A stretch of DNA of 64,000 bases from Flavobacteriaceae bacterium (lineage in GTDB: Bacteria; Bacteroidota; Bacteroidia; Flavobacteriales; Flavobacteriaceae). The stretch is taken from contig JAHEKV010000002.1 in NCBI GenBank assembly GCA_024638165.1, positions 89,134-153,133 on the forward strand. The letters are read 5' to 3'. Position numbers and translations under genes: made by a program. The notes beneath the pieces are model-generated. The model had not been told where the DNA came from. It saw only the letters and a program-made list of their open reading frames with translations, and searched no databases. This document shows positions 1 to 64,000 of the stretch, piece after piece; the stretch's first letter is position 1; every line of letters starts with the position of its first letter.

Positions 1-16
1 CAAACAGATCTCAGAA

Positions 17-1336
17 TTGTTTGTACTGTTAGATCGCGCATCAGAAATAGATACACTTCTCGCTTATGCCGAGCTTACTGAAGAGGAAAGAGTACGTCGA
101 ATAACATTGAAAGTTCGTAATGAAATCGAAGCCAAACAGAAACAAGAGCGCGCTGAAAAATTGTTGGCTGAAATCGATCAAGAGAAAAACGAAGATTCAG
201 AGAAAGAGAGCGTATCGAACTTTTATTTTAATAACGAGCAATTAATAAAATCTGGAAAGTTGGCATTTGAAAAGGAATGGGGGGCCCGATCTAACATTGA
301 TTATTGGTCGCTTCGAAGCGTTTCTCCAGAACGTGCCATTGCAGAGGCTGAAATTAAAAAAAGCGAAGAACCCGATGAGCGCGTTTCAGCTCCGACCTCA
401 ACTATAGAAAGTGAAATTAATTCTTCTGTTGCGCAAAAGCTTGGCGAGATTCCGAGCAATGAAGAGGCTGTTGATGATTTAATTAAAGAAAAAATAGAAG
501 CCCTTTTTTCAAGCGCCTCTATTTACTATTACACCTTTGATGATTATTCAAGCGCCGTACAATTACTTGAGCCATTATTAGAAGGCTCTTCTGATTTGAT
601 ACAGGCAAACACGCTATACACGCTCTATTTGATCAGCGTTGACACCAATGAGGTTGCCGCTCAGTTCTATAAGAATAGATTGCTTAAGGAGTATCCGAAC
701 AGTCTTTTTTCGCGACACCTCAATTCAAAAGGGATAGAAACGATTGGCTTAGAGCAACGATTGGCTAAGCTATACATCGACCGTAAACATCAAGAGTTGC
801 GAACAACGTTTGACAGCATTAACAAAGCTCAATTACGAGTTAGCCCCTCTGCAGCCCTGTTGTTTGCAAAAAATGAATTCAAAATTGCAGGCCTTGAAGC
901 TTTTGAAAAGGCCCTAGAACAGTTACGACTGCTCTACCCCAACAGCTATTTATCAAGAGAGGCCATTCAAACTCTTAAGGTGATCAATCTTCAATCTGAA
1001 AAGGCAGCAAATAGCGATTCTGCTAAAAACAGAGTTTCATTAGTAATGGACGTCAGCAAAATGACTTCAGAGGAGCAAATTAAATTTCAGAGCAGATTGT
1101 CGAAAGCGCTCAAAGCCCAAAATTATTTAGCGAAGGCCTACATCGAACAATTCGACACCAACCACACTCTAGCCGTGCTTCATCGCTTTTTTGAGACCTC
1201 TTACATACAGGAGTTTATAGATAATAATGTTGAACTCCTGTCGTCGGTGCCTTTATTTGTCCTCACAGAATCAGAGTATATCAGGGCTTATCAGACGAAG
1301 AACTGGGATCTTTTTTCTGAAAAACAAGTTCTGTAA
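17..1336 (+). CDS. SprE/PorW-like TPR protein (T9SS/gliding-associated), C-terminal part; 5' end lies outside the window
   Basis: Long Glu/Lys-rich TPR-like ORF open to the window edge; sits directly upstream of AtpZ/AtpI and the atp operon, the usual flavobacterial position of SprE/PorW. Confidence 0.6.
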   Translation: MFVLLDRASEIDTLLAYAELTEEERVRRITLKVRNEIEAKQKQERAEKLLAEIDQEKNEDSEKESVSNFYFNNEQLIKSGKLAFEKEWGARSNIDYWSLRSVSPERAIAEAEIKKSEEPDERVSAPTSTIESEINSSVAQKLGEIPSNEEAVDDLIKEKIEALFSSASIYYYTFDDYSSAVQLLEPLLEGSSDLIQANTLYTLYLISVDTNEVAAQFYKNRLLKEYPNSLFSRHLNSKGIETIGLEQRLAKLYIDRKHQELRTTFDSINKAQLRVSPSAALLFAKNEFKIAGLEAFEKALEQLRLLYPNSYLSREAIQTLKVINLQSEKAANSDSAKNRVSLVMDVSKMTSEEQIKFQSRLSKALKAQNYLAKAYIEQFDTNHTLAVLHRFFETSYIQEFIDNNVELLSSVPLFVLTESEYIRAYQTKNWDLFSEKQVL

Positions 1337-1539
1337 TGAGTGACAACAAATTTCGTTCGGCGATAAAGTATAGCGGGATTGCCGTTCAAATGGTGCTTAT
1401 CATTCTGGTGTTCAATTTTATTGGAGAAAAGCTTGGTGCTCGTTTTGAAGAGGAATGGATACCCTCTTTAACTACTTTGTTCGGAGTCTTTCTAGCGATG
1501 ACTTCAGTGATTGTTCAAGTATTAAAAGAAAACAAATGA
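1336..1539 (+). CDS. AtpZ/AtpI family protein
   Basis: 67 aa, two predicted TM helices, position upstream of atpB, ends with ATGA overlap to the next ORF. Confidence 0.7.
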   Translation: MSDNKFRSAIKYSGIAVQMVLIILVFNFIGEKLGARFEEEWIPSLTTLFGVFLAMTSVIVQVLKENK

Positions 1540-1898
1540 TTAAGCAAGTATTAAAAATGATAAGCGCTCCCTTTGCCTTGGGCGCCGTTCATTTTCTTTT
1601 TAGTGACTCAATTACTCGTGATTTCTATTTGTTTTTTATGGGGATGATTGGGGTAGGAGCACTTCTTGTTTGGGCGCTTACCCTAATTGAAAAGACGTAT
1701 TACATTGGGTTCAGCTACCTGGGGTTCTTGGGGTTAAAACTAATTGTTTTCATGGTTCTCTTTGGAGAAACTCTAGAGGTCCTCTCTGCCTTAGAAACGA
1801 TTTCGAGAGCCGCTTATTTAATTCCCTTTTTTGTATCCCTATTGGTCGAAATAGGAGCCTTATATAAGGTCTTAAATCACACTTCTAAATCAGAATAA
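1536..1898 (+). CDS. small membrane protein of the ATP synthase operon (start revised from 1455 to 1536)
   Basis: In-frame ATG at 1536 overlaps the stop of the AtpZ ORF (ATGA); four predicted hydrophobic segments; normal position between atpZ and atpB. Confidence 0.6.
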   Translation: MIKQVLKMISAPFALGAVHFLFSDSITRDFYLFFMGMIGVGALLVWALTLIEKTYYIGFSYLGFLGLKLIVFMVLFGETLEVLSALETISRAAYLIPFFVSLLVEIGALYKVLNHTSKSE

Positions 1899-1942
1899 AA
1901 TCAAAATTTATAAGCCGTGGTTTTATAGTTAATTAGAATACT

Positions 1943-1950
1943 TACCTTTG
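1943..1950 (+). promoter_or_regulatory. Bacteroidota -7 element TACCTTTG upstream of atpB
   Basis: Exact match to TAnnTTTG, 40 nt upstream of the atpB start. Confidence 0.6.
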
Positions 1951-1989
1951 CCACAATTTTAACAAAGCCGACAGAAGTAAATCGCTCAA

Positions 1990-3123
1990 ATGAAGTTAGG
2001 TAAAACAGCTAGAAATAAGGTGCTTAGCCTCTTTAGTTTATTCTTTTTTTACGGAGCTTTCGCAGCGAGTGATAGCCCAAAATCAGAAAGTGAATCAGAG
2101 AATCACGGAGCGGTAAGCAGTGAAGCTGAAATTAGTGAATACATTCTTCACCACATTAAAGACGCTCACGACTTTCACTTATTCTCGTATAATGATTCAG
2201 AGGGCCATCGCAAACATATCGGCTTTCCACTACCCGTTATTGTATATTCTTCGAAAGGACTAAGAACCTTCATGTCTTCTGAATTTCACCATGATGATTC
2301 AGGACACCATGTGGTAGAAAGTGACGGAGTGTCTCTGGTAAAGTATCATGAGAAAATCTACGAATTAAATGAGGGTGCGCACGGGGTTGAGTTTGACGAG
2401 CAGCACCATCCGACTAACGCCCACGCTGTTTTAGATTTATCGATTACTAAGAGCGTGTTCGGATTTTTATTAGTCAGCCTTCTTATGTTATTCGCTTTCG
2501 GCAGATTAGCTAAGCAATATAAGAAGCAGGCTGTCCCAACCGGATTTGGTCGAGTTCTCGAGCCACTTATTCTATATGTTCGAGACGAAATCGCCAGACC
2601 GAACATCGGAGAAAAACACTACAGAAGATTTACAGGATTTTTGATGACGGTATTCTTCTTTATCTGGATTTCAAACTTACTTGGCCTTACGCCACTTGGA
2701 TTTAATATTACCGGTCAAATCGCGGTAACTTTTAGTCTTGCCTTATTCACTTACTTGATTACTCAATTTAGTGGTACTAAGGATTATTGGAAGCACATCT
2801 TTTGGATGCCAGGAGTTCCTGTCCCGATGAAAATTATTCTAGCGCCTATCGAATTGCTTGGAACTTTAACCAAGCCATTTTCGCTAATGATTCGTTTGTT
2901 CGCAAACATTTCTGCAGGCCACATCGTTGTGATGAGTCTAATCTCTATCGCAATCATTATGAAAAGCACCTTGGGTGCTGCCGGAGCCACAGTTCTTTCA
3001 TTAGCACTGTCGTTCTTTTTAACATTAATCGAGCTTCTTGTCGCCTTCTTACAGGCATATATTTTCACTATGCTTTCAGCCTTATTTATTGGTATGGCGG
3101 TAGAAGATCACGATCATCATTAA
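1990..3123 (+). CDS. atpB: F0F1 ATP synthase subunit a
   Basis: Conserved C-terminal domain (PFSLMIRLFANISAGHIV), His-rich N-terminal extension, operon context. Confidence 0.97.
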   Translation: MKLGKTARNKVLSLFSLFFFYGAFAASDSPKSESESENHGAVSSEAEISEYILHHIKDAHDFHLFSYNDSEGHRKHIGFPLPVIVYSSKGLRTFMSSEFHHDDSGHHVVESDGVSLVKYHEKIYELNEGAHGVEFDEQHHPTNAHAVLDLSITKSVFGFLLVSLLMLFAFGRLAKQYKKQAVPTGFGRVLEPLILYVRDEIARPNIGEKHYRRFTGFLMTVFFFIWISNLLGLTPLGFNITGQIAVTFSLALFTYLITQFSGTKDYWKHIFWMPGVPVPMKIILAPIELLGTLTKPFSLMIRLFANISAGHIVVMSLISIAIIMKSTLGAAGATVLSLALSFFLTLIELLVAFLQAYIFTMLSALFIGMAVEDHDHH

Positions 3124-3159
3124 TAATTAAATTTTTGTTTAATCTATAGTTCAATCATT

Positions 3160-3354
3160 ATGACAATTCCAAATTTAGTAGGTGCAGGCCTAATCGTTAT
3201 CGGAGCAGGAATGGGTCTTGGTAAAATCGGTGGAAGTGCAATGGAAGGTATTGCACGTCAGCCAGAGGCTGCCAGTAAGATTCAGACTGCAATGATTATC
3301 ATCGCAGCACTATTAGAAGGTTTAGCATTCGGTGCTCTTTTCTTAGGAAAATAA
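3160..3354 (+). CDS. atpE: F0F1 ATP synthase subunit c
   Basis: 64 aa, two TM helices, GIARQPEA loop and membrane Glu (ALLEGLAF). Confidence 0.97.
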   Translation: MTIPNLVGAGLIVIGAGMGLGKIGGSAMEGIARQPEAASKIQTAMIIIAALLEGLAFGALFLGK

Positions 3355-3364
3355 ACCTTAAAAC

Positions 3365-3402
3365 AAAGTGGGTTGGCCGCGGTTGGCGGCCAACAGCACT
3401 TT
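3365..3402 (+). promoter_or_regulatory. Strong GC-rich hairpin between atpE and atpF
   Basis: GTTGGCCGC(ggttg)GCGGCCAAC perfect 9-bp stem, extendable by AAAGTG/CACTTT after an internal loop; no U-tract. Confidence 0.75.
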
Positions 3403-3423
3403 AATTAAAACGGTAACAAAGGA

Positions 3424-3924
3424 ATGGAACAACTATTAAACGATTTTTCACCAGGATTATTCATCATGCAAAGCGTGTTAATGCTTGCTGTGATTTTCTT
3501 AATGGTAAAATTTGCTTGGAAGCCTATCGTTTCTGCTCTTGATGAAAGAGAAGAAGGGATCAAGAATGCTCTTGAGGCTGCAGAAAATGCTAAGCAAGAA
3601 ATGGAAAGCATTTCTTCATCAAACGAAAAACTTTTCAATCAGGCTCGTGAAGAACGAGACGCTATGCTTAAAGAGGCTCGTGAAATGAAGGCTAAGATGA
3701 TTGCCGAGGCTGAAGCAAATGCAGAAGCAGAAGCAGCAAAAATCATTGCTAGCGCGAAAGAAGCCATTGAATCAGAGAAAAAAGAGGCTTTAGCAGAGTT
3801 AAAAGCTGAGGTCGCTCAACTTTCTATTTCGGTAGCTGAAAAATTATTGAAAGAAGAACTTTCTGACGCTAAAAAAGACGCGTCATTTGTGAACGGTTTA
3901 CTTGGAGAAGTAAACTTAAAATAA
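3424..3924 (+). CDS. atpF: F0F1 ATP synthase subunit b
   Basis: N-terminal TM followed by a long charged Ala/Glu coiled coil; operon context. Confidence 0.95.
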   Translation: MEQLLNDFSPGLFIMQSVLMLAVIFLMVKFAWKPIVSALDEREEGIKNALEAAENAKQEMESISSSNEKLFNQAREERDAMLKEAREMKAKMIAEAEANAEAEAAKIIASAKEAIESEKKEALAELKAEVAQLSISVAEKLLKEELSDAKKDASFVNGLLGEVNLK

Positions 3925-3927
3925 ACT

Positions 3928-4467
3928 ATGAAACACTCGAGAGCCTCATTACGATACGCAAAAGCTTTGTATGCCGCAGCTTCTGAAAAGAATGCTGTTG
4001 ACGCGGTACAAAGTGATCTAGCTTCTATCCAACTAACTTTGTCTGGAAACAACGAATTAGTTGCTGTGCTTGAATCGCCTGTTGCGAGTAGCAGAGTGAA
4101 AAGAGCGTATCTCGATAAGATTTTCACCGATTTAAACCCGTTGACCAGCGGTCTGCTTAATGCTCTTGTTAGCAACGAGCGACTTGAATTACTTCAAGAT
4201 GTTATTGTTCGCTACGCTGAAAAGCACAATGAAGGTCGTGGAGCTGTAGTTGCAACCCTTAAAAGTAGCTCGGCTACCACTGAAGCTTTTGACAACGAAA
4301 TCATATCAAAAATCAAGGCCTCTGGTTATTCAGAGGTAACTCTCGAAAAACAAATCGTACCAGAACTGATTGGTGGATTTGTTTTAAGAATTAATGACCT
4401 GCAGTTTGATGCAAGTCTTTCAAAACAACTGAATCGATTAAAAAGAGAATTTTCTAATAGTCTATAA
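3928..4467 (+). CDS. atpH: F0F1 ATP synthase subunit delta
   Basis: [11 protein letters not shown]-terminus, C-terminal [16 protein letters not shown]. Confidence 0.95.
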
Positions 4468-4469
4468 CG

Positions 4470-6050
4470 ATGGCAGAAGTAAAAGCAGCTGAAGTTTCAG
4501 CAATCTTAAAAAAGCAAATCGAAGGATTCGACGCTAGCGCTACCCTTGACGAGGTAGGAACTGTACTTGCAGTTGGTGACGGTATCGCACGTATTTACGG
4601 TCTATCTAACGCACAATACGGAGAACTTGTTGAGTTCGACGGAGGAATGCAAGGGATTGTACTTAACCTTGAGGAGGATAATGTAGGTGTCGTACTTCTT
4701 GGTCCATCTAAAGAAATTACAGAAGGTTCTACAGTAAAGAGAACACAACGTATCGCCTCTATCAATGTAGGAGAAGGTGTAGTTGGTCGTGTTCTTAACA
4801 CTCTTGGTGAGCCAATCGACGGTAAAGGAGCTATTGAAGGAGAGACCTTTGAGATGCCTCTTGAGCGTAAGGCGCCTGGAGTAATTTTTAGACAGCCAGT
4901 AAATGAACCGCTTCAAACAGGAGTTAAGGCGATTGACGCGATGATCCCTGTAGGTAGAGGTCAGCGTGAGCTGGTTATTGGCGACCGTCAAACAGGTAAA
5001 ACCACGGTATGTATTGATACGATTCTAAATCAAAAAGAATTTTATGATGCAGGCGAACCAGTATACTGTATTTACGTAGCGGTTGGTCAAAAAGCATCAA
5101 CGGTAGCTGCTATTGCTAAAACTCTTGAAGATAAGGGAGCTTTAGCCTATACTACCATTGTTGCGGCAAACGCATCAGATCCTGCGCCTATGCAGGTTTA
5201 TGCTCCTTTTGCTGGTGCAGCAATCGGGGAATACTTTAGAGACACGGGTCGTCCGGCGCTAATCGTTTATGATGATCTTTCTAAGCAAGCAGTAGCTTAC
5301 CGTGAGGTATCACTTCTTCTACGTCGTCCACCGGGACGTGAGGCGTATCCTGGAGACGTTTTCTACCTTCACTCAAGATTACTTGAGCGTTCAGCTAAGG
5401 TTATCGCAGATGATTCAATTGCGAAAAACATGAACGACCTTCCGGAATCACTAAAAGAAAAAGTAAAAGGAGGAGGATCGTTAACCGCTCTTCCTATCAT
5501 TGAAACACAAGCGGGAGACGTTTCTGCTTATATCCCAACTAACGTAATTTCGATTACTGATGGTCAGATTTTCTTAGAGCAAGATTTATTCAACCAAGGG
5601 GTTCGTCCTGCGATTAACGTAGGTATCTCTGTATCGCGTGTTGGGGGGTCTGCACAGATCAAGTCGATGAAGAAAGTTGCGGGTACTTTAAAACTTGACC
5701 AAGCACAGTTTAGAGAACTAGAAGCGTTTGCAAAATTCGGTTCTGATCTTGACGCTGCAACCCTTAACGTAATTGAAAAAGGACGTCGTAACGTAGAGAT
5801 TCTAAAACAAGCACAGAACGATCCTTACACGGTCGAAGATCAGGTAGCGATCATCTACGCAGGTTCTAAAAACCTACTTAGAGAGGTTCCTGTAAACGCA
5901 GTTAAGGCTTTTGAGAAGGATTATATTGAAACTCTTAGAATGAGCCATCAAGAGGTTCTTTCTAGCTTGAAAGCAGGAAAACTAACCGACGAAGCAATTG
6001 CAGTACTAACTGAGGTAGCTGCTGAAGTAACAAAACGACACCAAGCATAA
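4470..6050 (+). CDS. atpA: F0F1 ATP synthase subunit alpha
   Basis: Walker A GDRQTGKT, high conservation along the length. Confidence 0.98.
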
Positions 6051-6060
6051 GAAAGGCTTT

Positions 6061-6921
6061 ATGGCTAACTTAAAGGAAATACGTAACAGAATATCATCGG
6101 TTTCTTCAACCATGCAGATTACCAGTGCCATGAAAATGGTTTCTGCTGCTAAATTGAAGAAGGCTCAAGATGCTATTGTTGCTATGCGTCCCTACGCCGA
6201 TAAGCTTTCTTTTTTATTGGCCGGTTTAGGACAAAGCCTTGAAGAAGGTACAGAGAACGTATATGCTGAAAAGCGAGCTGCCAAAAAGGTACTCCTAGTA
6301 GCCATTAGTTCAAATCGAGGGCTTTGTGGGGCTTTTAATACCAATGTCATTAAAGCGGTTAAAGCTGCATCTGAGTCTTATGGCAAAGGAGTATCGGTTG
6401 AAATTGTAACCATCGGTAAAAAGGTGGCAGACGGACTCAAAGAAGCCGTTATTGTCGGAGATCATAGTTCTATCTACGACGATTTAACTTTTGATGCATC
6501 TGTAGCCGTAGCAAACGATTTAATAGAGGCTTTTATCTCTGAGCAGTACGACGAGATCAGACTGGTATATAACTCATTCAAAAATGCAGCAACTCAAATT
6601 GTTAAGAACGAAGCATTCTTACCAATGGTAGCAGAAGGAGACGCTTCAGAAACTACCACAGAGGAATACATTTTTGAACCGTCGGCGGAGGAAATCGTAA
6701 ATGAACTTATTCCTAAGTCTTTAAAAATTCAACTGTACAAAGCGATTAGAGACTCTTTTGCTAGTGAACACGGTGCTCGAATGACTGCCATGCACAAAGC
6801 AACAGATAACGCTAAGGAGCTTAGAGATCAATTGAAACTTACCTACAACAAAGCACGTCAAGCGGCTATTACCAACGAGATCCTCGAGATTGTGGGTGGA
6901 GCCGAGGCACTTAACGGGTAG
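6061..6921 (+). CDS. atpG: F0F1 ATP synthase subunit gamma
   Basis: MANLKEIRNRISSVSSTMQITSAMKMV N-terminus and conserved C-terminus. Confidence 0.97.
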   Translation: MANLKEIRNRISSVSSTMQITSAMKMVSAAKLKKAQDAIVAMRPYADKLSFLLAGLGQSLEEGTENVYAEKRAAKKVLLVAISSNRGLCGAFNTNVIKAVKAASESYGKGVSVEIVTIGKKVADGLKEAVIVGDHSSIYDDLTFDASVAVANDLIEAFISEQYDEIRLVYNSFKNAATQIVKNEAFLPMVAEGDASETTTEEYIFEPSAEEIVNELIPKSLKIQLYKAIRDSFASEHGARMTAMHKATDNAKELRDQLKLTYNKARQAAITNEILEIVGGAEALNG

Positions 6922-6967
6922 TTCACCGACTCAGTTTGTTTATCTTTAGGATATAAGTATTTATGTC

Positions 6968-7324
6968 TTGAATAGTAGGCTTCGTATTCTTCTTTTTTTC
7001 ATTGTGGTACTCTTGTGGTCGTGTGGTGCTTATCCAGATCAGTACTCAGTTGATAACATCGTTGCTAATCAGGTCTTATCGGGAAGAGCAGAGCAAAGCC
7101 CTTATTTTGAGGTTAGATTTCGTTTAACCAAACTCAAATCTTGTGAATGGACTGCATCTATAGAGGGCGCACCCAAAACACTTGACCGGCTAGAAGACTC
7201 ATACCTTCTAAGATTAGATGAATATCGGGAGGGTGAAGTAGTTTTTATTTATTGTTTGAACCGTCCAAATCGTAAAACCAAGCTTATCTTACCGCCGTTA
7301 AGTCGTCCGATCATAAGACAGTAG
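6968..7324 (+). CDS. putative lipoprotein of unknown function (TTG start)
   Basis: Signal sequence with Cys (LLWSCG lipobox-like), 118 aa, packed against the flippase gene. Confidence 0.5.
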   Translation: MNSRLRILLFFIVVLLWSCGAYPDQYSVDNIVANQVLSGRAEQSPYFEVRFRLTKLKSCEWTASIEGAPKTLDRLEDSYLLRLDEYREGEVVFIYCLNRPNRKTKLILPPLSRPIIRQ

Positions 7325-7328
7325 ATTT

Positions 7329-8750
7329 ATGGAGACCATTAAGCGTTTAGGAAAACAGATTTTTGTCTATGGTTTAGCCACTGTGCTTCCCCGCGCATTA
7401 TCATTTCTCCTATTACCCTTATACACCTCAATCTTTGATCAAGCAGCAGGCTATGGTCAGTACGTTTTTATCTATTCTTGGATCGCCTTTTTCAATGTGC
7501 TTTTCTCCTATGGTATGGAGACTGCATTTTTCAGATTTTATCATAAAAGTGATCGGCCAGATCGTGTTTTAACTACTTCAATTTGGGCTCTGGCCACATC
7601 TTCTTTAGTCTTGCTCGGTCTTGGAATTCTTTTCTATGAATTCATTGGGTCTGCCACTGGAATTCAGCCAGAGTTTGTAAAGAAGACGGTATATATCCTA
7701 ATACTCGACGCCTTAGTGGTCATTCCTTTTGCCTATCTAAGAGCACAAGAACAAGCCACTAAGTATGCGGTTATAAAATCAATTAACGTGGTTATCAATG
7801 TTGGCTTAAACATCTATTATCTTAAGTTTTCAGGAACAAGATTCTTAGGCCATGAAATCGACGCCATCTTTGAGGCTAATATTATTGCTAGTGCTTTCAC
7901 TCTTTTTTGGATGCTTCCTGTTTACTTTAAATATAAACCGGTATTCGATTATAAGCTGTACAGACAACTCTTGCGGTATGCAATGCCGGTGATGCTTGCA
8001 GGAATTGCCTTTACCATCAACGAAGTATTTGACAAGATTATCCTTACCAGATTGGCGGGCGAAGCAGAAGCTGGGATTTATGGAGCATGCTATAAACTCG
8101 GTGTTTTCATGACGCTTTTTGCAACGGCCTATCGAATGGGAGTAGAACCCTTCTTTTTTAGAGAGGCAAAAAAGGAGAATAAGGAAAAACAATATGCAGA
8201 GGTTACTTATTTTTTCGTGGCCTTAGCTAGTGTTATTTACTTAGGGGTTATGGTGTTCTTACAGCCTATTGCCAAGATTTTTTTACGCGACGAAATCTAT
8301 AGAGAAGGCTTAATTATTGTTCCTTTTGTGTTGCTTGGGGCGCTATTTCTAGGCGTTTATCACAACCTTTCGGTTTGGTACAAGATTACAGATAAAACCT
8401 ATGTGGGTGCGGTGATATCTGGACTAGGCGCCTTAATTACCCTAGGCTTAAACAGCTATCTTATTCCACAAATCGGGTATATCGCTGCGGCAATAGCTAC
8501 CCTGGCAGCGTACGGGGCCATGATGTTGATTTCGTTTTTATGGGGCAGGAAATCCTATCCTATTCCTTACAAAGTGATTCCTATGTTGGGGTATCTCACC
8601 CTCTCTGTAACCCTATCTCTCACTCATTTCTTTTTCTTTACGACAAGCTTATGGATGGCCTTACTGTTCCTCCTCTTATTTAGTAGCTTTGTTATACTCA
8701 TTGAAAGATCAACTTTAAAAAGACTCCTTACATCTTATGGTACCCGTTAA
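7329..8750 (+). CDS. Wzx-type polysaccharide flippase (MOP/MATE superfamily)
   Basis: 12-14 predicted TM helices, Wzx-like N-terminus. Confidence 0.88.
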
Positions 8751-9174
8751 GATCATTAACAAATCGTCTCATCCATTACCTAGCTATCAGACCTCTCAGT
8801 CGGCAGGAATGGACCTTCGAGCAAATAATCCAGAACCTATTGTGTTGAAGCCTCTGATGAGAGCAATTGTTCCGACAGGCTTATTCATTGAATTACCTGA
8901 AGGTTATGAGGCTCAAATCCGTCCTCGTAGTGGATTAGCGGCTAAAAAGGGTATTGGACTCGTTAATTCTCCAGGAACCATCGATGCAGATTATCGAGGA
9001 GAAATAGGGGTAATCGTAGTTAACCTTTCCAATGAGGATTTTACTATCGAAAACGGAGAGCGAATCGCTCAAATGGTAATTGCTAAGCACGAAGTTGCGA
9101 GCTGGCAAGAGGTAGAGTCTTTGAACGAGTCAGATCGCGGATCTGGAGGATTCGGTAGTACAGGAACCGCATAA
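8737..9174 (+). CDS. dut: dUTP diphosphatase
   Basis: Motifs [42 protein letters not shown]. Confidence 0.97.
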
Positions 9175-9184
9175 ACAAAACTCA

Positions 9185-10201
9185 ATGAAAATTATAGTAC
9201 CCATGGCGGGAAGAGGCTCGCGCCTTAGACCGCACACTCTAACTGTTCCAAAGCCTTTAGTTCCAGTAGCCGGAAGCCCCATTGTGCACCGTCTCGTTAG
9301 AGATATCGCAGCCATATTAGACGAACCTATCGACGAGGTCGCTTTTGTCATCGGAGATGAGGCCTTTTTTGGTAAAGATGTAGAGGACTCCTTAACCGAG
9401 CTCGCAGAGAGTTTAGGCGCCCAAGCCTCGATTTATCGTCAAGATCAGCCTTTAGGAACTGGACATGCGATCATGTGTGCCAAACCATCTCTTGAAGGCC
9501 CGGCAGTGATCGCATACGCAGACACGCTTATTCGCGCAAAGTTTGAATTAGACGCCACTGCAGATAGTGTGATTTGGGTAAAACAGGTTGAAAACCCAGA
9601 AGCTTATGGAGTCGTTGAACTAGACGATAATGGGCAAATTCAAGGATTAGTAGAAAAGCCGACCACTTTTGTCTCTGACAAGGCGGTTATTGGCATCTAT
9701 TATTTTAAGGCCGTCGAAGAGCTGAGAGATGCACTTACCTATGTTCTTGATAATGAAATCGTAAATGGAGGAGAATACCAGATTAATGATGGTATTAAGC
9801 GAATGATGCAGGCTGGTAAGAAATTTATGACCGCAGAGGTAGCGGAGTGGATGGATTGTGGGAACAAAGCGATCACCGTGGAGACCAACCGTCGAATGTT
9901 AGGATTTCTACACAAAGAAGGAGAGGCTTTAATCAATGATGACGCCGAAATTGTAAACAGTACTATCGTAGAGCCCTGTAGCATTGCGAAAGGAGCAAAG
10001 ATTTACAATAGCACTATAGGCCCATATGTTTCGGTCGGAAGCCAAACCCATATTGACAACTGTGAAATCAAGGACACTATTATTCAGTCCCAGTCAAAAA
10101 TCTCAAACGCAAAGATTCAAAACTCAATGATAGGAAATCACGTCATCTACGACGGCGATTTTACTTCACTTAGTTTAGGAGATTACAGCGCATTAGAATA
10201 G
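9185..10201 (+). CDS. sugar phosphate nucleotidyltransferase
   Basis: N-terminal MAGRGSRLRPHTLTVPKPLVPV signature, C-terminal left-handed beta-helix-like repeats. Confidence 0.92.
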   Translation: MKIIVPMAGRGSRLRPHTLTVPKPLVPVAGSPIVHRLVRDIAAILDEPIDEVAFVIGDEAFFGKDVEDSLTELAESLGAQASIYRQDQPLGTGHAIMCAKPSLEGPAVIAYADTLIRAKFELDATADSVIWVKQVENPEAYGVVELDDNGQIQGLVEKPTTFVSDKAVIGIYYFKAVEELRDALTYVLDNEIVNGGEYQINDGIKRMMQAGKKFMTAEVAEWMDCGNKAITVETNRRMLGFLHKEGEALINDDAEIVNSTIVEPCSIAKGAKIYNSTIGPYVSVGSQTHIDNCEIKDTIIQSQSKISNAKIQNSMIGNHVIYDGDFTSLSLGDYSALE

Positions 10202-10202
10202 T

Positions 10203-10970
10203 ATGAGAAAGAAACGGGCAGCTCTTTATTTATTAGCACTCAGCTTTACTTCATGTGCCTTACTTAGGCCAGGGGCAAACGCCGTTTCGAATCGTACAGG
10301 ATCACATCCGCTCGAGGTTAATCAAAGAAACTTTCAAGAATCAGAAGGGATTAGAGCTCGAATTAAGGCTGAATTAAAAAACAGCGCCGATACTAAGGCC
10401 GTTACCCTATCAATGCGACTAAAGCCAAGCGAAGGAATCCTTTTAAGCGCACCGCTCGGGGTTGCGAAAGCCTTGTTGTCTCCCGAAGAAGTCGCCTTCT
10501 ATAACCGCCTAGACCGAACCTATTACAAAGGCTCTGTTTCAGTCATTGAAACCATCATTCCCGCCCAATTAAGTTACCAGCATATTGAAAGGCTTTTTCT
10601 AGGACAGCCGTTATTTTTAGAATCCGTTGAGGGCTTACAAGAGTCAAAACGAAAGGAGGTTAATTTGCTCACCAATAAGACAGTGACTAGTCGAGTGTTT
10701 GCCGGAGAATTAACTAAGCCCGCTAAAGGCTATTATCGGGTAGGGCTCTCTATCGACAAGTCTCAAATTAGTTTTCAAGAGTTTCAGATCGAAGGGTTTG
10801 ACAAGCTGAGAATCACCTACCAGTACAAGGACAAAGATTCTTATACACCGGAGGTTATACGATTAGTTGCGGGAGACCGAGTGCTTAATCTTGAACTAGA
10901 GGGGGTTCAACTCAACAAGAAATTAACTTTGCCTTTTCAAATACCATCAGGTTTTACGACAATTAAATGA
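10203..10970 (+). CDS. DUF4292-like lipoprotein
   Basis: Lipobox LSFTSCALL; position between nucleotidyltransferase and EnvC-like gene as in other flavobacteria. Confidence 0.65.
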   Translation: MRKKRAALYLLALSFTSCALLRPGANAVSNRTGSHPLEVNQRNFQESEGIRARIKAELKNSADTKAVTLSMRLKPSEGILLSAPLGVAKALLSPEEVAFYNRLDRTYYKGSVSVIETIIPAQLSYQHIERLFLGQPLFLESVEGLQESKRKEVNLLTNKTVTSRVFAGELTKPAKGYYRVGLSIDKSQISFQEFQIEGFDKLRITYQYKDKDSYTPEVIRLVAGDRVLNLELEGVQLNKKLTLPFQIPSGFTTIK

Positions 10971-12199
10971 AGCGTTTCTGGTCCTTTTTAGTTGTATTTC
11001 TGACCGTCTGTAATTTTTCGTTTGCACAACAGAAGACGCAACAGCAACGAAATCTTGAGAAACGTAAAGAGGAGATTGCGACAGAAATTGCTCAGATGGA
11101 GCGATTATTACAGCAACAAGTGCGATTAAAAGGATCAGCTATTGATCAAATTCAACTCCTCGACAATAAGAGATATGCTTTGGAGAGCCTTATCGAGCTT
11201 ACCGCAAACGAAGTACAACTACTTCAGCGACAAATAGTAGAAAGCAATAGTCGAATCGAAGATCTAAAGGATCAAATCGAAGTAATCAAGCAAGATTACC
11301 AGAAAGTAATTGTCAATTCGTATAAGCGAAAAGTCGAGAAAAATAAATGGTTGTTTTTATTAGCTGCTGACAGTTTCAAGGATGCGCGAAGAAGGTGGAA
11401 TTATTTATTACAATACGCCTCTTATCGAACCACCCAAGCTGAACGGCTTGTTCGTAAGCAAGAAGAATTGCAACAAATTTCTGCCTCATTAGAGGATCAA
11501 CTCAAGCAAAAAGAAGAAAAGGTTGAAGAAAACCGGCGCCAACAAACCGTCTTGATCGCAGATCGAGAAAAACAAGAACTATTGATTGCTAACGCGCGAA
11601 AGCAAGAAAGGGCCTATCGTCGAGAGCTAGCAGACCGAGATAAAGAGCGAAAGCGAATTGATTCTGAAATTGACCGATTGATTCGAGAGGCTATTGAAAA
11701 GGCAAATAGAGAGCGATTAGCCAAGGCCAAAAAAGCGAACCGAAAAGACGGGTTTGTGCTCACCCCAGAGGCAGAAGCATTGGCTAAAAGTTTTGAAGGA
11801 AACAAAGGAAGACACATTTGGCCGGTAGAAAAGGGAATTAAAAGTATTGGTTATGGTACTTATGCCGACAAGTTATATCCGGCCCTAAAGCATTTCAATA
11901 ACGGCGTTACCATTGCCACAGAATCTGGTTCAAAGGCGCGTGCGATTTATGACGGAGAAGTGATGAATGTGATGATTAGCCGTCAGGGAATAAAAGGGGT
12001 GTACGTTCGACATGGCGACTATATTACGATGTATTACAATCTTCAGGACGTAAGTGTGAAAGAAGGGGATAAGGTGGTTGCAAAGCAAAGTCTTGGAACC
12101 CTGCATACAGACAAGGTGAGTGGTCAAACCCTCCTCAAATTTTATCTTTACAAGAACACAACCCGACTCAACCCAGAAAAATGGGTTTACAGACTTTAG
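10967..12199 (+). CDS. EnvC-like murein hydrolase activator / M23 family protein
   Basis: Signal peptide, long coiled coil, C-terminal LytM-like domain. Confidence 0.85.
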   Translation: MKRFWSFLVVFLTVCNFSFAQQKTQQQRNLEKRKEEIATEIAQMERLLQQQVRLKGSAIDQIQLLDNKRYALESLIELTANEVQLLQRQIVESNSRIEDLKDQIEVIKQDYQKVIVNSYKRKVEKNKWLFLLAADSFKDARRRWNYLLQYASYRTTQAERLVRKQEELQQISASLEDQLKQKEEKVEENRRQQTVLIADREKQELLIANARKQERAYRRELADRDKERKRIDSEIDRLIREAIEKANRERLAKAKKANRKDGFVLTPEAEALAKSFEGNKGRHIWPVEKGIKSIGYGTYADKLYPALKHFNNGVTIATESGSKARAIYDGEVMNVMISRQGIKGVYVRHGDYITMYYNLQDVSVKEGDKVVAKQSLGTLHTDKVSGQTLLKFYLYKNTTRLNPEKWVYRL

Positions 12200-12203
12200 G
12201 AGT

Positions 12204-12719
12204 CTATTCTATCTCGAAAATTGCCTTTAATTCTGTAGCTTCTTGAGGCTTCATTTTACCAGCTAAGACCAAGCTTAATTGTTTTCTTCTAAGAGCCGCC
12301 TCATACCTTGATTTCTCTAGTTCAGTTTCGGGAATAATTTCTGGAACTTCAACCGGAGTCATGGTGTCATCAACAGCTACAAAAGTGTAAATTGCCTCAT
12401 TAGCTTTGGTGCGCTCCCCGCTAATTCGATCTTCAATGAACACATCGATAAAGATCTCCATTGAGGTTTTAAAAGCTCGAGAAACACTTGCCTCTATAGT
12501 CACTACACTACCTAGCGGAATAGCGGTGTTAAACGCCACATGATTTACTGAAGCGGTCACGGCTATTCTTCTGCTATGACGTCTTGCGGTGATGTAAGCG
12601 GCGCGGTCCATCTTTGCTAATAGTGCCCCGCCAAATAGGTGACTCAAGTGATTGGTTTCGCTAGGGAGTACTAGATCAGTGGTTACTGTTCTAGAATCAG
12701 ATGGAGTTTTCGACTTCAT
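12204..12719 (-). CDS. acyl-CoA thioesterase (hot-dog fold)
   Basis: HLFGGALLAKMDRAAYITARRH motif. Confidence 0.88.
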   Translation of the reverse strand: MKSKTPSDSRTVTTDLVLPSETNHLSHLFGGALLAKMDRAAYITARRHSRRIAVTASVNHVAFNTAIPLGSVVTIEASVSRAFKTSMEIFIDVFIEDRISGERTKANEAIYTFVAVDDTMTPVEVPEIIPETELEKSRYEAALRRKQLSLVLAGKMKPQEATELKAIFEIE

Positions 12720-12720
12720 T

Positions 12721-13383
12721 CTAAATAAGGTTACTAAGGTCTACACCTTTGAGTTGAGAATAGAAAAAATAGCCTACCGATATGACGGCTATTACCGCAA
12801 GAACGATGGCTAGTTGATAGGCAAAAGAAGGGGCGGATGTTGTTTCTTCGACCACTTCAGGCTTTTCTTCAGCTTTTTTGGAGGGCTTATGCTCTTTAGG
12901 TCTTTCGACTTTTGATTGTTCTCCCTCTTTTTGAATAGGCTGGGCCACATCGTTGATAGTCTCTTCTTTTTTGGATGGTGGAGCTACCGCAGGGAGGCCA
13001 AAACTTCCTAGTTTAAGCTCAGAGGCTTCTGTGATTAATTGAATAAGGCCATTCGCTTTTTCAAACCTTCCCAAACCTTCAATGACTAAAGAACCTTCTT
13101 TATTAAGCGTTGACTTCCATTCAAACACCAACGCTTTCAGTTTTGCTTTTGCGTCATCAATCTCTAAAAGTTCCTTTGAAGCGATCACCGTCGCTAATAC
13201 AGAATCATCGTTCGACAAATGCGGGTTGAATGAAACGGCACGTTTTGGAGGAAGAAGTTCACCGTTTTCATTGATGCTAATTCCTAAGTAGGCCCCTGGT
13301 TCAAAAGCTCCGAAACCAGGCAGTATTACGAAGTTTCTCTCTTCAAGAAGCGTTTCGATATATGGGGCAAGATGCATAGACAC
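12721..13383 (-). CDS. HU/CCDC81-like DNA-binding-fold protein with C-terminal TM; no visible SPOR domain
   Basis: N-terminal HU-like repeats (ETLLEERNFVILPGFGAFEP), Lys/Glu/Pro-rich linker, single C-terminal TM. Confidence 0.6.
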   Translation of the reverse strand: MSMHLAPYIETLLEERNFVILPGFGAFEPGAYLGISINENGELLPPKRAVSFNPHLSNDDSVLATVIASKELLEIDDAKAKLKALVFEWKSTLNKEGSLVIEGLGRFEKANGLIQLITEASELKLGSFGLPAVAPPSKKEETINDVAQPIQKEGEQSKVERPKEHKPSKKAEEKPEVVEETTSAPSFAYQLAIVLAVIAVISVGYFFYSQLKGVDLSNLI

Positions 13384-13465
13384 AAATATCTTAAAATTTA
13401 CTCAATTCTTATAGGCCAATTATTGGGCTGCAAGTATTCTTCACTTCACAGGGATACCTTTAAGC

Positions 13466-14560
13466 ATGTTTTCAGAACTAACCACGCATGAGGCTTTGTT
13501 TTTGTTAAGTCAATTTTCAGGACTTTCATCTAAAAACCTTAGAGAATATATTTTATTAAATACTGATTATCAGAATCTTATTGCTAGTTTGATTAGCGGC
13601 GAAAGAACCAAATACCCATCGGTATATAAAATAAAATCTTTAAACAAAACAGAGTGTCTTAAGGCTCTCAAAGTTTTTAGAAAGCAAGAAACAATGGGAG
13701 TAAGAACAATATCCTTTCTTGATAAAGAATATCCCTTTAACCCAAATAAAATGAGCGATGCTCCTGTTCTGATTTATCGAACAGGAAATGCCGGTACTCC
13801 TAATCGACGACTTCCGCTTCTTGCTATTGTCGGTACTCGAAAGATGACCACTTATGGGAAAGGGCAAATAGATGAATTTTTTAAAACAGCATGTGAACCT
13901 AATTTCGAAGTTATCAGCGGCTTAGCATATGGTATCGACAGTTATTCCCAAAGTGTTGCAAGCAATTCTGGTTTCACGGTTCACAGTGTTCTAGCTCATG
14001 GTTTAGACAATACCTATCCTAAATCGCACATTAGTTTGCGTAAGGGATTAGAGAGAAAGGGATTTACGTTTTCAGAATACCCGATACAAAGTTCTGCTCA
14101 CAAGGGGCGTTTTCTTGCTAGAAATCGACTAATAGCCGGCATGGCAGACGTTGTTTGGGTGGTAGAGTCTGCGGAGCGAGGAGGCAGTTTAGTTACAGCA
14201 AATTTTGCGAAGGGTTACCATAGCCATTTGGTCGCTTCGCCTGGGGATATTCACAAGGAAACTTCTCAAGGGTGTAATCGTTTAATCGCAAACCATTCGG
14301 CAGTGCTGTACGAAAGGCCCGAAACTATTGCTGCGCATTTAGGGGTAAACTTCCCCTTGAAACAATCGCTTTCGAAAAAGGTTCCTAAAGACCTAAAGAC
14401 GCTAAAGATTTATGAGCTATTAAAATTCCACCAAAAACTTTATCCTAGTCAAATCATTAAATTATCGGGACTTGAGAAGGGCACGGTATTAGAACTATTA
14501 CTCAAAATGCATTTAGATGATCAGGTGGTTCATAACCCTGATAATTCCTATTCGATATAG
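13466..14560 (+). CDS. dprA: DNA processing protein DprA
   Basis: Rossmann core IVGTRKMTTYG, SGLAYGIDSYSQ, FLARNRLIAGMADVVWVVES. Confidence 0.93.
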   Translation: MFSELTTHEALFLLSQFSGLSSKNLREYILLNTDYQNLIASLISGERTKYPSVYKIKSLNKTECLKALKVFRKQETMGVRTISFLDKEYPFNPNKMSDAPVLIYRTGNAGTPNRRLPLLAIVGTRKMTTYGKGQIDEFFKTACEPNFEVISGLAYGIDSYSQSVASNSGFTVHSVLAHGLDNTYPKSHISLRKGLERKGFTFSEYPIQSSAHKGRFLARNRLIAGMADVVWVVESAERGGSLVTANFAKGYHSHLVASPGDIHKETSQGCNRLIANHSAVLYERPETIAAHLGVNFPLKQSLSKKVPKDLKTLKIYELLKFHQKLYPSQIIKLSGLEKGTVLELLLKMHLDDQVVHNPDNSYSI

Positions 14561-14561
14561 G

Positions 14562-15536
14562 TTAAAAGCCAACCTTTTCTCGTACTCTTTGAAGTACGGC
14601 TTGAGCTGTTTTTCTGGCCTTTTCAGCCCCTTGCTGTAAGGCGTCTTCGACTTCTTGAGGGTGCGCATGTAAGTACTCGTATTTTTCTCTTGGCTCCTGA
14701 AAGGTTTGAAGAATAAGCTCTAACAATGCTTTTTTTGCATGTCCGTAGCCGTAATTTCCAGCTAGGTAGTTGGCGCTCATCGCTTCTATCTCGTCTTGTG
14801 GAGCAAGGCACTTGTACAGAGCAAAAGTGGTGTCTGTTAATGGGTCTTTAGGCTCTTCTAGACTTTTACTGTCGCTAAGAATACCCATGACTTGCTTTTT
14901 AAGCTCTTTTTCGGGAGCAAAAACATCAATGAGGTTCCCTTTGCTTTTACTCATTTTTTGGCCATCAGTACCAGGGATGTACATGGTGCTCTCGTTGATT
15001 GTTGCCTCTGGTAAGACAAAGGTTTCACCGTATTTGTTGTGAAAACGCTGAGCAACGTCTCTTGTCATCTCTAGGTGTTGCAGTTGATCCTTACCGACGG
15101 GTACTTGTTCTGCATCATAAAGAAGAATATCAGCAGCCATAAGCATGGGGTAGGTAAATAATCCGGCATTCACGTCTTCTAAACGATCAGCTTTATCCTT
15201 AAATGAATGTGCCAGGGTAAGTCTTTGGTAGGGGAATAGACAGCTTAGATACCAAGACAGCTCGGTCACCTCAGGCACGTCGCTTTGTCTATAGAATACC
15301 GTTTTGTCGACATCCAACCCAAAGGCTAGCCAGGTTGCCGCGGTTGAAAAGGTGTTCGCTCTCAAGGTTGCACCATCCTTAATCTGGGTGAGCGAATGCA
15401 TATCAGCGATAAATAAATAAGAATCGTTCTCTGCACTATTCGCGAGAGATATTGCTGGTAGGATTGCTCCAAGTATATTCCCGAGGTGCGGGGTTCCTGT
15501 ACTTTGTACTCCTGTAAGGATTCGTGCCATCTTCAA
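14562..15536 (-). CDS. trpS: tryptophanyl-tRNA synthetase (start may be Met3 at 15530)
   Basis: GTPHLGNILGA and KMSKSKGN motifs. Confidence 0.96.
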   Translation of the reverse strand: MKMARILTGVQSTGTPHLGNILGAILPAISLANSAENDSYLFIADMHSLTQIKDGATLRANTFSTAATWLAFGLDVDKTVFYRQSDVPEVTELSWYLSCLFPYQRLTLAHSFKDKADRLEDVNAGLFTYPMLMAADILLYDAEQVPVGKDQLQHLEMTRDVAQRFHNKYGETFVLPEATINESTMYIPGTDGQKMSKSKGNLIDVFAPEKELKKQVMGILSDSKSLEEPKDPLTDTTFALYKCLAPQDEIEAMSANYLAGNYGYGHAKKALLELILQTFQEPREKYEYLHAHPQEVEDALQQGAEKARKTAQAVLQRVREKVGF

Positions 15537-15586
15537 AATTTAGGCTACATAGTTACAAAAATTTAAAAAGTTATACTTTCGAATCC

Positions 15587-16345
15587 GTGTTGAGATTCAT
15601 CAAAAATTCAGGCTACATCATTTACAAGGTGTGGTTTTATGTGGTAACGGCGCTACCGGTACTCGTTTTTTCTCCTATTCTATTAATTGGAGTTAGTTCT
15701 AGAAAAACGTACCCCTTAGTTTACTGGTGCGCTCGATCAATATGGGCTCCATTCATTCTCTTTATGATGGGAACGCCGATTAGAAAGGTGAGAGGTTCTG
15801 AAAATTTACCGAACACTCCTGCCATTATGGTAATGAACCACACAAGTATGCTCGATGTGATGTTGATGCTGAGAATCTGTAAAAAGCCCGTTGTTTTTGT
15901 CGGCAAGGCTGAGTTGCAGAAGATCTGGATTTTCGGATTCTTTTATAAACGTGCCGTAATCATGGTTGACCGCTCGAACAAGGAGAGTAGAAAGCAAGTA
16001 TATCAGAGCGTTCAAGAACGGGTTAAAAACGGAGCTTCAGTTGCTATTTATCCTGAAGGAGGCGTTCCTGACTCGTCTGTAATGCTTGATCGCTTTAAGA
16101 ACGGTGCGTTTTCAATGTCCTTAACTCATGATTTGCCCATTGTACCGATTATCAATTATGATTGTAAGAAGCGAATCAATTGGGACCTGTATCACGGCGG
16201 GCCGGGTATATTGAGATATAAAATAATGCCCACCATTAAGGCGGGCACTTATTCTAAAGACGAACTCGAAAAGTTTCGAGAAGACGTAAGAGATCTTTTT
16301 ATTGAAGAACTGACTAATGAGCCAGTTATGAGTTCACGTGGTTAA
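15587..16345 (+). CDS. plsC: 1-acyl-sn-glycerol-3-phosphate acyltransferase (start revised; ORF open from 15524)
   Basis: NHTSMLDVM and YPEGGVP acyltransferase motifs; in-frame GTG at 15587 avoids overlap with the divergent trpS start. Confidence 0.85.
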
Positions 16346-17333
16346 GAGCCTCGTAAATCTTGTTTTCAATTTCCTCAGAGAGGTCTGGATTATCTAAAAG
16401 GAGCGCCTTAACTGCATCTCTACCCTGCCCTAATTTACTGTCTTCATAGCTGAACCAAGACCCGCTCTTTTTAACGATTTCATAGGCAACCCCTAAGTCG
16501 ATAATTTCACCCACTTTCGAGATTCCTTCGCCATACATGATATCGAATTCAGCGGTTTTAAAAGGAGGAGCAACTTTGTTTTTAACTACTTTCACCTTGG
16601 TTTTATTACCCATCACATTTGAGTCACCATCTTTGATTTGACTTGAACGACGGATGTCTAGTCGAACAGAGGCGTAGAATTTAAGAGCGTTACCCCCTGT
16701 TGTAGTTTCTGGGTTACCAAACATTACACCAATCTTTTCGCGTAATTGATTAATGAAAATCACCGTACAATTGGTCTTTGAAATGGTTGAAGTAAGTTTT
16801 CTAAGTGCTTGAGACATTAATCGAGCGTGTAATCCCATTTTAGAATCACCCATCTCTCCTTCAATCTCACTCTTTGGAGTTAATGCTGCTACAGAGTCGA
16901 TAATGATAATATCGATAGCCCCTGATCGGATAAGATTATCGGCAATTTCAAGCGCCTGTTCACCGTGATCGGGCTGTGAAATAATGAGGTTGTCTATGTC
17001 AACACCTAGTTTTGCCGCATAGAAACGATCGAAAGCGTGTTCTGCATCAACAAAAGCAGCTATACCTCCCGCTTTTTGAGCCTCAGCAATCGCATGTAGG
17101 GTAAGGGTGGTTTTACCCGAAGATTCAGGCCCATAGATTTCTATAACTCTACCTTTTGGAAACCCTCCAACGCCAAGAGCGGCGTTTAGACCGATAGAAC
17201 CCGAAGAAATAACTTCGACCTCTTGCACTACCGAGTCTCCCATTTTCATAACGGCACCTTTACCGTAGGTTTTATCTAATTTGTCTAGGGTAAGTTGAAG
17301 TGCTTTTAACTTAGCGTCTTGTTCTTTGCTCAT
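16326..17333 (-). CDS. recA: recombinase RecA
   Basis: [10 protein letters not shown] Walker A and full-length conservation. Confidence 0.98.
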
Positions 17334-17414
17334 ATCTATTCATTTGGACTATTTCCAAATTTAAAGCATTCCCATGCATCAATGTTGCAGAAGAATGAAA
17401 TTATTGAAAAAATG

Positions 17415-17422
17415 TACTTTTG
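17415..17422 (+). promoter_or_regulatory. -7 element TACTTTTG upstream of the rhodanese gene
   Basis: Exact TAnnTTTG match 44 nt upstream of the start codon. Confidence 0.55.
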
Positions 17423-17465
17423 TTCAACTTTTATCGAATCTTTCTAACTTAAATCATCGTATAGC

Positions 17466-18497
17466 ATGCAACTGTACAATACCTTAAGTGCGAAGGAGCG
17501 AGCTGTTCTAATTGAGCAAGCTGGTATTGACCGGCTTACGATCTCGTTCTATAAATACGCACACCTCAAGAACCCACAACTTGTTCGTAATCACCTGTTT
17601 CTAGCTTGGAATGACTTAGACGTTCTAGGTAGAATCTATGTGGCTAAAGAAGGAATTAACGCACAACTTTCTGTTCCTGCGCCTCGTTTTGAAGCCTTCA
17701 AAACGCACTTAGACAGCATTTCTTTTCTAGAAAATGTAAGATTAAACATCGCTATTGAACAAGACAACATGTCGTTCTTGAAACTTAAGGTTAAGGTTCG
17801 ACATAAAATTGTGGCTGACGGATTAGACGATGGGTCTTTTGATGTTACTGACAAGGGGGTCCATGTCGGAGCCGAGAAATTCAATGAACTTATCGAAGAT
17901 CCAGATACTGTGCTAGTAGATATGCGCAATCACTACGAAAGTGAAATCGGACATTTCAAAAATGCAGTTTGCCCTGATGTAGACACCTTTAGAGATTCTT
18001 TAGATCTTATTGAAGAACAGCTTAGAGATCATAAAGAGTCTAAAAAATTGGTGATGTATTGCACCGGGGGTATTCGTTGTGAAAAGGCTAGTGCATATTA
18101 CAAGCACAAAGGCTTTAAGCAGGTATACCAACTTGAAGGTGGAATTATTGAATATACTCGACAGGTTAGAGCTGAAGGATTAGAGAATAAATTCTTAGGT
18201 AAGAACTTTGTTTTTGATGAACGTCGTGCAGAATGTATTTCTGATGATGTGATTGCTGTTTGCCATCAGTGCGGCTCCCCTTGTGACACTCACGTAAATT
18301 GTGCGAACTCAGGATGTCATTTACTTTTTATCCAGTGTGAAAGCTGTGCTTCGAAGATGAATCATTGTTGTAGTGAAGAGTGCATGGATATTGTCGCCTT
18401 GCCTGAAGAGGAGCAAAAAGCGCTTCGAAAGGGGAAGACAGTAAGTAATAAAATCTTTAAAAAAGGGCGATCTCCAAAGCTTAAATACAAGGCTTAG
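17466..18497 (+). CDS. trhO: rhodanese-family tRNA uridine hydroxylase (TrhO/YceA)
   Basis: Rhodanese active site VMYCTGGIRCEKA, N-terminal acylphosphatase-like domain, C-terminal Cys cluster. Confidence 0.92.
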   Translation: MQLYNTLSAKERAVLIEQAGIDRLTISFYKYAHLKNPQLVRNHLFLAWNDLDVLGRIYVAKEGINAQLSVPAPRFEAFKTHLDSISFLENVRLNIAIEQDNMSFLKLKVKVRHKIVADGLDDGSFDVTDKGVHVGAEKFNELIEDPDTVLVDMRNHYESEIGHFKNAVCPDVDTFRDSLDLIEEQLRDHKESKKLVMYCTGGIRCEKASAYYKHKGFKQVYQLEGGIIEYTRQVRAEGLENKFLGKNFVFDERRAECISDDVIAVCHQCGSPCDTHVNCANSGCHLLFIQCESCASKMNHCCSEECMDIVALPEEEQKALRKGKTVSNKIFKKGRSPKLKYKA

Positions 18498-18545
18498 TTG
18501 TAGCCGGTTTTCCTTTGTTGTACCTTTAAGGTTTATTTTCGAATT

Positions 18546-19817
18546 ATGTCGTGCGCATCGTGTTCAACAAGTAAGGATGGAAAAGTCAGGGGCTGCAAGA
18601 ACAATGGTACTTGCGGAACAGACGGCTGTAATAAACTTACTGTTTTTGACTGGCTAGAGAATATGTCCTTGCCAGCTGGGCAGGAGCGTTTCGATATTGT
18701 TGAGGTTCGATTTAAAAACAGCCGTAAGGAATTCTTCAAAAACACCGATAAGCTTTCGATTCTCATGGGCGATGTGGTGGCTACTGAGGCTGCTTCGGGT
18801 CATGACGTTGGTATTGTAACCCTTACCGGGGAGCTGGTTAAGGTTCAGATGAAGCGCAAGGGCGTTGCAGTAGACGAACCGACCTTAGGTAAGATCTACC
18901 GAAAGGCGTCTCAAAGAGATATTGAAGTGTGGCATCAAGCCAGAGAGCGTGAAGCCGAAATTCAGAAGCGAGCGAGAGAAATTGCTATTTCTTTAAATCT
19001 TGAGATGAAGATCTCAGACGTAGAACTTCAGGGAGACGGTTCAAAAGCTACCTTCTATTATACGGCCGAGGCCAGAGTAGATTTTCGCCAGTTAATAAAA
19101 GACATGGCTCGTGCTTTTGGTTTAAGAATAGAAATGCGTCAGATTGGCTATCGTCAAGAAGCCCAAAGATTAGGTGGTATTGGTTCTTGCGGTCGAGAAC
19201 TTTGTTGTTCAACTTGGCTCTCTGATTTTAGAGCGGTGAGTACTTCCGCAGCGCGATATCAGCAACTTGCTTTGAATCCGCAAAAATTAGCTGGCCAATG
19301 TGGAAAACTGAAATGCTGCCTCAACTTTGAGTTAGATACTTATCTCGACGCACTTAAAGGATTTCCTCCGACCGATTGTAAATTACAAACAGAGAAAGGG
19401 GTTGCCTTCTGTCAGAAAGTAGACATTTTCAAGGGACTCTTATGGTTTACCTATAAGAACGATGCCACCAATTGGCACACCCTTGACAAAGATCGAGTGA
19501 ATGAAATTTTGGCAATCAATAAAGAGGGTAAGAAGATTGATTCTCTTGAGGCGTATCAAATAGAAGTTCAGACTATTGATGAGATGGCGCCAGACCCAGA
19601 CCAATCTCTGACCGAGGATAGCTTAACTCGTTTTGATCAACCGAAAAGGAGAAATAAGCGAAGAAACAAGAATAGAAAGCCGAAGCCAACGAACGACTCT
19701 AGTACTCCAGAGCAGTCGGCCAATCCGAATAAGGAGAAGACTACCTCGAATAAACCTAGAAGAAATTCGGGACAGAATCGAAGAAGGAATCAGAACAAAA
19801 ACCGGGAGAATAACTAA
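18546..19817 (+). CDS. ricT: PSP1/RicT-family protein with basic low-complexity C-terminal tail
   Basis: PSP1 core (GIGSCGRELCCSTWL), N-terminal Cys-rich segment. Confidence 0.9.
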   Translation: MSCASCSTSKDGKVRGCKNNGTCGTDGCNKLTVFDWLENMSLPAGQERFDIVEVRFKNSRKEFFKNTDKLSILMGDVVATEAASGHDVGIVTLTGELVKVQMKRKGVAVDEPTLGKIYRKASQRDIEVWHQAREREAEIQKRAREIAISLNLEMKISDVELQGDGSKATFYYTAEARVDFRQLIKDMARAFGLRIEMRQIGYRQEAQRLGGIGSCGRELCCSTWLSDFRAVSTSAARYQQLALNPQKLAGQCGKLKCCLNFELDTYLDALKGFPPTDCKLQTEKGVAFCQKVDIFKGLLWFTYKNDATNWHTLDKDRVNEILAINKEGKKIDSLEAYQIEVQTIDEMAPDPDQSLTEDSLTRFDQPKRRNKRRNKNRKPKPTNDSSTPEQSANPNKEKTTSNKPRRNSGQNRRRNQNKNRENN

Positions 19818-19820
19818 CAG

Positions 19821-22112
19821 ATGTATCGAAGAATAATTGTCCTTCTCTGGGTTCTGTTTGTTTTCGGAGTTGCCGGTATATACTTTGTATTTCACAGCGC
19901 AGCTACTGGTGAGTTTGGGGAGATGCCCACCTTTGAGCAATTAGAAAACCCAGAATCGAATCTAGCTACCCACATCTATTCCTCAGACAGCCTATTATTA
20001 GGTAAGTTTTACTTGGCAGACAATAGAAGCCCCGTAGATTATAGTGAACTTCCAAAGTCACTTATTGATGCGCTTGTCGCCACTGAGGATGCCCGATTTT
20101 TTGAACACTCTGGAATTGATTTTCGAGGATTTGCAAGGGCAGTGGTCTTTCTTGGCAAACGAGGAGGAGCCTCTACCATATCACAGCAGCTCGCTCGACA
20201 GTTATTTGTGGGTGTGCGTTCAAGAAATTTAAAGGAAGCCCTTCAACAGAAGATTAAGGAGTGGGTGATTGCAGTTCGTTTAGAGCGCAACTATACCAAA
20301 GAGGAGATAATTCAAATGTATCTCAACAATTACGATTTTAATTATCTAGCAGACGGAATTGAAAATGCGGCTCGAATTTATTTCAATAAGACGCCTCAAG
20401 AACTAGAGGTTAAAGAGAGTGCGATGTTGGTTGGAATGCTAAAAAACTCTTCCCTCTACAATCCGGTTCGTAGACCAGAATTGGTTACTTCAAGACGAAA
20501 TACGGTTTTAGACCAGATGGTTAAATATGGCTATCTCGATGAAAAGCTAAGTGACTCCTTACAACAAACACCTCTTGATGTTCGTTTTACCCCAGAAAAC
20601 TCCCACAACGAAGGTTTGGCCACCTATTTTAGAATGTATTTACAGTCGTGGCTGAAGAATTGGGTGCGTGAAAATCCGAAATCAACAGGAGAGACTTATG
20701 ACATTTACAGAGACGGTTTACGTGTCTATACCACGATAGATAGCCGGCTACAGCAGAATGCTGAAGACGCAATGGAAAGCCATCTTTCTAATTTGCAAGC
20801 AGCTTTTTTTAGACAGCAACAACGGGACAGCAACCCAACTGCACCATTTATCGACCTAGAATTGGAACAGGTTGAGCAGATTGTGGATCGCGCCATGCGA
20901 AACAGTGATCGTTGGAGATCGCTCCGGGCACAAGGCAAATCAGACACCCTTATTAAGGCAAGTTTTTATATTCCTACTGAGATGACGGTCTTTGATTGGA
21001 AGGCTCCCAGCAAGGAACGCGACACAGTGATGACTCCGTATGACTCGATCCTTTACTATAAATCTCATCTTCGCGGAGCACTAATGAGTATTGAGCCGCA
21101 GACGGGACACATCAAAGCTTGGGTTGGTGGTGCTGACTACAAGCATTTTCAATACGATAATGTCGTTCAAGGCGCCCGTCAAGTAGGATCTACTTTTAAG
21201 CCTTTTGTTTACGCAGCGGCTATCGACCAGCTACGAATGTCACCCTGTGATCGACTGCCTGATGTTCCGTATTGCGTTAGTGCGGGAAGACATGGAAATA
21301 TTGAATCTTGGTGTCCAAAAAATTCTGGCGGAAAGTACTCAGGGGAATCCATCACCCTAAAACACGCATTAGCCAATAGTATTAATACCGTTACCGCACA
21401 GCTCATTGACAAGGTAGGTCCAGCTTCTGTGGTATCAGTAGCTGAACGACTAGGAATTGAAAGTAGAATACCCGCGGTGCCGGCGATTGCACTAGGAACA
21501 CCAGACATTAAAGTTCTAGACTTGGTTTCGGCTTACAGCACCTTTGCGAATCAGGGCGTTCATACGACTCCAACTTTTGTCACTCGTATTGAGGACGAAT
21601 CAGGCAATATTATTTACGATGCGATTCCTCAAACTAGAGACGTTTTCAATAAAGAAATTGCCTACACGATGATCAGCCTTTTAAAAGGAGTTACCGAAGC
21701 GGGATCGGGAGTTCGATTAAGACATAATTGGATGATCGACAACCCGGCTTATCAGGAGGCCGTTACCGGATACCCCTACGAATTTAAAAACCCGATCGCC
21801 GGTAAGACAGGAACGACTCAAAATCAATCTGACGGCTGGTTCATGGGAATGGTTCCCAACCTCGCTACCGGGGTTTGGGTAGGAGCCGAAGATCGTGCCG
21901 TTCACTTCGACAATATTACTTACGGACAAGGAGCAACTATGGCTCTTCCCGTTTGGGCGAATTATATGCGAGAAAATTACAATGATTCGATCGGGGTTTC
22001 TTCTGAAGATTTTATTAAACCCGATCAGATAAGCATTAATCTTCTCTGCAACGAAGCGAATCAAGTGATTCGTGAAGAAAAGTCTGAAGATCTAGAAGAA
22101 TTCGACTTCTAG
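19821..22112 (+). CDS. class A penicillin-binding protein (glycosyltransferase/transpeptidase)
   Basis: EDARFFEHSGID, GGASTISQQLARQLF, GSTFKPFVYAAA, KTGTTQNQSDGWFMG. Confidence 0.96.
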   Translation: MYRRIIVLLWVLFVFGVAGIYFVFHSAATGEFGEMPTFEQLENPESNLATHIYSSDSLLLGKFYLADNRSPVDYSELPKSLIDALVATEDARFFEHSGIDFRGFARAVVFLGKRGGASTISQQLARQLFVGVRSRNLKEALQQKIKEWVIAVRLERNYTKEEIIQMYLNNYDFNYLADGIENAARIYFNKTPQELEVKESAMLVGMLKNSSLYNPVRRPELVTSRRNTVLDQMVKYGYLDEKLSDSLQQTPLDVRFTPENSHNEGLATYFRMYLQSWLKNWVRENPKSTGETYDIYRDGLRVYTTIDSRLQQNAEDAMESHLSNLQAAFFRQQQRDSNPTAPFIDLELEQVEQIVDRAMRNSDRWRSLRAQGKSDTLIKASFYIPTEMTVFDWKAPSKERDTVMTPYDSILYYKSHLRGALMSIEPQTGHIKAWVGGADYKHFQYDNVVQGARQVGSTFKPFVYAAAIDQLRMSPCDRLPDVPYCVSAGRHGNIESWCPKNSGGKYSGESITLKHALANSINTVTAQLIDKVGPASVVSVAERLGIESRIPAVPAIALGTPDIKVLDLVSAYSTFANQGVHTTPTFVTRIEDESGNIIYDAIPQTRDVFNKEIAYTMISLLKGVTEAGSGVRLRHNWMIDNPAYQEAVTGYPYEFKNPIAGKTGTTQNQSDGWFMGMVPNLATGVWVGAEDRAVHFDNITYGQGATMALPVWANYMRENYNDSIGVSSEDFIKPDQISINLLCNEANQVIREEKSEDLEEFDF

Positions 22113-22127
22113 ACCTTCACCACTTGA

Positions 22128-24299
22128 TTATTTCAAATTATTCTCGTTTTCGTTTCTGATTCTAGGGCTAGGAAGACTTTCAAATCCCATGTTGTAAAGA
22201 GTAAATCCGAAGATGTCGGCGTATTGGTCGATGGTTTTACTCACTGGGGTCCCAGCTCCGTGGCCCGCATCGGTTTCAATGCGTATCAATGTAGGTAGTA
22301 CTCCTGATTGCTTATCCTGAAGCTCTGCCGCAAATTTGAAGCTATGTGCAGGAACAACACGGTCATCATGATCACCAGTGGTAACTAGCGTTGCCGGATA
22401 TTGAACCCCTTCTTTTACATTATGTACAGGCGAGTACCCTTTCAGGTAATCGAACATTTCTTCGGAGTCTTCTGCAGTACCGTAGTCATAGGCCCATCCT
22501 GCTCCAGCAGTAAAGGTGTGATAGCGCAACATGTCAAGAACACCTACCGCTGGTAATGCCACCTTCATTAGATCAGGTCGCTGTGTTAGAGTCGCTCCGA
22601 CAAGTAATCCACCGTTAGAACCTCCTCTAATAGCCAAGAAGTCACTCGAAGTGTACCCGCTATTAATCAGGTATTCCCCAGCCGCGATAAAATCATCAAA
22701 GACGTTTTGCTTTTCTAGCTGAGTCCCTGCTTTATGCCATTCTTTTCCGTATTCGCCACCACCTCTTAGGTTAGGAACAGCGTAAACTCCGCCAAGCTCC
22801 ATCCAAATAGCGTTTGCTGTACTGAATGATGGAGTTAAGCTGATATTGAACCCTCCGTACCCGTACAGAAGGGTTGGGTTTTTACCGTCTTTAATTAAGC
22901 CCTTTTTATAGGTGATCATCATTGGCACTTTGGTACCGTCTTTAGAGGTATAGAACACTTGTTCAGAGATATACTGATCTGGGTCGAAGTCAATATTAGG
23001 ACTCCAATACAGCTCAGAAGTTCCGTCTTCTACATTATAGGTGTAACTACTAGAAGGCGTATTGTAGTTGGTGAAGGAGTAGTAAATGGTGGTTGCGTCC
23101 TTTTTTCCTCCTAATCCGCCAACACTTCCAAGGCCGGGTAGGGCAACTTCTCTGATCAATTTTCCGTTATAGTCGTATTGATAAGCCTTAGACAACGCGT
23201 CAACCATATACTCTGCAAAAAGATATCCCCCTCCAGTGTTAACGCTAAGAACATTTTCGGTTTCGGGGATAAGATCTGTCCAGTTTTCAGGAGCAAGGTT
23301 CGGATAAGTAGCCGTTACCACCTTTCGATTCGGTGCCCCTAAATCGGTGGTCATAATTAGACGATCTCCAACATTTTCAATAGGGTAGGTGTCTGAATCT
23401 TCATGACCTAGAATGGTTTCTATAGCCCCGTTAGACACTCTTAGATCTTGAACGAAAAGCTTGTTTCCTGAGGTGGTATTTGAGGCAGAAATGAATAGAA
23501 AATGTCCATCATCAGACACCGAGCCGCCAATGTATCGATGTTTTTCGCTCTCTTTTCCACCAAAAACGAGTTGGTCCTGACTCTGAGGAGTGCCTAGCTC
23601 GTGATAGTATAATTTGTGCTGATCGGTCTTGGCAGACAATTCACTACCGTCTGGCTTGTCGTAGCTGGAATAGTAGAAACCTTTGCTTTTTTTCCATGAA
23701 ATGCCACTGAACTTAACATCTACAATGGTGTCTCCAACCTGAGTTTTATTTTCAGTTTCGATGACGATGATTTTTCTCCAGTCACTTCCCCCCTCTGAAA
23801 TGCTATAGGCGGCAAGGCTTCCATCTTTGGTAAAGCTTAGCCCGGCGAGAGAAACTGTTCCGTCTTCAGAAAAAGTGTTCGGATCTAAAAAGATCTCGGC
23901 TTCGGCATTCGCTCCCTTTTTTCGGTATAAAACCGACTGATTTTGAAGCCCGTCATTTTTGTAGAAATAGGTATAGTCGCCTTCAGTAAAAGGGGTTCCT
24001 ACTTTTTCGTAGTTCCAGATTTTTGTTAGGCGGTCTTTTAAGTCTTCGCGGTAGGGAATTTGATCTAGATACCCAAAAGTCACCTCGTTTTGACGCTCTA
24101 CCCAATCGGCAGTCTCCTCTGATCGATCATCTTCGAGCCATCGATAGGGGTCTTCAACGACTTGTTCGAAGAACGTGTCTCGAACAACTTCTTTTTTAGT
24201 TTCAGGATAGGTAAGAGTCATAGCTGTTTCTTTTTGCTGACAACTGCTCAAAATAGCTACAGTCGCAAGCCCGGTAATTCCTAGATAATTTTGTTTCAT
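22128..24299 (-). CDS. prolyl oligopeptidase family S9 serine peptidase (lipoprotein)
   Basis: [12 protein letters not shown] nucleophile elbow, beta-propeller N-terminal domain, lipobox ILSSC. Confidence 0.95.
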
Positions 24300-24349
24300 C
24301 TGAGCCTAGATTTAGACCCAAAATTTACAAAATTAAAGAAGACCCACTA

Positions 24350-25342
24350 TTAAGAAACTAGACCCGCGCTCACTAAATATTCTGCGATTTGAATGGCGTT
24401 GGTCGCAGCGCCTTTACGAAGATTGTCAGCCACAATCCAGAGATTCAGACAATTCGCTTCAGAAGGATCGCGTCTAATACGCCCCACAAAAACGTCGTCT
24501 TTACCATGCGCTTTGTACGGCATCGGATACTCGTTATTCTCCGGCGAATCTTCGATAATAATTCCCGGTGTTTCGCGAAGTAAGCGGTAAACCTCTTCGA
24601 GTTCAAAATCATTATTAAAGCGAATATTCACTGATTCAGAATGCCCTCCAGCGGTAGGAATCCTAACAGCGGTCGCAGTTATTTTTAATGAATCGTCAGA
24701 AAGAATTTTAAGAGGCTCGGTCATGAGCTTCATCTCCTCTTTGGTGAACCCATTGTCTTGAAAAACATCACAGTGAGGTAGCGCGTTTCTGTAAATCGGA
24801 TGCGGATAAGCACGATTCCCTTCAATGCCTTTTTCTTCATTTTCTAACTGGCTCACCGCCGCAACACCGGTCCCAGAAACCGACTGATACGTAGAAACAA
24901 CTACTCGGTTTATTCCATAGGCTTTGTGAAGCGGAGCTAGGGCAAGTACCATTTGAATGGTAGAACAATTCGGGTTCGCAATGACATAGTCTTCAGCAGT
25001 AAGCTCTGCTGCATTGATTTCAGGAACCACCAGCTTGTTGTTCGGGTTCATTCTCCATGCAGACGAGTTATCAATCACGCGTGTTCCAACTGCCGCAAAC
25101 TTAGGTGCCCATTCTAGAGAGGTGCCTCCTCCTGCTGAAAACAAAGCAATGTCAGGACGTCTGTCTACGGCCTCCTCAAGACCAATCACGGTAATGTCTT
25201 CACCTTTGAAATGGAGAGTTTTCCCTACCGATCGCTCTGAAGCGACTAGAAGTAATTCATCAATCGGGAAATTGCGCTCTTCAAGTACTTGAAGCATTAC
25301 AGTTCCAACAAGGCCAGTAGCTCCAACGACAGCTATTTTCAT
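24350..25342 (-). CDS. asd: aspartate-semialdehyde dehydrogenase (start revised to 25342)
   Basis: MKIAVVGATGLVGTVMLQVLEERNFP start; ANPNCSTIQMV active site. Confidence 0.96.
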   Translation of the reverse strand: MKIAVVGATGLVGTVMLQVLEERNFPIDELLLVASERSVGKTLHFKGEDITVIGLEEAVDRRPDIALFSAGGGTSLEWAPKFAAVGTRVIDNSSAWRMNPNNKLVVPEINAAELTAEDYVIANPNCSTIQMVLALAPLHKAYGINRVVVSTYQSVSGTGVAAVSQLENEEKGIEGNRAYPHPIYRNALPHCDVFQDNGFTKEEMKLMTEPLKILSDDSLKITATAVRIPTAGGHSESVNIRFNNDFELEEVYRLLRETPGIIIEDSPENNEYPMPYKAHGKDDVFVGRIRRDPSEANCLNLWIVADNLRKGAATNAIQIAEYLVSAGLVS

Positions 25343-25362
25343 GAGTGGTTCAATTTGAGCCG

Positions 25363-25370
25363 CAAAGGTA
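25363..25370 (-). promoter_or_regulatory. -7 element TACCTTTG upstream of asd
   Basis: Exact TAnnTTTG match on the minus strand, 20 nt upstream of the asd start. Confidence 0.55.
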
Positions 25371-25418
25371 GGACAACCTCCTAGATAATTACGATAACAA
25401 AATGTTATAAATATAACA

Positions 25419-26507
25419 CTAGATAAATACCCTTGGTATTCTAGGGCCAATTCCGGTAAGTAGTTCGTATGGAATAGTACCCGATTGTTCGGCCAGTTTG
25501 TTGGCGGTGAGTTCTTGACCCATTAGAATTACCTCGTCTCCGACAGCTACTTCTAGGCCTGTTACATCGATCATGAAAAGATCCATGCAAACCATTCCGA
25601 CCACTGGAACGAGCTGACCTTGAATTAATACCTGGCCTCTGCCGTTTCCTAAATCGCGTGTGAATCCATCGGCGTGACCGACAGGTATGGTAGCAATCGT
25701 CATAGGGGCATCAGCAATAAACTGACGGTTATAACTGACTGACTCTCCTTTTGCAATGGTCCTCAACGCAGAAATTTGAGAAAAAAGAGTGCTTATCGGT
25801 TTTAATTGCTGGTCTAAGACAGAGTCGTTTGCAAATCCATGAAGACCAATGCCGCAGCGAATCATATCGAAGCTTGCCTCCGGATAATTAAGAACTCCTG
25901 AACTATTCAGCGCGTGTTTTTTTAAAGGTTTACCAAGTGTTTGCTCTATAAATGCCACACTTTGTTCAAAAGTGTTGAGTTGATTTTCGGTAACCTTTTT
26001 CAATGCAGGATCTTCGCTACCGATGAGGTGGGTCATCACATGCGATAGTTCGATCTTAGGGCACGCCTTAATCAACTGTATAGCCTTTTCGACCTCATAC
26101 GGTTTGATGCCCAATCGATTCAGCCCAGTGTTCAAATTAAGGTGTACATCGATTTTTTGTTCTGTCCCCATCATTACCAGAGTTTCTAAAAACGATATCG
26201 AATAGATACTCAATGATAAGCCTTCAGCTATTGCATTCTCTAAATCTTCAACTTGCGGATGCAACACAAGAACAGGAACGGTTATTCCCGCTCTTCGAAG
26301 CGTTACACCTTCAGGAGTATAAGCTACACACAGAGCATCTGCCCCCATTTCGACTAACCACTGACTAAGTTGAACAAGGTCAGTGCCATAGCCATTAGCC
26401 TTAACTACAGCCATAAGTTTAGCTTTTGGGCTAGCGGCAGTTTTTAAAAAACGAAAGTTGTGTTCAAGAGCAGTTCTGCTTACTTGAAGCCTTGTTTTAG
26501 CGATCAT
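25419..26507 (-). CDS. alr: alanine racemase
   Basis: [12 protein letters not shown]-binding motif, C-terminal [15 protein letters not shown]. Confidence 0.96.
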
Positions 26508-27117
26508 TGCGCTTTTTTTCTTCTTGAATTGCCTTGTGAAAGGCTGCTCTACTTAGGGGTTCATATTCTTGATTCTCGCCAAGAAGTACCAGGCTTTCAC
26601 CATTAGCAATACGATGTGAGTAGTTAGCCAAGTTGCCTGTACGCTTGCAGATCGCGTGAACTTTAGTAACGTATTCTGCGGTCGCCATTAAATTAGGCAT
26701 GGGGCCAAAAGGATTTCCTTTAAAGTCCATATCAAGACCTGCAACCACCACTCGAACACCCTTATTTGCAAGATCATTACAAACTGCTACAATTTCATCG
26801 TCAAAAAATTGGGCTTCATCAATTCCAACGACATCACATCCATCGGCTAGTAATCGAATATTTGCTGCTGCAGGAACCGGTGTTGAAGGTATTTGATTGT
26901 CATCATGAGAAACAACCATGGTTTCATCATATCGAGTATCAATTAGGGGCTTGAAGATTTCGACTCGCTGTTTTGCGATTTTAGCCCGCTTTAACCTACG
27001 AATAAGTTCTTCGGTTTTACCCGAGAACATAGATCCGCAGATTACTTCAATCCATCCGTATGGAGCATTAGGGGTTACAGGGTTTTCTAAAAACATTCGC
27101 AAAGAGTCTAAATTCAA
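26497..27117 (-). CDS. tdk: thymidine kinase
   Basis: [16 protein letters not shown]-loop, DEAQFF motif. Confidence 0.97.
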
Positions 27118-27189
27118 AAATAGGAAGATTTAACGCAGATACAGCCCCGCGGCTTTCTTTTAGGTTGTATTTTTATTCAAAATTGCATC

Positions 27190-27369
27190 ATGAAAATACC
27201 ATCGCTTTCGTTCACTTTCAGAATCGCCTTTTCGAGGAGATTCGAGCGTATAGCAGACGGGGTGCTCTTTCGGTCAAAACACGTTCCTGAGCGAAATCCA
27301 CAAAACGAGGATCTAATTACTCCAGGAATCGATACCATAAGAAAATTGGTTTCTGAAATCGAAAAATAA
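27190..27369 (+). CDS. small hypothetical protein (59 aa), not in the ORF track
   Basis: ATG...TAA reading MKIPSLSFTFRIAFSRRFERIADGVLFRSKHVPERNPQNEDLITPGIDTIRKLVSEIEK, tightly upstream of rsmI. Confidence 0.45.
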   Translation: MKIPSLSFTFRIAFSRRFERIADGVLFRSKHVPERNPQNEDLITPGIDTIRKLVSEIEK

Positions 27370-27373
27370 GTTA

Positions 27374-28060
27374 ATGTCAGGTAAGCTATACGTCGTACCC
27401 ACACCTATTGGTAATCTTGAGGATATAACGCTTCGTGCACTTCGAGTGTTGAAAGAAGTAGATCTCGTACTTGCCGAAGACACCAGGGTTAGTCTAAAGC
27501 TTCTGAATCACTTTGAAATCAGCGTGAGTGTACACGCCTATCATCTGAACAACGAACATCATATCACTAAAAAGTGGGTTGATCAGTTAAAGGAGGGTAA
27601 GCAAATAGCTCTTGTCAGCGACGCGGGCACTCCGGCTATTTCAGACCCAGGATTTCTATTAGTTAGAGCATCAATTGCTGAAGGAGTCGAGGTAGAATGC
27701 CTTCCTGGAGCAACTGCTTTTGTACCAGCTCTTGTGATGAGCGGATTGCCCTGCGACCGTTTTGTATTCGAAGGATTCTTACCCCCTAAAAAAGGAAGGG
27801 TGAGTCGACTCGAATTCTTGGCAGCACAGAATAAGACGATAGTATTTTATGAATCACCTCACAAAATTCTCAAAACCTTAAAACAATGTGCAGAAATTTT
27901 TGGTGCTGACCGTCCAGCTAGTATTTCTCGCGAACTAACTAAAATGTATGAGGAAACTCTACGGGGTTCCTTAGCCGAATTGATTGACCATTTTGAAGAA
28001 ACAGCTCCTAGAGGAGAGTTTGTTTTGGTCATCGGCCCTGAGGCTAAAATGCAGGATTAA
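27374..28060 (+). CDS. rsmI: 16S rRNA (cytidine(1402)-2'-O)-methyltransferase
   Basis: LYVVPTPIGNLEDITLRAL and SDAGTPAISDPG motifs. Confidence 0.97.
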   Translation: MSGKLYVVPTPIGNLEDITLRALRVLKEVDLVLAEDTRVSLKLLNHFEISVSVHAYHLNNEHHITKKWVDQLKEGKQIALVSDAGTPAISDPGFLLVRASIAEGVEVECLPGATAFVPALVMSGLPCDRFVFEGFLPPKKGRVSRLEFLAAQNKTIVFYESPHKILKTLKQCAEIFGADRPASISRELTKMYEETLRGSLAELIDHFEETAPRGEFVLVIGPEAKMQD

Positions 28061-28095
28061 CCCCTATATTTAAGAATCGAATTAAGTAAAAGAAT

Positions 28096-28521
28096 ATGCA
28101 GAATCATATCACAACGAAGTGGAAGGGCGGTATGCTCTTTGAAACCAATAGTCTAACAGGAACAACTTTTCATATCAACGACGGTAGCAAAGATGAGAAA
28201 CACAGCCCAGTGACTCCCAAGGCCCTCATGCTTTCTTCGCTAGCGGGTTGTTCAGGTCTTGACGTTGCCTCTCTTATCGATAAAATGAAATTAAAGGTAG
28301 ACGACTTTCGAGTTGAAACCTTTGCCGATTTAACCGACGAGCACCCGAAGACCTATAGCCACGTCAGAGTAGAATATCATTTTGAGGGAAGCGAGCTCAA
28401 CGAAGAAAAACTTCAGCGTTGTGTAGATCTTTCAGTAGATAAATATTGTGGTGTAATGGCGATGTTTCGCCAATTTGCAGAATTAAAGATCGAAACAATC
28501 TTTCATCATAAGACCGCGTAA
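28096..28521 (+). CDS. OsmC family protein
   Basis: ALMLSSLAGCSGLDV redox-Cys region and C-terminal KYCGV. Confidence 0.9.
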   Translation: MQNHITTKWKGGMLFETNSLTGTTFHINDGSKDEKHSPVTPKALMLSSLAGCSGLDVASLIDKMKLKVDDFRVETFADLTDEHPKTYSHVRVEYHFEGSELNEEKLQRCVDLSVDKYCGVMAMFRQFAELKIETIFHHKTA

Positions 28522-30219
28522 ATGCGGTGGTCCCAAAGAGACAAACCAGACTCGGCTTGGGTAGATGCGCTTCACGAAGCATTTAATCAAGATCCAACAA
28601 AGCCTTTAGATCGAAAGTTTTCTAGGTTACTAGTGAGTCGTGGCATAAAAACATATGCTGACGCCCTCACTTTTTTTAAACCAGAAATCGATCAGTTACA
28701 CGATCCTTTCTTAATGAAGGATATGGATCGTGCGGTGTCTCGCATCAAGCAGGGTGTTGCTGCCGGCGAACGAATCTTAATCTTTGGTGATTATGATGTA
28801 GATGGCACTACCGCAGTAGCTTTAGTTTACAGTTATCTTGAAAAGCAGGGGGTTGAGGTCTCGTATTACATTCCTGATCGATACCTAGAGGGCTACGGCC
28901 TTTCTTATCAGGGGATTCAATTCGCAAGTGATAATGACTTTTCTCTGATCATCGCCCTTGATTGTGGTATCAAGTCGATAGAAGAAGTCGATTTTGCCAA
29001 AAGCTTGGGAGTTGATATGGTGATTTGTGACCACCATACACCGGGAGATGTACTGCCTAATGCGGTTGCTATTTTAGACCCTAAGCGCCTAGATTGCTCC
29101 TACCCTTTCAAGGAACTTTGCGGATGTGGGGTTGGCTTTAAGCTTTTGCAAGCTATTGAGACAAGTGAAGGTAGAGGCCTCGAATTTTTGATGCCACTAA
29201 CCGATTTGGTGGCTGTTGCTATCGGCGCCGACGTTGTATCTGTGATGGGTGAAAATAGAGTATTAGCCCATTTGGGGCTTGAGGTAATCACCAAGAATCC
29301 TAGACCGGGGTTTAAAGCTTTGTTAGGCCAAGCGAAGCGAAATGTAGTTAGCTTAACAGATCTTAATTTTTCTTTAGCACCAAGAATAAATGCGGCAGGT
29401 CGCATGAAACAAGGCACTTATGCCGTGAGCTTAATGTTGACCGATAATTTGAGTACTTCCGAAAAGGAAGCTAAGGCCATTGAGCAGTTTAATATAGATC
29501 GTAGAAGTACAGATCAGTCGGTAAGTGAAGAAGCCCTTCAGCAAATTAGAGATCTCGGCGAAGAAGATCGCTGGAGTACCGTGGTGTACCATCCTGATTG
29601 GCACAAAGGAGTCATAGGTATTGTTGCCTCAAGACTCATTAGCACGTATTATCGACCAACACTTGTTTTTACAAAAAGCGGAGAGTATCTAGCCGCCTCA
29701 GCGAGATCGGTACAGGGATATGATATTTATTCAGCCATTGATGCATGTGCCGAACATTTAATACAGTTTGGCGGTCATGCCTATGCAGCCGGGTTAAGCC
29801 TCAAGGAATCTTCTTACCAAGATTTTAAAGAAGCCTTTGAAAAACAGGTGATGAAAACCCTAAAGCCTGAACACAAAGAGCCCGAGGTGATCTACGACTA
29901 CATAATCGAGCCTTCCTTTATTTCTCAAAGAAACTTTCGAATCCTGAATCGCTTTGAGCCTTTTGGCCCTGACAATCCAGAACCTATCTTTCGGTTAAAC
30001 GGGGTTCAACTTGAGGCGGTTCGATTGATTGGCTCAGAAGGCAAACATTTGAAGGCTCGCTGTTACGGTTTCGACCTTATTGGTTTTGGTTTTGGAGAAG
30101 CGATTGAGGGCACCAAGAGTAAAGTTGATCTTCTGGTAACTATTGGTGAAAATAACTGGAACGGTAAACGCCAATTGCAATTACAGCTAAAAGACCTTAG
30201 AGAATCTCAGGAAAACTAA
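28522..30219 (+). CDS. recJ: single-stranded-DNA-specific exonuclease RecJ
   Basis: GDYDVDGTTA, CDHHTPGD and HAYAAGL motifs. Confidence 0.97.
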   Translation: MRWSQRDKPDSAWVDALHEAFNQDPTKPLDRKFSRLLVSRGIKTYADALTFFKPEIDQLHDPFLMKDMDRAVSRIKQGVAAGERILIFGDYDVDGTTAVALVYSYLEKQGVEVSYYIPDRYLEGYGLSYQGIQFASDNDFSLIIALDCGIKSIEEVDFAKSLGVDMVICDHHTPGDVLPNAVAILDPKRLDCSYPFKELCGCGVGFKLLQAIETSEGRGLEFLMPLTDLVAVAIGADVVSVMGENRVLAHLGLEVITKNPRPGFKALLGQAKRNVVSLTDLNFSLAPRINAAGRMKQGTYAVSLMLTDNLSTSEKEAKAIEQFNIDRRSTDQSVSEEALQQIRDLGEEDRWSTVVYHPDWHKGVIGIVASRLISTYYRPTLVFTKSGEYLAASARSVQGYDIYSAIDACAEHLIQFGGHAYAAGLSLKESSYQDFKEAFEKQVMKTLKPEHKEPEVIYDYIIEPSFISQRNFRILNRFEPFGPDNPEPIFRLNGVQLEAVRLIGSEGKHLKARCYGFDLIGFGFGEAIEGTKSKVDLLVTIGENNWNGKRQLQLQLKDLRESQEN

Positions 30220-30982
30220 CGTCTGAACGAAGACTTTTAAGGCTTAACGTTCCCTTTTCCATAACTGCGTAACTATCGTATCGTATCCAATCTCCGGTGT
30301 TGAAGTAAAAGGCACCATCATTTAGGTGTACTTTCATTGGATAATGGCGATGACCAAACAAGAAGTAATCGATAGAGTCCTGTTTAAGTTTTTCTTCGCA
30401 ATAAGCGATTAACCACTCATTTTCTCTTCCCTTAAATGTGACATCCTCGTCACCAGAGATGAGTTTGTTGTTAAGAGAGGCCGATCTGCCTAAACGTACT
30501 GCGAAATTGGGATGAAGTCTCGAAAAACACCATTTAGCTAAGGGGTTGGTGAATAGTTTTTTCATTCGTTTATACCCTTTATCGCCGGGCCCAAGGCCGT
30601 CTCCGTGACCGATGAAGCATCGTTTGCCTTGAATTTCAAAAAGCTGCGGCTCATGAAAGACAGGTATTTGAAGCTCTTTCTCGAAATAATCTCCCATCCA
30701 GAGATCGTGATTTCCCACAAAGAAATAAATCGTCATTCCTTTATCTCTTAATCGGGCTAATGTCCCTAATACTCGCGCAAACCCTTTAGGGACCACTTCT
30801 TTGTACTCATACCAGAAGTCAAATAGATCTCCTAGTAAGAATAATACATCGGTCTTGCCTTCAAGCTCTTCAAGCCACTGAACAAAGCGCAATTCTCTAT
30901 CGCGACTCGACGATTTGTCTGGCGCTCCGAAGTGTTGGTCACTTGCAAAATAGACCGGTAGCTTGCTCGTGATCTTATGCAT
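30197..30982 (-). CDS. lpxH: UDP-2,3-diacylglucosamine diphosphatase
   Basis: Calcineurin-like motifs SDQHFG, GDLFDFW, GNHDLWMGD, GHGDGLG, GHRHYP. Confidence 0.92.
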   Translation of the reverse strand: MHKITSKLPVYFASDQHFGAPDKSSSRDRELRFVQWLEELEGKTDVLFLLGDLFDFWYEYKEVVPKGFARVLGTLARLRDKGMTIYFFVGNHDLWMGDYFEKELQIPVFHEPQLFEIQGKRCFIGHGDGLGPGDKGYKRMKKLFTNPLAKWCFSRLHPNFAVRLGRSASLNNKLISGDEDVTFKGRENEWLIAYCEEKLKQDSIDYFLFGHRHYPMKVHLNDGAFYFNTGDWIRYDSYAVMEKGTLSLKSLRSDVSFPEIL

Positions 30983-31739
30983 TGCGACGGTTTTTGAACG
31001 CGGTAAGAATCGAGCGAGCGTTTTCTGTAAGGGATAGTTTGCCCGATTCTTCGGCTCTCTTAAAAAGCAGCTCTTTGTAATGTTCGGTTCCTTCCCAAAG
31101 CGATTGCTTCAAAGCAGCTAATGCATCAGGACTATAACCAGAGAGCTGGGTTAGTTTTTCTTCAAGGGCTTTGTCTAGTTCTATTTCGCTAGAATATACC
31201 GATTGGTATAACTTATTTATTCGAGCCCATTCGAAATTCTTCCACTCATTCGGGTTCAGTGCGAATTCTGCCATGGCTCCAACTCCAATTTTTCGACTAA
31301 CTGCAGGTTCTATAACCAAAGGCGCAATACCAATGCCAATCTCAGAGAGTTTAATCGATGCTATTTCTGTAGCATAGCAGTAATCACAAGCGGCTATTAA
31401 CCCTACACCCCCTCCTACAGCCTTACCCTGAATGCGGCCAATTACTAGCGCTTTTGATCTTCGGATAGCTAAAATTACTTTGGCAAAGCCACTAAAAAAT
31501 GCTGTTGCTTGTTTCTGGTTTTCAAGAGCTAGTAACTCATCAAAATTTGCACCGGCACAGAAAACAGAAGAACCAATAGAGGATAGCACAATCGCACACA
31601 ATTGGGATTCGTTAGCCTTGTCGATGAGGTCGGCAAGCTTATTTAACATTTCGCTGGTCATGGCATTTTTTGATGGATGACCAAAGGTTATTCTGCCGAT
31701 ACGATTGTCTATACGTAACTCTAGGGTATAAGGATCCAT
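30975..31739 (-). CDS. enoyl-CoA hydratase/isomerase family protein
   Basis: Crotonase fold motifs, FCAGANFDEL, AVGGGVGLIAACDY. Confidence 0.92.
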   Translation of the reverse strand: MDPYTLELRIDNRIGRITFGHPSKNAMTSEMLNKLADLIDKANESQLCAIVLSSIGSSVFCAGANFDELLALENQKQATAFFSGFAKVILAIRRSKALVIGRIQGKAVGGGVGLIAACDYCYATEIASIKLSEIGIGIAPLVIEPAVSRKIGVGAMAEFALNPNEWKNFEWARINKLYQSVYSSEIELDKALEEKLTQLSGYSPDALAALKQSLWEGTEHYKELLFKRAEESGKLSLTENARSILTAFKNRRNA

Positions 31740-31758
31740 AAACCAAAGGTAAGATTAT

Positions 31759-32259
31759 CTATAAAAGCTTCTCGTAACAGTGAAACGGAAATGGACTTTT
31801 CTGCTCAAAGTATACATCACCAAGGCGTCTGTAACCTCGAGCTTCGTAGAGTTTATTATTGCGGAGATTTTTTGAAAAGGTGTCTAACCGAACCGATACC
31901 GCACCAAGCGCTTTAAGATGATTTTCAGCAAAGTTGAGAAGTGCTCTTGCCTGCCCTTTACCTTGATGTTTGGGGTGTATGCATAGGCGATGAAGATATC
32001 CATTTATGGAGTCTTTCGTTAGCCAATCAATCGGTTCGTAAACGTCGTCTTTCGTGGTCGATATCACAATTGCCCCAATGACTTCACTCTCAATTTCTAA
32101 GACAAAAAGTTCCTCATTAGAAAGGTCTTTTTCAAAGGCCTCAAGAGACGGATAGTTTTCATTCCACTGAAAAATTCCCATCTCACATAGATGCTTTGCA
32201 CAAGCCTGAGTGATTTGAATGATCTTCGAGAGATCTGTTTTAATAGCAGGCCGAATCAT
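31759..32259 (-). CDS. GNAT family N-acetyltransferase
   Basis: HRLCIHPKHQGKGQARALL acetyl-CoA binding motif. Confidence 0.92.
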   Translation of the reverse strand: MIRPAIKTDLSKIIQITQACAKHLCEMGIFQWNENYPSLEAFEKDLSNEELFVLEIESEVIGAIVISTTKDDVYEPIDWLTKDSINGYLHRLCIHPKHQGKGQARALLNFAENHLKALGAVSVRLDTFSKNLRNNKLYEARGYRRLGDVYFEQKSPFPFHCYEKLL

Positions 32260-32321
32260 AGGGAACTGTTTGGTATCCCAATTTAACGAAGCCTTAGCAA
32301 ATATTAATAGGCTTCAGATAT

Positions 32322-32329
32322 TATCTTTG
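32322..32329 (+). promoter_or_regulatory. -7 element TATCTTTG
   Basis: Exact TAnnTTTG match just upstream of the plug/TPR protein gene. Confidence 0.55.
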
Positions 32330-32349
32330 ATAGATACAATTTGAAGTTC

Positions 32350-34047
32350 ATGAAAAAAGCGTTTTTACTTTTCTTTCTCATTCTTAGTAGTGGCTTACTT
32401 ACCGCACAACAAGTAGTGAAGGGAACGCTCAGTGATCAGTTTGCTGCGTTGCCCCTTGGCACCGTCGAGAATTTAACTCAAAAGACTAGTATTACAACAG
32501 ATAATCAAGGAGATTATGAGATTATGGCTAATATTGGCGATCGTCTTCAATTCTCTTTTCCTGGTAAGCGAAGTCTCGTTTTTATTGTTGAAGATGTTAC
32601 TCGAACGCTTAACGTTCAATTAGAAGACGAAATCACCGAACTGGATAACGTGGTGGTTACACGAAAAGGTCAGAAAACCTTAAAAGAACTTTATAAGGAA
32701 TACAATTCTAATCCAGCCATCGTAAAGACTGTCTTTGGATATTTAGATACCGAGGCTGCGAGCTATCAGATCAGAACCATGAATGAGAACAATATGGTTC
32801 AAGCGGGAGGAGACCTTGCAACCATGATACGAGGCCGATTTCCTGGAGTAAAAATTGCCAATGACGAACAAGGGATGCCACAGATTTTTTTGAGACAGAC
32901 TGCTAGTTTTAGGGCAATTCCGGCAGGCTATGATATCGACAACGTTTTATATGATACCTATCCTACATGGTTAGATGCCAACAGTATTTTTAGACTAGCA
33001 ATCATACCATCGCGATCAGCGAATACTAGATATGGGTCTTTTGGAGCTGGTGGAATGGTGATTATCAACACTCAGAATTCGAATATTCATCCGGTCGGAG
33101 AAGATGGAAAGCCCATTGATCTCGCACGCCTAGACGATAACCTTTTTAAATATGAGGTACTAGAAGATGACAATTTATACGACTCAAAGCAGTCTAAACT
33201 TATTCAGTCTTTCGACGATGGAGAGAACCTAATAGATTATCTATCTAGAACGGGATCTTCATTCTCTAATTATGACTGGATTTCAGTTGCCCAGAAAATG
33301 AATGACTTGAATCTGAGTCAGGAGCTTGCAGAGCTTCATCAAATCTATCTAGATAAGTATGGTGATCATGCACCTTCTTTAAAAGCTTATGGATATTGGC
33401 TTCATTCAATCGGAGACTTTAAAGCATCAATGACCTTTTTTCAGGCCGTCTTTAAGCTTCGACCTAACTATCTACAATCCTATCTAGATCTTGCAGACAC
33501 CTATGAGTCGCTAGGACAGTTAAAGAAGGCGTTATCGCTTTATGTTCGAGCAACTAATTTGGTGAATTCTGGGTTCATAGTAGCTCCTTCTGAAGAGGGT
33601 CTGTTGTATAATTTTGATCGCAGCTATGATTCGTTCTTGAAGCGAAATAAGGATGTCTTTGCAGACTTAGATTTTGAATGGGACTCAGAGGAGGCAGGCA
33701 CCGAGGTAACCTTGTATTTTGATGAAACTGAGACAGAGTTCGAACTCTTTTTTGTCAATCCAGAGAATCAATACTTCACTGAAAACTATAGCACTTGGGA
33801 GAATTTGGACCTCATTAATAATAACAAAGCCCTCGGCCTATCAAGTCTTGAATTCTTTATTGATCAAAACCTAAGAGGGGAGTGGAAGGTGTATTTGAAA
33901 TATCTCGGAAACAAAAAGCAAACCCCATCTTCTGTAAAGTTAATCGCTCGTTCGAAGTACCCGAACTCGGGTAAAACCCCATTAGTTTTGTTCAAAAAAC
34001 TAACAGCAGAAGATGAAATAGTACTTCTGGGAACTCTAACGAATTAG
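32350..34047 (+). CDS. secreted CarboxypepD_reg-like + TonB-plug-like + TPR-like protein without beta-barrel (ORF track start 32341 TTG; ATG at 32350 preferred)
   Basis: Signal peptide; CarboxypepD-like segment; plug-like segment ending YGSFGAGGMVIINTQ; helical TPR-like repeats; no 500+ aa barrel. Confidence 0.65.
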   Translation: MKKAFLLFFLILSSGLLTAQQVVKGTLSDQFAALPLGTVENLTQKTSITTDNQGDYEIMANIGDRLQFSFPGKRSLVFIVEDVTRTLNVQLEDEITELDNVVVTRKGQKTLKELYKEYNSNPAIVKTVFGYLDTEAASYQIRTMNENNMVQAGGDLATMIRGRFPGVKIANDEQGMPQIFLRQTASFRAIPAGYDIDNVLYDTYPTWLDANSIFRLAIIPSRSANTRYGSFGAGGMVIINTQNSNIHPVGEDGKPIDLARLDDNLFKYEVLEDDNLYDSKQSKLIQSFDDGENLIDYLSRTGSSFSNYDWISVAQKMNDLNLSQELAELHQIYLDKYGDHAPSLKAYGYWLHSIGDFKASMTFFQAVFKLRPNYLQSYLDLADTYESLGQLKKALSLYVRATNLVNSGFIVAPSEEGLLYNFDRSYDSFLKRNKDVFADLDFEWDSEEAGTEVTLYFDETETEFELFFVNPENQYFTENYSTWENLDLINNNKALGLSSLEFFIDQNLRGEWKVYLKYLGNKKQTPSSVKLIARSKYPNSGKTPLVLFKKLTAEDEIVLLGTLTN

Positions 34048-34054
34048 TCTTTAG

Positions 34055-34501
34055 TTAGTTCTGTTTTTTGATCGTGGGAGAACTAGAGGAGCTGTTCGGC
34101 GAAACATATGGCCTGCTTGAGGAATTACTGAAGGACCTTCTCGGTTGGTACGAATCTTTTCTTTCTTGGTTAATAATTGATTGGTTTAACCCTCCGGTAA
34201 GGGTGCCTACCTCTCCATTCATGCTTCTTCGTGCCCATTCTTGTATTCGATAAAAATCTGATGGGGATCGAAGAGCGCCAGTTTCAAAAGAGTAATTAGA
34301 CCAGTACCAATTATTCCAGTACCAATTATTGTTGTAGTTATATCTCGGAAACTCACGTGACTTGAAAAACTCAAAGACATTTTGAGTTACAGTAATGGTG
34401 TCTCCAACGCTCGTAATTACTCGCATTGACTTCTTTTTCTGACCAAAACTATTGGTACTTACGAATAATAGAACGACGATAATAATAAACTTGAATCTCA
34501 C
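34055..34501 (-). CDS. small secreted protein with aromatic NNWYW repeat and Ser-rich C-terminus (start revised to GTG 34501)
   Basis: Signal peptide FIIIVVLLFVSTNSFGQ; YNYNNNWYWNNWYWSNYSF; the ATG at 34555 falls inside a terminator hairpin. Confidence 0.45.
   Translation of the reverse strand: MRFKFIIIVVLLFVSTNSFGQKKKSMRVITSVGDTITVTQNVFEFFKSREFPRYNYNNNWYWNNWYWSNYSFETGALRSPSDFYRIQEWARRSMNGEVGTLTGGLNQSIINQERKDSYQPRRSFSNSSSRPYVSPNSSSSSPTIKKQN
34301..34330. repeat. perfect tandem duplication of CCAGTACCAATTATT (2 x 15 bp) in the coding region
   Basis: Read directly; encodes the repeated NNWYW. Confidence 0.9.
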
Positions 34502-34546
34502 TCCCTTAATATAATGATTATTAAAGGATTGATTTAAAACAGAAAA

Positions 34547-34573
34547 AATGCTCATGATAAGATCATGAGCATT
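34547..34573 (-). terminator. intrinsic terminator of the 34598-35293 gene
   Basis: 12-bp perfect stem AATGCTCATGAT/ATCATGAGCATT, 3-nt loop; on the minus strand followed by TTTT. Confidence 0.75.
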
Positions 34574-34597
34574 GTATTAGTAAAAGCACCTTAGCGC

Positions 34598-35293
34598 TTA
34601 GTTTTTAGGCATCAAAACTCTTAAATGTTTCACTGCGTAGTCTTGAACCTCTTCGGTCTCGCCTCGCTCTTGAATGAGTTTAAGGAACTTTTCGTCTTTC
34701 TGAAGCTTATCATAAAGCATCATATGGTCTTCTTCGTTGAGTCCAGACACAGCCACCCAATGAGTAGCACCATTTGGTCTATTGATATCATAAGTTCCAA
34801 AACCTACCAAGCGATCGTTAAAATCTTTTTTGAACGAACTAACGATTTTGTCATGCCCTTTTTTGAAAGCCACCGGATTAGCGGGCTTAACATCCCAGAT
34901 ATGAACCAATTTCATGTCTGTGTTATCGGTAGGCTGCCAGCTTAAAATTCTTCCGTGGTGAACAGGCCCCCACTCCTCAATATAATTTCCCATTTTAGCC
35001 CAGAAAGCCTCTCCTTTATCTGGATTAATTGCGTTCTCTTCCATCATCTCTCCACCTAAAGGGTACATCCAAACTAATCGATGAGAATTCTCCTCAGTCG
35101 TTGAAGTTTCGATTGCTTCTAAAATAATAGCCCCTGCCTTAAGCTCGACTCCGTCAAAAAGTTTGTCGAAGTCTTCTAGAACTTTAGCCTCGCTAAAATC
35201 TTTAGCCTTCAATTCAATCACTGAAAAGGCCATTGTCTGTGCGTTAATTAAGCCTGTAACAAACAAGGCCATTGTTAGAACTGTGTTTTTCAT
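34598..35293 (-). CDS. secreted protein, duplicated dimeric alpha/beta-barrel-like fold (paralogue-like to 35885-36574)
   Basis: Signal peptide ending INAQ; two half-domains; C-terminal pattern THWVAVSG...LQKDEKFLKLIQE...LRVLMP. Confidence 0.5.
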   Translation of the reverse strand: MKNTVLTMALFVTGLINAQTMAFSVIELKAKDFSEAKVLEDFDKLFDGVELKAGAIILEAIETSTTEENSHRLVWMYPLGGEMMEENAINPDKGEAFWAKMGNYIEEWGPVHHGRILSWQPTDNTDMKLVHIWDVKPANPVAFKKGHDKIVSSFKKDFNDRLVGFGTYDINRPNGATHWVAVSGLNEEDHMMLYDKLQKDEKFLKLIQERGETEEVQDYAVKHLRVLMPKN

Positions 35294-35317
35294 ACTATTT
35301 AAATTAAAAATGAATAA

Positions 35318-35809
35318 TTAGTTGTTTCCCCAATCAGCTCCAAATTGGCGAAGGGTTGTTACTTTATTTTGATCGTTGATAAACCATATGTTATAGAGAT
35401 GAAGCTTTTCAACAGAACCGTCTTTATAGAATCGATTTTCATTCTGAATAGTGTGTACGATTCTTACTCCTTGACCTTTGTTTGAAATTGGTAAGAATTG
35501 TAGGGGCGTAGTTTGCACTGAGTCGAACTGTCCCATCCACAGCCCAAGATCTTCATTTGCCATAATGATAGGCTCCTTCATGTTGTAAGGATAAAACGTA
35601 ATGGTGTCTCCCCATCGGTTTTGCACGCTTTGAAGGTCTAGGTTATTAAAATCGGCCATCATTCCTTTGATTAAGTCAACATCTTCTGCTTGACCTAACG
35701 AAAAAGAGTGGCCAGTCGGCACCCATTCTCCAGCTGAGTTTACAGCAGCCGGATTATTTTGATTACACGATAGTAGAGCAATCGAAAAGAGCATTAAATA
35801 AAATTTCAT
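35318..35809 (-). CDS. NTF2/SnoaL-like lipoprotein (start revised to 35809)
   Basis: Lipobox IALLSC; NTF2-like DLIKGMMADFNNLDLQSVQNRWGDTITFYPYN...RFYKDGSVEKLHLYNIWFI. Confidence 0.55.
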   Translation of the reverse strand: MKFYLMLFSIALLSCNQNNPAAVNSAGEWVPTGHSFSLGQAEDVDLIKGMMADFNNLDLQSVQNRWGDTITFYPYNMKEPIIMANEDLGLWMGQFDSVQTTPLQFLPISNKGQGVRIVHTIQNENRFYKDGSVEKLHLYNIWFINDQNKVTTLRQFGADWGNN

Positions 35810-35840
35810 AATTATATGTATTTGGTTTGTTGCAATTAAA

Positions 35841-35856
35841 AATATAATATTATATT
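35841..35856. promoter_or_regulatory. 16-bp perfect palindrome AATATAATATTATATT in a divergent intergenic region
   Basis: Self-reverse-complementary; centred almost exactly between the start codons at 35809(-) and 35885(+). Confidence 0.5.
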
Positions 35857-35884
35857 GAAGTATAACTATTAAACCCACTATAAA

Positions 35885-36574
35885 ATGAAAAAATTACTAG
35901 TACTCGCGGTTATGCTAGGCTTCTCTTCAGTTAGTGCTCAATATTGCGCATTCTACGATTTTGAAGCTAAAAACCCAGAAATGGTTGTTTCAACTTTAGA
36001 AGGAATGATGAAAACCGGATGGGGAGAAGGGATTCAAGGAACCAAATCCCTATTTATGTATCAATTCAATGGAACAAATCGCGCAACTCACTCGGTGCAA
36101 TTTTGCTTTCCTGACGAAAAAGCCTTTTCGCATTTTATGAGTTCTTTTGCTCAATCTGTCGACGCTCAACTTTTTGGAGAAAAACTAGGGAATTTTGTTT
36201 CTGATGTTTCTCAAACTTTGAATACTCCTGTTTGGTATAACGGAAAAGATTGGGCCAATGATAATGCCTTTATGCTTTATCAAATGAATGTCACTGATCC
36301 GTCAAAATATTTAAAAGAATTCAAAACTTACTCGCAGTTTATTGCAAAAAAACTTGGCTTTGATCAAAACTCTTTTGGGCTTGCCTATCCAATAATTGGT
36401 AAAACTGAGGAATACACTCATTTTGTATGGATTGGCGCTCCGGATGCTGAGGCAGCACTAAGCAGAACGAAACAAATGATGTCAGATCCATCTTTCGCTG
36501 AGTTTGCCAAAAAAGTATCAGGAGTTCGAACAATGGTAAATACTGTCTTATCAATAAGAGTGATGGACTTTTAA
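35885..36574 (+). CDS. secreted protein, duplicated dimeric alpha/beta-barrel-like fold (paralogue-like to 34598-35293)
   Basis: Signal peptide ending VSAQ; C-terminal pattern YTHFVWIGA...MMSDPSFAEFAKKV...SIRVM matches the neighbour. Confidence 0.5.
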   Translation: MKKLLVLAVMLGFSSVSAQYCAFYDFEAKNPEMVVSTLEGMMKTGWGEGIQGTKSLFMYQFNGTNRATHSVQFCFPDEKAFSHFMSSFAQSVDAQLFGEKLGNFVSDVSQTLNTPVWYNGKDWANDNAFMLYQMNVTDPSKYLKEFKTYSQFIAKKLGFDQNSFGLAYPIIGKTEEYTHFVWIGAPDAEAALSRTKQMMSDPSFAEFAKKVSGVRTMVNTVLSIRVMDF

Positions 36575-36668
36575 CTTAGGTGAGGTGGAGGAATTAAAAC
36601 TGACTTGAGATAATTGAAGAACTAGCACATCTCCTATCACCCATTTTCACTATCTTGCCCCCTCTTTT

Positions 36669-36742
36669 GGGGGATTAGCTCAGTTGGCTAGAGCGCTTGC
36701 CTGGCAGGCAAGAGGCCACCGGTTCGAATCCGGTATTCTCCA
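36669..36742 (+). tRNA. tRNA-Ala (anticodon GGC)
   Basis: Cloverleaf: GGGGGAT/ATTCTCC acceptor, anticodon loop CTGGCAG between CTTGC/GCAAG, T-arm ACCGG-TTCGAAT-CCGGT; CCA not encoded. Confidence 0.93.
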
Positions 36743-36760
36743 CTTAAAGCACCATCAAAT

Positions 36761-36787
36761 ACGGCTCAATTTGGGCCGTGTTTTTTG
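36761..36787 (+). terminator. intrinsic terminator after tRNA-Ala
   Basis: ACGGC-tcaatttgg-GCCGT followed by a T-rich tract. Confidence 0.7.
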
Positions 36788-36929
36788 TTTGAAAAGGTTG
36801 CGCTAATTGGTTGCTTTCTCAATCTCTTTGAGCAAAAAAATGTAATCGTATGAAAGCGCAAAATCTGGTAACTCCCTCAGCCACAATTTCTTCACAAAGC
36901 ACTTTTTTTGTTAAAAATTCAACAAAACA

Positions 36930-36959
36930 TTGTGTGACTCACATAAAAGAGTAGTTTTA
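36930..36959 (+). promoter_or_regulatory. candidate arg operon promoter: TTG (36930-36932), 19-nt spacer, TAGTTTTA (36952-36959)
   Basis: Resembles the Bacteroidota TTG-N19-21-TAnnTTTG promoter, one mismatch in the -7 box. Confidence 0.5.
36933..36943. promoter_or_regulatory. candidate operator TGTGA-C-TCACA inside the promoter spacer
   Basis: Perfect 5-bp inverted repeat with 1-nt centre between the -33 and -7 elements. Confidence 0.4.
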
Positions 36960-36963
36960 TCCC

Positions 36964-37023
36964 GTGAAAACGACACAGCACATTATTACTCCTATCCGAC
37001 GTATTCGTCGCCGCCGCCCGTAA
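36964..37023 (+). CDS. arginine-rich leader peptide MKTTQHIITPIRRIRRRRP (GTG start)
   Basis: GTG AAA ACG ACA CAG CAC ATT ATT ACT CCT ATC CGA CGT ATT CGT CGC CGC CGC CCG TAA, upstream of nine arginine-biosynthesis genes; 6 Arg in codons 12-18. Confidence 0.8.
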   Translation: MKTTQHIITPIRRIRRRRP

Positions 37024-37062
37024 GGGTGTAGTGCTGTTATGGAAATAGGTGAGTCCATTTCC
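36975..37062 (+). promoter_or_regulatory. candidate attenuator RNA with alternative pairings
   Basis: ACAGCAC (36975-36981) pairs with GTGCTGT (37031-37037); GGAAATaGG (37041-37049) pairs with CCATTTCC (37055-37062); GGAAATAGGTGAGT can alternatively pair imperfectly with ACTCCTATCC in the leader ORF. Confidence 0.5.
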
Positions 37063-37118
37063 CCCTCTGAATTCTCAATTACCCTTTTACTTTAAAACAA
37101 CCCAACGATTCTTTAATC

Positions 37119-37670
37119 ATGGATCTATTTATTGCCGATGAATCTTTTCATCGCTTTGCAGAACATATCTGCGACACTATTCAGGACGCTGCACAAAAGC
37201 GCGGTACAGGTATTGCCCGTCGTAGTCCTGAGTACATCAAAACAAAGATGACTAACGGTAATGCTGTTATCGCCTTAGACGGGGATACCTTTGCCGGTTT
37301 CTGTTATATCGAAGTGTGGGGCGGAAAGAACTTCGTCGCCCACTCGGGTCTTATTATTCCCGAAGAGTATAGAGGAAGAGGACTTGCCAAAGCAATTAAG
37401 TCGAAGACTCTAGAACTTTCTATTCAAAAATACCCAGAAGCTAAAATCTTTGGAATTACTACCGGGTCTGCGGTAATGAAGATCAATTATCAGTTAGGAT
37501 ATAAACCCGTCACCTTTAATGAGTTAACCGATGATCCTAAATTTTGGGACGGATGTCAAACCTGTCTCAACTACGATATCTTAACTCGAACTAACCGTAA
37601 AATGTGCCTTTGTACAGGCATGTTGTATGACAATCATTTAAATCAAAAAATCAAGAACGATGAAAAATAA
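37119..37670 (+). CDS. GNAT family N-acetyltransferase, candidate N-acylglutamate synthase of the arg operon
   Basis: LIIPEEYRGRGLAKAIKSKTLE motif; first gene of the arginine operon. Confidence 0.8.
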   Translation: MDLFIADESFHRFAEHICDTIQDAAQKRGTGIARRSPEYIKTKMTNGNAVIALDGDTFAGFCYIEVWGGKNFVAHSGLIIPEEYRGRGLAKAIKSKTLELSIQKYPEAKIFGITTGSAVMKINYQLGYKPVTFNELTDDPKFWDGCQTCLNYDILTRTNRKMCLCTGMLYDNHLNQKIKNDEK

Positions 37671-38850
37671 AGTAGTTATTGCGTATTCAGGAGGACTAGA
37701 TACCTCTTATTGCGCACACCTAATGGCAAGTGATCAGCAGAATGAGGTTTATGCGGTTACCGTGAATACAGGGGGCTTTTCAGCTACAGAGGTTGCTTCC
37801 ATTGAAGAGAAGGCCTTAGCATTCGGAGTAAGTCATTATGAGTGTATTGATGCACGCGAGCGACTCTATAACGAAGTGTTGCGTTTCTTGATTTATGGAA
37901 ATGTACTTAGAAATAATACGTATCCGTTATCGGTGAGTGCCGAACGTGCTACGCAGGCAATGGTGCTCATTGAATATGCAAAAAAGGTAGGTGCAAATGC
38001 AATCGTTCACGGTTCGACCGGAGCAGGAAACGATCAGGTTAGATTTGATTTAATCTTTAGCGTACTTGCCCCAGAAATTGAAATTATTACCCCGATTAGA
38101 GATAACACTTTATCAAGAGAAGAGGAGATTGAATACCTGAAAAGCCATGGTTATGAATTTAGCTTTGAAAAGTCGAAGTATTCAGTAAACAAAGGAATTT
38201 GGGGAACGTCTGTAGGAGGAGCAGAAACTTTAACTTCTTCTACGGGGCTTCCGGAGTCGGCTTATCCGTCACAGCTTGAAAAGTCTACTCCTGAAAAATT
38301 AATCCTTGAATTTAAGAGCGGAGAATTAAGCTCAGTAAATGGACAGACGGGTTCCCCGACTGAATTAATCACCCTGCTTGAAGAGATTGCTGCGCCCTTT
38401 GCTATTGGGAGAGATATCCATGTGGGTGATACCATTTTAGGGATTAAAGGGCGGGTTGGTTTTGAGGCTGCCGCACCTATGATTATTCTGAAAGCCCACG
38501 AACTTCTCGAAAAGCATGTGCTTACCAAGTGGCAACAATATCAAAAGCAGCAATTGGCTCAGTTTTATGGGATGTTGCTTCACGAAGGTCAATTGCTAGA
38601 CCCCGTAATGAGAGATATCGAGGCGTATCTAGAGCGTAGTCAAGAACGCGTTACAGGAGCTATTTATTTAACGCTACATCCGTATCGATTCACTTTAGAG
38701 GGTATTGAATCACCTTACGATATGATGCAGTCGAAAGTCGCCACTTACGGGGAGACCAATAAGGCGTGGGATTCTAGAGACGCTAAAGGGTTCATCAAAA
38801 TTTATAGTAACGCCATTCAAATTTCACATCATGCAAAACCGCAAGATTAA
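37660..38850 (+). CDS. argG: argininosuccinate synthase
   Basis: AYSGGLDTSYCAHLM, HGSTGAGNDQVRF. Confidence 0.97.
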   Translation: MKNKVVIAYSGGLDTSYCAHLMASDQQNEVYAVTVNTGGFSATEVASIEEKALAFGVSHYECIDARERLYNEVLRFLIYGNVLRNNTYPLSVSAERATQAMVLIEYAKKVGANAIVHGSTGAGNDQVRFDLIFSVLAPEIEIITPIRDNTLSREEEIEYLKSHGYEFSFEKSKYSVNKGIWGTSVGGAETLTSSTGLPESAYPSQLEKSTPEKLILEFKSGELSSVNGQTGSPTELITLLEEIAAPFAIGRDIHVGDTILGIKGRVGFEAAAPMIILKAHELLEKHVLTKWQQYQKQQLAQFYGMLLHEGQLLDPVMRDIEAYLERSQERVTGAIYLTLHPYRFTLEGIESPYDMMQSKVATYGETNKAWDSRDAKGFIKIYSNAIQISHHAKPQD

Positions 38851-39826
38851 GGTTGCTGTAATAGGTGCAACAGGATATACAGGAGCTGAGTTAATTCGAG
38901 TTCTCGCCTTTCATAGTGGGGTAGAACTAACACAACTCATCAGTCGATCGAAGGCGGGTCAGTCGGTGGCAGAAGTGATGCCAGAGCTTTCAAATCGACT
39001 CGATTTAAACTTTAGCGGTACCATTAATGCGGGTTCAGATGTATGGTTTCTTGCGCTTCCGCACGGGGCCTCGAAATCCTTTATAGAAGAGCACAAGGCA
39101 CTTGCTGATCAGGTTAAAATTGTTGATCTCAGCAATGAGTTTAGACATATTAACCGTTCAAAATGGGGAGGCTATCACTTTACTTTTGGGTTGCCTGAAC
39201 TAAGAAGACAGGAGATTCAAAACGCAAATCACATTGCTAATCCGGGCTGTTTCGCAACTGCAATTACCTTAGGTTTAGCACCGCTATTTCACCACTACAA
39301 AATAGACGAGCAGACCCCGATTCATAGTAACGCTACAACAGGTAGTACTGGCGCAGGGGCCTCGCTTTCAGAGACCTCACATTTCAGTTATAGACTGAAC
39401 AATCTTTCGTGGTATAAAGCTTTTACCCATCAGCATTTAGCTGAAATTGGGGAGCAACTCACCCAAAAGGCTGAAGGTGTCCCAAAGCTCTTTTTTCTTC
39501 CTCAGCGAGGAGCCTTTGCTAGAGGAATTTTTGCCACATCGTATTGTGAATTCGAAGGATCGCTTGAAGATGCCTATGACCTTTATGAAGCCTTTTACAA
39601 GGAGGCAGCCTTTACTCAGGTGGTAAAAGCACCGATATCGCTAAAGCAAGTGGTAGGCACAAATAATTGTCAAATCCATCTTCATAAACATAACGACACA
39701 CTGCTGATTACCTCTGCCATTGACAATTTATTGAAAGGCGCCGCAGGACAAGCCGTACAGAATATGAATCTCATGTTTGGCTTTGACGAATCTGAAGGGT
39801 TGCTATTTAAATCTATAGGATACTAA
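38831..39826 (+). CDS. argC: N-acetyl-gamma-glutamyl-phosphate reductase
   Basis: VIGATGYTGAELIR, ANPGCFATAITLGLAPL. Confidence 0.96.
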   Translation: MQNRKIKVAVIGATGYTGAELIRVLAFHSGVELTQLISRSKAGQSVAEVMPELSNRLDLNFSGTINAGSDVWFLALPHGASKSFIEEHKALADQVKIVDLSNEFRHINRSKWGGYHFTFGLPELRRQEIQNANHIANPGCFATAITLGLAPLFHHYKIDEQTPIHSNATTGSTGAGASLSETSHFSYRLNNLSWYKAFTHQHLAEIGEQLTQKAEGVPKLFFLPQRGAFARGIFATSYCEFEGSLEDAYDLYEAFYKEAAFTQVVKAPISLKQVVGTNNCQIHLHKHNDTLLITSAIDNLLKGAAGQAVQNMNLMFGFDESEGLLFKSIGY

Positions 39827-40623
39827 TGAAATCGACTATTGCCATCATAGGAGCAGGAAATCTGGGGTTAAGTATTGCCTCAGGCCTTCATCAAACAGGA
39901 CATTCTTTGGTACTTACTCGAAGAAAAACGGCCTCGCTTTCTAGCTGGTCAACCAGGGAGAATGTTGAGGTGACTAGCGATAACATTCAGGCAGTTACTA
40001 AAGCCGATGTAGTTATCATTGCGGTTCAGCCCAGTCAATGTGATCGTATTTTAAGACAGATAAAACAAAGTCTTCAAAAGAATTGTCTAGTCGTATGCAC
40101 GGCTGCTGGGTATCAAATTGAACAGCTCGAGGCGGTTTTAGGGTCTAACACTGCCGTTTATCGCGCCATGCCCAACACAGCCATTTCGGTACAGGCTTCA
40201 ATGACTTTAATTGCCTCGAATGAGACAGGTGTTTCTAGGCTTTCAGAGGTTGAGGAACTATTTGCACATGTTGGAGAGACCTTGGCTATTGAAGAGTCTC
40301 AAATGCAGGCCGCCACGGTGCTTTGTGCAAGTGGAATTGCTTTTTGGCTGAGACTGATCAGAGCCAATACTCAAGGAGGAGTACAATTAGGGTTTGAGTC
40401 AGAGGTGGCTTTAAAAATTGCTACCCAGACGGCTTATGGAGCGGCTCGATTACTTATCGAATCGGGAAATCACCCTGAGGCAGAGATTGATCGCGTTACC
40501 ACTCCGAGCGGATGCACGATAACCGGGCTTAATGTCATGGAGCATTCAGGAATGAGCTCGGCATTTATTCAGGGGTTAACAGCCTCTTTTGATAAAATCA
40601 ACGAAATTAAATCGACGACTTAA
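39826..40623 (+). CDS. proC: pyrroline-5-carboxylate reductase
   Basis: IIGAGNLGLSIASGL Rossmann, YRAMPNTAISV, VTTPSGCTITGL. Confidence 0.94.
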   Translation: MKSTIAIIGAGNLGLSIASGLHQTGHSLVLTRRKTASLSSWSTRENVEVTSDNIQAVTKADVVIIAVQPSQCDRILRQIKQSLQKNCLVVCTAAGYQIEQLEAVLGSNTAVYRAMPNTAISVQASMTLIASNETGVSRLSEVEELFAHVGETLAIEESQMQAATVLCASGIAFWLRLIRANTQGGVQLGFESEVALKIATQTAYGAARLLIESGNHPEAEIDRVTTPSGCTITGLNVMEHSGMSSAFIQGLTASFDKINEIKSTT

Positions 40624-40626
40624 GTT

Positions 40627-41748
40627 ATGAGTTTATATCAGGTTTACGCTCAGTATCCGATTGAATTGGTCTCGGCTAAAGGGATGGAACTTACCGACAG
40701 CAATGGGGTAAAATACACCGATTATTACGGGGGGCATGCGGTGATCTCGATCGGACACAGCCATCCGCATTATGTAAAATCACTCACCGAGCAGTTAGAA
40801 CAAATCGGGTTCTATTCGAATGTTGTTCTCAACCGTTTTCAGGAGGAACTCGCTGAGCGATTAAATGCGAAATTAAATGAGGACTACGCTTTGTTTTTGT
40901 GTAATAGTGGGGCCGAGGCAAATGAGAACGCACTCAAATTAGCTTCATTCAAGACCGGGCGAAAAAAGGTTCTCGCCTTTAAAGGGAGCTTTCACGGAAG
41001 AACTTCAGCAGTAGTTGCAGCTACAGACAATCCTTCGATTGTAGCCCCGCTCAATGCTGGTCATGAGGTCGATTTTATTCCTTTTGGTGACCACAAACAA
41101 TTAGAGCAATTATTAGCCACAGAACAGTATTGTACCGTAATTGTAGAAACTATTCAAGGAGTTGGAGGATTAGATCAACCTAGCCTAGATTTTGCTTCTG
41201 AGATTAACGAGCAATGTAAAAATACAGGCACTTTACTTATTGCAGATGAGGTTCAATCTGGTTTTGGTAGAAGCGGTAGCTTTTTTTCTTTTCAGCGCTT
41301 TGATTTAGAGCCAGACTTCATCACGATGGCCAAGGGAATGGGGAATGGATTCCCTGTTGGAGGGGTGCTCATTCACGAGAAACATGAGGCTGTTAAAAGT
41401 GAACTAGGAACTACGTTTGGCGGAAATTATCTAGCCTGTAGAGCTGCTTTAGCCGTCTTAGATGTTCTTGAAGACGAAGATTTAATTGCCAATGCAAGAG
41501 ATTTAGAGTCTCATTTTCGAGCAGAGGTTGATCGACTAGGTATCGAGGCCAAGATCAAAGGAGCAGGGCTTATGATCGGTCTAGACTTTGGAAAACCAAC
41601 GGCCGCGCTTCGTAAGACTTTATTAGAAGAAAGCCATCTATTTGTCGGGTCGTCTAGTAACCCTAATGTGGTTCGCATTCTTCCGCCCCTTAATTGTACC
41701 AAGGAGGCATTATCAACCCTCCTCAGTGAGATAAAGCGATTATCATGA
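40627..41748 (+). CDS. argD: acetylornithine/succinylornithine aminotransferase
   Basis: NSGAEANENALKLA, LLIADEVQSGFGRSG, MAKGMGNGFPVGG. Confidence 0.93.
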   Translation: MSLYQVYAQYPIELVSAKGMELTDSNGVKYTDYYGGHAVISIGHSHPHYVKSLTEQLEQIGFYSNVVLNRFQEELAERLNAKLNEDYALFLCNSGAEANENALKLASFKTGRKKVLAFKGSFHGRTSAVVAATDNPSIVAPLNAGHEVDFIPFGDHKQLEQLLATEQYCTVIVETIQGVGGLDQPSLDFASEINEQCKNTGTLLIADEVQSGFGRSGSFFSFQRFDLEPDFITMAKGMGNGFPVGGVLIHEKHEAVKSELGTTFGGNYLACRAALAVLDVLEDEDLIANARDLESHFRAEVDRLGIEAKIKGAGLMIGLDFGKPTAALRKTLLEESHLFVGSSSNPNVVRILPPLNCTKEALSTLLSEIKRLS

Positions 41749-42677
41749 AAAAATACACCAGCGTTAGAGATTTAGTGTCTGCGTCAGACGCAGTGAAAGA
41801 GGCACTCTCTTTGAAACAAAGCCAGGATATTGCAAAGCCTTACACTAAAGACAAGGTACTTTGTCTCCTGTTTTTTAACAATAGTTTGAGAACAAGGTTG
41901 AGTACTGAATTGGCAGGGATTAAGCTAGGGATGAAGGTAATGGTCATGCAAATTGGCGAGAGTGGTTGGGCCCTTGAATTTGAAGATGGGGCAATCATGA
42001 ATAGTACTAAAGCAGAGCATATCAAGGAGGCTGCTGCAGTTGTATCCCAGTACGCAAATATTATAGGAATTCGATCGTTCCCAACCCTAACTGATAAAGA
42101 GGCAGATGTTAATGACCGAGTGATGTCAGCTTTTGTTGCCCACGCTACCGTACCTGTGTTTAGTATGGAGGGCGCGGTTGAACATCCACTTCAGGCGCTT
42201 GCTGATGCGATTACAATTGCAGAGAATTGTACTTACAGGCCTAAAGTAGTTCTTAGTTGGGCGCCACACCCTAGAGCCCTTCCGCACGCAGTAGCCAATT
42301 CGTTCGCTCTTATGATGCAGGCTACCGATGTTGATTTTGTAATTACGCACCCAAAGGGATATGAATTAGACCCTGCCGTTGTAGGAGATACTAAGGTTGA
42401 ATACGATCAAGACAAAGCCTTTGAAGGGGCCGATTTTGTTTACGTCAAAAACTGGTCTCAGTTTGCCGACTATGGCGCGGTTAGTACGGGTCTCGATCAT
42501 TGGATGATCACACCTGAGAAGTTAGGGCCTGCGAAGTTTATGCACTGTCTGCCTTTAAGAAGAAACGTGATCGCAACCGATGCTGTTCTAGACTCTGAAC
42601 AATCTTTGGTGATCGAACAGGCGAATAATAGAACCTATTCTGGTGTCTACATCATTCAAAAGCTATTGGAATCATGA
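41745..42677 (+). CDS. argF': N-acyl (acetyl/succinyl)-ornithine carbamoyltransferase
   Basis: FFNNSLRTRLSTELA, HPLQALADAITI, MHCLPLRRN. Confidence 0.92.
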   Translation: MKKYTSVRDLVSASDAVKEALSLKQSQDIAKPYTKDKVLCLLFFNNSLRTRLSTELAGIKLGMKVMVMQIGESGWALEFEDGAIMNSTKAEHIKEAAAVVSQYANIIGIRSFPTLTDKEADVNDRVMSAFVAHATVPVFSMEGAVEHPLQALADAITIAENCTYRPKVVLSWAPHPRALPHAVANSFALMMQATDVDFVITHPKGYELDPAVVGDTKVEYDQDKAFEGADFVYVKNWSQFADYGAVSTGLDHWMITPEKLGPAKFMHCLPLRRNVIATDAVLDSEQSLVIEQANNRTYSGVYIIQKLLES

Positions 42678-43444
42678 GTTCTTTATTTGTTTTGAAAATC
42701 GGAGGAGAATTATTGCAATCCCCTGAAAAGTGTGATCAAGTACTACAGTATTTTGTCGCTCATCAAGGGCCAAAGATTTTGGTTCATGGTGGCGGACGAG
42801 ATGCTTCTAGCTTAAGTGAAAAAATGGGAATGCAACCCCATCTTATCGATGGCCGAAGAGTTACTGACGCCGCTCAATTAGATGTCGTTACCATGGTGTA
42901 CGCTGGCAAGGTAAACACTCAATTAGTGGCCCGATTGAATGCCTTAGGGCAAAAGGCTCTGGGGATTAATGGCTCTGACCTTGGCATCATCACTTGTGAT
43001 AAAAGACCAGCTACCCCAATTGATTACGGGTTCGTAGGAGATATTAAAGCGGTAAATGGGTCGGCTATCACCGAGCTCCTTGAATTAGGCATAACGCCTG
43101 TTTTCTCTGCGATCACTAGCGACGGACAAGGGCAATTGCTAAATACCAATGCAGACACGGTAGCAACCGCAGTGGCTACTGCATTAACCTTAGATCATAC
43201 GGTAAAATTGGCATTACTCATGGGGATCCCGGGAATCCTTCGAGATTTAGAAGACTCTGAAAGCTTAATTAAAGAACTAGATCATGCTTCTTACGAGGAG
43301 CTCAAAGCCTCGGGAGCCTTATCAGGGGGTATTCTACCGAAACTACACAATGGCTTTCAGGCTATAAACAATGGAGTTTCTGAGGTGATTATTGCCAATG
43401 AAGAAACACTCATCAATCATCAAAACACCTTATTATGTCGCTAG
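42674..43444 (+). CDS. argB: acetylglutamate kinase
   Basis: VLKIGGELL, LVHGGG, LSGGILPKL. Confidence 0.95.
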   Translation: MSSLFVLKIGGELLQSPEKCDQVLQYFVAHQGPKILVHGGGRDASSLSEKMGMQPHLIDGRRVTDAAQLDVVTMVYAGKVNTQLVARLNALGQKALGINGSDLGIITCDKRPATPIDYGFVGDIKAVNGSAITELLELGITPVFSAITSDGQGQLLNTNADTVATAVATALTLDHTVKLALLMGIPGILRDLEDSESLIKELDHASYEELKASGALSGGILPKLHNGFQAINNGVSEVIIANEETLINHQNTLLCR

Positions 43445-44508
43445 AAGAACTGACTAGCTCTGCTATCGAACTTTTAAAATCACTCATTGCCACACCTTCT
43501 TTTTCTGAGGAGGAAGATCAAACGGCTGAACGTATTGAAGCTTGGCTCAAAAAGTACGAAGTAATTACTCGGAGAGAAGGGAATAGTGTTATCGCTATTA
43601 ACAAACATGAAGACCCTTCAAAACCTTACTTTCTATTAAACTCACACCATGATACGGTGCGTCCGAACAAGGCTTACACTAGAGATCCTTTTAATCCTGA
43701 GGTGATAGACGGTAAATTATACGGGCTCGGCAGCAACGACGCAGGAGGGCCACTGGTTTCACTTATGGCCACTTTTGTTCATTTCTATAACCGTTCAGAC
43801 CTTCCTTATAACCTAGTGATGGTCGCTTCTGCCGAGGAGGAAACTGCAGGCAAAAATAGTTTGAGAGGCATTCTCCCCCTACTGCCTGAATTTGAATTGG
43901 CGATCGTAGGAGAGCCTACCTTACTCGATCTAGCTATTGCCGAAAAGGGGCTGCTCGTGTATGACGCTATTGTGAAGGGAACTCCATCACATGCGGCACA
44001 TCCTAACGATGATAATCCGATCTACAAATTAGGCGATGTACTGAAATGGTTTGAAGAACTTGAGTTTGAGAAGAAGTCTGAAATGCTCGGGAGTGTCAAG
44101 ACTACTGTGACCCAAGTTTCTGCGGGAAAACAACATAATGTAGTACCTGCTGAGGTTGCCTTGGTTGTAGACGTTCGTGTTACCGATGCCTACACTAATG
44201 AGGAAGTAGACGCTTACTTTAGAACGCATGCTCCTTGTCAAATGACTCCTCGATCAACGCATTTGAGGTCTTCAGGAATTGAGTCGAATCACCCGCTCGT
44301 GCTGGCAGGAAAGTCGCTGGGGAGAAAAACCTATGGGTCTCCGACCTTATCAGATCAGGCAGCACTTCGCTGTAAATCGATGAAAATGGGCCCCGGAGAT
44401 AGCCTTCGTTCACATCAGGCCGATGAGTTTATCTACCTTCACGAAATAGAAGAGGCAGTGGTGTTATACACTGATCTACTTGAATCTTTTTTTAAATCTA
44501 TAAACTAG
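43435..44508 (+). CDS. argE: M20 family peptidase, acylornithine deacylase (ArgE-like)
   Basis: LLNSHHDTV, YGLGSNDAGGPLV, ASAEEETAG metal-binding motifs; operon context. Confidence 0.9.
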   Translation: MSLEELTSSAIELLKSLIATPSFSEEEDQTAERIEAWLKKYEVITRREGNSVIAINKHEDPSKPYFLLNSHHDTVRPNKAYTRDPFNPEVIDGKLYGLGSNDAGGPLVSLMATFVHFYNRSDLPYNLVMVASAEEETAGKNSLRGILPLLPEFELAIVGEPTLLDLAIAEKGLLVYDAIVKGTPSHAAHPNDDNPIYKLGDVLKWFEELEFEKKSEMLGSVKTTVTQVSAGKQHNVVPAEVALVVDVRVTDAYTNEEVDAYFRTHAPCQMTPRSTHLRSSGIESNHPLVLAGKSLGRKTYGSPTLSDQAALRCKSMKMGPGDSLRSHQADEFIYLHEIEEAVVLYTDLLESFFKSIN

Positions 44509-44515
44509 TCTTGCC

Positions 44516-45832
44516 ATGAAACTTTGGGAAAAGGGAATTTCAACAGAAGCTTCTATCGAAAATTTCACTGTCGGAAACGACCGTCATTATGATCGTTACC
44601 TAGCCATCTATGATGTCAAAGCTTCGGCCGCTCATGCTAAAATGTTGCATAAATGCGGATTTTTAGAACTGCTTGAACTCAACCAATTACTAGAAGGCCT
44701 TAGCGAACTCGAAAAGCAAGTGGCTCTTGCAGATTTCAGCATTCCCGAGAGTTTCGAAGATATACATTCATACATCGAATATTACCTTACTGATAAATAC
44801 GGTTCGGTAGGAAAAAAGATTCACACCGCTCGATCTAGAAACGACCAAGTGATTACGGCGTTACAACTTTATGTAACCGATTCTTTAGAGCAGCTTATAG
44901 AAAGTACTGCTGGTTTTGCTCGCTTGTTGCTCGAATTGTCTGAAGAGTATCGCGACATTCTGATGCCGGGCTATACCCATTTGCAAGTCGCTATGCCTTC
45001 GTCGTTTGGCTTATGGCTTTCGGCTTATGCAGAAACGCTTTGTGACGACATCGTAGCCCTCAAGGCAGCCGCAGTGGTCTCGAATCAAAACCCCTTGGGT
45101 TCAGCCGCAGGCTATGGCTCAAACTTCGGTATTGATCGTCTTTTAACGACTGAACTTATCGGTTTTGAGGTAGTTAAGGTGAATTCGATTGCTTCTCAAA
45201 TGCTTCGAGGTCGAATAGAGAGAATAGCTATCAATGCCATCGCTCAATTGGGTGCTACACTAAGCAAATTAGCCGGAGATATCTGTTTATATATGGGTCA
45301 GGATTTTGGTTTTCTTTCTTTCGATGACGAAATCACAACCGGGAGTAGCATCATGCCTCATAAGAAAAATCCGGATGTGTTTGAACTCATTCGCGCTAAG
45401 GGGAATGCCTTACAAGGCGTTTCGGTACAAATCTCAACCATCCTAGCGAACTTGCCGACAGGCTATCACAGAGATCTTCAACTGACTAAGCCTATGTTGA
45501 TGGACAGTTTTTTAACTATTGAGGAGCTACTCAATATTTTTTCTTTTTCGCTTTCGAAAATGACCCCATCAAAGGCCTTACTAGAGCAAGAAAAGTACAC
45601 CTATTTGTGGAGTGTCGATACGTTAAATAGCATGGTAAGTGCTGGGATGCCGTTTAGAGATGCATATAAAAAGATGGCAGAAGACATAGCGACGAACAAT
45701 TATGTGCCGAACAAGGAGGCCGCTCATACTCATTTAGGTTCTATCGGAAACTTAGGCCTTGATCTAATTTCAAAAAAATTAGAAGCTGTGGTTCAAAGCG
45801 GGAACTATTCGGGTTTATCGAGTGAAAAGTAG
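44516..45832 (+). CDS. argH: argininosuccinate lyase
   Basis: HTARSRNDQV, GSSIMPHKKNPD. Confidence 0.97.
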   Translation: MKLWEKGISTEASIENFTVGNDRHYDRYLAIYDVKASAAHAKMLHKCGFLELLELNQLLEGLSELEKQVALADFSIPESFEDIHSYIEYYLTDKYGSVGKKIHTARSRNDQVITALQLYVTDSLEQLIESTAGFARLLLELSEEYRDILMPGYTHLQVAMPSSFGLWLSAYAETLCDDIVALKAAAVVSNQNPLGSAAGYGSNFGIDRLLTTELIGFEVVKVNSIASQMLRGRIERIAINAIAQLGATLSKLAGDICLYMGQDFGFLSFDDEITTGSSIMPHKKNPDVFELIRAKGNALQGVSVQISTILANLPTGYHRDLQLTKPMLMDSFLTIEELLNIFSFSLSKMTPSKALLEQEKYTYLWSVDTLNSMVSAGMPFRDAYKKMAEDIATNNYVPNKEAAHTHLGSIGNLGLDLISKKLEAVVQSGNYSGLSSEK

Positions 45833-48465
45833 TCCCCTTCAAAAAGTGATCGGATATACTGCTTCAATAACGTTTCGAACTCCATAATCTTATCTGGAGT
45901 AATGCGCATAGGATTCTTTCCTTCAATAAGAGGGAGATAGGTTTGACTCTTTGTGCTAAAGACGTATGCGTACACCTCTTCACCGTAGACCGTATTCCAT
46001 TGTTCACTTCGGTACAAGAATAAGGCGTAACACAGAAGCTGGAGCGCCTTTCCTTTTTTGTGATTGGTAAACACCTCGCTTATCGTTTCGACCTTTAATT
46101 CAGAGGGGGTGACTGAACCGGTTTTATAGTCTACCACTCTAAGGGTGTTATGGATGCGATCGACACGATCAACGAGCCCTCTTATTTTGAAGGGCTTTGG
46201 GCTGATCTCTGGCAAGTCTAGCGCTACCTCTAATTTCTCTTCTAAAAGAACTAATTCAATTGCCTTTTGATTTTCACAAAGCGAGGCATCGGCTTCTAGG
46301 GTTTTGGTTACGTAATCTTTAATCACCTCGTAGGTTAGGTATCCTCGCCCTTTTTCTCGATCATAAACCACCTTTTCTTTGGTGTAGGCATGGGCAGTAA
46401 AAGTCGCCACTTTCGGATACAATTGACCAATGGCTTCAGTGGTCAATATGGGCTTTTCGAGGCTCTTATAAAGCGACTCTAAGGTGTGATGAATGATGTT
46501 TCCGAAGATGTTTAACGGCATCATTTCAGAGAGCTCATCGTAGGAGCTAATCTGAAGTAAGTATTGCTTATAAAAATCTAAGGGGTCTGCTATAGATCGA
46601 CTTAGACTACTGGGAGAGAAACCATAATGCCCAAGAGCCAGCAGGCTTTCCTTGAAGGCAGCATCCTTTTTGATTTGATCCTCTGTGTTTTTTTGAAAGG
46701 ATTGATTAAAATATACCGATCTGTATATAATAGATTTTCTCAACATAGAATGAGTCTCTAATTGATAGATCAATCTACTTTTTTCTTTGGTTTCGAATGC
46801 GCCTTGTTGACCGTTAAAGGTTAGATAGGCCTTCGACGATTTCTGTAGGAGACGATAGAAGTAATAGGTATAAATGGCGTCCTTTTCTTTGTAAGTCGGT
46901 AGTCCAAACGCTCGTTTCATTTCATGTGGAATGAGTGAGGCGTCATTCTTGCCCTTAGGTATGATTCCTTCATTGAGCGATAAGACGATAACCTTGTCAA
47001 AGGAGAGGTTTCTGGTTTCGAGAATCCCCATGATTTGAAGCCCACTATTCTGATCTCCTTTATAGGAAAAGTTGCCGGTCCTTATTTGAGAGAATACCAA
47101 CTCTTCAAAGCTTTCTAAACTGAGATCACTGCTGAGGTAAGAGGATTGAAGCTCAATGGCCTTATTTACCGCTTGCTTTAAAAGACCTGCTTCGGCACAA
47201 GCAAGGTGATCGATGAATTCGATAAGTAGACTACTTAACTTTCGGTTGTTGTCTTCTAGATCAAAGAAGGGCAGGTGTGAATAGCTGGATAGTTCAACGG
47301 TACTTTTTCTACTCTCTTCAGGGCTCTTTTCTATTTCTAATAACGGATGATTCAGTAAGGGTAGCAACAATCGGGTGGGTACGACTCCTGACTTCTGTAG
47401 GGCTACTTTTATGAGTGCTAGATATTGACGAACTAGAGAAGCCCCTTGGGTATAAATAATAGCCTCCCCCATAGTGATGTTGATCGATCCTTTGCTGGTG
47501 TCTTCAGGAAGATGAGCGATAACGGCAGGTAAAAGGGATTCGTCTGCAAGCACCACAGCGGTGTTATCGTAAGATTCTAAATCATTAAGGATTTGCGCCA
47601 TCGCGTGGCATTGGGCCAAAACTCCAGGGCATTCTATGACTTCGATGCTGCGCTCCTTACGAAGCAGTTCATTGTTTTCTTTAAATACTGAGGGGAGTGG
47701 CTGCTTATCGAGAAAACACCATTCTTTTCGATATTGTCTAATGAAATGACTCGCCTCGTGTTGTTCGTTCTGCAATAGATCCCAATCAATATCCCAGAAT
47801 ATAAAACCTGGATTTTCGGATTGAATGAGGTTAGCTACTACGGCCTGTTCTGCCTTTGAAAACGCATTAAAACCGATAAACACATGCGACTTGACGGTCT
47901 TTTCTAGGTATTGACTTACCTTTTCTGCCGCCTTTTGGTAGACAAGGCCTTGATATCCTTGGCGTGTTTGTAATAGCCTTTGCTTGAATACGGGATAGAC
48001 TTTTTCAATTAATTCGATCCGTTTTAGATGATTCTTGATTAAATCTGAACGCTTTTCCTCGGCGAATTGAGCATCCATTTCACCCATTTGTTTGAGGCTC
48101 CGAAAGAGTCCTTCAGAATGGATTAATCCTTGGTCGATCTCATTAAAGTCGCTTAAAAGAGCGCTCCCCATTGCAGAGAACTTGTGAAAGGGGTCTTTGT
48201 AACCCACCACCTCTTTGTAAACGCTAAAGAGGGTTAATAATTGATGCGAAGGGTCAGCATATCTCAGACCTGCAATGTTCGAAAACAATTGGTCAATCGT
48301 AATCGTTTCAGGGGCAAAGCCTGAAGATTTATTGATTTGACCAATCGCCCTGTATAGCGCTTGAGCACTCCGAATATTGGGGAGAACAAAAAGATAGCGA
48401 TCTAAAGATTCTTCTTCTTGAAGCTTAGTAATGATTAAATCGATGAAGCCTTTTTGATTAGTCAT
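45805..48465 (-). CDS. AddB-like PD-(D/E)XK nuclease family protein
   Basis: C-terminal GLVDRVDRIHNTLRVVDYKTG nuclease motif, helicase-like N-terminal region. Confidence 0.85.
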   Translation of the reverse strand: MTNQKGFIDLIITKLQEEESLDRYLFVLPNIRSAQALYRAIGQINKSSGFAPETITIDQLFSNIAGLRYADPSHQLLTLFSVYKEVVGYKDPFHKFSAMGSALLSDFNEIDQGLIHSEGLFRSLKQMGEMDAQFAEEKRSDLIKNHLKRIELIEKVYPVFKQRLLQTRQGYQGLVYQKAAEKVSQYLEKTVKSHVFIGFNAFSKAEQAVVANLIQSENPGFIFWDIDWDLLQNEQHEASHFIRQYRKEWCFLDKQPLPSVFKENNELLRKERSIEVIECPGVLAQCHAMAQILNDLESYDNTAVVLADESLLPAVIAHLPEDTSKGSINITMGEAIIYTQGASLVRQYLALIKVALQKSGVVPTRLLLPLLNHPLLEIEKSPEESRKSTVELSSYSHLPFFDLEDNNRKLSSLLIEFIDHLACAEAGLLKQAVNKAIELQSSYLSSDLSLESFEELVFSQIRTGNFSYKGDQNSGLQIMGILETRNLSFDKVIVLSLNEGIIPKGKNDASLIPHEMKRAFGLPTYKEKDAIYTYYFYRLLQKSSKAYLTFNGQQGAFETKEKSRLIYQLETHSMLRKSIIYRSVYFNQSFQKNTEDQIKKDAAFKESLLALGHYGFSPSSLSRSIADPLDFYKQYLLQISSYDELSEMMPLNIFGNIIHHTLESLYKSLEKPILTTEAIGQLYPKVATFTAHAYTKEKVVYDREKGRGYLTYEVIKDYVTKTLEADASLCENQKAIELVLLEEKLEVALDLPEISPKPFKIRGLVDRVDRIHNTLRVVDYKTGSVTPSELKVETISEVFTNHKKGKALQLLCYALFLYRSEQWNTVYGEEVYAYVFSTKSQTYLPLIEGKNPMRITPDKIMEFETLLKQYIRSLFEGDYFSLDKPE

Positions 48466-49888
48466 TCGGTCTTCTTATGCGTATCTCTACCCGTCGGTGC
48501 GGATGTGGTTCTACTCCAATTAACGAAGGGTCTTCGGGTAGCTCTCCCTTTCCTTCGTAGGTCAATCTTGAGGGGTGAATGCCTCGAGAGATTAAGTAGT
48601 CATGTAATCGCTTAGCACGATTTTTTGATAGCTCTAGGTTCACATCGTCTGGACCAACCGAATCTGTAAACCCTACTAGGTCGTAGCTCTCGATCGGATG
48701 ATCAAACATGTATTGCACAATCTTTTTCAAAACCTCATTCGATTCGGTGATAAACACAAAGCCTCCTTTTGCAAAACCTAAGGTTTTAGCTAGTTCATTA
48801 ATGTCTACTTTCTCGGGAATTTTTGGTTCTGGGCACCCTTTGTTGGCTACAGACCCGGCAATGTCTGGACACTGATCTTCGCTATCAGCAATGGTATCAT
48901 TATCTCTATCAGCGATCGGGCAGCCTTTGTTTTTAAGCGGCCCATACTGGTCAGGGCATGCGTCTTCTGAATCTTTGACCCCGTCGTTATCACTATCAGG
49001 ACATCCTCCTAACTCCGGCTTTCCGAAAACTTCGGGGCAACTATCTATAGGGTCTGAAATACCATCTTCATCGGTATCTGGACACCCGTTAAGTGCTTCG
49101 GGACCTGGTAAATCAACACATTTGTCAAATCGATCTTCGGTACCATCTCTATCGGTGTCGGGGCATCCCATGAATTTTTTAAGCCCAGGTGTGTCGGGGC
49201 ACTGATCATAGGCGTCCCACACTCCATCCTTGTCTCTGTCACCCCCCTTTAAGGCAAACGAAACCCCTAAGCTGTGAGAGAAGTAATCGAAAAAATTTTG
49301 ACTTAAGGCAGTGTGATAGTCGGTTGCGATATTTAAATAAGCATTAGCACCTAATTTGACGCGCAATCCCGTTCCAATTAACGCTTGCGAGGAGGAGTCG
49401 TCTTCTAACGATGCGAATCCTAAACCAATCGTTGAATGCAAACGAAACATGGCGTATCGAAAGAGAATACTTTCTAATCGGCCTTCCAGAGAACCAAATT
49501 GTACGGTAGCGATTTCTTGATCTCCGTACTGATTTAATTTTGAAGATCCGATTCTAAGACCGAGAGTGTGTTTTTCTTTGGAGAGATCGCCAATGCGATA
49601 TCCGATTTGAATATAGGCCGGAATAGAACCACTCAAATTCGCTTGTGAAAAGTTATAAAGCCCATCGAGAAAGCCTCCGCTCCGCAGCGAACCAGCTTCT
49701 GCTCCGTCTTCGGTTAAAGCGGGTCTGAATGAGGAGAATTGTCCGGCACGACCAGCGGCATAGCTGTTTAAGCCAAGGCCCCCAAAGCCCAGTTCCCATC
49801 TTCGTTGATTAATTTCTTGAGCGTGCAAATCAAAATGAACTACCCAGCCTAGAAGAACTAATAACCAAATACTTGCTCGAATATGCAT
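48458..49888 (-). CDS. OmpA family protein with thrombospondin type-3-like repeats
   Basis: Signal peptide, beta-barrel-like N-terminus, five DxDxDG..D..D.CP repeats, C-terminal OmpA motif (GFTDSVGPDDVNLELSKNRAKRLHDYL). Confidence 0.93.
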   Translation of the reverse strand: MHIRASIWLLVLLGWVVHFDLHAQEINQRRWELGFGGLGLNSYAAGRAGQFSSFRPALTEDGAEAGSLRSGGFLDGLYNFSQANLSGSIPAYIQIGYRIGDLSKEKHTLGLRIGSSKLNQYGDQEIATVQFGSLEGRLESILFRYAMFRLHSTIGLGFASLEDDSSSQALIGTGLRVKLGANAYLNIATDYHTALSQNFFDYFSHSLGVSFALKGGDRDKDGVWDAYDQCPDTPGLKKFMGCPDTDRDGTEDRFDKCVDLPGPEALNGCPDTDEDGISDPIDSCPEVFGKPELGGCPDSDNDGVKDSEDACPDQYGPLKNKGCPIADRDNDTIADSEDQCPDIAGSVANKGCPEPKIPEKVDINELAKTLGFAKGGFVFITESNEVLKKIVQYMFDHPIESYDLVGFTDSVGPDDVNLELSKNRAKRLHDYLISRGIHPSRLTYEGKGELPEDPSLIGVEPHPHRRVEIRIRRPND

Positions 49889-51084
49889 TAAATGACCTTT
49901 AGTTCTTTACCTACCTTGACAAAAGCGGCGACCGCCTGGTCTAGTTGCTCTTTGGTGTGAGCTGCTGATAGTTGTACTCGAATTCTGGCTTTGCCTTTAG
50001 GAACTACAGGAAAGAAAAATCCGATGACATAAATTCCTTCTTCGAGCAGTTTGGCGGCCATTTCTTGTGCTTTGACCGCATCGTAAAGCATGATGGGAAC
50101 AATAGCAGACTCTCCATCGATAAAATCAAAACCAGCTGCTCTAATTCCGTTTTTGAAATAAGCAGTGTTGTCGGCTAATTGATCTCTCAGAGAGGTGTCT
50201 TTGCGAAGTAATTCAAACACCTTAATTGAGGCACCTACAATTGCAGGGGCAAGAGAGTTTGAGAACAAATAGGGTCTCGAGCGTTGACGAAGAATTTCAA
50301 TAACCTCTTTTTTACCTGTGGTGTACCCACCCATAGCTCCACCCAGCGCCTTTCCTAAGGTTCCGGTGATAATATCTACACGACCCAAGACGTTTTTGGC
50401 TTCGGGTGTTCCAAGCCCTGAGTGACCGATAAAACCGGCAGAGTGGCATTCGTCTATCGCGACTAGAGCCGCGTATTTTTCGGCAAGATCACAGAGTTTG
50501 TCAAGTGGAGCAACCAAACCATCCATAGAGAAAACCCCGTCGGTTACAATAAGAACATTTCGAGCTCCTGCCTGAGTAACCTCTTTCAATTTTGCTTCGA
50601 GATCTCCCATATTATTATTCTCGTATCGATAGCGCATGGCTTTACAAAGTCGAATACCGTCGATAATAGATGCGTGATTGAGGCTATCAGAAATAATCGC
50701 ATCCTCAGGCCCTAATAACGGCTCGAATAATCCTCCATTAGCATCAAAAGCTGCTGCGTAAAGAATGGTGTCCTCGGTGTGGTAGAATTTAGCAATCTCT
50801 GATTCGAGTTGTTTGTGAATATCCTGGGTTCCGCAGATAAAACGAACCGAGGACATCCCAAACCCGTGAGAATCTAGAGTGTCTTTGGCAGCCTGGATTA
50901 CCTCTGGATGCGCAGATAGGCCTAAGTAATTGTTGGCACAAAAATTAAGCACCTTGTCTCCGTTTTCTAAAGTGATTTCGGCTCCTTGAGGCGAAGCAAT
51001 AATGCGCTCAGATTTAAATAATCCTTCTGCTTTTAGTTCTTCAAGGGTAGTGGTGAGTTGATTTCTAAACGATTCGGTATACAT
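49888..51084 (-). CDS. kbl: glycine C-acetyltransferase (2-amino-3-ketobutyrate CoA ligase)
   Basis: [30 protein letters not shown]. Confidence 0.95.
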
Positions 51085-51102
51085 AGCAATGAAATAGTTT
51101 AA

Positions 51103-54100
51103 TCAGAATTGAATAATTTCTAGGTCTTCAGCCGAACTTCTAAGATAGACAATGATTTTCTTGAATGAATAATTCTCGCCCGCATTAATGATCTCAGAAA
51201 TCAGGGATTCGTACTTGTCGAGCTGCTTTCGGTGTTCGTCCTTTTTCTGTCCAGTCTTGTAGTCGATAATGGTGCAGCTATCCTCCTCAAATACGACGCG
51301 ATCTGGAATAGATACGTTGCCCTGGCTGTCTATTAAAACACCTTCGTTTTTCGCATTTAAGCCCGGTTGATAATAAGCCGATAGCTGTGGGTGATTAAGA
51401 ATACTTTTGGCATTATTGAAGCACCATTCCCTAAGATCATCGGGGATCTTCCAAGACGGTTGCGAGTTCAGATAAATAAGGTCCTCTTCGGTATACACTT
51501 CTTCCATGAAGCTGTGAAATGCGTTACCCAATCGCTGCTCTTCACTTTCTGAAATTTGCGAAACGACCTTAACAAGTCCTTCTCGAACCAGGCTGAAGGG
51601 CTGAAAATTTAAAGCCATTGACTGATCAATGATCTGGTCAGTATTATTTTTGCCTTCTAATTGGCCAGTGATGAAATGAGACGTTCCTCGCTCAAATTTG
51701 GGATAGTGGCGCTCAAGGCTATCCGCAAAAAGATTAGAAAACTTCATTGCATCTGATGAATCGTCGGGCTCGGTATAAATGAACAGTCCTTTTTCGGCTC
51801 TTGTAAGAGCTACATAAAGCATGTTAATTTCGTCGAGTAGCGACTCTGCTTCTTCTAATTGATAAGCTTTGTCAGCGTCTTCTCTGATTGGAGTTAACTC
51901 CTTTTTTAATGGTAAAAGCATCTTTTCCCGGCCTGTTACATCTGAGACGTTTAGCCAAGCTTGTGGTTGATTGAGTTTGCCCCTGCGTTGCCAAGCAAAT
52001 GGAAAGAACACTACCTCAAATTCAAGTCCTTTAGATTTGTGAATAGTGACGATTTGCACCGCATTTAAGTGTTCGGGTAACTGGAGCGACTTGTCGCTTA
52101 TTTTATCCCAATATTCGAGGGTGCCAGAGAGTGTTGTAATCGATTTTATCTGAAGAGCATAGAGTTCTTCTAGAAAGGCGCCTACATAGGCTGTATCCTC
52201 CTTGGTCATGGTTAGCGTAGTGGCTAGGATCGAACAAAAGGCGTGCGCTGTGGCTGTTTTTAGTTCTTCAATTTTAACCCCATGAGCACGTAAATAGTTC
52301 TCAAAGCTTTTCGATTGATCAAACCCTTGCAAAGCTTTCTTTAGTGCTTGATGTTTGTCGTTCGTTTCTCTTTCGATGAATCGAGCTAGATCAAAGGCAG
52401 CATCACCATTTTTTGTGTCTATAAAATAACGCATCGCCGCAACTAGGGCTTGTACGGCAGAATTTGCTCCTAATTTCAAAACATCTGCCGAAACAAAAGG
52501 GATAGGGGGTTGCTGAGTGCTCAAATACTCGATGACCTTTGCGCCCTCCTTGTGAGTAGATACGAGAATCGCAAAGTCTTTGTATTGGTAGCCTTTCTCG
52601 AGGCAGTATTGAATATCATCAGACAAGCCTTCGAGATTATCTAATGATTTCGAATCTCCCTTTTCATTGAATCGGATAGAAACGAGCCCTTTTCCCGTTT
52701 TGTTTTTTGGAGTTTCTTGGGCGGATGTTTCTCGATAAAGCGTCTGATGTTCGTTCAATAGCAATCGTTCTGAAATAGCTGTAAACAGATGATTGTTGAA
52801 TTGTATGATCGCTCCTGAGCTACGATAATTGGTCGATAAGTTGATTACCTCTGCCGGTACACTGAAAGGGTTATTTCTTGATTGTGCAATATCTAAGAAT
52901 TGACCAACAGCACCCCCCCGCCATCGATAAATGGCTTGTTTGGCATCACCAACGATAAAAACTAATCCTCGGTCTTCTTCATAGGCATTTTCGGCGGCCA
53001 ATGATAACAAGGGTTGAAGGTTGCTCCATTGCAGGCGAGAGGTGTCTTGAAATTCATCGATAAAAAACGACTCATAGCGTTCCCCTAGTCGTTCATAGAT
53101 GTAAGGAGCAGACTGGTCAGCTATGGCATTGCTAATCAATCGGTTAAATTCGGCTATCGGAAGTAGCTTTTGTTCATTTAGTACCGATTGGTATAATTCT
53201 GATATTTCTTTTAGAAGCGCATAAGGACCTATTTGTGCATCGATCAGTTGTAGACGCTTTAGTTCAAAGAGTTTGTTCTGAAGATTTGGATACTCTTTCT
53301 CTAACACCTGTAGAACATGAGCATCAAAGTCTTTATTCTTCAAGGTAGCCGCACCATTACTCAGTGCTTTGGTATTAGTATCCTTGTATAGTTTGGTCGC
53401 CTCCAGCGAACCTTCAATCATTGTTTTCAAATGATCGATAATGGTTTTTTTGTAAGGTTTTCCTTCCTGATCATTCAAAATGAGCGCAAGCAATTCTTCG
53501 GCTTTTTCTTGAATGGCTTTTTTATGAACTTCAATTTTTGAAGACAACTCCTTTCTCAAGGGTTGAATTTCAGATTGATTGATGGGGTTTTTTTCGAAAA
53601 TCGCCGTGTTCCCCTCTTTAAGGAGAATGTCTTTACTAGTTCCTAATAGGGTATATCCAATATCCCAACTTTTACCATCTGCGATTTTTTCTCGAATGAG
53701 CTGAAGCAGAATCTCTTCAATAGCAGAATCCTTCTCTACTCCTTCTATCAGTATTTCTATAGCTTCCTTTAAATTTTCTTCTGGGTCTAAGGTTACCTCA
53801 AACCCAGGGTTTAAATCAAGATCTAGCGCGAAACTTCGAATGATTCGGTGGGTGAATGTGTCAATGGTGGTCAACTCAAAATTCGAATAATTATGGAGTA
53901 TTTCACCGAGGATGGATTGAGCCTTTTTTCTGATCAAGGATTCGCTCTGGTTTAACTCCTTGCATAGGTCTTTAAGAAGCTGTTCTTTGGTGTTATCTTT
54001 TTTCAGTGAAGGGTCAGAGAAATACCAAAGACTCTGCAAGATTCGATCCTTCATCTCTGCTACTGCTTTATTTGTGAAGGTGATTGCCAATAATTTTCGA

Positions 54101-54216
54101 AAGGGCCGTTGATCCCTAGACTCAAATAATTTTTTGAGATAGGTTTTTGACAGTGTATAGGTCTTACCTGAACCTGCAGCAGCGTTATAAAAAAGGAATG
54201 AAGACTGAGCTAACAT
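51103..54216 (-). CDS. UvrD/RecB-like (AddA-type) helicase-nuclease
   Basis: Walker A YNAAAGSGKTYTLSK, FIDEFQDTSRLQW, VGDAKQAIYRWRGG, C-terminal IPDRVVFEEDSCTIIDYKTGQK. Confidence 0.94.
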   Translation of the reverse strand: MLAQSSFLFYNAAAGSGKTYTLSKTYLKKLFESRDQRPFRKLLAITFTNKAVAEMKDRILQSLWYFSDPSLKKDNTKEQLLKDLCKELNQSESLIRKKAQSILGEILHNYSNFELTTIDTFTHRIIRSFALDLDLNPGFEVTLDPEENLKEAIEILIEGVEKDSAIEEILLQLIREKIADGKSWDIGYTLLGTSKDILLKEGNTAIFEKNPINQSEIQPLRKELSSKIEVHKKAIQEKAEELLALILNDQEGKPYKKTIIDHLKTMIEGSLEATKLYKDTNTKALSNGAATLKNKDFDAHVLQVLEKEYPNLQNKLFELKRLQLIDAQIGPYALLKEISELYQSVLNEQKLLPIAEFNRLISNAIADQSAPYIYERLGERYESFFIDEFQDTSRLQWSNLQPLLSLAAENAYEEDRGLVFIVGDAKQAIYRWRGGAVGQFLDIAQSRNNPFSVPAEVINLSTNYRSSGAIIQFNNHLFTAISERLLLNEHQTLYRETSAQETPKNKTGKGLVSIRFNEKGDSKSLDNLEGLSDDIQYCLEKGYQYKDFAILVSTHKEGAKVIEYLSTQQPPIPFVSADVLKLGANSAVQALVAAMRYFIDTKNGDAAFDLARFIERETNDKHQALKKALQGFDQSKSFENYLRAHGVKIEELKTATAHAFCSILATTLTMTKEDTAYVGAFLEELYALQIKSITTLSGTLEYWDKISDKSLQLPEHLNAVQIVTIHKSKGLEFEVVFFPFAWQRRGKLNQPQAWLNVSDVTGREKMLLPLKKELTPIREDADKAYQLEEAESLLDEINMLYVALTRAEKGLFIYTEPDDSSDAMKFSNLFADSLERHYPKFERGTSHFITGQLEGKNNTDQIIDQSMALNFQPFSLVREGLVKVVSQISESEEQRLGNAFHSFMEEVYTEEDLIYLNSQPSWKIPDDLREWCFNNAKSILNHPQLSAYYQPGLNAKNEGVLIDSQGNVSIPDRVVFEEDSCTIIDYKTGQKKDEHRKQLDKYESLISEIINAGENYSFKKIIVYLRSSAEDLEIIQF

Positions 54217-54283
54217 GGGCTATATGCAAATTAAACAACTTCGGCGTATATTCGTAGTGGTATTAATTTAAAATGAGATTGCT

Positions 54284-54907
54284 ATGGCTTTTGAACTACC
54301 AGAATTATCTTTCGCTCACGATGCACTTGAACCTCACATTGACACAAAGACGATGCAAATTCACCATGGAAAACACCATGCTGGATACACTGCTAAACTA
54401 AATGCAGCAGTTGCTGGAACTGATTTAGAGGGCAAGTCTATTGTTGAAATTTTACGAGGTTTAGATATGAGCAATGGGGCTCTTCGTAACAACGGAGGCG
54501 GATATTTTAACCACAACCTTTTTTGGGAAGTAATGTCGCCTAATGGTGGCGGGGCACCAGAAGGAGAATTAGCTTCTGCTATCAACGATGCCTTCGGGTC
54601 GTTCGAGGCTTTCAAGGATGCTTTTTCAGCTGCTGCAGCTACCCAATTCGGATCTGGATGGGCTTGGTTATGCGTAAATAAGGAGGGGAAACTAGAGGTT
54701 TGCTCAACTCCAAACCAAGATAATCCATTGATGCCAGGAGTGAATTGTGAAGGAACTCCTATTCTCGGATTAGATGTTTGGGAGCACGCGTACTACCTTA
54801 ATTATCAAAACAGACGTCCTGATTATATTGAAGCATTCTTCAATGTGATCAATTGGGAGAAAGTAGCTTCTCTATATTGGAGTGCTGCTGTTGACAAGAA
54901 AGCTTAA
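54284..54907 (+). CDS. superoxide dismutase (Fe/Mn family)
   Basis: [29 protein letters not shown]. Confidence 0.97.
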
Positions 54908-54931
54908 TTTTTTACGTCAATTTATAGAACT

Positions 54932-54959
54932 AAAAACGCCCTCCTTGGAGGGCGTTTTT
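54932..54959. terminator. bidirectional intrinsic terminator between convergent sod and purF-like genes
   Basis: AAAAACGCCCTCC-TT-GGAGGGCGTTTTT perfect inverted repeat. Confidence 0.93.
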
Positions 54960-54961
54960 CA

Positions 54962-56860
54962 TTAATAAGCTCTTTCGCGTTTTCCTTCGTAGAAATTGAT
55001 GAAGGCGCGGTTGACCACTTTGTTTCCGCCGGGTGTTGGGTAATCTCCCGTAAAATACCAATCCCCTTTGTTTTTAGGGCAGGCTCTGTGTAGCTCTTCA
55101 ATTTTTTGAAAGATAATTTCAACTGGAGCTCCCATGCCTTCAGGAATGAGTAGTTCAGCAATTTTCTTTGAAACTTCATCGTCTGTAAACGGCTGGTAAA
55201 GCCTTTGTACATGATTTACGATATCTTTCTTGTCTAGCTTTGCACTTGTCAGGCAGTCTTTGTAGATCTCGTCGATAATCGACTCTGTGCCTCGGTCTTT
55301 ATGAAGCGCTACTGCTGCTCTAAAAGCAATAAAGTCTTCTAAGCGGGCCATGTCGATTCCGTAGCAGTCAGGGTAACGAATTTGTGGAGCTGAGGAAACT
55401 ACGACAATCTTCTTAGGATGCAAGCGGTCAAGCATTCTTAGGATCGACTTCTTAAGTGTGGTACCTCTAACAATACTGTCATCAATGATGACTAGATGAT
55501 CGGTTTCTTTCACCGAACCGTAAGAAATGTCGTAAACGTGAGCTACTAAGTCGTCACGACTACTATCCTGAGTAATGAAGGTTCTAAGCTTTGCATCTTT
55601 AATGGCAACCTTTTCTATTCTAGGTCTCACATTGAGAATCTCATTCAATTCTTCCTCACTCATTCGAGTTTTTCTCGACAAGATTTGCTCCTGTTTCCAT
55701 CGGTTCATATGAGTTTGAGCCTCTCCAATCAGTCCCATAAACGAAATCTCTGCTGTATTTGGGATGTAAGAGAATACAGAATTCTGGATATCTCCATCGA
55801 TCGCTTTTAATACCTCAGGAAAAACATAACGCCCTAAAGCCTTTCGTTCTTGGTAAATTTCCTTGTCGCTTCCTCTTGAGAAGTAGATTCGTTCAAAGGA
55901 ACAAGCCTTCTTTTCTAGGGGCTCGAGAATTTGAGAGGTAAAATGTTCTCCCGATTTTTTTATGATTAATGCCTCTCCTGGCTCAATCTCTGTGATCGAT
56001 TCGAAAGGAACATTAAATACGGTTTGTATCGCCGGACGCTCCGAGGCTACTACCACGATTTCGTCATCTGCGTATTTATAAGCCGGACGTATCCCTGCTG
56101 GGTCTCTAAGAACAAAAGCATCTCCGTGACCCATAAGACCTGCCATTGCATATCCTCCATCCCAATTTTTTGCAGATTTTCTAAGGATTCTAGCTACGTC
56201 TAATCGTTGTGCGATGATCTCAGAAGCGGCCTGCTTGTCATAGCCTTCTTTTTTCGCTTCCTTGTAGAGCTTAGCTACAGCGTCATCTAAGAAATGACCA
56301 ATACGTTCCATAACCGTTACCGTATCTGCCATCGCCTTCGGATGCTGCCCAATTTGAACTAATTCTTCAAAGAGTTCTTGAACATTGGTCATATTAAAAT
56401 TCCCTGCAACGATGAGGTTGCGGTGCATCCAATTATTCTGACGCAGGAACGGGTGGACGCTTTCAATACTATTTTTGCCGAAGGTCCCGTAACGAACATG
56501 ACCTAACATTAATTCTCCGAGGTAGGGAACATTCTTTTTTAGATAGTCTAAGTCTTTGGCCTGTTCACCTGCTTTTTCTAACTCACTAGCTATACGACCA
56601 TTGATCTGGTCAAAAATATCTTGTATCGGTTGTTTCTGAGCTGATCGAACACGTGCGATGTAGCGTTCCCCAGGGTTCATGTCAAACTTGATTGTGGCAA
56701 GACCAGCACCATCTTGTCCTCGATTGTGCTGCTTCTCCATCATCAAATACATTTTGCTTATCCCATAGAAAGGGGTGCCGTATTTTTCTTGATAATAGCT
56801 AAGTGGTTTAAGTAGTCTTACAAGGGCAATTCCGCATTCGTGTTTGATAGCGTCACTCAT
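54962..56860 (-). CDS. amidophosphoribosyltransferase-like class II glutamine amidotransferase
   Basis: N-terminal ECGIALVRL, LVIIDDSIVRGTTLKKSI PRPP-binding motif. Confidence 0.9.
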   Translation of the reverse strand: MSDAIKHECGIALVRLLKPLSYYQEKYGTPFYGISKMYLMMEKQHNRGQDGAGLATIKFDMNPGERYIARVRSAQKQPIQDIFDQINGRIASELEKAGEQAKDLDYLKKNVPYLGELMLGHVRYGTFGKNSIESVHPFLRQNNWMHRNLIVAGNFNMTNVQELFEELVQIGQHPKAMADTVTVMERIGHFLDDAVAKLYKEAKKEGYDKQAASEIIAQRLDVARILRKSAKNWDGGYAMAGLMGHGDAFVLRDPAGIRPAYKYADDEIVVVASERPAIQTVFNVPFESITEIEPGEALIIKKSGEHFTSQILEPLEKKACSFERIYFSRGSDKEIYQERKALGRYVFPEVLKAIDGDIQNSVFSYIPNTAEISFMGLIGEAQTHMNRWKQEQILSRKTRMSEEELNEILNVRPRIEKVAIKDAKLRTFITQDSSRDDLVAHVYDISYGSVKETDHLVIIDDSIVRGTTLKKSILRMLDRLHPKKIVVVSSAPQIRYPDCYGIDMARLEDFIAFRAAVALHKDRGTESIIDEIYKDCLTSAKLDKKDIVNHVQRLYQPFTDDEVSKKIAELLIPEGMGAPVEIIFQKIEELHRACPKNKGDWYFTGDYPTPGGNKVVNRAFINFYEGKRERAY

Positions 56861-56868
56861 AATGAGGG

Positions 56869-57795
56869 TTAGTCAAGTTCTACAGTAAAGTGAGTTAGGT
56901 CTTTGAAGCTTTGAAGACGTTTCTTCGCTTCTTCGCTGGTTAAGGTTTCCATACGCTCGGTTCCTAGTTTTTCAACGCAGAACGAAGCAAGGTTTGCCCC
57001 ATGAATCAGTGCATTTTTTAATCGGTCAAAAGAGATGTGTCTCGAAGCGGCAATATAACCAGCTAATCCGCCAGCGAAGGTATCGCCCGCTCCAGTCGGA
57101 TCAAATACTTCTTCAAGCGGAAGGGCTGGAGCAAAGAACACTTGATCTTTCTGAAATAAGAGTGCTCCGTGTTCCCCTTTTTTGATGATTACGTATTTAG
57201 GACCTTTAGCTAGAATGGCCTCTGCAGCTTTAACTAGTGAGTATTCTCCTGATAATTGACGCGCCTCCTCGTCATTAATGGCTAAAATATCGATTCGTCC
57301 TAAAACGGTTTCGAGTTGTCCTGGAGTATTCTCGATCCAATAATTCATGGTATCTAGAATTACCAGATTCGGACGTTTCTTCATTTGATCCAGCACACTA
57401 ATCTGAATCGCGGGATGCAGATTTCCTAACAAAAGAATCTCTGCCTCTTGAAAATTCTCAGGTACCACCGGAGAAAAATCAGCAAGCGTATTTAAATCAG
57501 TGACTAAGGTGTCACGCGTATTCATGTCGTTGTGATAGCGTCCTGACCAGAAGAATGTTTTACCGCCTTTTACAATCTCTACTCCTGAAAGATCTACTTG
57601 ACGATCGGTCATTAAATCGAGATGGTTCTGCTCGAAGTCATCTCCAACTACTGAAACGATTCCTACTTCTGCATCAAAATGAGAGGCAGCAAGAGCAATA
57701 TAGGATGCTGAGCCACCAAGGGTTTTTTCTGTCTTACCGAAAGGGGTTTCAATGGCATCGTAAGCCATGGTCCCTACTACTAAAAGCTTCGACAT
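56869..57795 (-). CDS. PfkB family carbohydrate/nucleoside kinase
   Basis: GGSASYIALAA, FDPTGAGDTFAGGLAGY. Confidence 0.95.
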   Translation of the reverse strand: MSKLLVVGTMAYDAIETPFGKTEKTLGGSASYIALAASHFDAEVGIVSVVGDDFEQNHLDLMTDRQVDLSGVEIVKGGKTFFWSGRYHNDMNTRDTLVTDLNTLADFSPVVPENFQEAEILLLGNLHPAIQISVLDQMKKRPNLVILDTMNYWIENTPGQLETVLGRIDILAINDEEARQLSGEYSLVKAAEAILAKGPKYVIIKKGEHGALLFQKDQVFFAPALPLEEVFDPTGAGDTFAGGLAGYIAASRHISFDRLKNALIHGANLASFCVEKLGTERMETLTSEEAKKRLQSFKDLTHFTVELD

Positions 57796-57841
57796 GATTT
57801 AAAGTTTGGTGTTGCAAATATAAGGGCTTTCATTTCAGGGA

Positions 57842-58306
57842 TTAACTTTCGGTATAGCCAATATCTACCTTTAATTGATTTGAGTGAGAGGCTTCGACGG
57901 CTAAACGATCGCACCGCTCATTTTGCGGATGATTGTTATGGCCCTTAACCCAATGAAAACTCACTTCATGTTTTCGATATTCTTTCAGCAGGGCGATCCA
58001 TAGGTCGGTGTTTTTTCGATTCTTAAATCCTTTTTTCTCCCAACCAAACACCCAACTCTTTACAAACGCATCTGCCACATATTTAGAGTCGGTATATACT
58101 TTTACCTTGAGTGGTGATTCATTGAGCTTTTTTAATCCTTCAATTACAGCAAGGAGCTCCATGCGATTATTGGTGGTGTGCTTGAATCCTTCTGAAAATT
58201 CTTTTCTATAGTTTTTTGCTGGCCATTCGAGAACGATTCCGTATCCGCCCGGCCCCGGATTTCCACGAGCTGCTCCATCTGTATATAAATGAATTTCTTT
58301 CTGCAT
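57842..58306 (-). CDS. rnhA: ribonuclease HI
   Basis: YTDGAARGNPGPGGYG, NNRMELLAVI, HWVKGHNNHPQNERCD. Confidence 0.97.
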   Translation of the reverse strand: MQKEIHLYTDGAARGNPGPGGYGIVLEWPAKNYRKEFSEGFKHTTNNRMELLAVIEGLKKLNESPLKVKVYTDSKYVADAFVKSWVFGWEKKGFKNRKNTDLWIALLKEYRKHEVSFHWVKGHNNHPQNERCDRLAVEASHSNQLKVDIGYTES

Positions 58307-58308
58307 AC

Positions 58309-58866
58309 CTAAAGGAGGCTCTCTATCGTTTTAGGAAAGTACTGGTATTCGAGTTCATGAACCTTTTGTGCTACTTCTTCAGGAGTTTCTGTGCCGTCTA
58401 ACCTTACTCTGAATTGCGCAATAGTTGCGCCATTGTCGTAAATCTCATCAACCCAGTGAATCGTAATTCCTGTTTCAATTTCGCCTGCTGAAACCACCGC
58501 TTTATGAACATTCATACCATACATTCCCTTGCCCCCAAACTTTGGGAGTAAGGCAGGGTGTACATTCACAATTTTATTTTCAAATGCCGCAACGAAAGAA
58601 GGGCTAATCTTTTTCAGAAAACCGGCTAGTACGATTAAACTCGGTGAAAAACTCTTGATTATATCAATAAAAGAAGGGTCTAAATAGGCCGCATTAGTGA
58701 ATGAATAACAGGGGATGCCTAACCTTTTACAGCGATAGATAACACCTGCATCGGTCTTGTTGGTAAATACAGCGGCTACTTTTACCTCGTTATTTTTTTC
58801 AAAATAATTCGCGATGTTTTCAACGTTGGAGCCTGATCCTGAGGCGAAAAGAACAAGTTTGTGCAT
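58309..58866 (-). CDS. purN: phosphoribosylglycinamide formyltransferase (start revised to 58866)
   Basis: VLFASGSGSNVENI, KIVNVHPALLPKFGGKGMYG. Confidence 0.95.
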   Translation of the reverse strand: MHKLVLFASGSGSNVENIANYFEKNNEVKVAAVFTNKTDAGVIYRCKRLGIPCYSFTNAAYLDPSFIDIIKSFSPSLIVLAGFLKKISPSFVAAFENKIVNVHPALLPKFGGKGMYGMNVHKAVVSAGEIETGITIHWVDEIYDNGATIAQFRVRLDGTETPEEVAQKVHELEYQYFPKTIESLL

Positions 58867-58949
58867 GGTAGAAGCTGCCGTGTTTAAGGATACTAAGGTA
58901 CGGTAAAAGGACTTTTTAGTTGGGTAACTTTTAATCAATTAAAGTTTTA

Positions 58950-58957
58950 TACATTTG
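58950..58957 (+). promoter_or_regulatory. -7 element TACATTTG upstream of acpP
   Basis: Exact TAnnTTTG match 29 nt upstream of acpP. Confidence 0.6.
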
Positions 58958-58985
58958 TCCCGATATAATTTTTAAAAACAAAGAT

Positions 58986-59219
58986 ATGTCAGACATTGCA
59001 TCAAGAGTTAAGGCGATTATCGTTGACAAACTAGGAGTTGATGAAAACGAAGTAGTAACTGAAGCGAGCTTCACTAACGATTTAGGTGCAGACTCTTTAG
59101 ATACTGTAGAGTTAATCATGGAGTTTGAAAAAGAATTTGATATTCAAATTCCAGACGACCAAGCTGAAAACATTGCTACTGTAGGTCAAGCAATCTCTTA
59201 CATCGAGGGATCAAAGTAA
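58986..59219 (+). CDS. acpP: acyl carrier protein
   Basis: [16 protein letters not shown] phosphopantetheine motif. Confidence 0.98.
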
Positions 59220-59243
59220 GACACTTGTAGCTTACCAATTACT

Positions 59244-59277
59244 ATCCATGTGTGCCTTTGGTACACATGGATTTTTT
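59244..59277 (+). terminator. intrinsic (possibly partial) terminator between acpP and fabF
   Basis: ATCCATGTGT-gcctttggt-ACACATGGAT followed by TTTTT. Confidence 0.82.
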
Positions 59278-59307
59278 ATATCTTCAATTTGTTAAAGATT
59301 TATCGAT

Positions 59308-60561
59308 ATGAAACTTAAACGCGTAGTGATTACAGGAATGGGAGCTTTAACTCCTATTGGAAATAATCTTGAATCGTACTGGCAGGGCCTAATTTCAGGA
59401 AAAAGCGGGGCAGCACCCATCACCCGTTTTGACGCTGAAAAGTTTAAAACTCGTTTTGCCTGCGAGATCAAGAACTACGATGTGCAAGAGCACTTTGATC
59501 GTAAGGAGGCTCGCAAACTCGATCCTTTTACACAGTATGCCATGATTGCTGCTGATGAGGCGATTTCAGATGCAGACTTGCAGATAGAAAAACTAGACAA
59601 ATACCGAGTAGGTGTGATTTGGGGTGCTGGTATTGGAGGGTTAGAAACTTTCCAGAATCAGATTCTCGATCATGCTAGTGGAGATGGAACTCCAAAATTC
59701 AACCCATTTTTTATTCCTAAAATGATCGCAGATATTGCCCCTGGGCATATTTCGATTAAGCACGGTTTTATGGGCCCGAATTATACGACAGTTTCGGCTT
59801 GTGCTTCCTCGGCTAACGCTCTAATTGACGCACTGAATACCATTCGAATGGGTTACTGTGATGTAGTGGTAAGTGGAGGTTCAGAAGCGGCCGTTAACCT
59901 TTCAGGCGTAGCTGGGTTCAATGCGATGCATGCTCTTTCGACGAATAATGATAGTCCAGAGACGGCTTCGAGGCCGTTTGATGCCACACGAGATGGGTTT
60001 GTATTGGGCGAAGGTGCTGGAGCATTGATTTTGGAAGATTTAGATCATGCGCTTGCTCGTGGTGCTAAAATTTATGCTGAGGTGATCGGAGGCGGATTGT
60101 CAAGTGATGCCTACCACCTAACTGCCCCGCATCCTGACGGCTTAGGAGTCATTCGTGTGATGGAGAATTGTCTGAAAGATTCTGGAATCAGACCCGAGGA
60201 CGTAGACGCCATTAATACACACGGAACTTCAACTCCTCTTGGTGACGTTGCTGAATTAAAAGCAATCTCTACGGTATTTGGAGATCATGCACCGAATATC
60301 AATATTAACTCCACTAAATCGATGACTGGCCACCTTCTAGGAGCGGCTGGAGCTATCGAGGCAATTGCTTCGACGCTTTCGATTGTGAATGGAATTGTAC
60401 CTCCTACCATTAACCACAGCGTAGTAGATGAGCGAATTGATAGTCGTCTGAATTTAACCCTGAACCAAGCTCAAAAGCGTGATGTAACTATCGCAATGAG
60501 CAATACGTTCGGTTTTGGCGGTCACAACGCTTGTGTGGTACTGAAAAAATACAACGCCTAA
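59308..60561 (+). CDS. fabF: beta-ketoacyl-ACP synthase II
   Basis: VSACASSANALIDAL active site, NTHGTSTPLGD, FGFGGHNACVV. Confidence 0.98.
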   Translation: MKLKRVVITGMGALTPIGNNLESYWQGLISGKSGAAPITRFDAEKFKTRFACEIKNYDVQEHFDRKEARKLDPFTQYAMIAADEAISDADLQIEKLDKYRVGVIWGAGIGGLETFQNQILDHASGDGTPKFNPFFIPKMIADIAPGHISIKHGFMGPNYTTVSACASSANALIDALNTIRMGYCDVVVSGGSEAAVNLSGVAGFNAMHALSTNNDSPETASRPFDATRDGFVLGEGAGALILEDLDHALARGAKIYAEVIGGGLSSDAYHLTAPHPDGLGVIRVMENCLKDSGIRPEDVDAINTHGTSTPLGDVAELKAISTVFGDHAPNININSTKSMTGHLLGAAGAIEAIASTLSIVNGIVPPTINHSVVDERIDSRLNLTLNQAQKRDVTIAMSNTFGFGGHNACVVLKKYNA

Positions 60562-60564
60562 GAA

Positions 60565-61302
60565 ATGATATTTAAGCGAAGACCCAGAAAGGCTTTATCC
60601 GCAGAGGATAAGGCTTTTCTAGTCGAGCTTAAGGAAATTCTTGGGTTCTCCCCAAACGATCCTACTTATTATCAAAGAGCTTTTGTTCATCGTTCGATGA
60701 ATCTTAAAGACGAGAAGGGGGCTCCCGTTAATTATGAACGTTTAGAATTTCTAGGTGACGCCATGATCGGGGTGATCATATCTAAACATTTATTTAAGGA
60801 AGTGCCCACAGGCGATGAGGGGTATTTGACTAAAATGCGCTCTAAAATCGTAAGTCGTGTTCACCTGAATGAATTAGGTAAAGAGCTATCGCTAGACCGT
60901 TTTTTAAAAAGTAAAATTGCCAAGGAGCAGTTCGGAGACAACCTTTATGGTAATTTATTCGAGGCCTTGGTCGGTGCCATTTATTTGGATAGAGGCCATG
61001 ATTATTGCGAACGTTTTCTAGAAAAACGTGTAATCACTCCCCATGTTGACATTGAGCGTCTAGAAGGCAAAGTAATGTCTTATAAGAGTTTGATGATTGA
61101 GTGGTGTCAAAAGCACAAACACTCGTTTAGCTTTGAAGTTTTTGATGACACAGGAGGAGAGGAGAAAACTCACTTTGGGGTACGCTTCATTGTGGATGGA
61201 AAGGTGATTGCTCGAGCAAGAGAAACGGCGAAAAAGCGCGCAGAAGAAAAGGCGGCCAAAAGAGCTTTTTTCGCACTTCAGGATACTATTAATAAGAAGT
61301 AA
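60565..61302 (+). CDS. rnc: ribonuclease III
   Basis: YERLEFLGDAMIGVI, C-terminal dsRBD. Confidence 0.97.
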   Translation: MIFKRRPRKALSAEDKAFLVELKEILGFSPNDPTYYQRAFVHRSMNLKDEKGAPVNYERLEFLGDAMIGVIISKHLFKEVPTGDEGYLTKMRSKIVSRVHLNELGKELSLDRFLKSKIAKEQFGDNLYGNLFEALVGAIYLDRGHDYCERFLEKRVITPHVDIERLEGKVMSYKSLMIEWCQKHKHSFSFEVFDDTGGEEKTHFGVRFIVDGKVIARARETAKKRAEEKAAKRAFFALQDTINKK

Positions 61303-61760
61303 TGGCCAAACACGTACTTAGCTTTGATCTCGATGACGAGCCACTTACGATCATTGCTGTGCACAGTGGTGAAGAAGATTATCGTTTAGTATATTGGCTC
61401 AATCAGAGTCTCAATCTTAGACTTCAAAGGGAGGCCGAAGACCTAGAATTTGCGAATCATATCTTTGCGCCATGGTATGTATTTGAAAACGAATTAGAGT
61501 TTACTCGATTCGTGCTTTTGCCTAATAAAATAGAAAGAGACACGGCAGATCAAGAGATCGATTTATTTTCAGGCGGATTTAAGCAGGTACACTACGTATT
61601 ACCTGAATTTAAAAAAGCGAACTATCTTTTGAAGATTGAAGGGGTATCTGATAAAGATTTAACCGAAATATTGAATAAACTTAAGGGTTTGCCTGAGATA
61701 GTAATGGCGTATGCTTTAAATTCGCAGCAAATCAAATCAAGGACGAACTTAATTTTCTAA
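61302..61760 (+). CDS. IPExxxVDY family protein
   Basis: Family-like sequence and conserved position between rnc and pyk in flavobacteria. Confidence 0.7.
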   Translation: MAKHVLSFDLDDEPLTIIAVHSGEEDYRLVYWLNQSLNLRLQREAEDLEFANHIFAPWYVFENELEFTRFVLLPNKIERDTADQEIDLFSGGFKQVHYVLPEFKKANYLLKIEGVSDKDLTEILNKLKGLPEIVMAYALNSQQIKSRTNLIF

Positions 61761-63196
61761 TGAATATGCAAGAACGCAAGAAAACCAAAATATTAGCTAC
61801 TCTAGGCCCAGCAACCGCCTCGAAGGAGGTTTTAAGAAAGATGATGTTAGCCGGTGCTGATGTATTTCGTATCAACTTTTCTCATGCCGATTATGACGCT
61901 GTAAAAGAGCGAGTAGAAATGATACGAGAGCTTAATGAAGAGCTCGGTCGCAACACAGGAATTCTTGCAGATCTTCAGGGTCCAAAACTTCGTGTTGGAG
62001 TTATGGAGGATGGTATCGAGGTTGCCCCCGGCGATCGAATTGCATTTAAAACGGGAGAGAGGTTCGTCGGAAACAAGGAGGAGGTTTACATGACCTATCC
62101 TGAATTTCCAAGAGATGTTAAGCCAGGAGAACGTATTCTTCTCGATGACGGAAAGTTATTGTTTAGGGTGGTTGAAACCAACGGTACAGATACTGTTGTT
62201 GCCGAGGTTGAACAAGGCGGGCCATTAAAATCTAAAAAGGGGGTTAATCTTCCTAATACGAATATTTCGCTTCCCGCACTCACTCCTAAGGATATTGAGG
62301 ATGCGATCTTCGCAATTTCACTACAGGTCGATTGGCTTGCGCTTTCTTTTGTTCGTCACGCACAGGACATCAAAGATCTTCAAGAACTGATTGCAAAGCA
62401 TTCCGATTACAAGATTCCGATCATCTCTAAAATCGAAAAACCAGAAGCAATTACCAACATCGATGAGATCGTTGCTCTTAGTGATGGTATTATGGTTGCA
62501 CGTGGTGATTTAGGGGTTGAAGTGCCTGCTGAAGAAGTTCCTTTACTCCAGAAGCAACTTGTTCAAAAGTCAAAAGAAGCACGTATCCCAGTAGTGATTG
62601 CTACGCAGATGATGGAGACCATGATGGACAGTTTAACACCTACCCGTGCTGAAGTAAATGATGTTGGAAACTCTGTTATGGATGGAGCCGATGCGGTTAT
62701 GCTTTCAGGAGAAACTTCTGTAGGACAATATCCTGTTGAAGTAGTTGCAAAAATGGCATCTATTATTCGTGCGGTTGAAAACGTAGATACTTTCTGTTCT
62801 CAAGCCAAGCCTTCACTTATTCGTACCAATCGCTTCGTTTCAAAAGCCGTATGTCATCACGCCGCGCTACTTGCCAATGAGGTAGAAGCGAAAACGATTA
62901 TGACTCTTACGAATTCTGGTTATACAGCGTTTCAGGTGTCTTCTTGGAGACCAAAATCATTTATTTTGGCTTTCACAGATAACCGTAGAATATTAGGACG
63001 CCTAAATCTTCTTTGGGGTGTTTATGCACACTATTACGACAAATACGGGTCTACCGATGAAACAGTGGAAGACATCATTGGTATCGCAAAAGAAAACAAG
63101 TATCTCGCAAAAGGAGATATGGCGATAACCTTGACCTCTATGCCTATAGAGAAAAAAGGAATGGTAAATAGTCTTCGAGTTACTGAAGTAGATTAA
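61760..63196 (+). CDS. pyk: pyruvate kinase
   Basis: KTKILATLGPATASKEVL, MVARGDLGVEVP, GADAVMLSGETSVGQYP. Confidence 0.98.
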   Translation: MNMQERKKTKILATLGPATASKEVLRKMMLAGADVFRINFSHADYDAVKERVEMIRELNEELGRNTGILADLQGPKLRVGVMEDGIEVAPGDRIAFKTGERFVGNKEEVYMTYPEFPRDVKPGERILLDDGKLLFRVVETNGTDTVVAEVEQGGPLKSKKGVNLPNTNISLPALTPKDIEDAIFAISLQVDWLALSFVRHAQDIKDLQELIAKHSDYKIPIISKIEKPEAITNIDEIVALSDGIMVARGDLGVEVPAEEVPLLQKQLVQKSKEARIPVVIATQMMETMMDSLTPTRAEVNDVGNSVMDGADAVMLSGETSVGQYPVEVVAKMASIIRAVENVDTFCSQAKPSLIRTNRFVSKAVCHHAALLANEVEAKTIMTLTNSGYTAFQVSSWRPKSFILAFTDNRRILGRLNLLWGVYAHYYDKYGSTDETVEDIIGIAKENKYLAKGDMAITLTSMPIEKKGMVNSLRVTEVD

Positions 63197-63205
63197 GCTT
63201 CGGAG

Positions 63206-63679
63206 ATGAAGCCTGAGATCGAACGAAAATTTCTGCTGACCTCTGAACAAGCCTTAGCTTTAAAAGCAGAGGCTACTCATAAGAAAGAGCTGAAGCAAGG
63301 TTATTTGGCCGAAGGAGAACATGTTATCTTACGCGTTCGTATTTCTGACCAGAACGCTTATTTAACGATCAAGGAAAAGGTTAAGGGTAGTTCGAGATTA
63401 GAGTTCGAAACACCGGTTGAGCTATCTGATGCAGAAAAGTTACTCGACCTTTGTTCTAATCAGATTAAGAAAACGAGGCATCTGATCAAACGAGACTATC
63501 TGATAGAACTTGACGAATTTCATGCTGCCAATGAGGGACTCTGGCTTGCTGAGATTGAGTTCGATTCTATTGAAGAGTCTAACAGCTTTATTTCCCCTGT
63601 CGAGTTAGGGAAGGAGGTTACCGATGACTACCGGTACTATAATTCTTATCTAGTAGACCATCCTTATACCGGTTGGTAA
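63206..63679 (+). CDS. CYTH domain protein (adenylate cyclase class 2/ThTPase-like)
   Basis: EIERKFLLTSE start and alternating charged beta-strands. Confidence 0.93.
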   Translation: MKPEIERKFLLTSEQALALKAEATHKKELKQGYLAEGEHVILRVRISDQNAYLTIKEKVKGSSRLEFETPVELSDAEKLLDLCSNQIKKTRHLIKRDYLIELDEFHAANEGLWLAEIEFDSIEESNSFISPVELGKEVTDDYRYYNSYLVDHPYTGW

Positions 63680-63682
63680 ATT

Positions 63683-64000
63683 TTAGTGGAGCCCTTTGAA
63701 CTGCTCTAGAAAACGAAGGTCATTCTCGCTGAGCAGTCTGATATCAGGGATTTGATGCAATAACAGGGCGATTCGATCGATACCCATTCCGAATGCGTAT
63801 CCAGAGTATTCTTCAGGGTCAATTCCACAGTTTTTCAGCACATTAGGGTCAACCATCCCGCACCCCATGATTTCTAACCATCCCGTACCCTTAGTCATAC
63901 GGTAATCGGTTTCGGTTTCAAGACCCCAGTATACATCTACCTCTGCACTGGGTTCAGTAAATGGGAAATAAGAAGGTCGAAGACGAATCTCTGATTTTCC
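63683..64000 (-). CDS. pheS: phenylalanyl-tRNA synthetase alpha subunit, C-terminal part (continues past the window)
   Basis: Reverse translation across the edge: [47 protein letters not shown]...[24 protein letters not shown]. Confidence 0.95.

Follow-up and report, generated by a model that had tools for sequence, protein, structure and literature searches.

The arginine operon and its leader ORF

The window, by which we mean the whole 64,000-nucleotide stretch of a Flavobacteriaceae genome that was analysed (contig JAHEKV010000002.1), carries an arginine biosynthetic operon on its forward strand. The operon begins with the gene of a GNAT-family acetyltransferase (37119-37670) and continues with argG, argC, proC, argD, argF', argB, argE and argH (37660-45832), where argF' is an N-acetylornithine-carbamoyltransferase-like gene and argE an ArgE/DapE-type gene. 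On the upstream side, the preceding unit ends with a tRNA gene (36669-36742) and then a U-run terminator (36757-36783), suggesting that the operon has its own promoter. The interval before the GNAT gene contains a short arginine-rich leader ORF on the forward strand (36964-37023), read from the sequence and by comparison with relatives, which encodes MKTTQHIITPIRRIRRRRP and a stop in 19 codons plus the stop codon (GTG AAA ACG ACA CAG CAC ATT ATT ACT CCT ATC CGA CGT ATT CGT CGC CGC CGC CCG TAA). Six codons specify arginine (codons 12, 13 and 15-18), all of them of the CGN type, and 95 nt separate the end of the ORF from the GNAT ATG at 37119. At 19 residues, the ORF is missing from an ORF list with a minimum of 20 amino acids. 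As AGA makes up 38% of the arginine codons of the operon, the all-CGN run does not reflect background usage. The ORF, its six arginine codons, its distance from the operon and the exclusive use of CGN despite the commonness of AGA had been reported in the initial annotation of this DNA, and direct reading confirmed them.

A chance ORF is ruled out by shuffling and by conservation. In the 300 nt upstream of the GNAT gene in the window, none of 2000 dinucleotide shuffles produced a short ORF with six arginines in eight residues, and 75% of 83 non-redundant relatives have a short ORF with at least four arginines in eight residues within the 300 nt that precede GNAT, versus 2.3% of dinucleotide shuffles. 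The leader ORF upstream of GNAT-argG is in fact kept across the Flavobacteriaceae: the arginine run is retained while the flanks and the N-terminus drift, the N-terminal parts being widely different between genera. All 86 compact leaders that we gathered end in Arg-Pro-stop, with arginine at -2 in 86, at -3 in 85 and at -4 in 76 of them (consensus RRRP); because the gathering pattern contained CGCCCG, the residues at -2 and -1 are partly forced, but those at -3 and -4 are not.

When the codons of related leaders are compared in the proposed frame, 792 differences are synonymous and 1560 non-synonymous, versus 399 and 1954 in one of the other frames and 278 and 2106 in the remaining one; synonymous differences are thus 2-3 times commoner in the proposed frame, and most substitutions fall at third codon positions. 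Judged from these comparisons, the pattern is that of a coding sequence. Codon choice is equally distinctive: CGC and CGT account for 90% of the arginine codons in the leaders versus 36% in the GNAT genes of the same loci, and AGA and AGG for 4% versus 42%, the leader shares being computed without the last arginine codon, which is part of a hairpin (H1, see below). This preference for CGY fits the expected look of a sensor for one tRNA-Arg isoacceptor. The idea put forward in the initial annotation, that an arginine-rich leader peptide heads the arginine operon, is thus borne out by conservation and by the coding pattern.

A promoter of the Bacteroidota type is predicted immediately upstream (36930-36959, forward strand), with TTG at 36930-36932, a 19 nt spacer and the -7 box TAGTTTTA at 36952-36959. 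The -7 box is mapped to positions -12 to -5 in a study on Flavobacterium psychrophilum (PMC9723704), which places the predicted first base of the mRNA at 36964, the G of the leader GTG. A full 6/6 match to the -7 box precedes 77 of the 86 homologous leaders, compared with 8% for random positions. In 65 of 82 leaders the start codon lies 7-8 nt past the box, a spacing from which a leaderless mRNA is predicted, or one whose 5' UTR measures about 3-4 nt. We predict that the mRNA starts at, or a few bases from, the start codon of the leader; leaderless mRNAs are given as only 5.5% in F. psychrophilum by the same text (PMC9723704).

Hairpins H1 and H2 and their distribution

The end of the leader is embedded in a hairpin, H1 (37015-37028, forward strand), made of CGCCC (37015-37019), the loop GUAA and GGGUG (37024-37028). 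Its 5' arm consists of the last arginine codon and part of the proline codon, and the UAA stop lies inside its loop. In the window, a second hairpin, H2 (37041-37062, forward strand), follows 12 nt past H1, with GGAAAU, a bulged A, GG, the loop UGAGU, CC and AUUUCC. The H2 core AGGUGNGUCC is near-invariant and the H2 stem covaries, the variants including GGAAAU/AUUUCC, GGAAGU/ACUUCC, GGAACU/GGUUCC and GGAGCC/GGCUCC; with the core written as GGUGNGNCC, the relatives comprise 88 cases of GGTGAGTCC, 12 of GGTGTGTCC and a few others. In an alignment of 47 diverse sequences, 94.8% of the H1/H2 cells were paired and 45 double changes were observed versus 16.4 in shuffles, none of 500 shuffles being as good, and covariation was far lower when the registers were slid. 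No count rests on a further alignment in which two rows, L006 and L052, were wrongly specified. H1 is the less variable of the two, with C-G to A-U changes in three sequences. Further structure is present within the leaders themselves. In the genus of the window, an outer stem (ACAGCAC 36975-36981 with GUGCUGU 37031-37037, forward strand) encloses a hairpin CGACG-UAUU-CGUCG (36997-37010) together with H1, whereas many leaders of other genera have instead a third hairpin, H0, and the H0 region folds better than its synonymous recodings (mean z -0.98 in 52 leaders). The initial annotation had seen the arginine ORF correctly but had overlooked the H1/H2 RNA, which is the better-conserved half of the element. 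A search against all 4227 Rfam families (release 15) returned no leader or riboswitch match, the only match being the tRNA at 36669-36742; there is thus no Rfam family for the element, and the literature that we searched yielded no relevant arginine leader peptide either.

The Arg-Pro ending of the compact leaders invites a reading in which translation is arrested by the nascent chain at Arg-Arg-Pro-stop, upon binding of arginine or a related metabolite in the ribosome as in TnaC or SpeFL, rather than by tRNA charging: proline precedes the stop in 86/86 compact leaders and arginine occupies -2 in all of them. However, the proline is partly forced both by the CGCCCG used for selection and by the H1 stem; FVRA or VRV endings occur in Salinimicrobium, Gillisia and others, whose leaders keep an H1-like hairpin; and a sensor of tRNA charging would need just such a run of CGY codons. 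We therefore give this reading little probability. It is less probable still that H1 and H2 make up an RNA that binds a ligand or a protein, such as an arginine riboswitch, and to which the ORF is incidental. The strong covariation and the near-invariant H2 loop would suit such an RNA, but it would account neither for the coding constraint and the isoacceptor-specific arginine codons of the ORF nor for arginine-bearing variants in which H2 differs. In Salinimicrobium sediminis (L066), H2 is degenerate, a hairpin at its position being without the AGGUGNGUCC core, and the arginine ORF is kept.

The distance from H2 to the GNAT start is near-constant at about 50 nt (10-90% range 46-53 nt), and the sequence 3' of H2 is G-poor, then T-rich. 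A short and near-constant distance to GNAT could also be expected if the leader ORF merely boosted translation of the operon through ribosome re-initiation, with no sensing of arginine (for the general idea, see PMC4833913), but this would leave the arginine run, the CGY choice, H1/H2 and the association with arginine operons unexplained, and we regard it as very improbable. Several other roles for H2 were examined and rejected. The core contains AGGUGA (37047-37052 and homologues), the complement of the 16S anti-Shine-Dalgarno, a sequence that is normally hidden in the ribosomes of Bacteroidia. The final base of this hexamer can be A, U or C, and ribosomes of that class are described as not recognising Shine-Dalgarno sequences (PMC9976891), which speaks against its use as such. 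A second ORF through H2 (AUG GAA AUA ...) has its frame broken by insertions of 1-3 nt in relatives. The core is not a general genomic element: the genome has eight AGGTGWGTCC sites, and only this one lies in the H2 hairpin. As for a long-range pairing of the H2 loop, the window has an upstream GACUCAC that complements GUGAGUC, but this sequence precedes the predicted mRNA start and is absent in relatives.

H1 and H2 were combined in a covariance model, R1, which has a sole match in the genome (37003-37066, forward strand; 74.3 bits, E 2.6e-20). R1 is present in 128 of 201 Flavobacteriaceae genomes, nearly all from different genera, and a genome usually has a single strong match. A cross-count by hand within the family gives a match for 125 of the 139 genomes in which argC is full, versus 3 of the 62 others; in these three, argC falls just under the cut-off, the genome is incomplete, or the match is weak. 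Of 39 loci checked, 36 have R1 no more than 150 nt upstream of GNAT, and the other three have it upstream of argG. One match outside the family (L158), with no GNAT or argG nearby, was taken as a false positive.

Fourteen argC-positive Flavobacteriaceae genomes of the sample are without R1. Six have a different acetyltransferase gene before argG and a leader frame that ends in RP over a hairpin of the CCCCUAAGGGG type (L168 fits less well), five have arginine-rich leaders (L160, L162, L164, L167 and L171), two have doubtful ones (L172 and L166), and no arginine leader was found in L163. Among other Flavobacteriales families, arginine-bearing leaders occur in L028, L029/L178, L174 and L176/L177; in the family of L030/L175, the operon is present and the 420-450 nt examined contain no arginine leader. 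The H2 pentaloops UACGU and UCCGU of L029, L178 and L160 resemble the R1 loop UGNGU, suggesting a shared UNNGU. Some loci are more elaborate. Two arginine-rich ORFs in tandem are found in Gillisia-, Salinimicrobium- and Yeosuana-like loci; such tandems were seen in L016, L019, L022, L026, L106, L108, L164 and L167 (about -330 to -210 before GNAT) and in L017, L063, L091 and L098, the first ORF lying at the promoter (e.g. MNTLKNKIRPSSPGLRARSPRRRF) and the second adjoining H1/H2. In some of them, AAAAUACGU of the first ORF is able to pair with a U-rich tract, ACGUAAUUUUAAUUUUUU, further downstream, a pairing that may constitute a separate attenuator. In L159, L161, L165, L168, L169 and L170, a near-identical AACGAAAGGGGCUNNNGCCGACGAUUUAGAGUUAAUAG follows the promoter, about 330-220 nt before the acetyltransferase gene; a frame in this stretch, mostly without a normal start codon, reads NERG..RRFRVNS-stop and is arginine-rich, ahead of the leader that ends in RP.

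Arginine biosynthesis is a textbook case of control by the ArgR repressor. The genes targeted by ArgR and its ARG boxes are those found here, but ArgR (PF01316) is absent from the genome of the window and from 200 of the 201 Flavobacteriaceae genomes, the single match being marginal. In a sample of the whole phylum, 81 of 220 genomes have ArgR, and R1 and ArgR occur together only in the one genome with the marginal match; this correlation follows phylogeny and is not independent evidence for a replacement.

Terminator and antiterminator tests

The initial annotation had assumed a standard attenuator. In the classical form, a ribosome stalled at the arginine codons would shift folding from an intrinsic terminator to an antiterminator helix. 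Several features speak for it: the 5' arm of a hairpin contains arginine codons, a common position for control codons, the his leaders found in this genus and family resemble this type, and many relatives have a T-rich segment between H1 and H2. The output half of the locus argues otherwise. No U-run terminator follows H2 in the window or in the arg loci of relatives, the 8 nt past H2 being only 24% T. A loose terminator test was passed by 24 of 105 arg loci, all of them through H1 and an interrupted T-rich spacer; the window is not among these, and its own H1-H2 spacer, TAGTGCTGTTATGG, contains no U tract. By the same test, the his leaders of the same genus and family have a U-run hairpin in 10/10 loci. 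Likewise, no competing helix among the leader, the 3' arm of H1, the spacer, the arms of H2 and the downstream sequence exceeded the controls in own-versus-swapped and synonymous-recoding tests, which a helix of invariant bases alone would escape. The locus thus has two features of the classical class, a product-codon ORF in the predicted transcript of the operon and a coding constraint with conservation, but neither an intrinsic terminator nor a mutually exclusive antiterminator helix was found. Since these two defining features were not found in the output half, we do not file the arg leader as a classical attenuator, a reading that we consider improbable, and the assumption of a standard attenuator is probably wrong.

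We also examined the region after H2 for the C-rich, G-poor signature of Rho sites. G is depleted there, but a T-rich stretch is found before hisG as well, and the signature is not decisive.

A candidate ribosome-based arginine sensor

We consider it likely that the leader senses arginine by way of the ribosome and regulates the arginine operon in cis. Transcription would begin at the start codon of the leader and ribosomes would load at the 5' end of a leaderless, or nearly leaderless, mRNA. When arginyl-tRNA for CGC and CGU is scarce, the ribosome would stall on the run of CGY codons; as this run doubles as the 5' arm of H1, the hairpin would stay open and the operon would be expressed. When arginine is plentiful, the ribosome would reach the stop codon in the loop of H1 and leave; H1 would then fold beside H2 and expression would be lowered. 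Only H1 would be directly under the control of the ribosome, since a stalled ribosome would cover its 5' arm. What the comparisons show is the ORF with its coding constraint and arginine codons, the match to the promoter, both hairpins and an almost complete lack of ArgR; from these we infer the stalling, the effect of H1/H2 and, by the logic of a biosynthetic operon, the direction of regulation.

The apparent lack of an intrinsic terminator or antiterminator favours a factor-dependent readout over a classical terminator. We favour either a Rho-type premature termination in the untranslated gap of about 90 nt or a factor that would bind H2. The constant distance of about 50 nt between H2 and GNAT and the G-poor, T-rich sequence suit such a readout better than an intrinsic terminator, without constituting proof of it. 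Points that count against the proposed sensor are the lack of a U-run after H2 and of an alternative helix in our tests, the near-constant distance of H2 to GNAT, for which a terminator would have no need, a conservation of the H2 loop beyond the needs of a passive hairpin, and the loci in which we found no arginine leader (L030, L175 and L163). A bolder proposal, to which we give slightly less than even weight, is that the arginine leader and H1/H2 form an undescribed class of regulatory RNA that replaces ArgR across the Flavobacteriaceae, reading arginyl-tRNA through a ribosome that starts at the 5' end and acting, without intrinsic terminator or antiterminator, through the opening of H1 and a factor that depends on H2 (Rho, an RNA polymerase cofactor or another protein). 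The initial reading of an arginine leader peptide is right in substance and partly supported by our comparisons; it was incomplete as to the structured RNA, the near-absence of ArgR and the predicted leaderless start.

The candidate sensor resembles the his, trp, leu, thr and phe attenuators of Proteobacteria in having a short ORF at the start of the operon, codons for the product of the pathway, and control codons in the arm of a hairpin. It differs from them in that it would sense arginine, in its occurrence in Bacteroidota, in the absence of a detectable intrinsic terminator or antiterminator, in its second conserved hairpin with a near-invariant loop and in its predicted leaderless initiation. 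The comparative evidence supports the view that its sensing half works like that of an amino-acid leader-peptide attenuator. Short ORFs whose ribosome occupancy could steer Rho-dependent termination with no need of an intrinsic terminator are also known from SpeFL/orf34, MgtL and TnaC (see PMC6386406); these act on other genes and respond to other signals than the candidate arginine sensor. According to a 2010 survey, Proteobacteria and Actinobacteria were the only groups with demonstrated leader-peptide systems before the Firmicutes cases that it added (PMC2965389), and a survey of Actinobacteria reported no arginine leader peptides but mentions T-boxes for arginine elsewhere (PMC1262725). 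The study of F. psychrophilum, which belongs to the same family, reports 'strong clues' for leader-peptide attenuation of amino-acid operons, the same proposed kind of element, and its main text names no arginine leader (PMC9723704). Leader-peptide control of an arginine biosynthetic operon was not described in the literature that we searched, although subscription papers or supplements may mention it. If the proposal is true, a family-wide arginine leader would explain how arginine synthesis is regulated in a large group of bacteria free of ArgR, and it would offer a compact system in which to study ribosome-mediated control where Shine-Dalgarno initiation is not used. The work also adds a conserved RNA element that is missing from Rfam.

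The lineage carries other leader-peptide elements, as the his leaders of the same genus indicate. His leaders with a U-run terminator were seen before hisG in L181, L184, L186, L188, L192, L190, L179, L189, L197 and L195, across the genus, the family and the order, and the genome of the window has one of its own (L186). Those of L181, L184, L186 and L188 share with the arg leader the lineage and, in L181 and L184, a Bacteroidota promoter directly before the ORF, and have a run of His codons in the place of arginine; they differ from it by the U-run hairpin, of which the arg leader has none after H2. Finally, short ORFs rich in Ile and Val (IVVVRVI; IIISLINVVVIRITRI) were seen near a U-run hairpin before ilvD in L199 (-428 to -332) and L214 (-454 to -342), and are likely branched-chain leaders.
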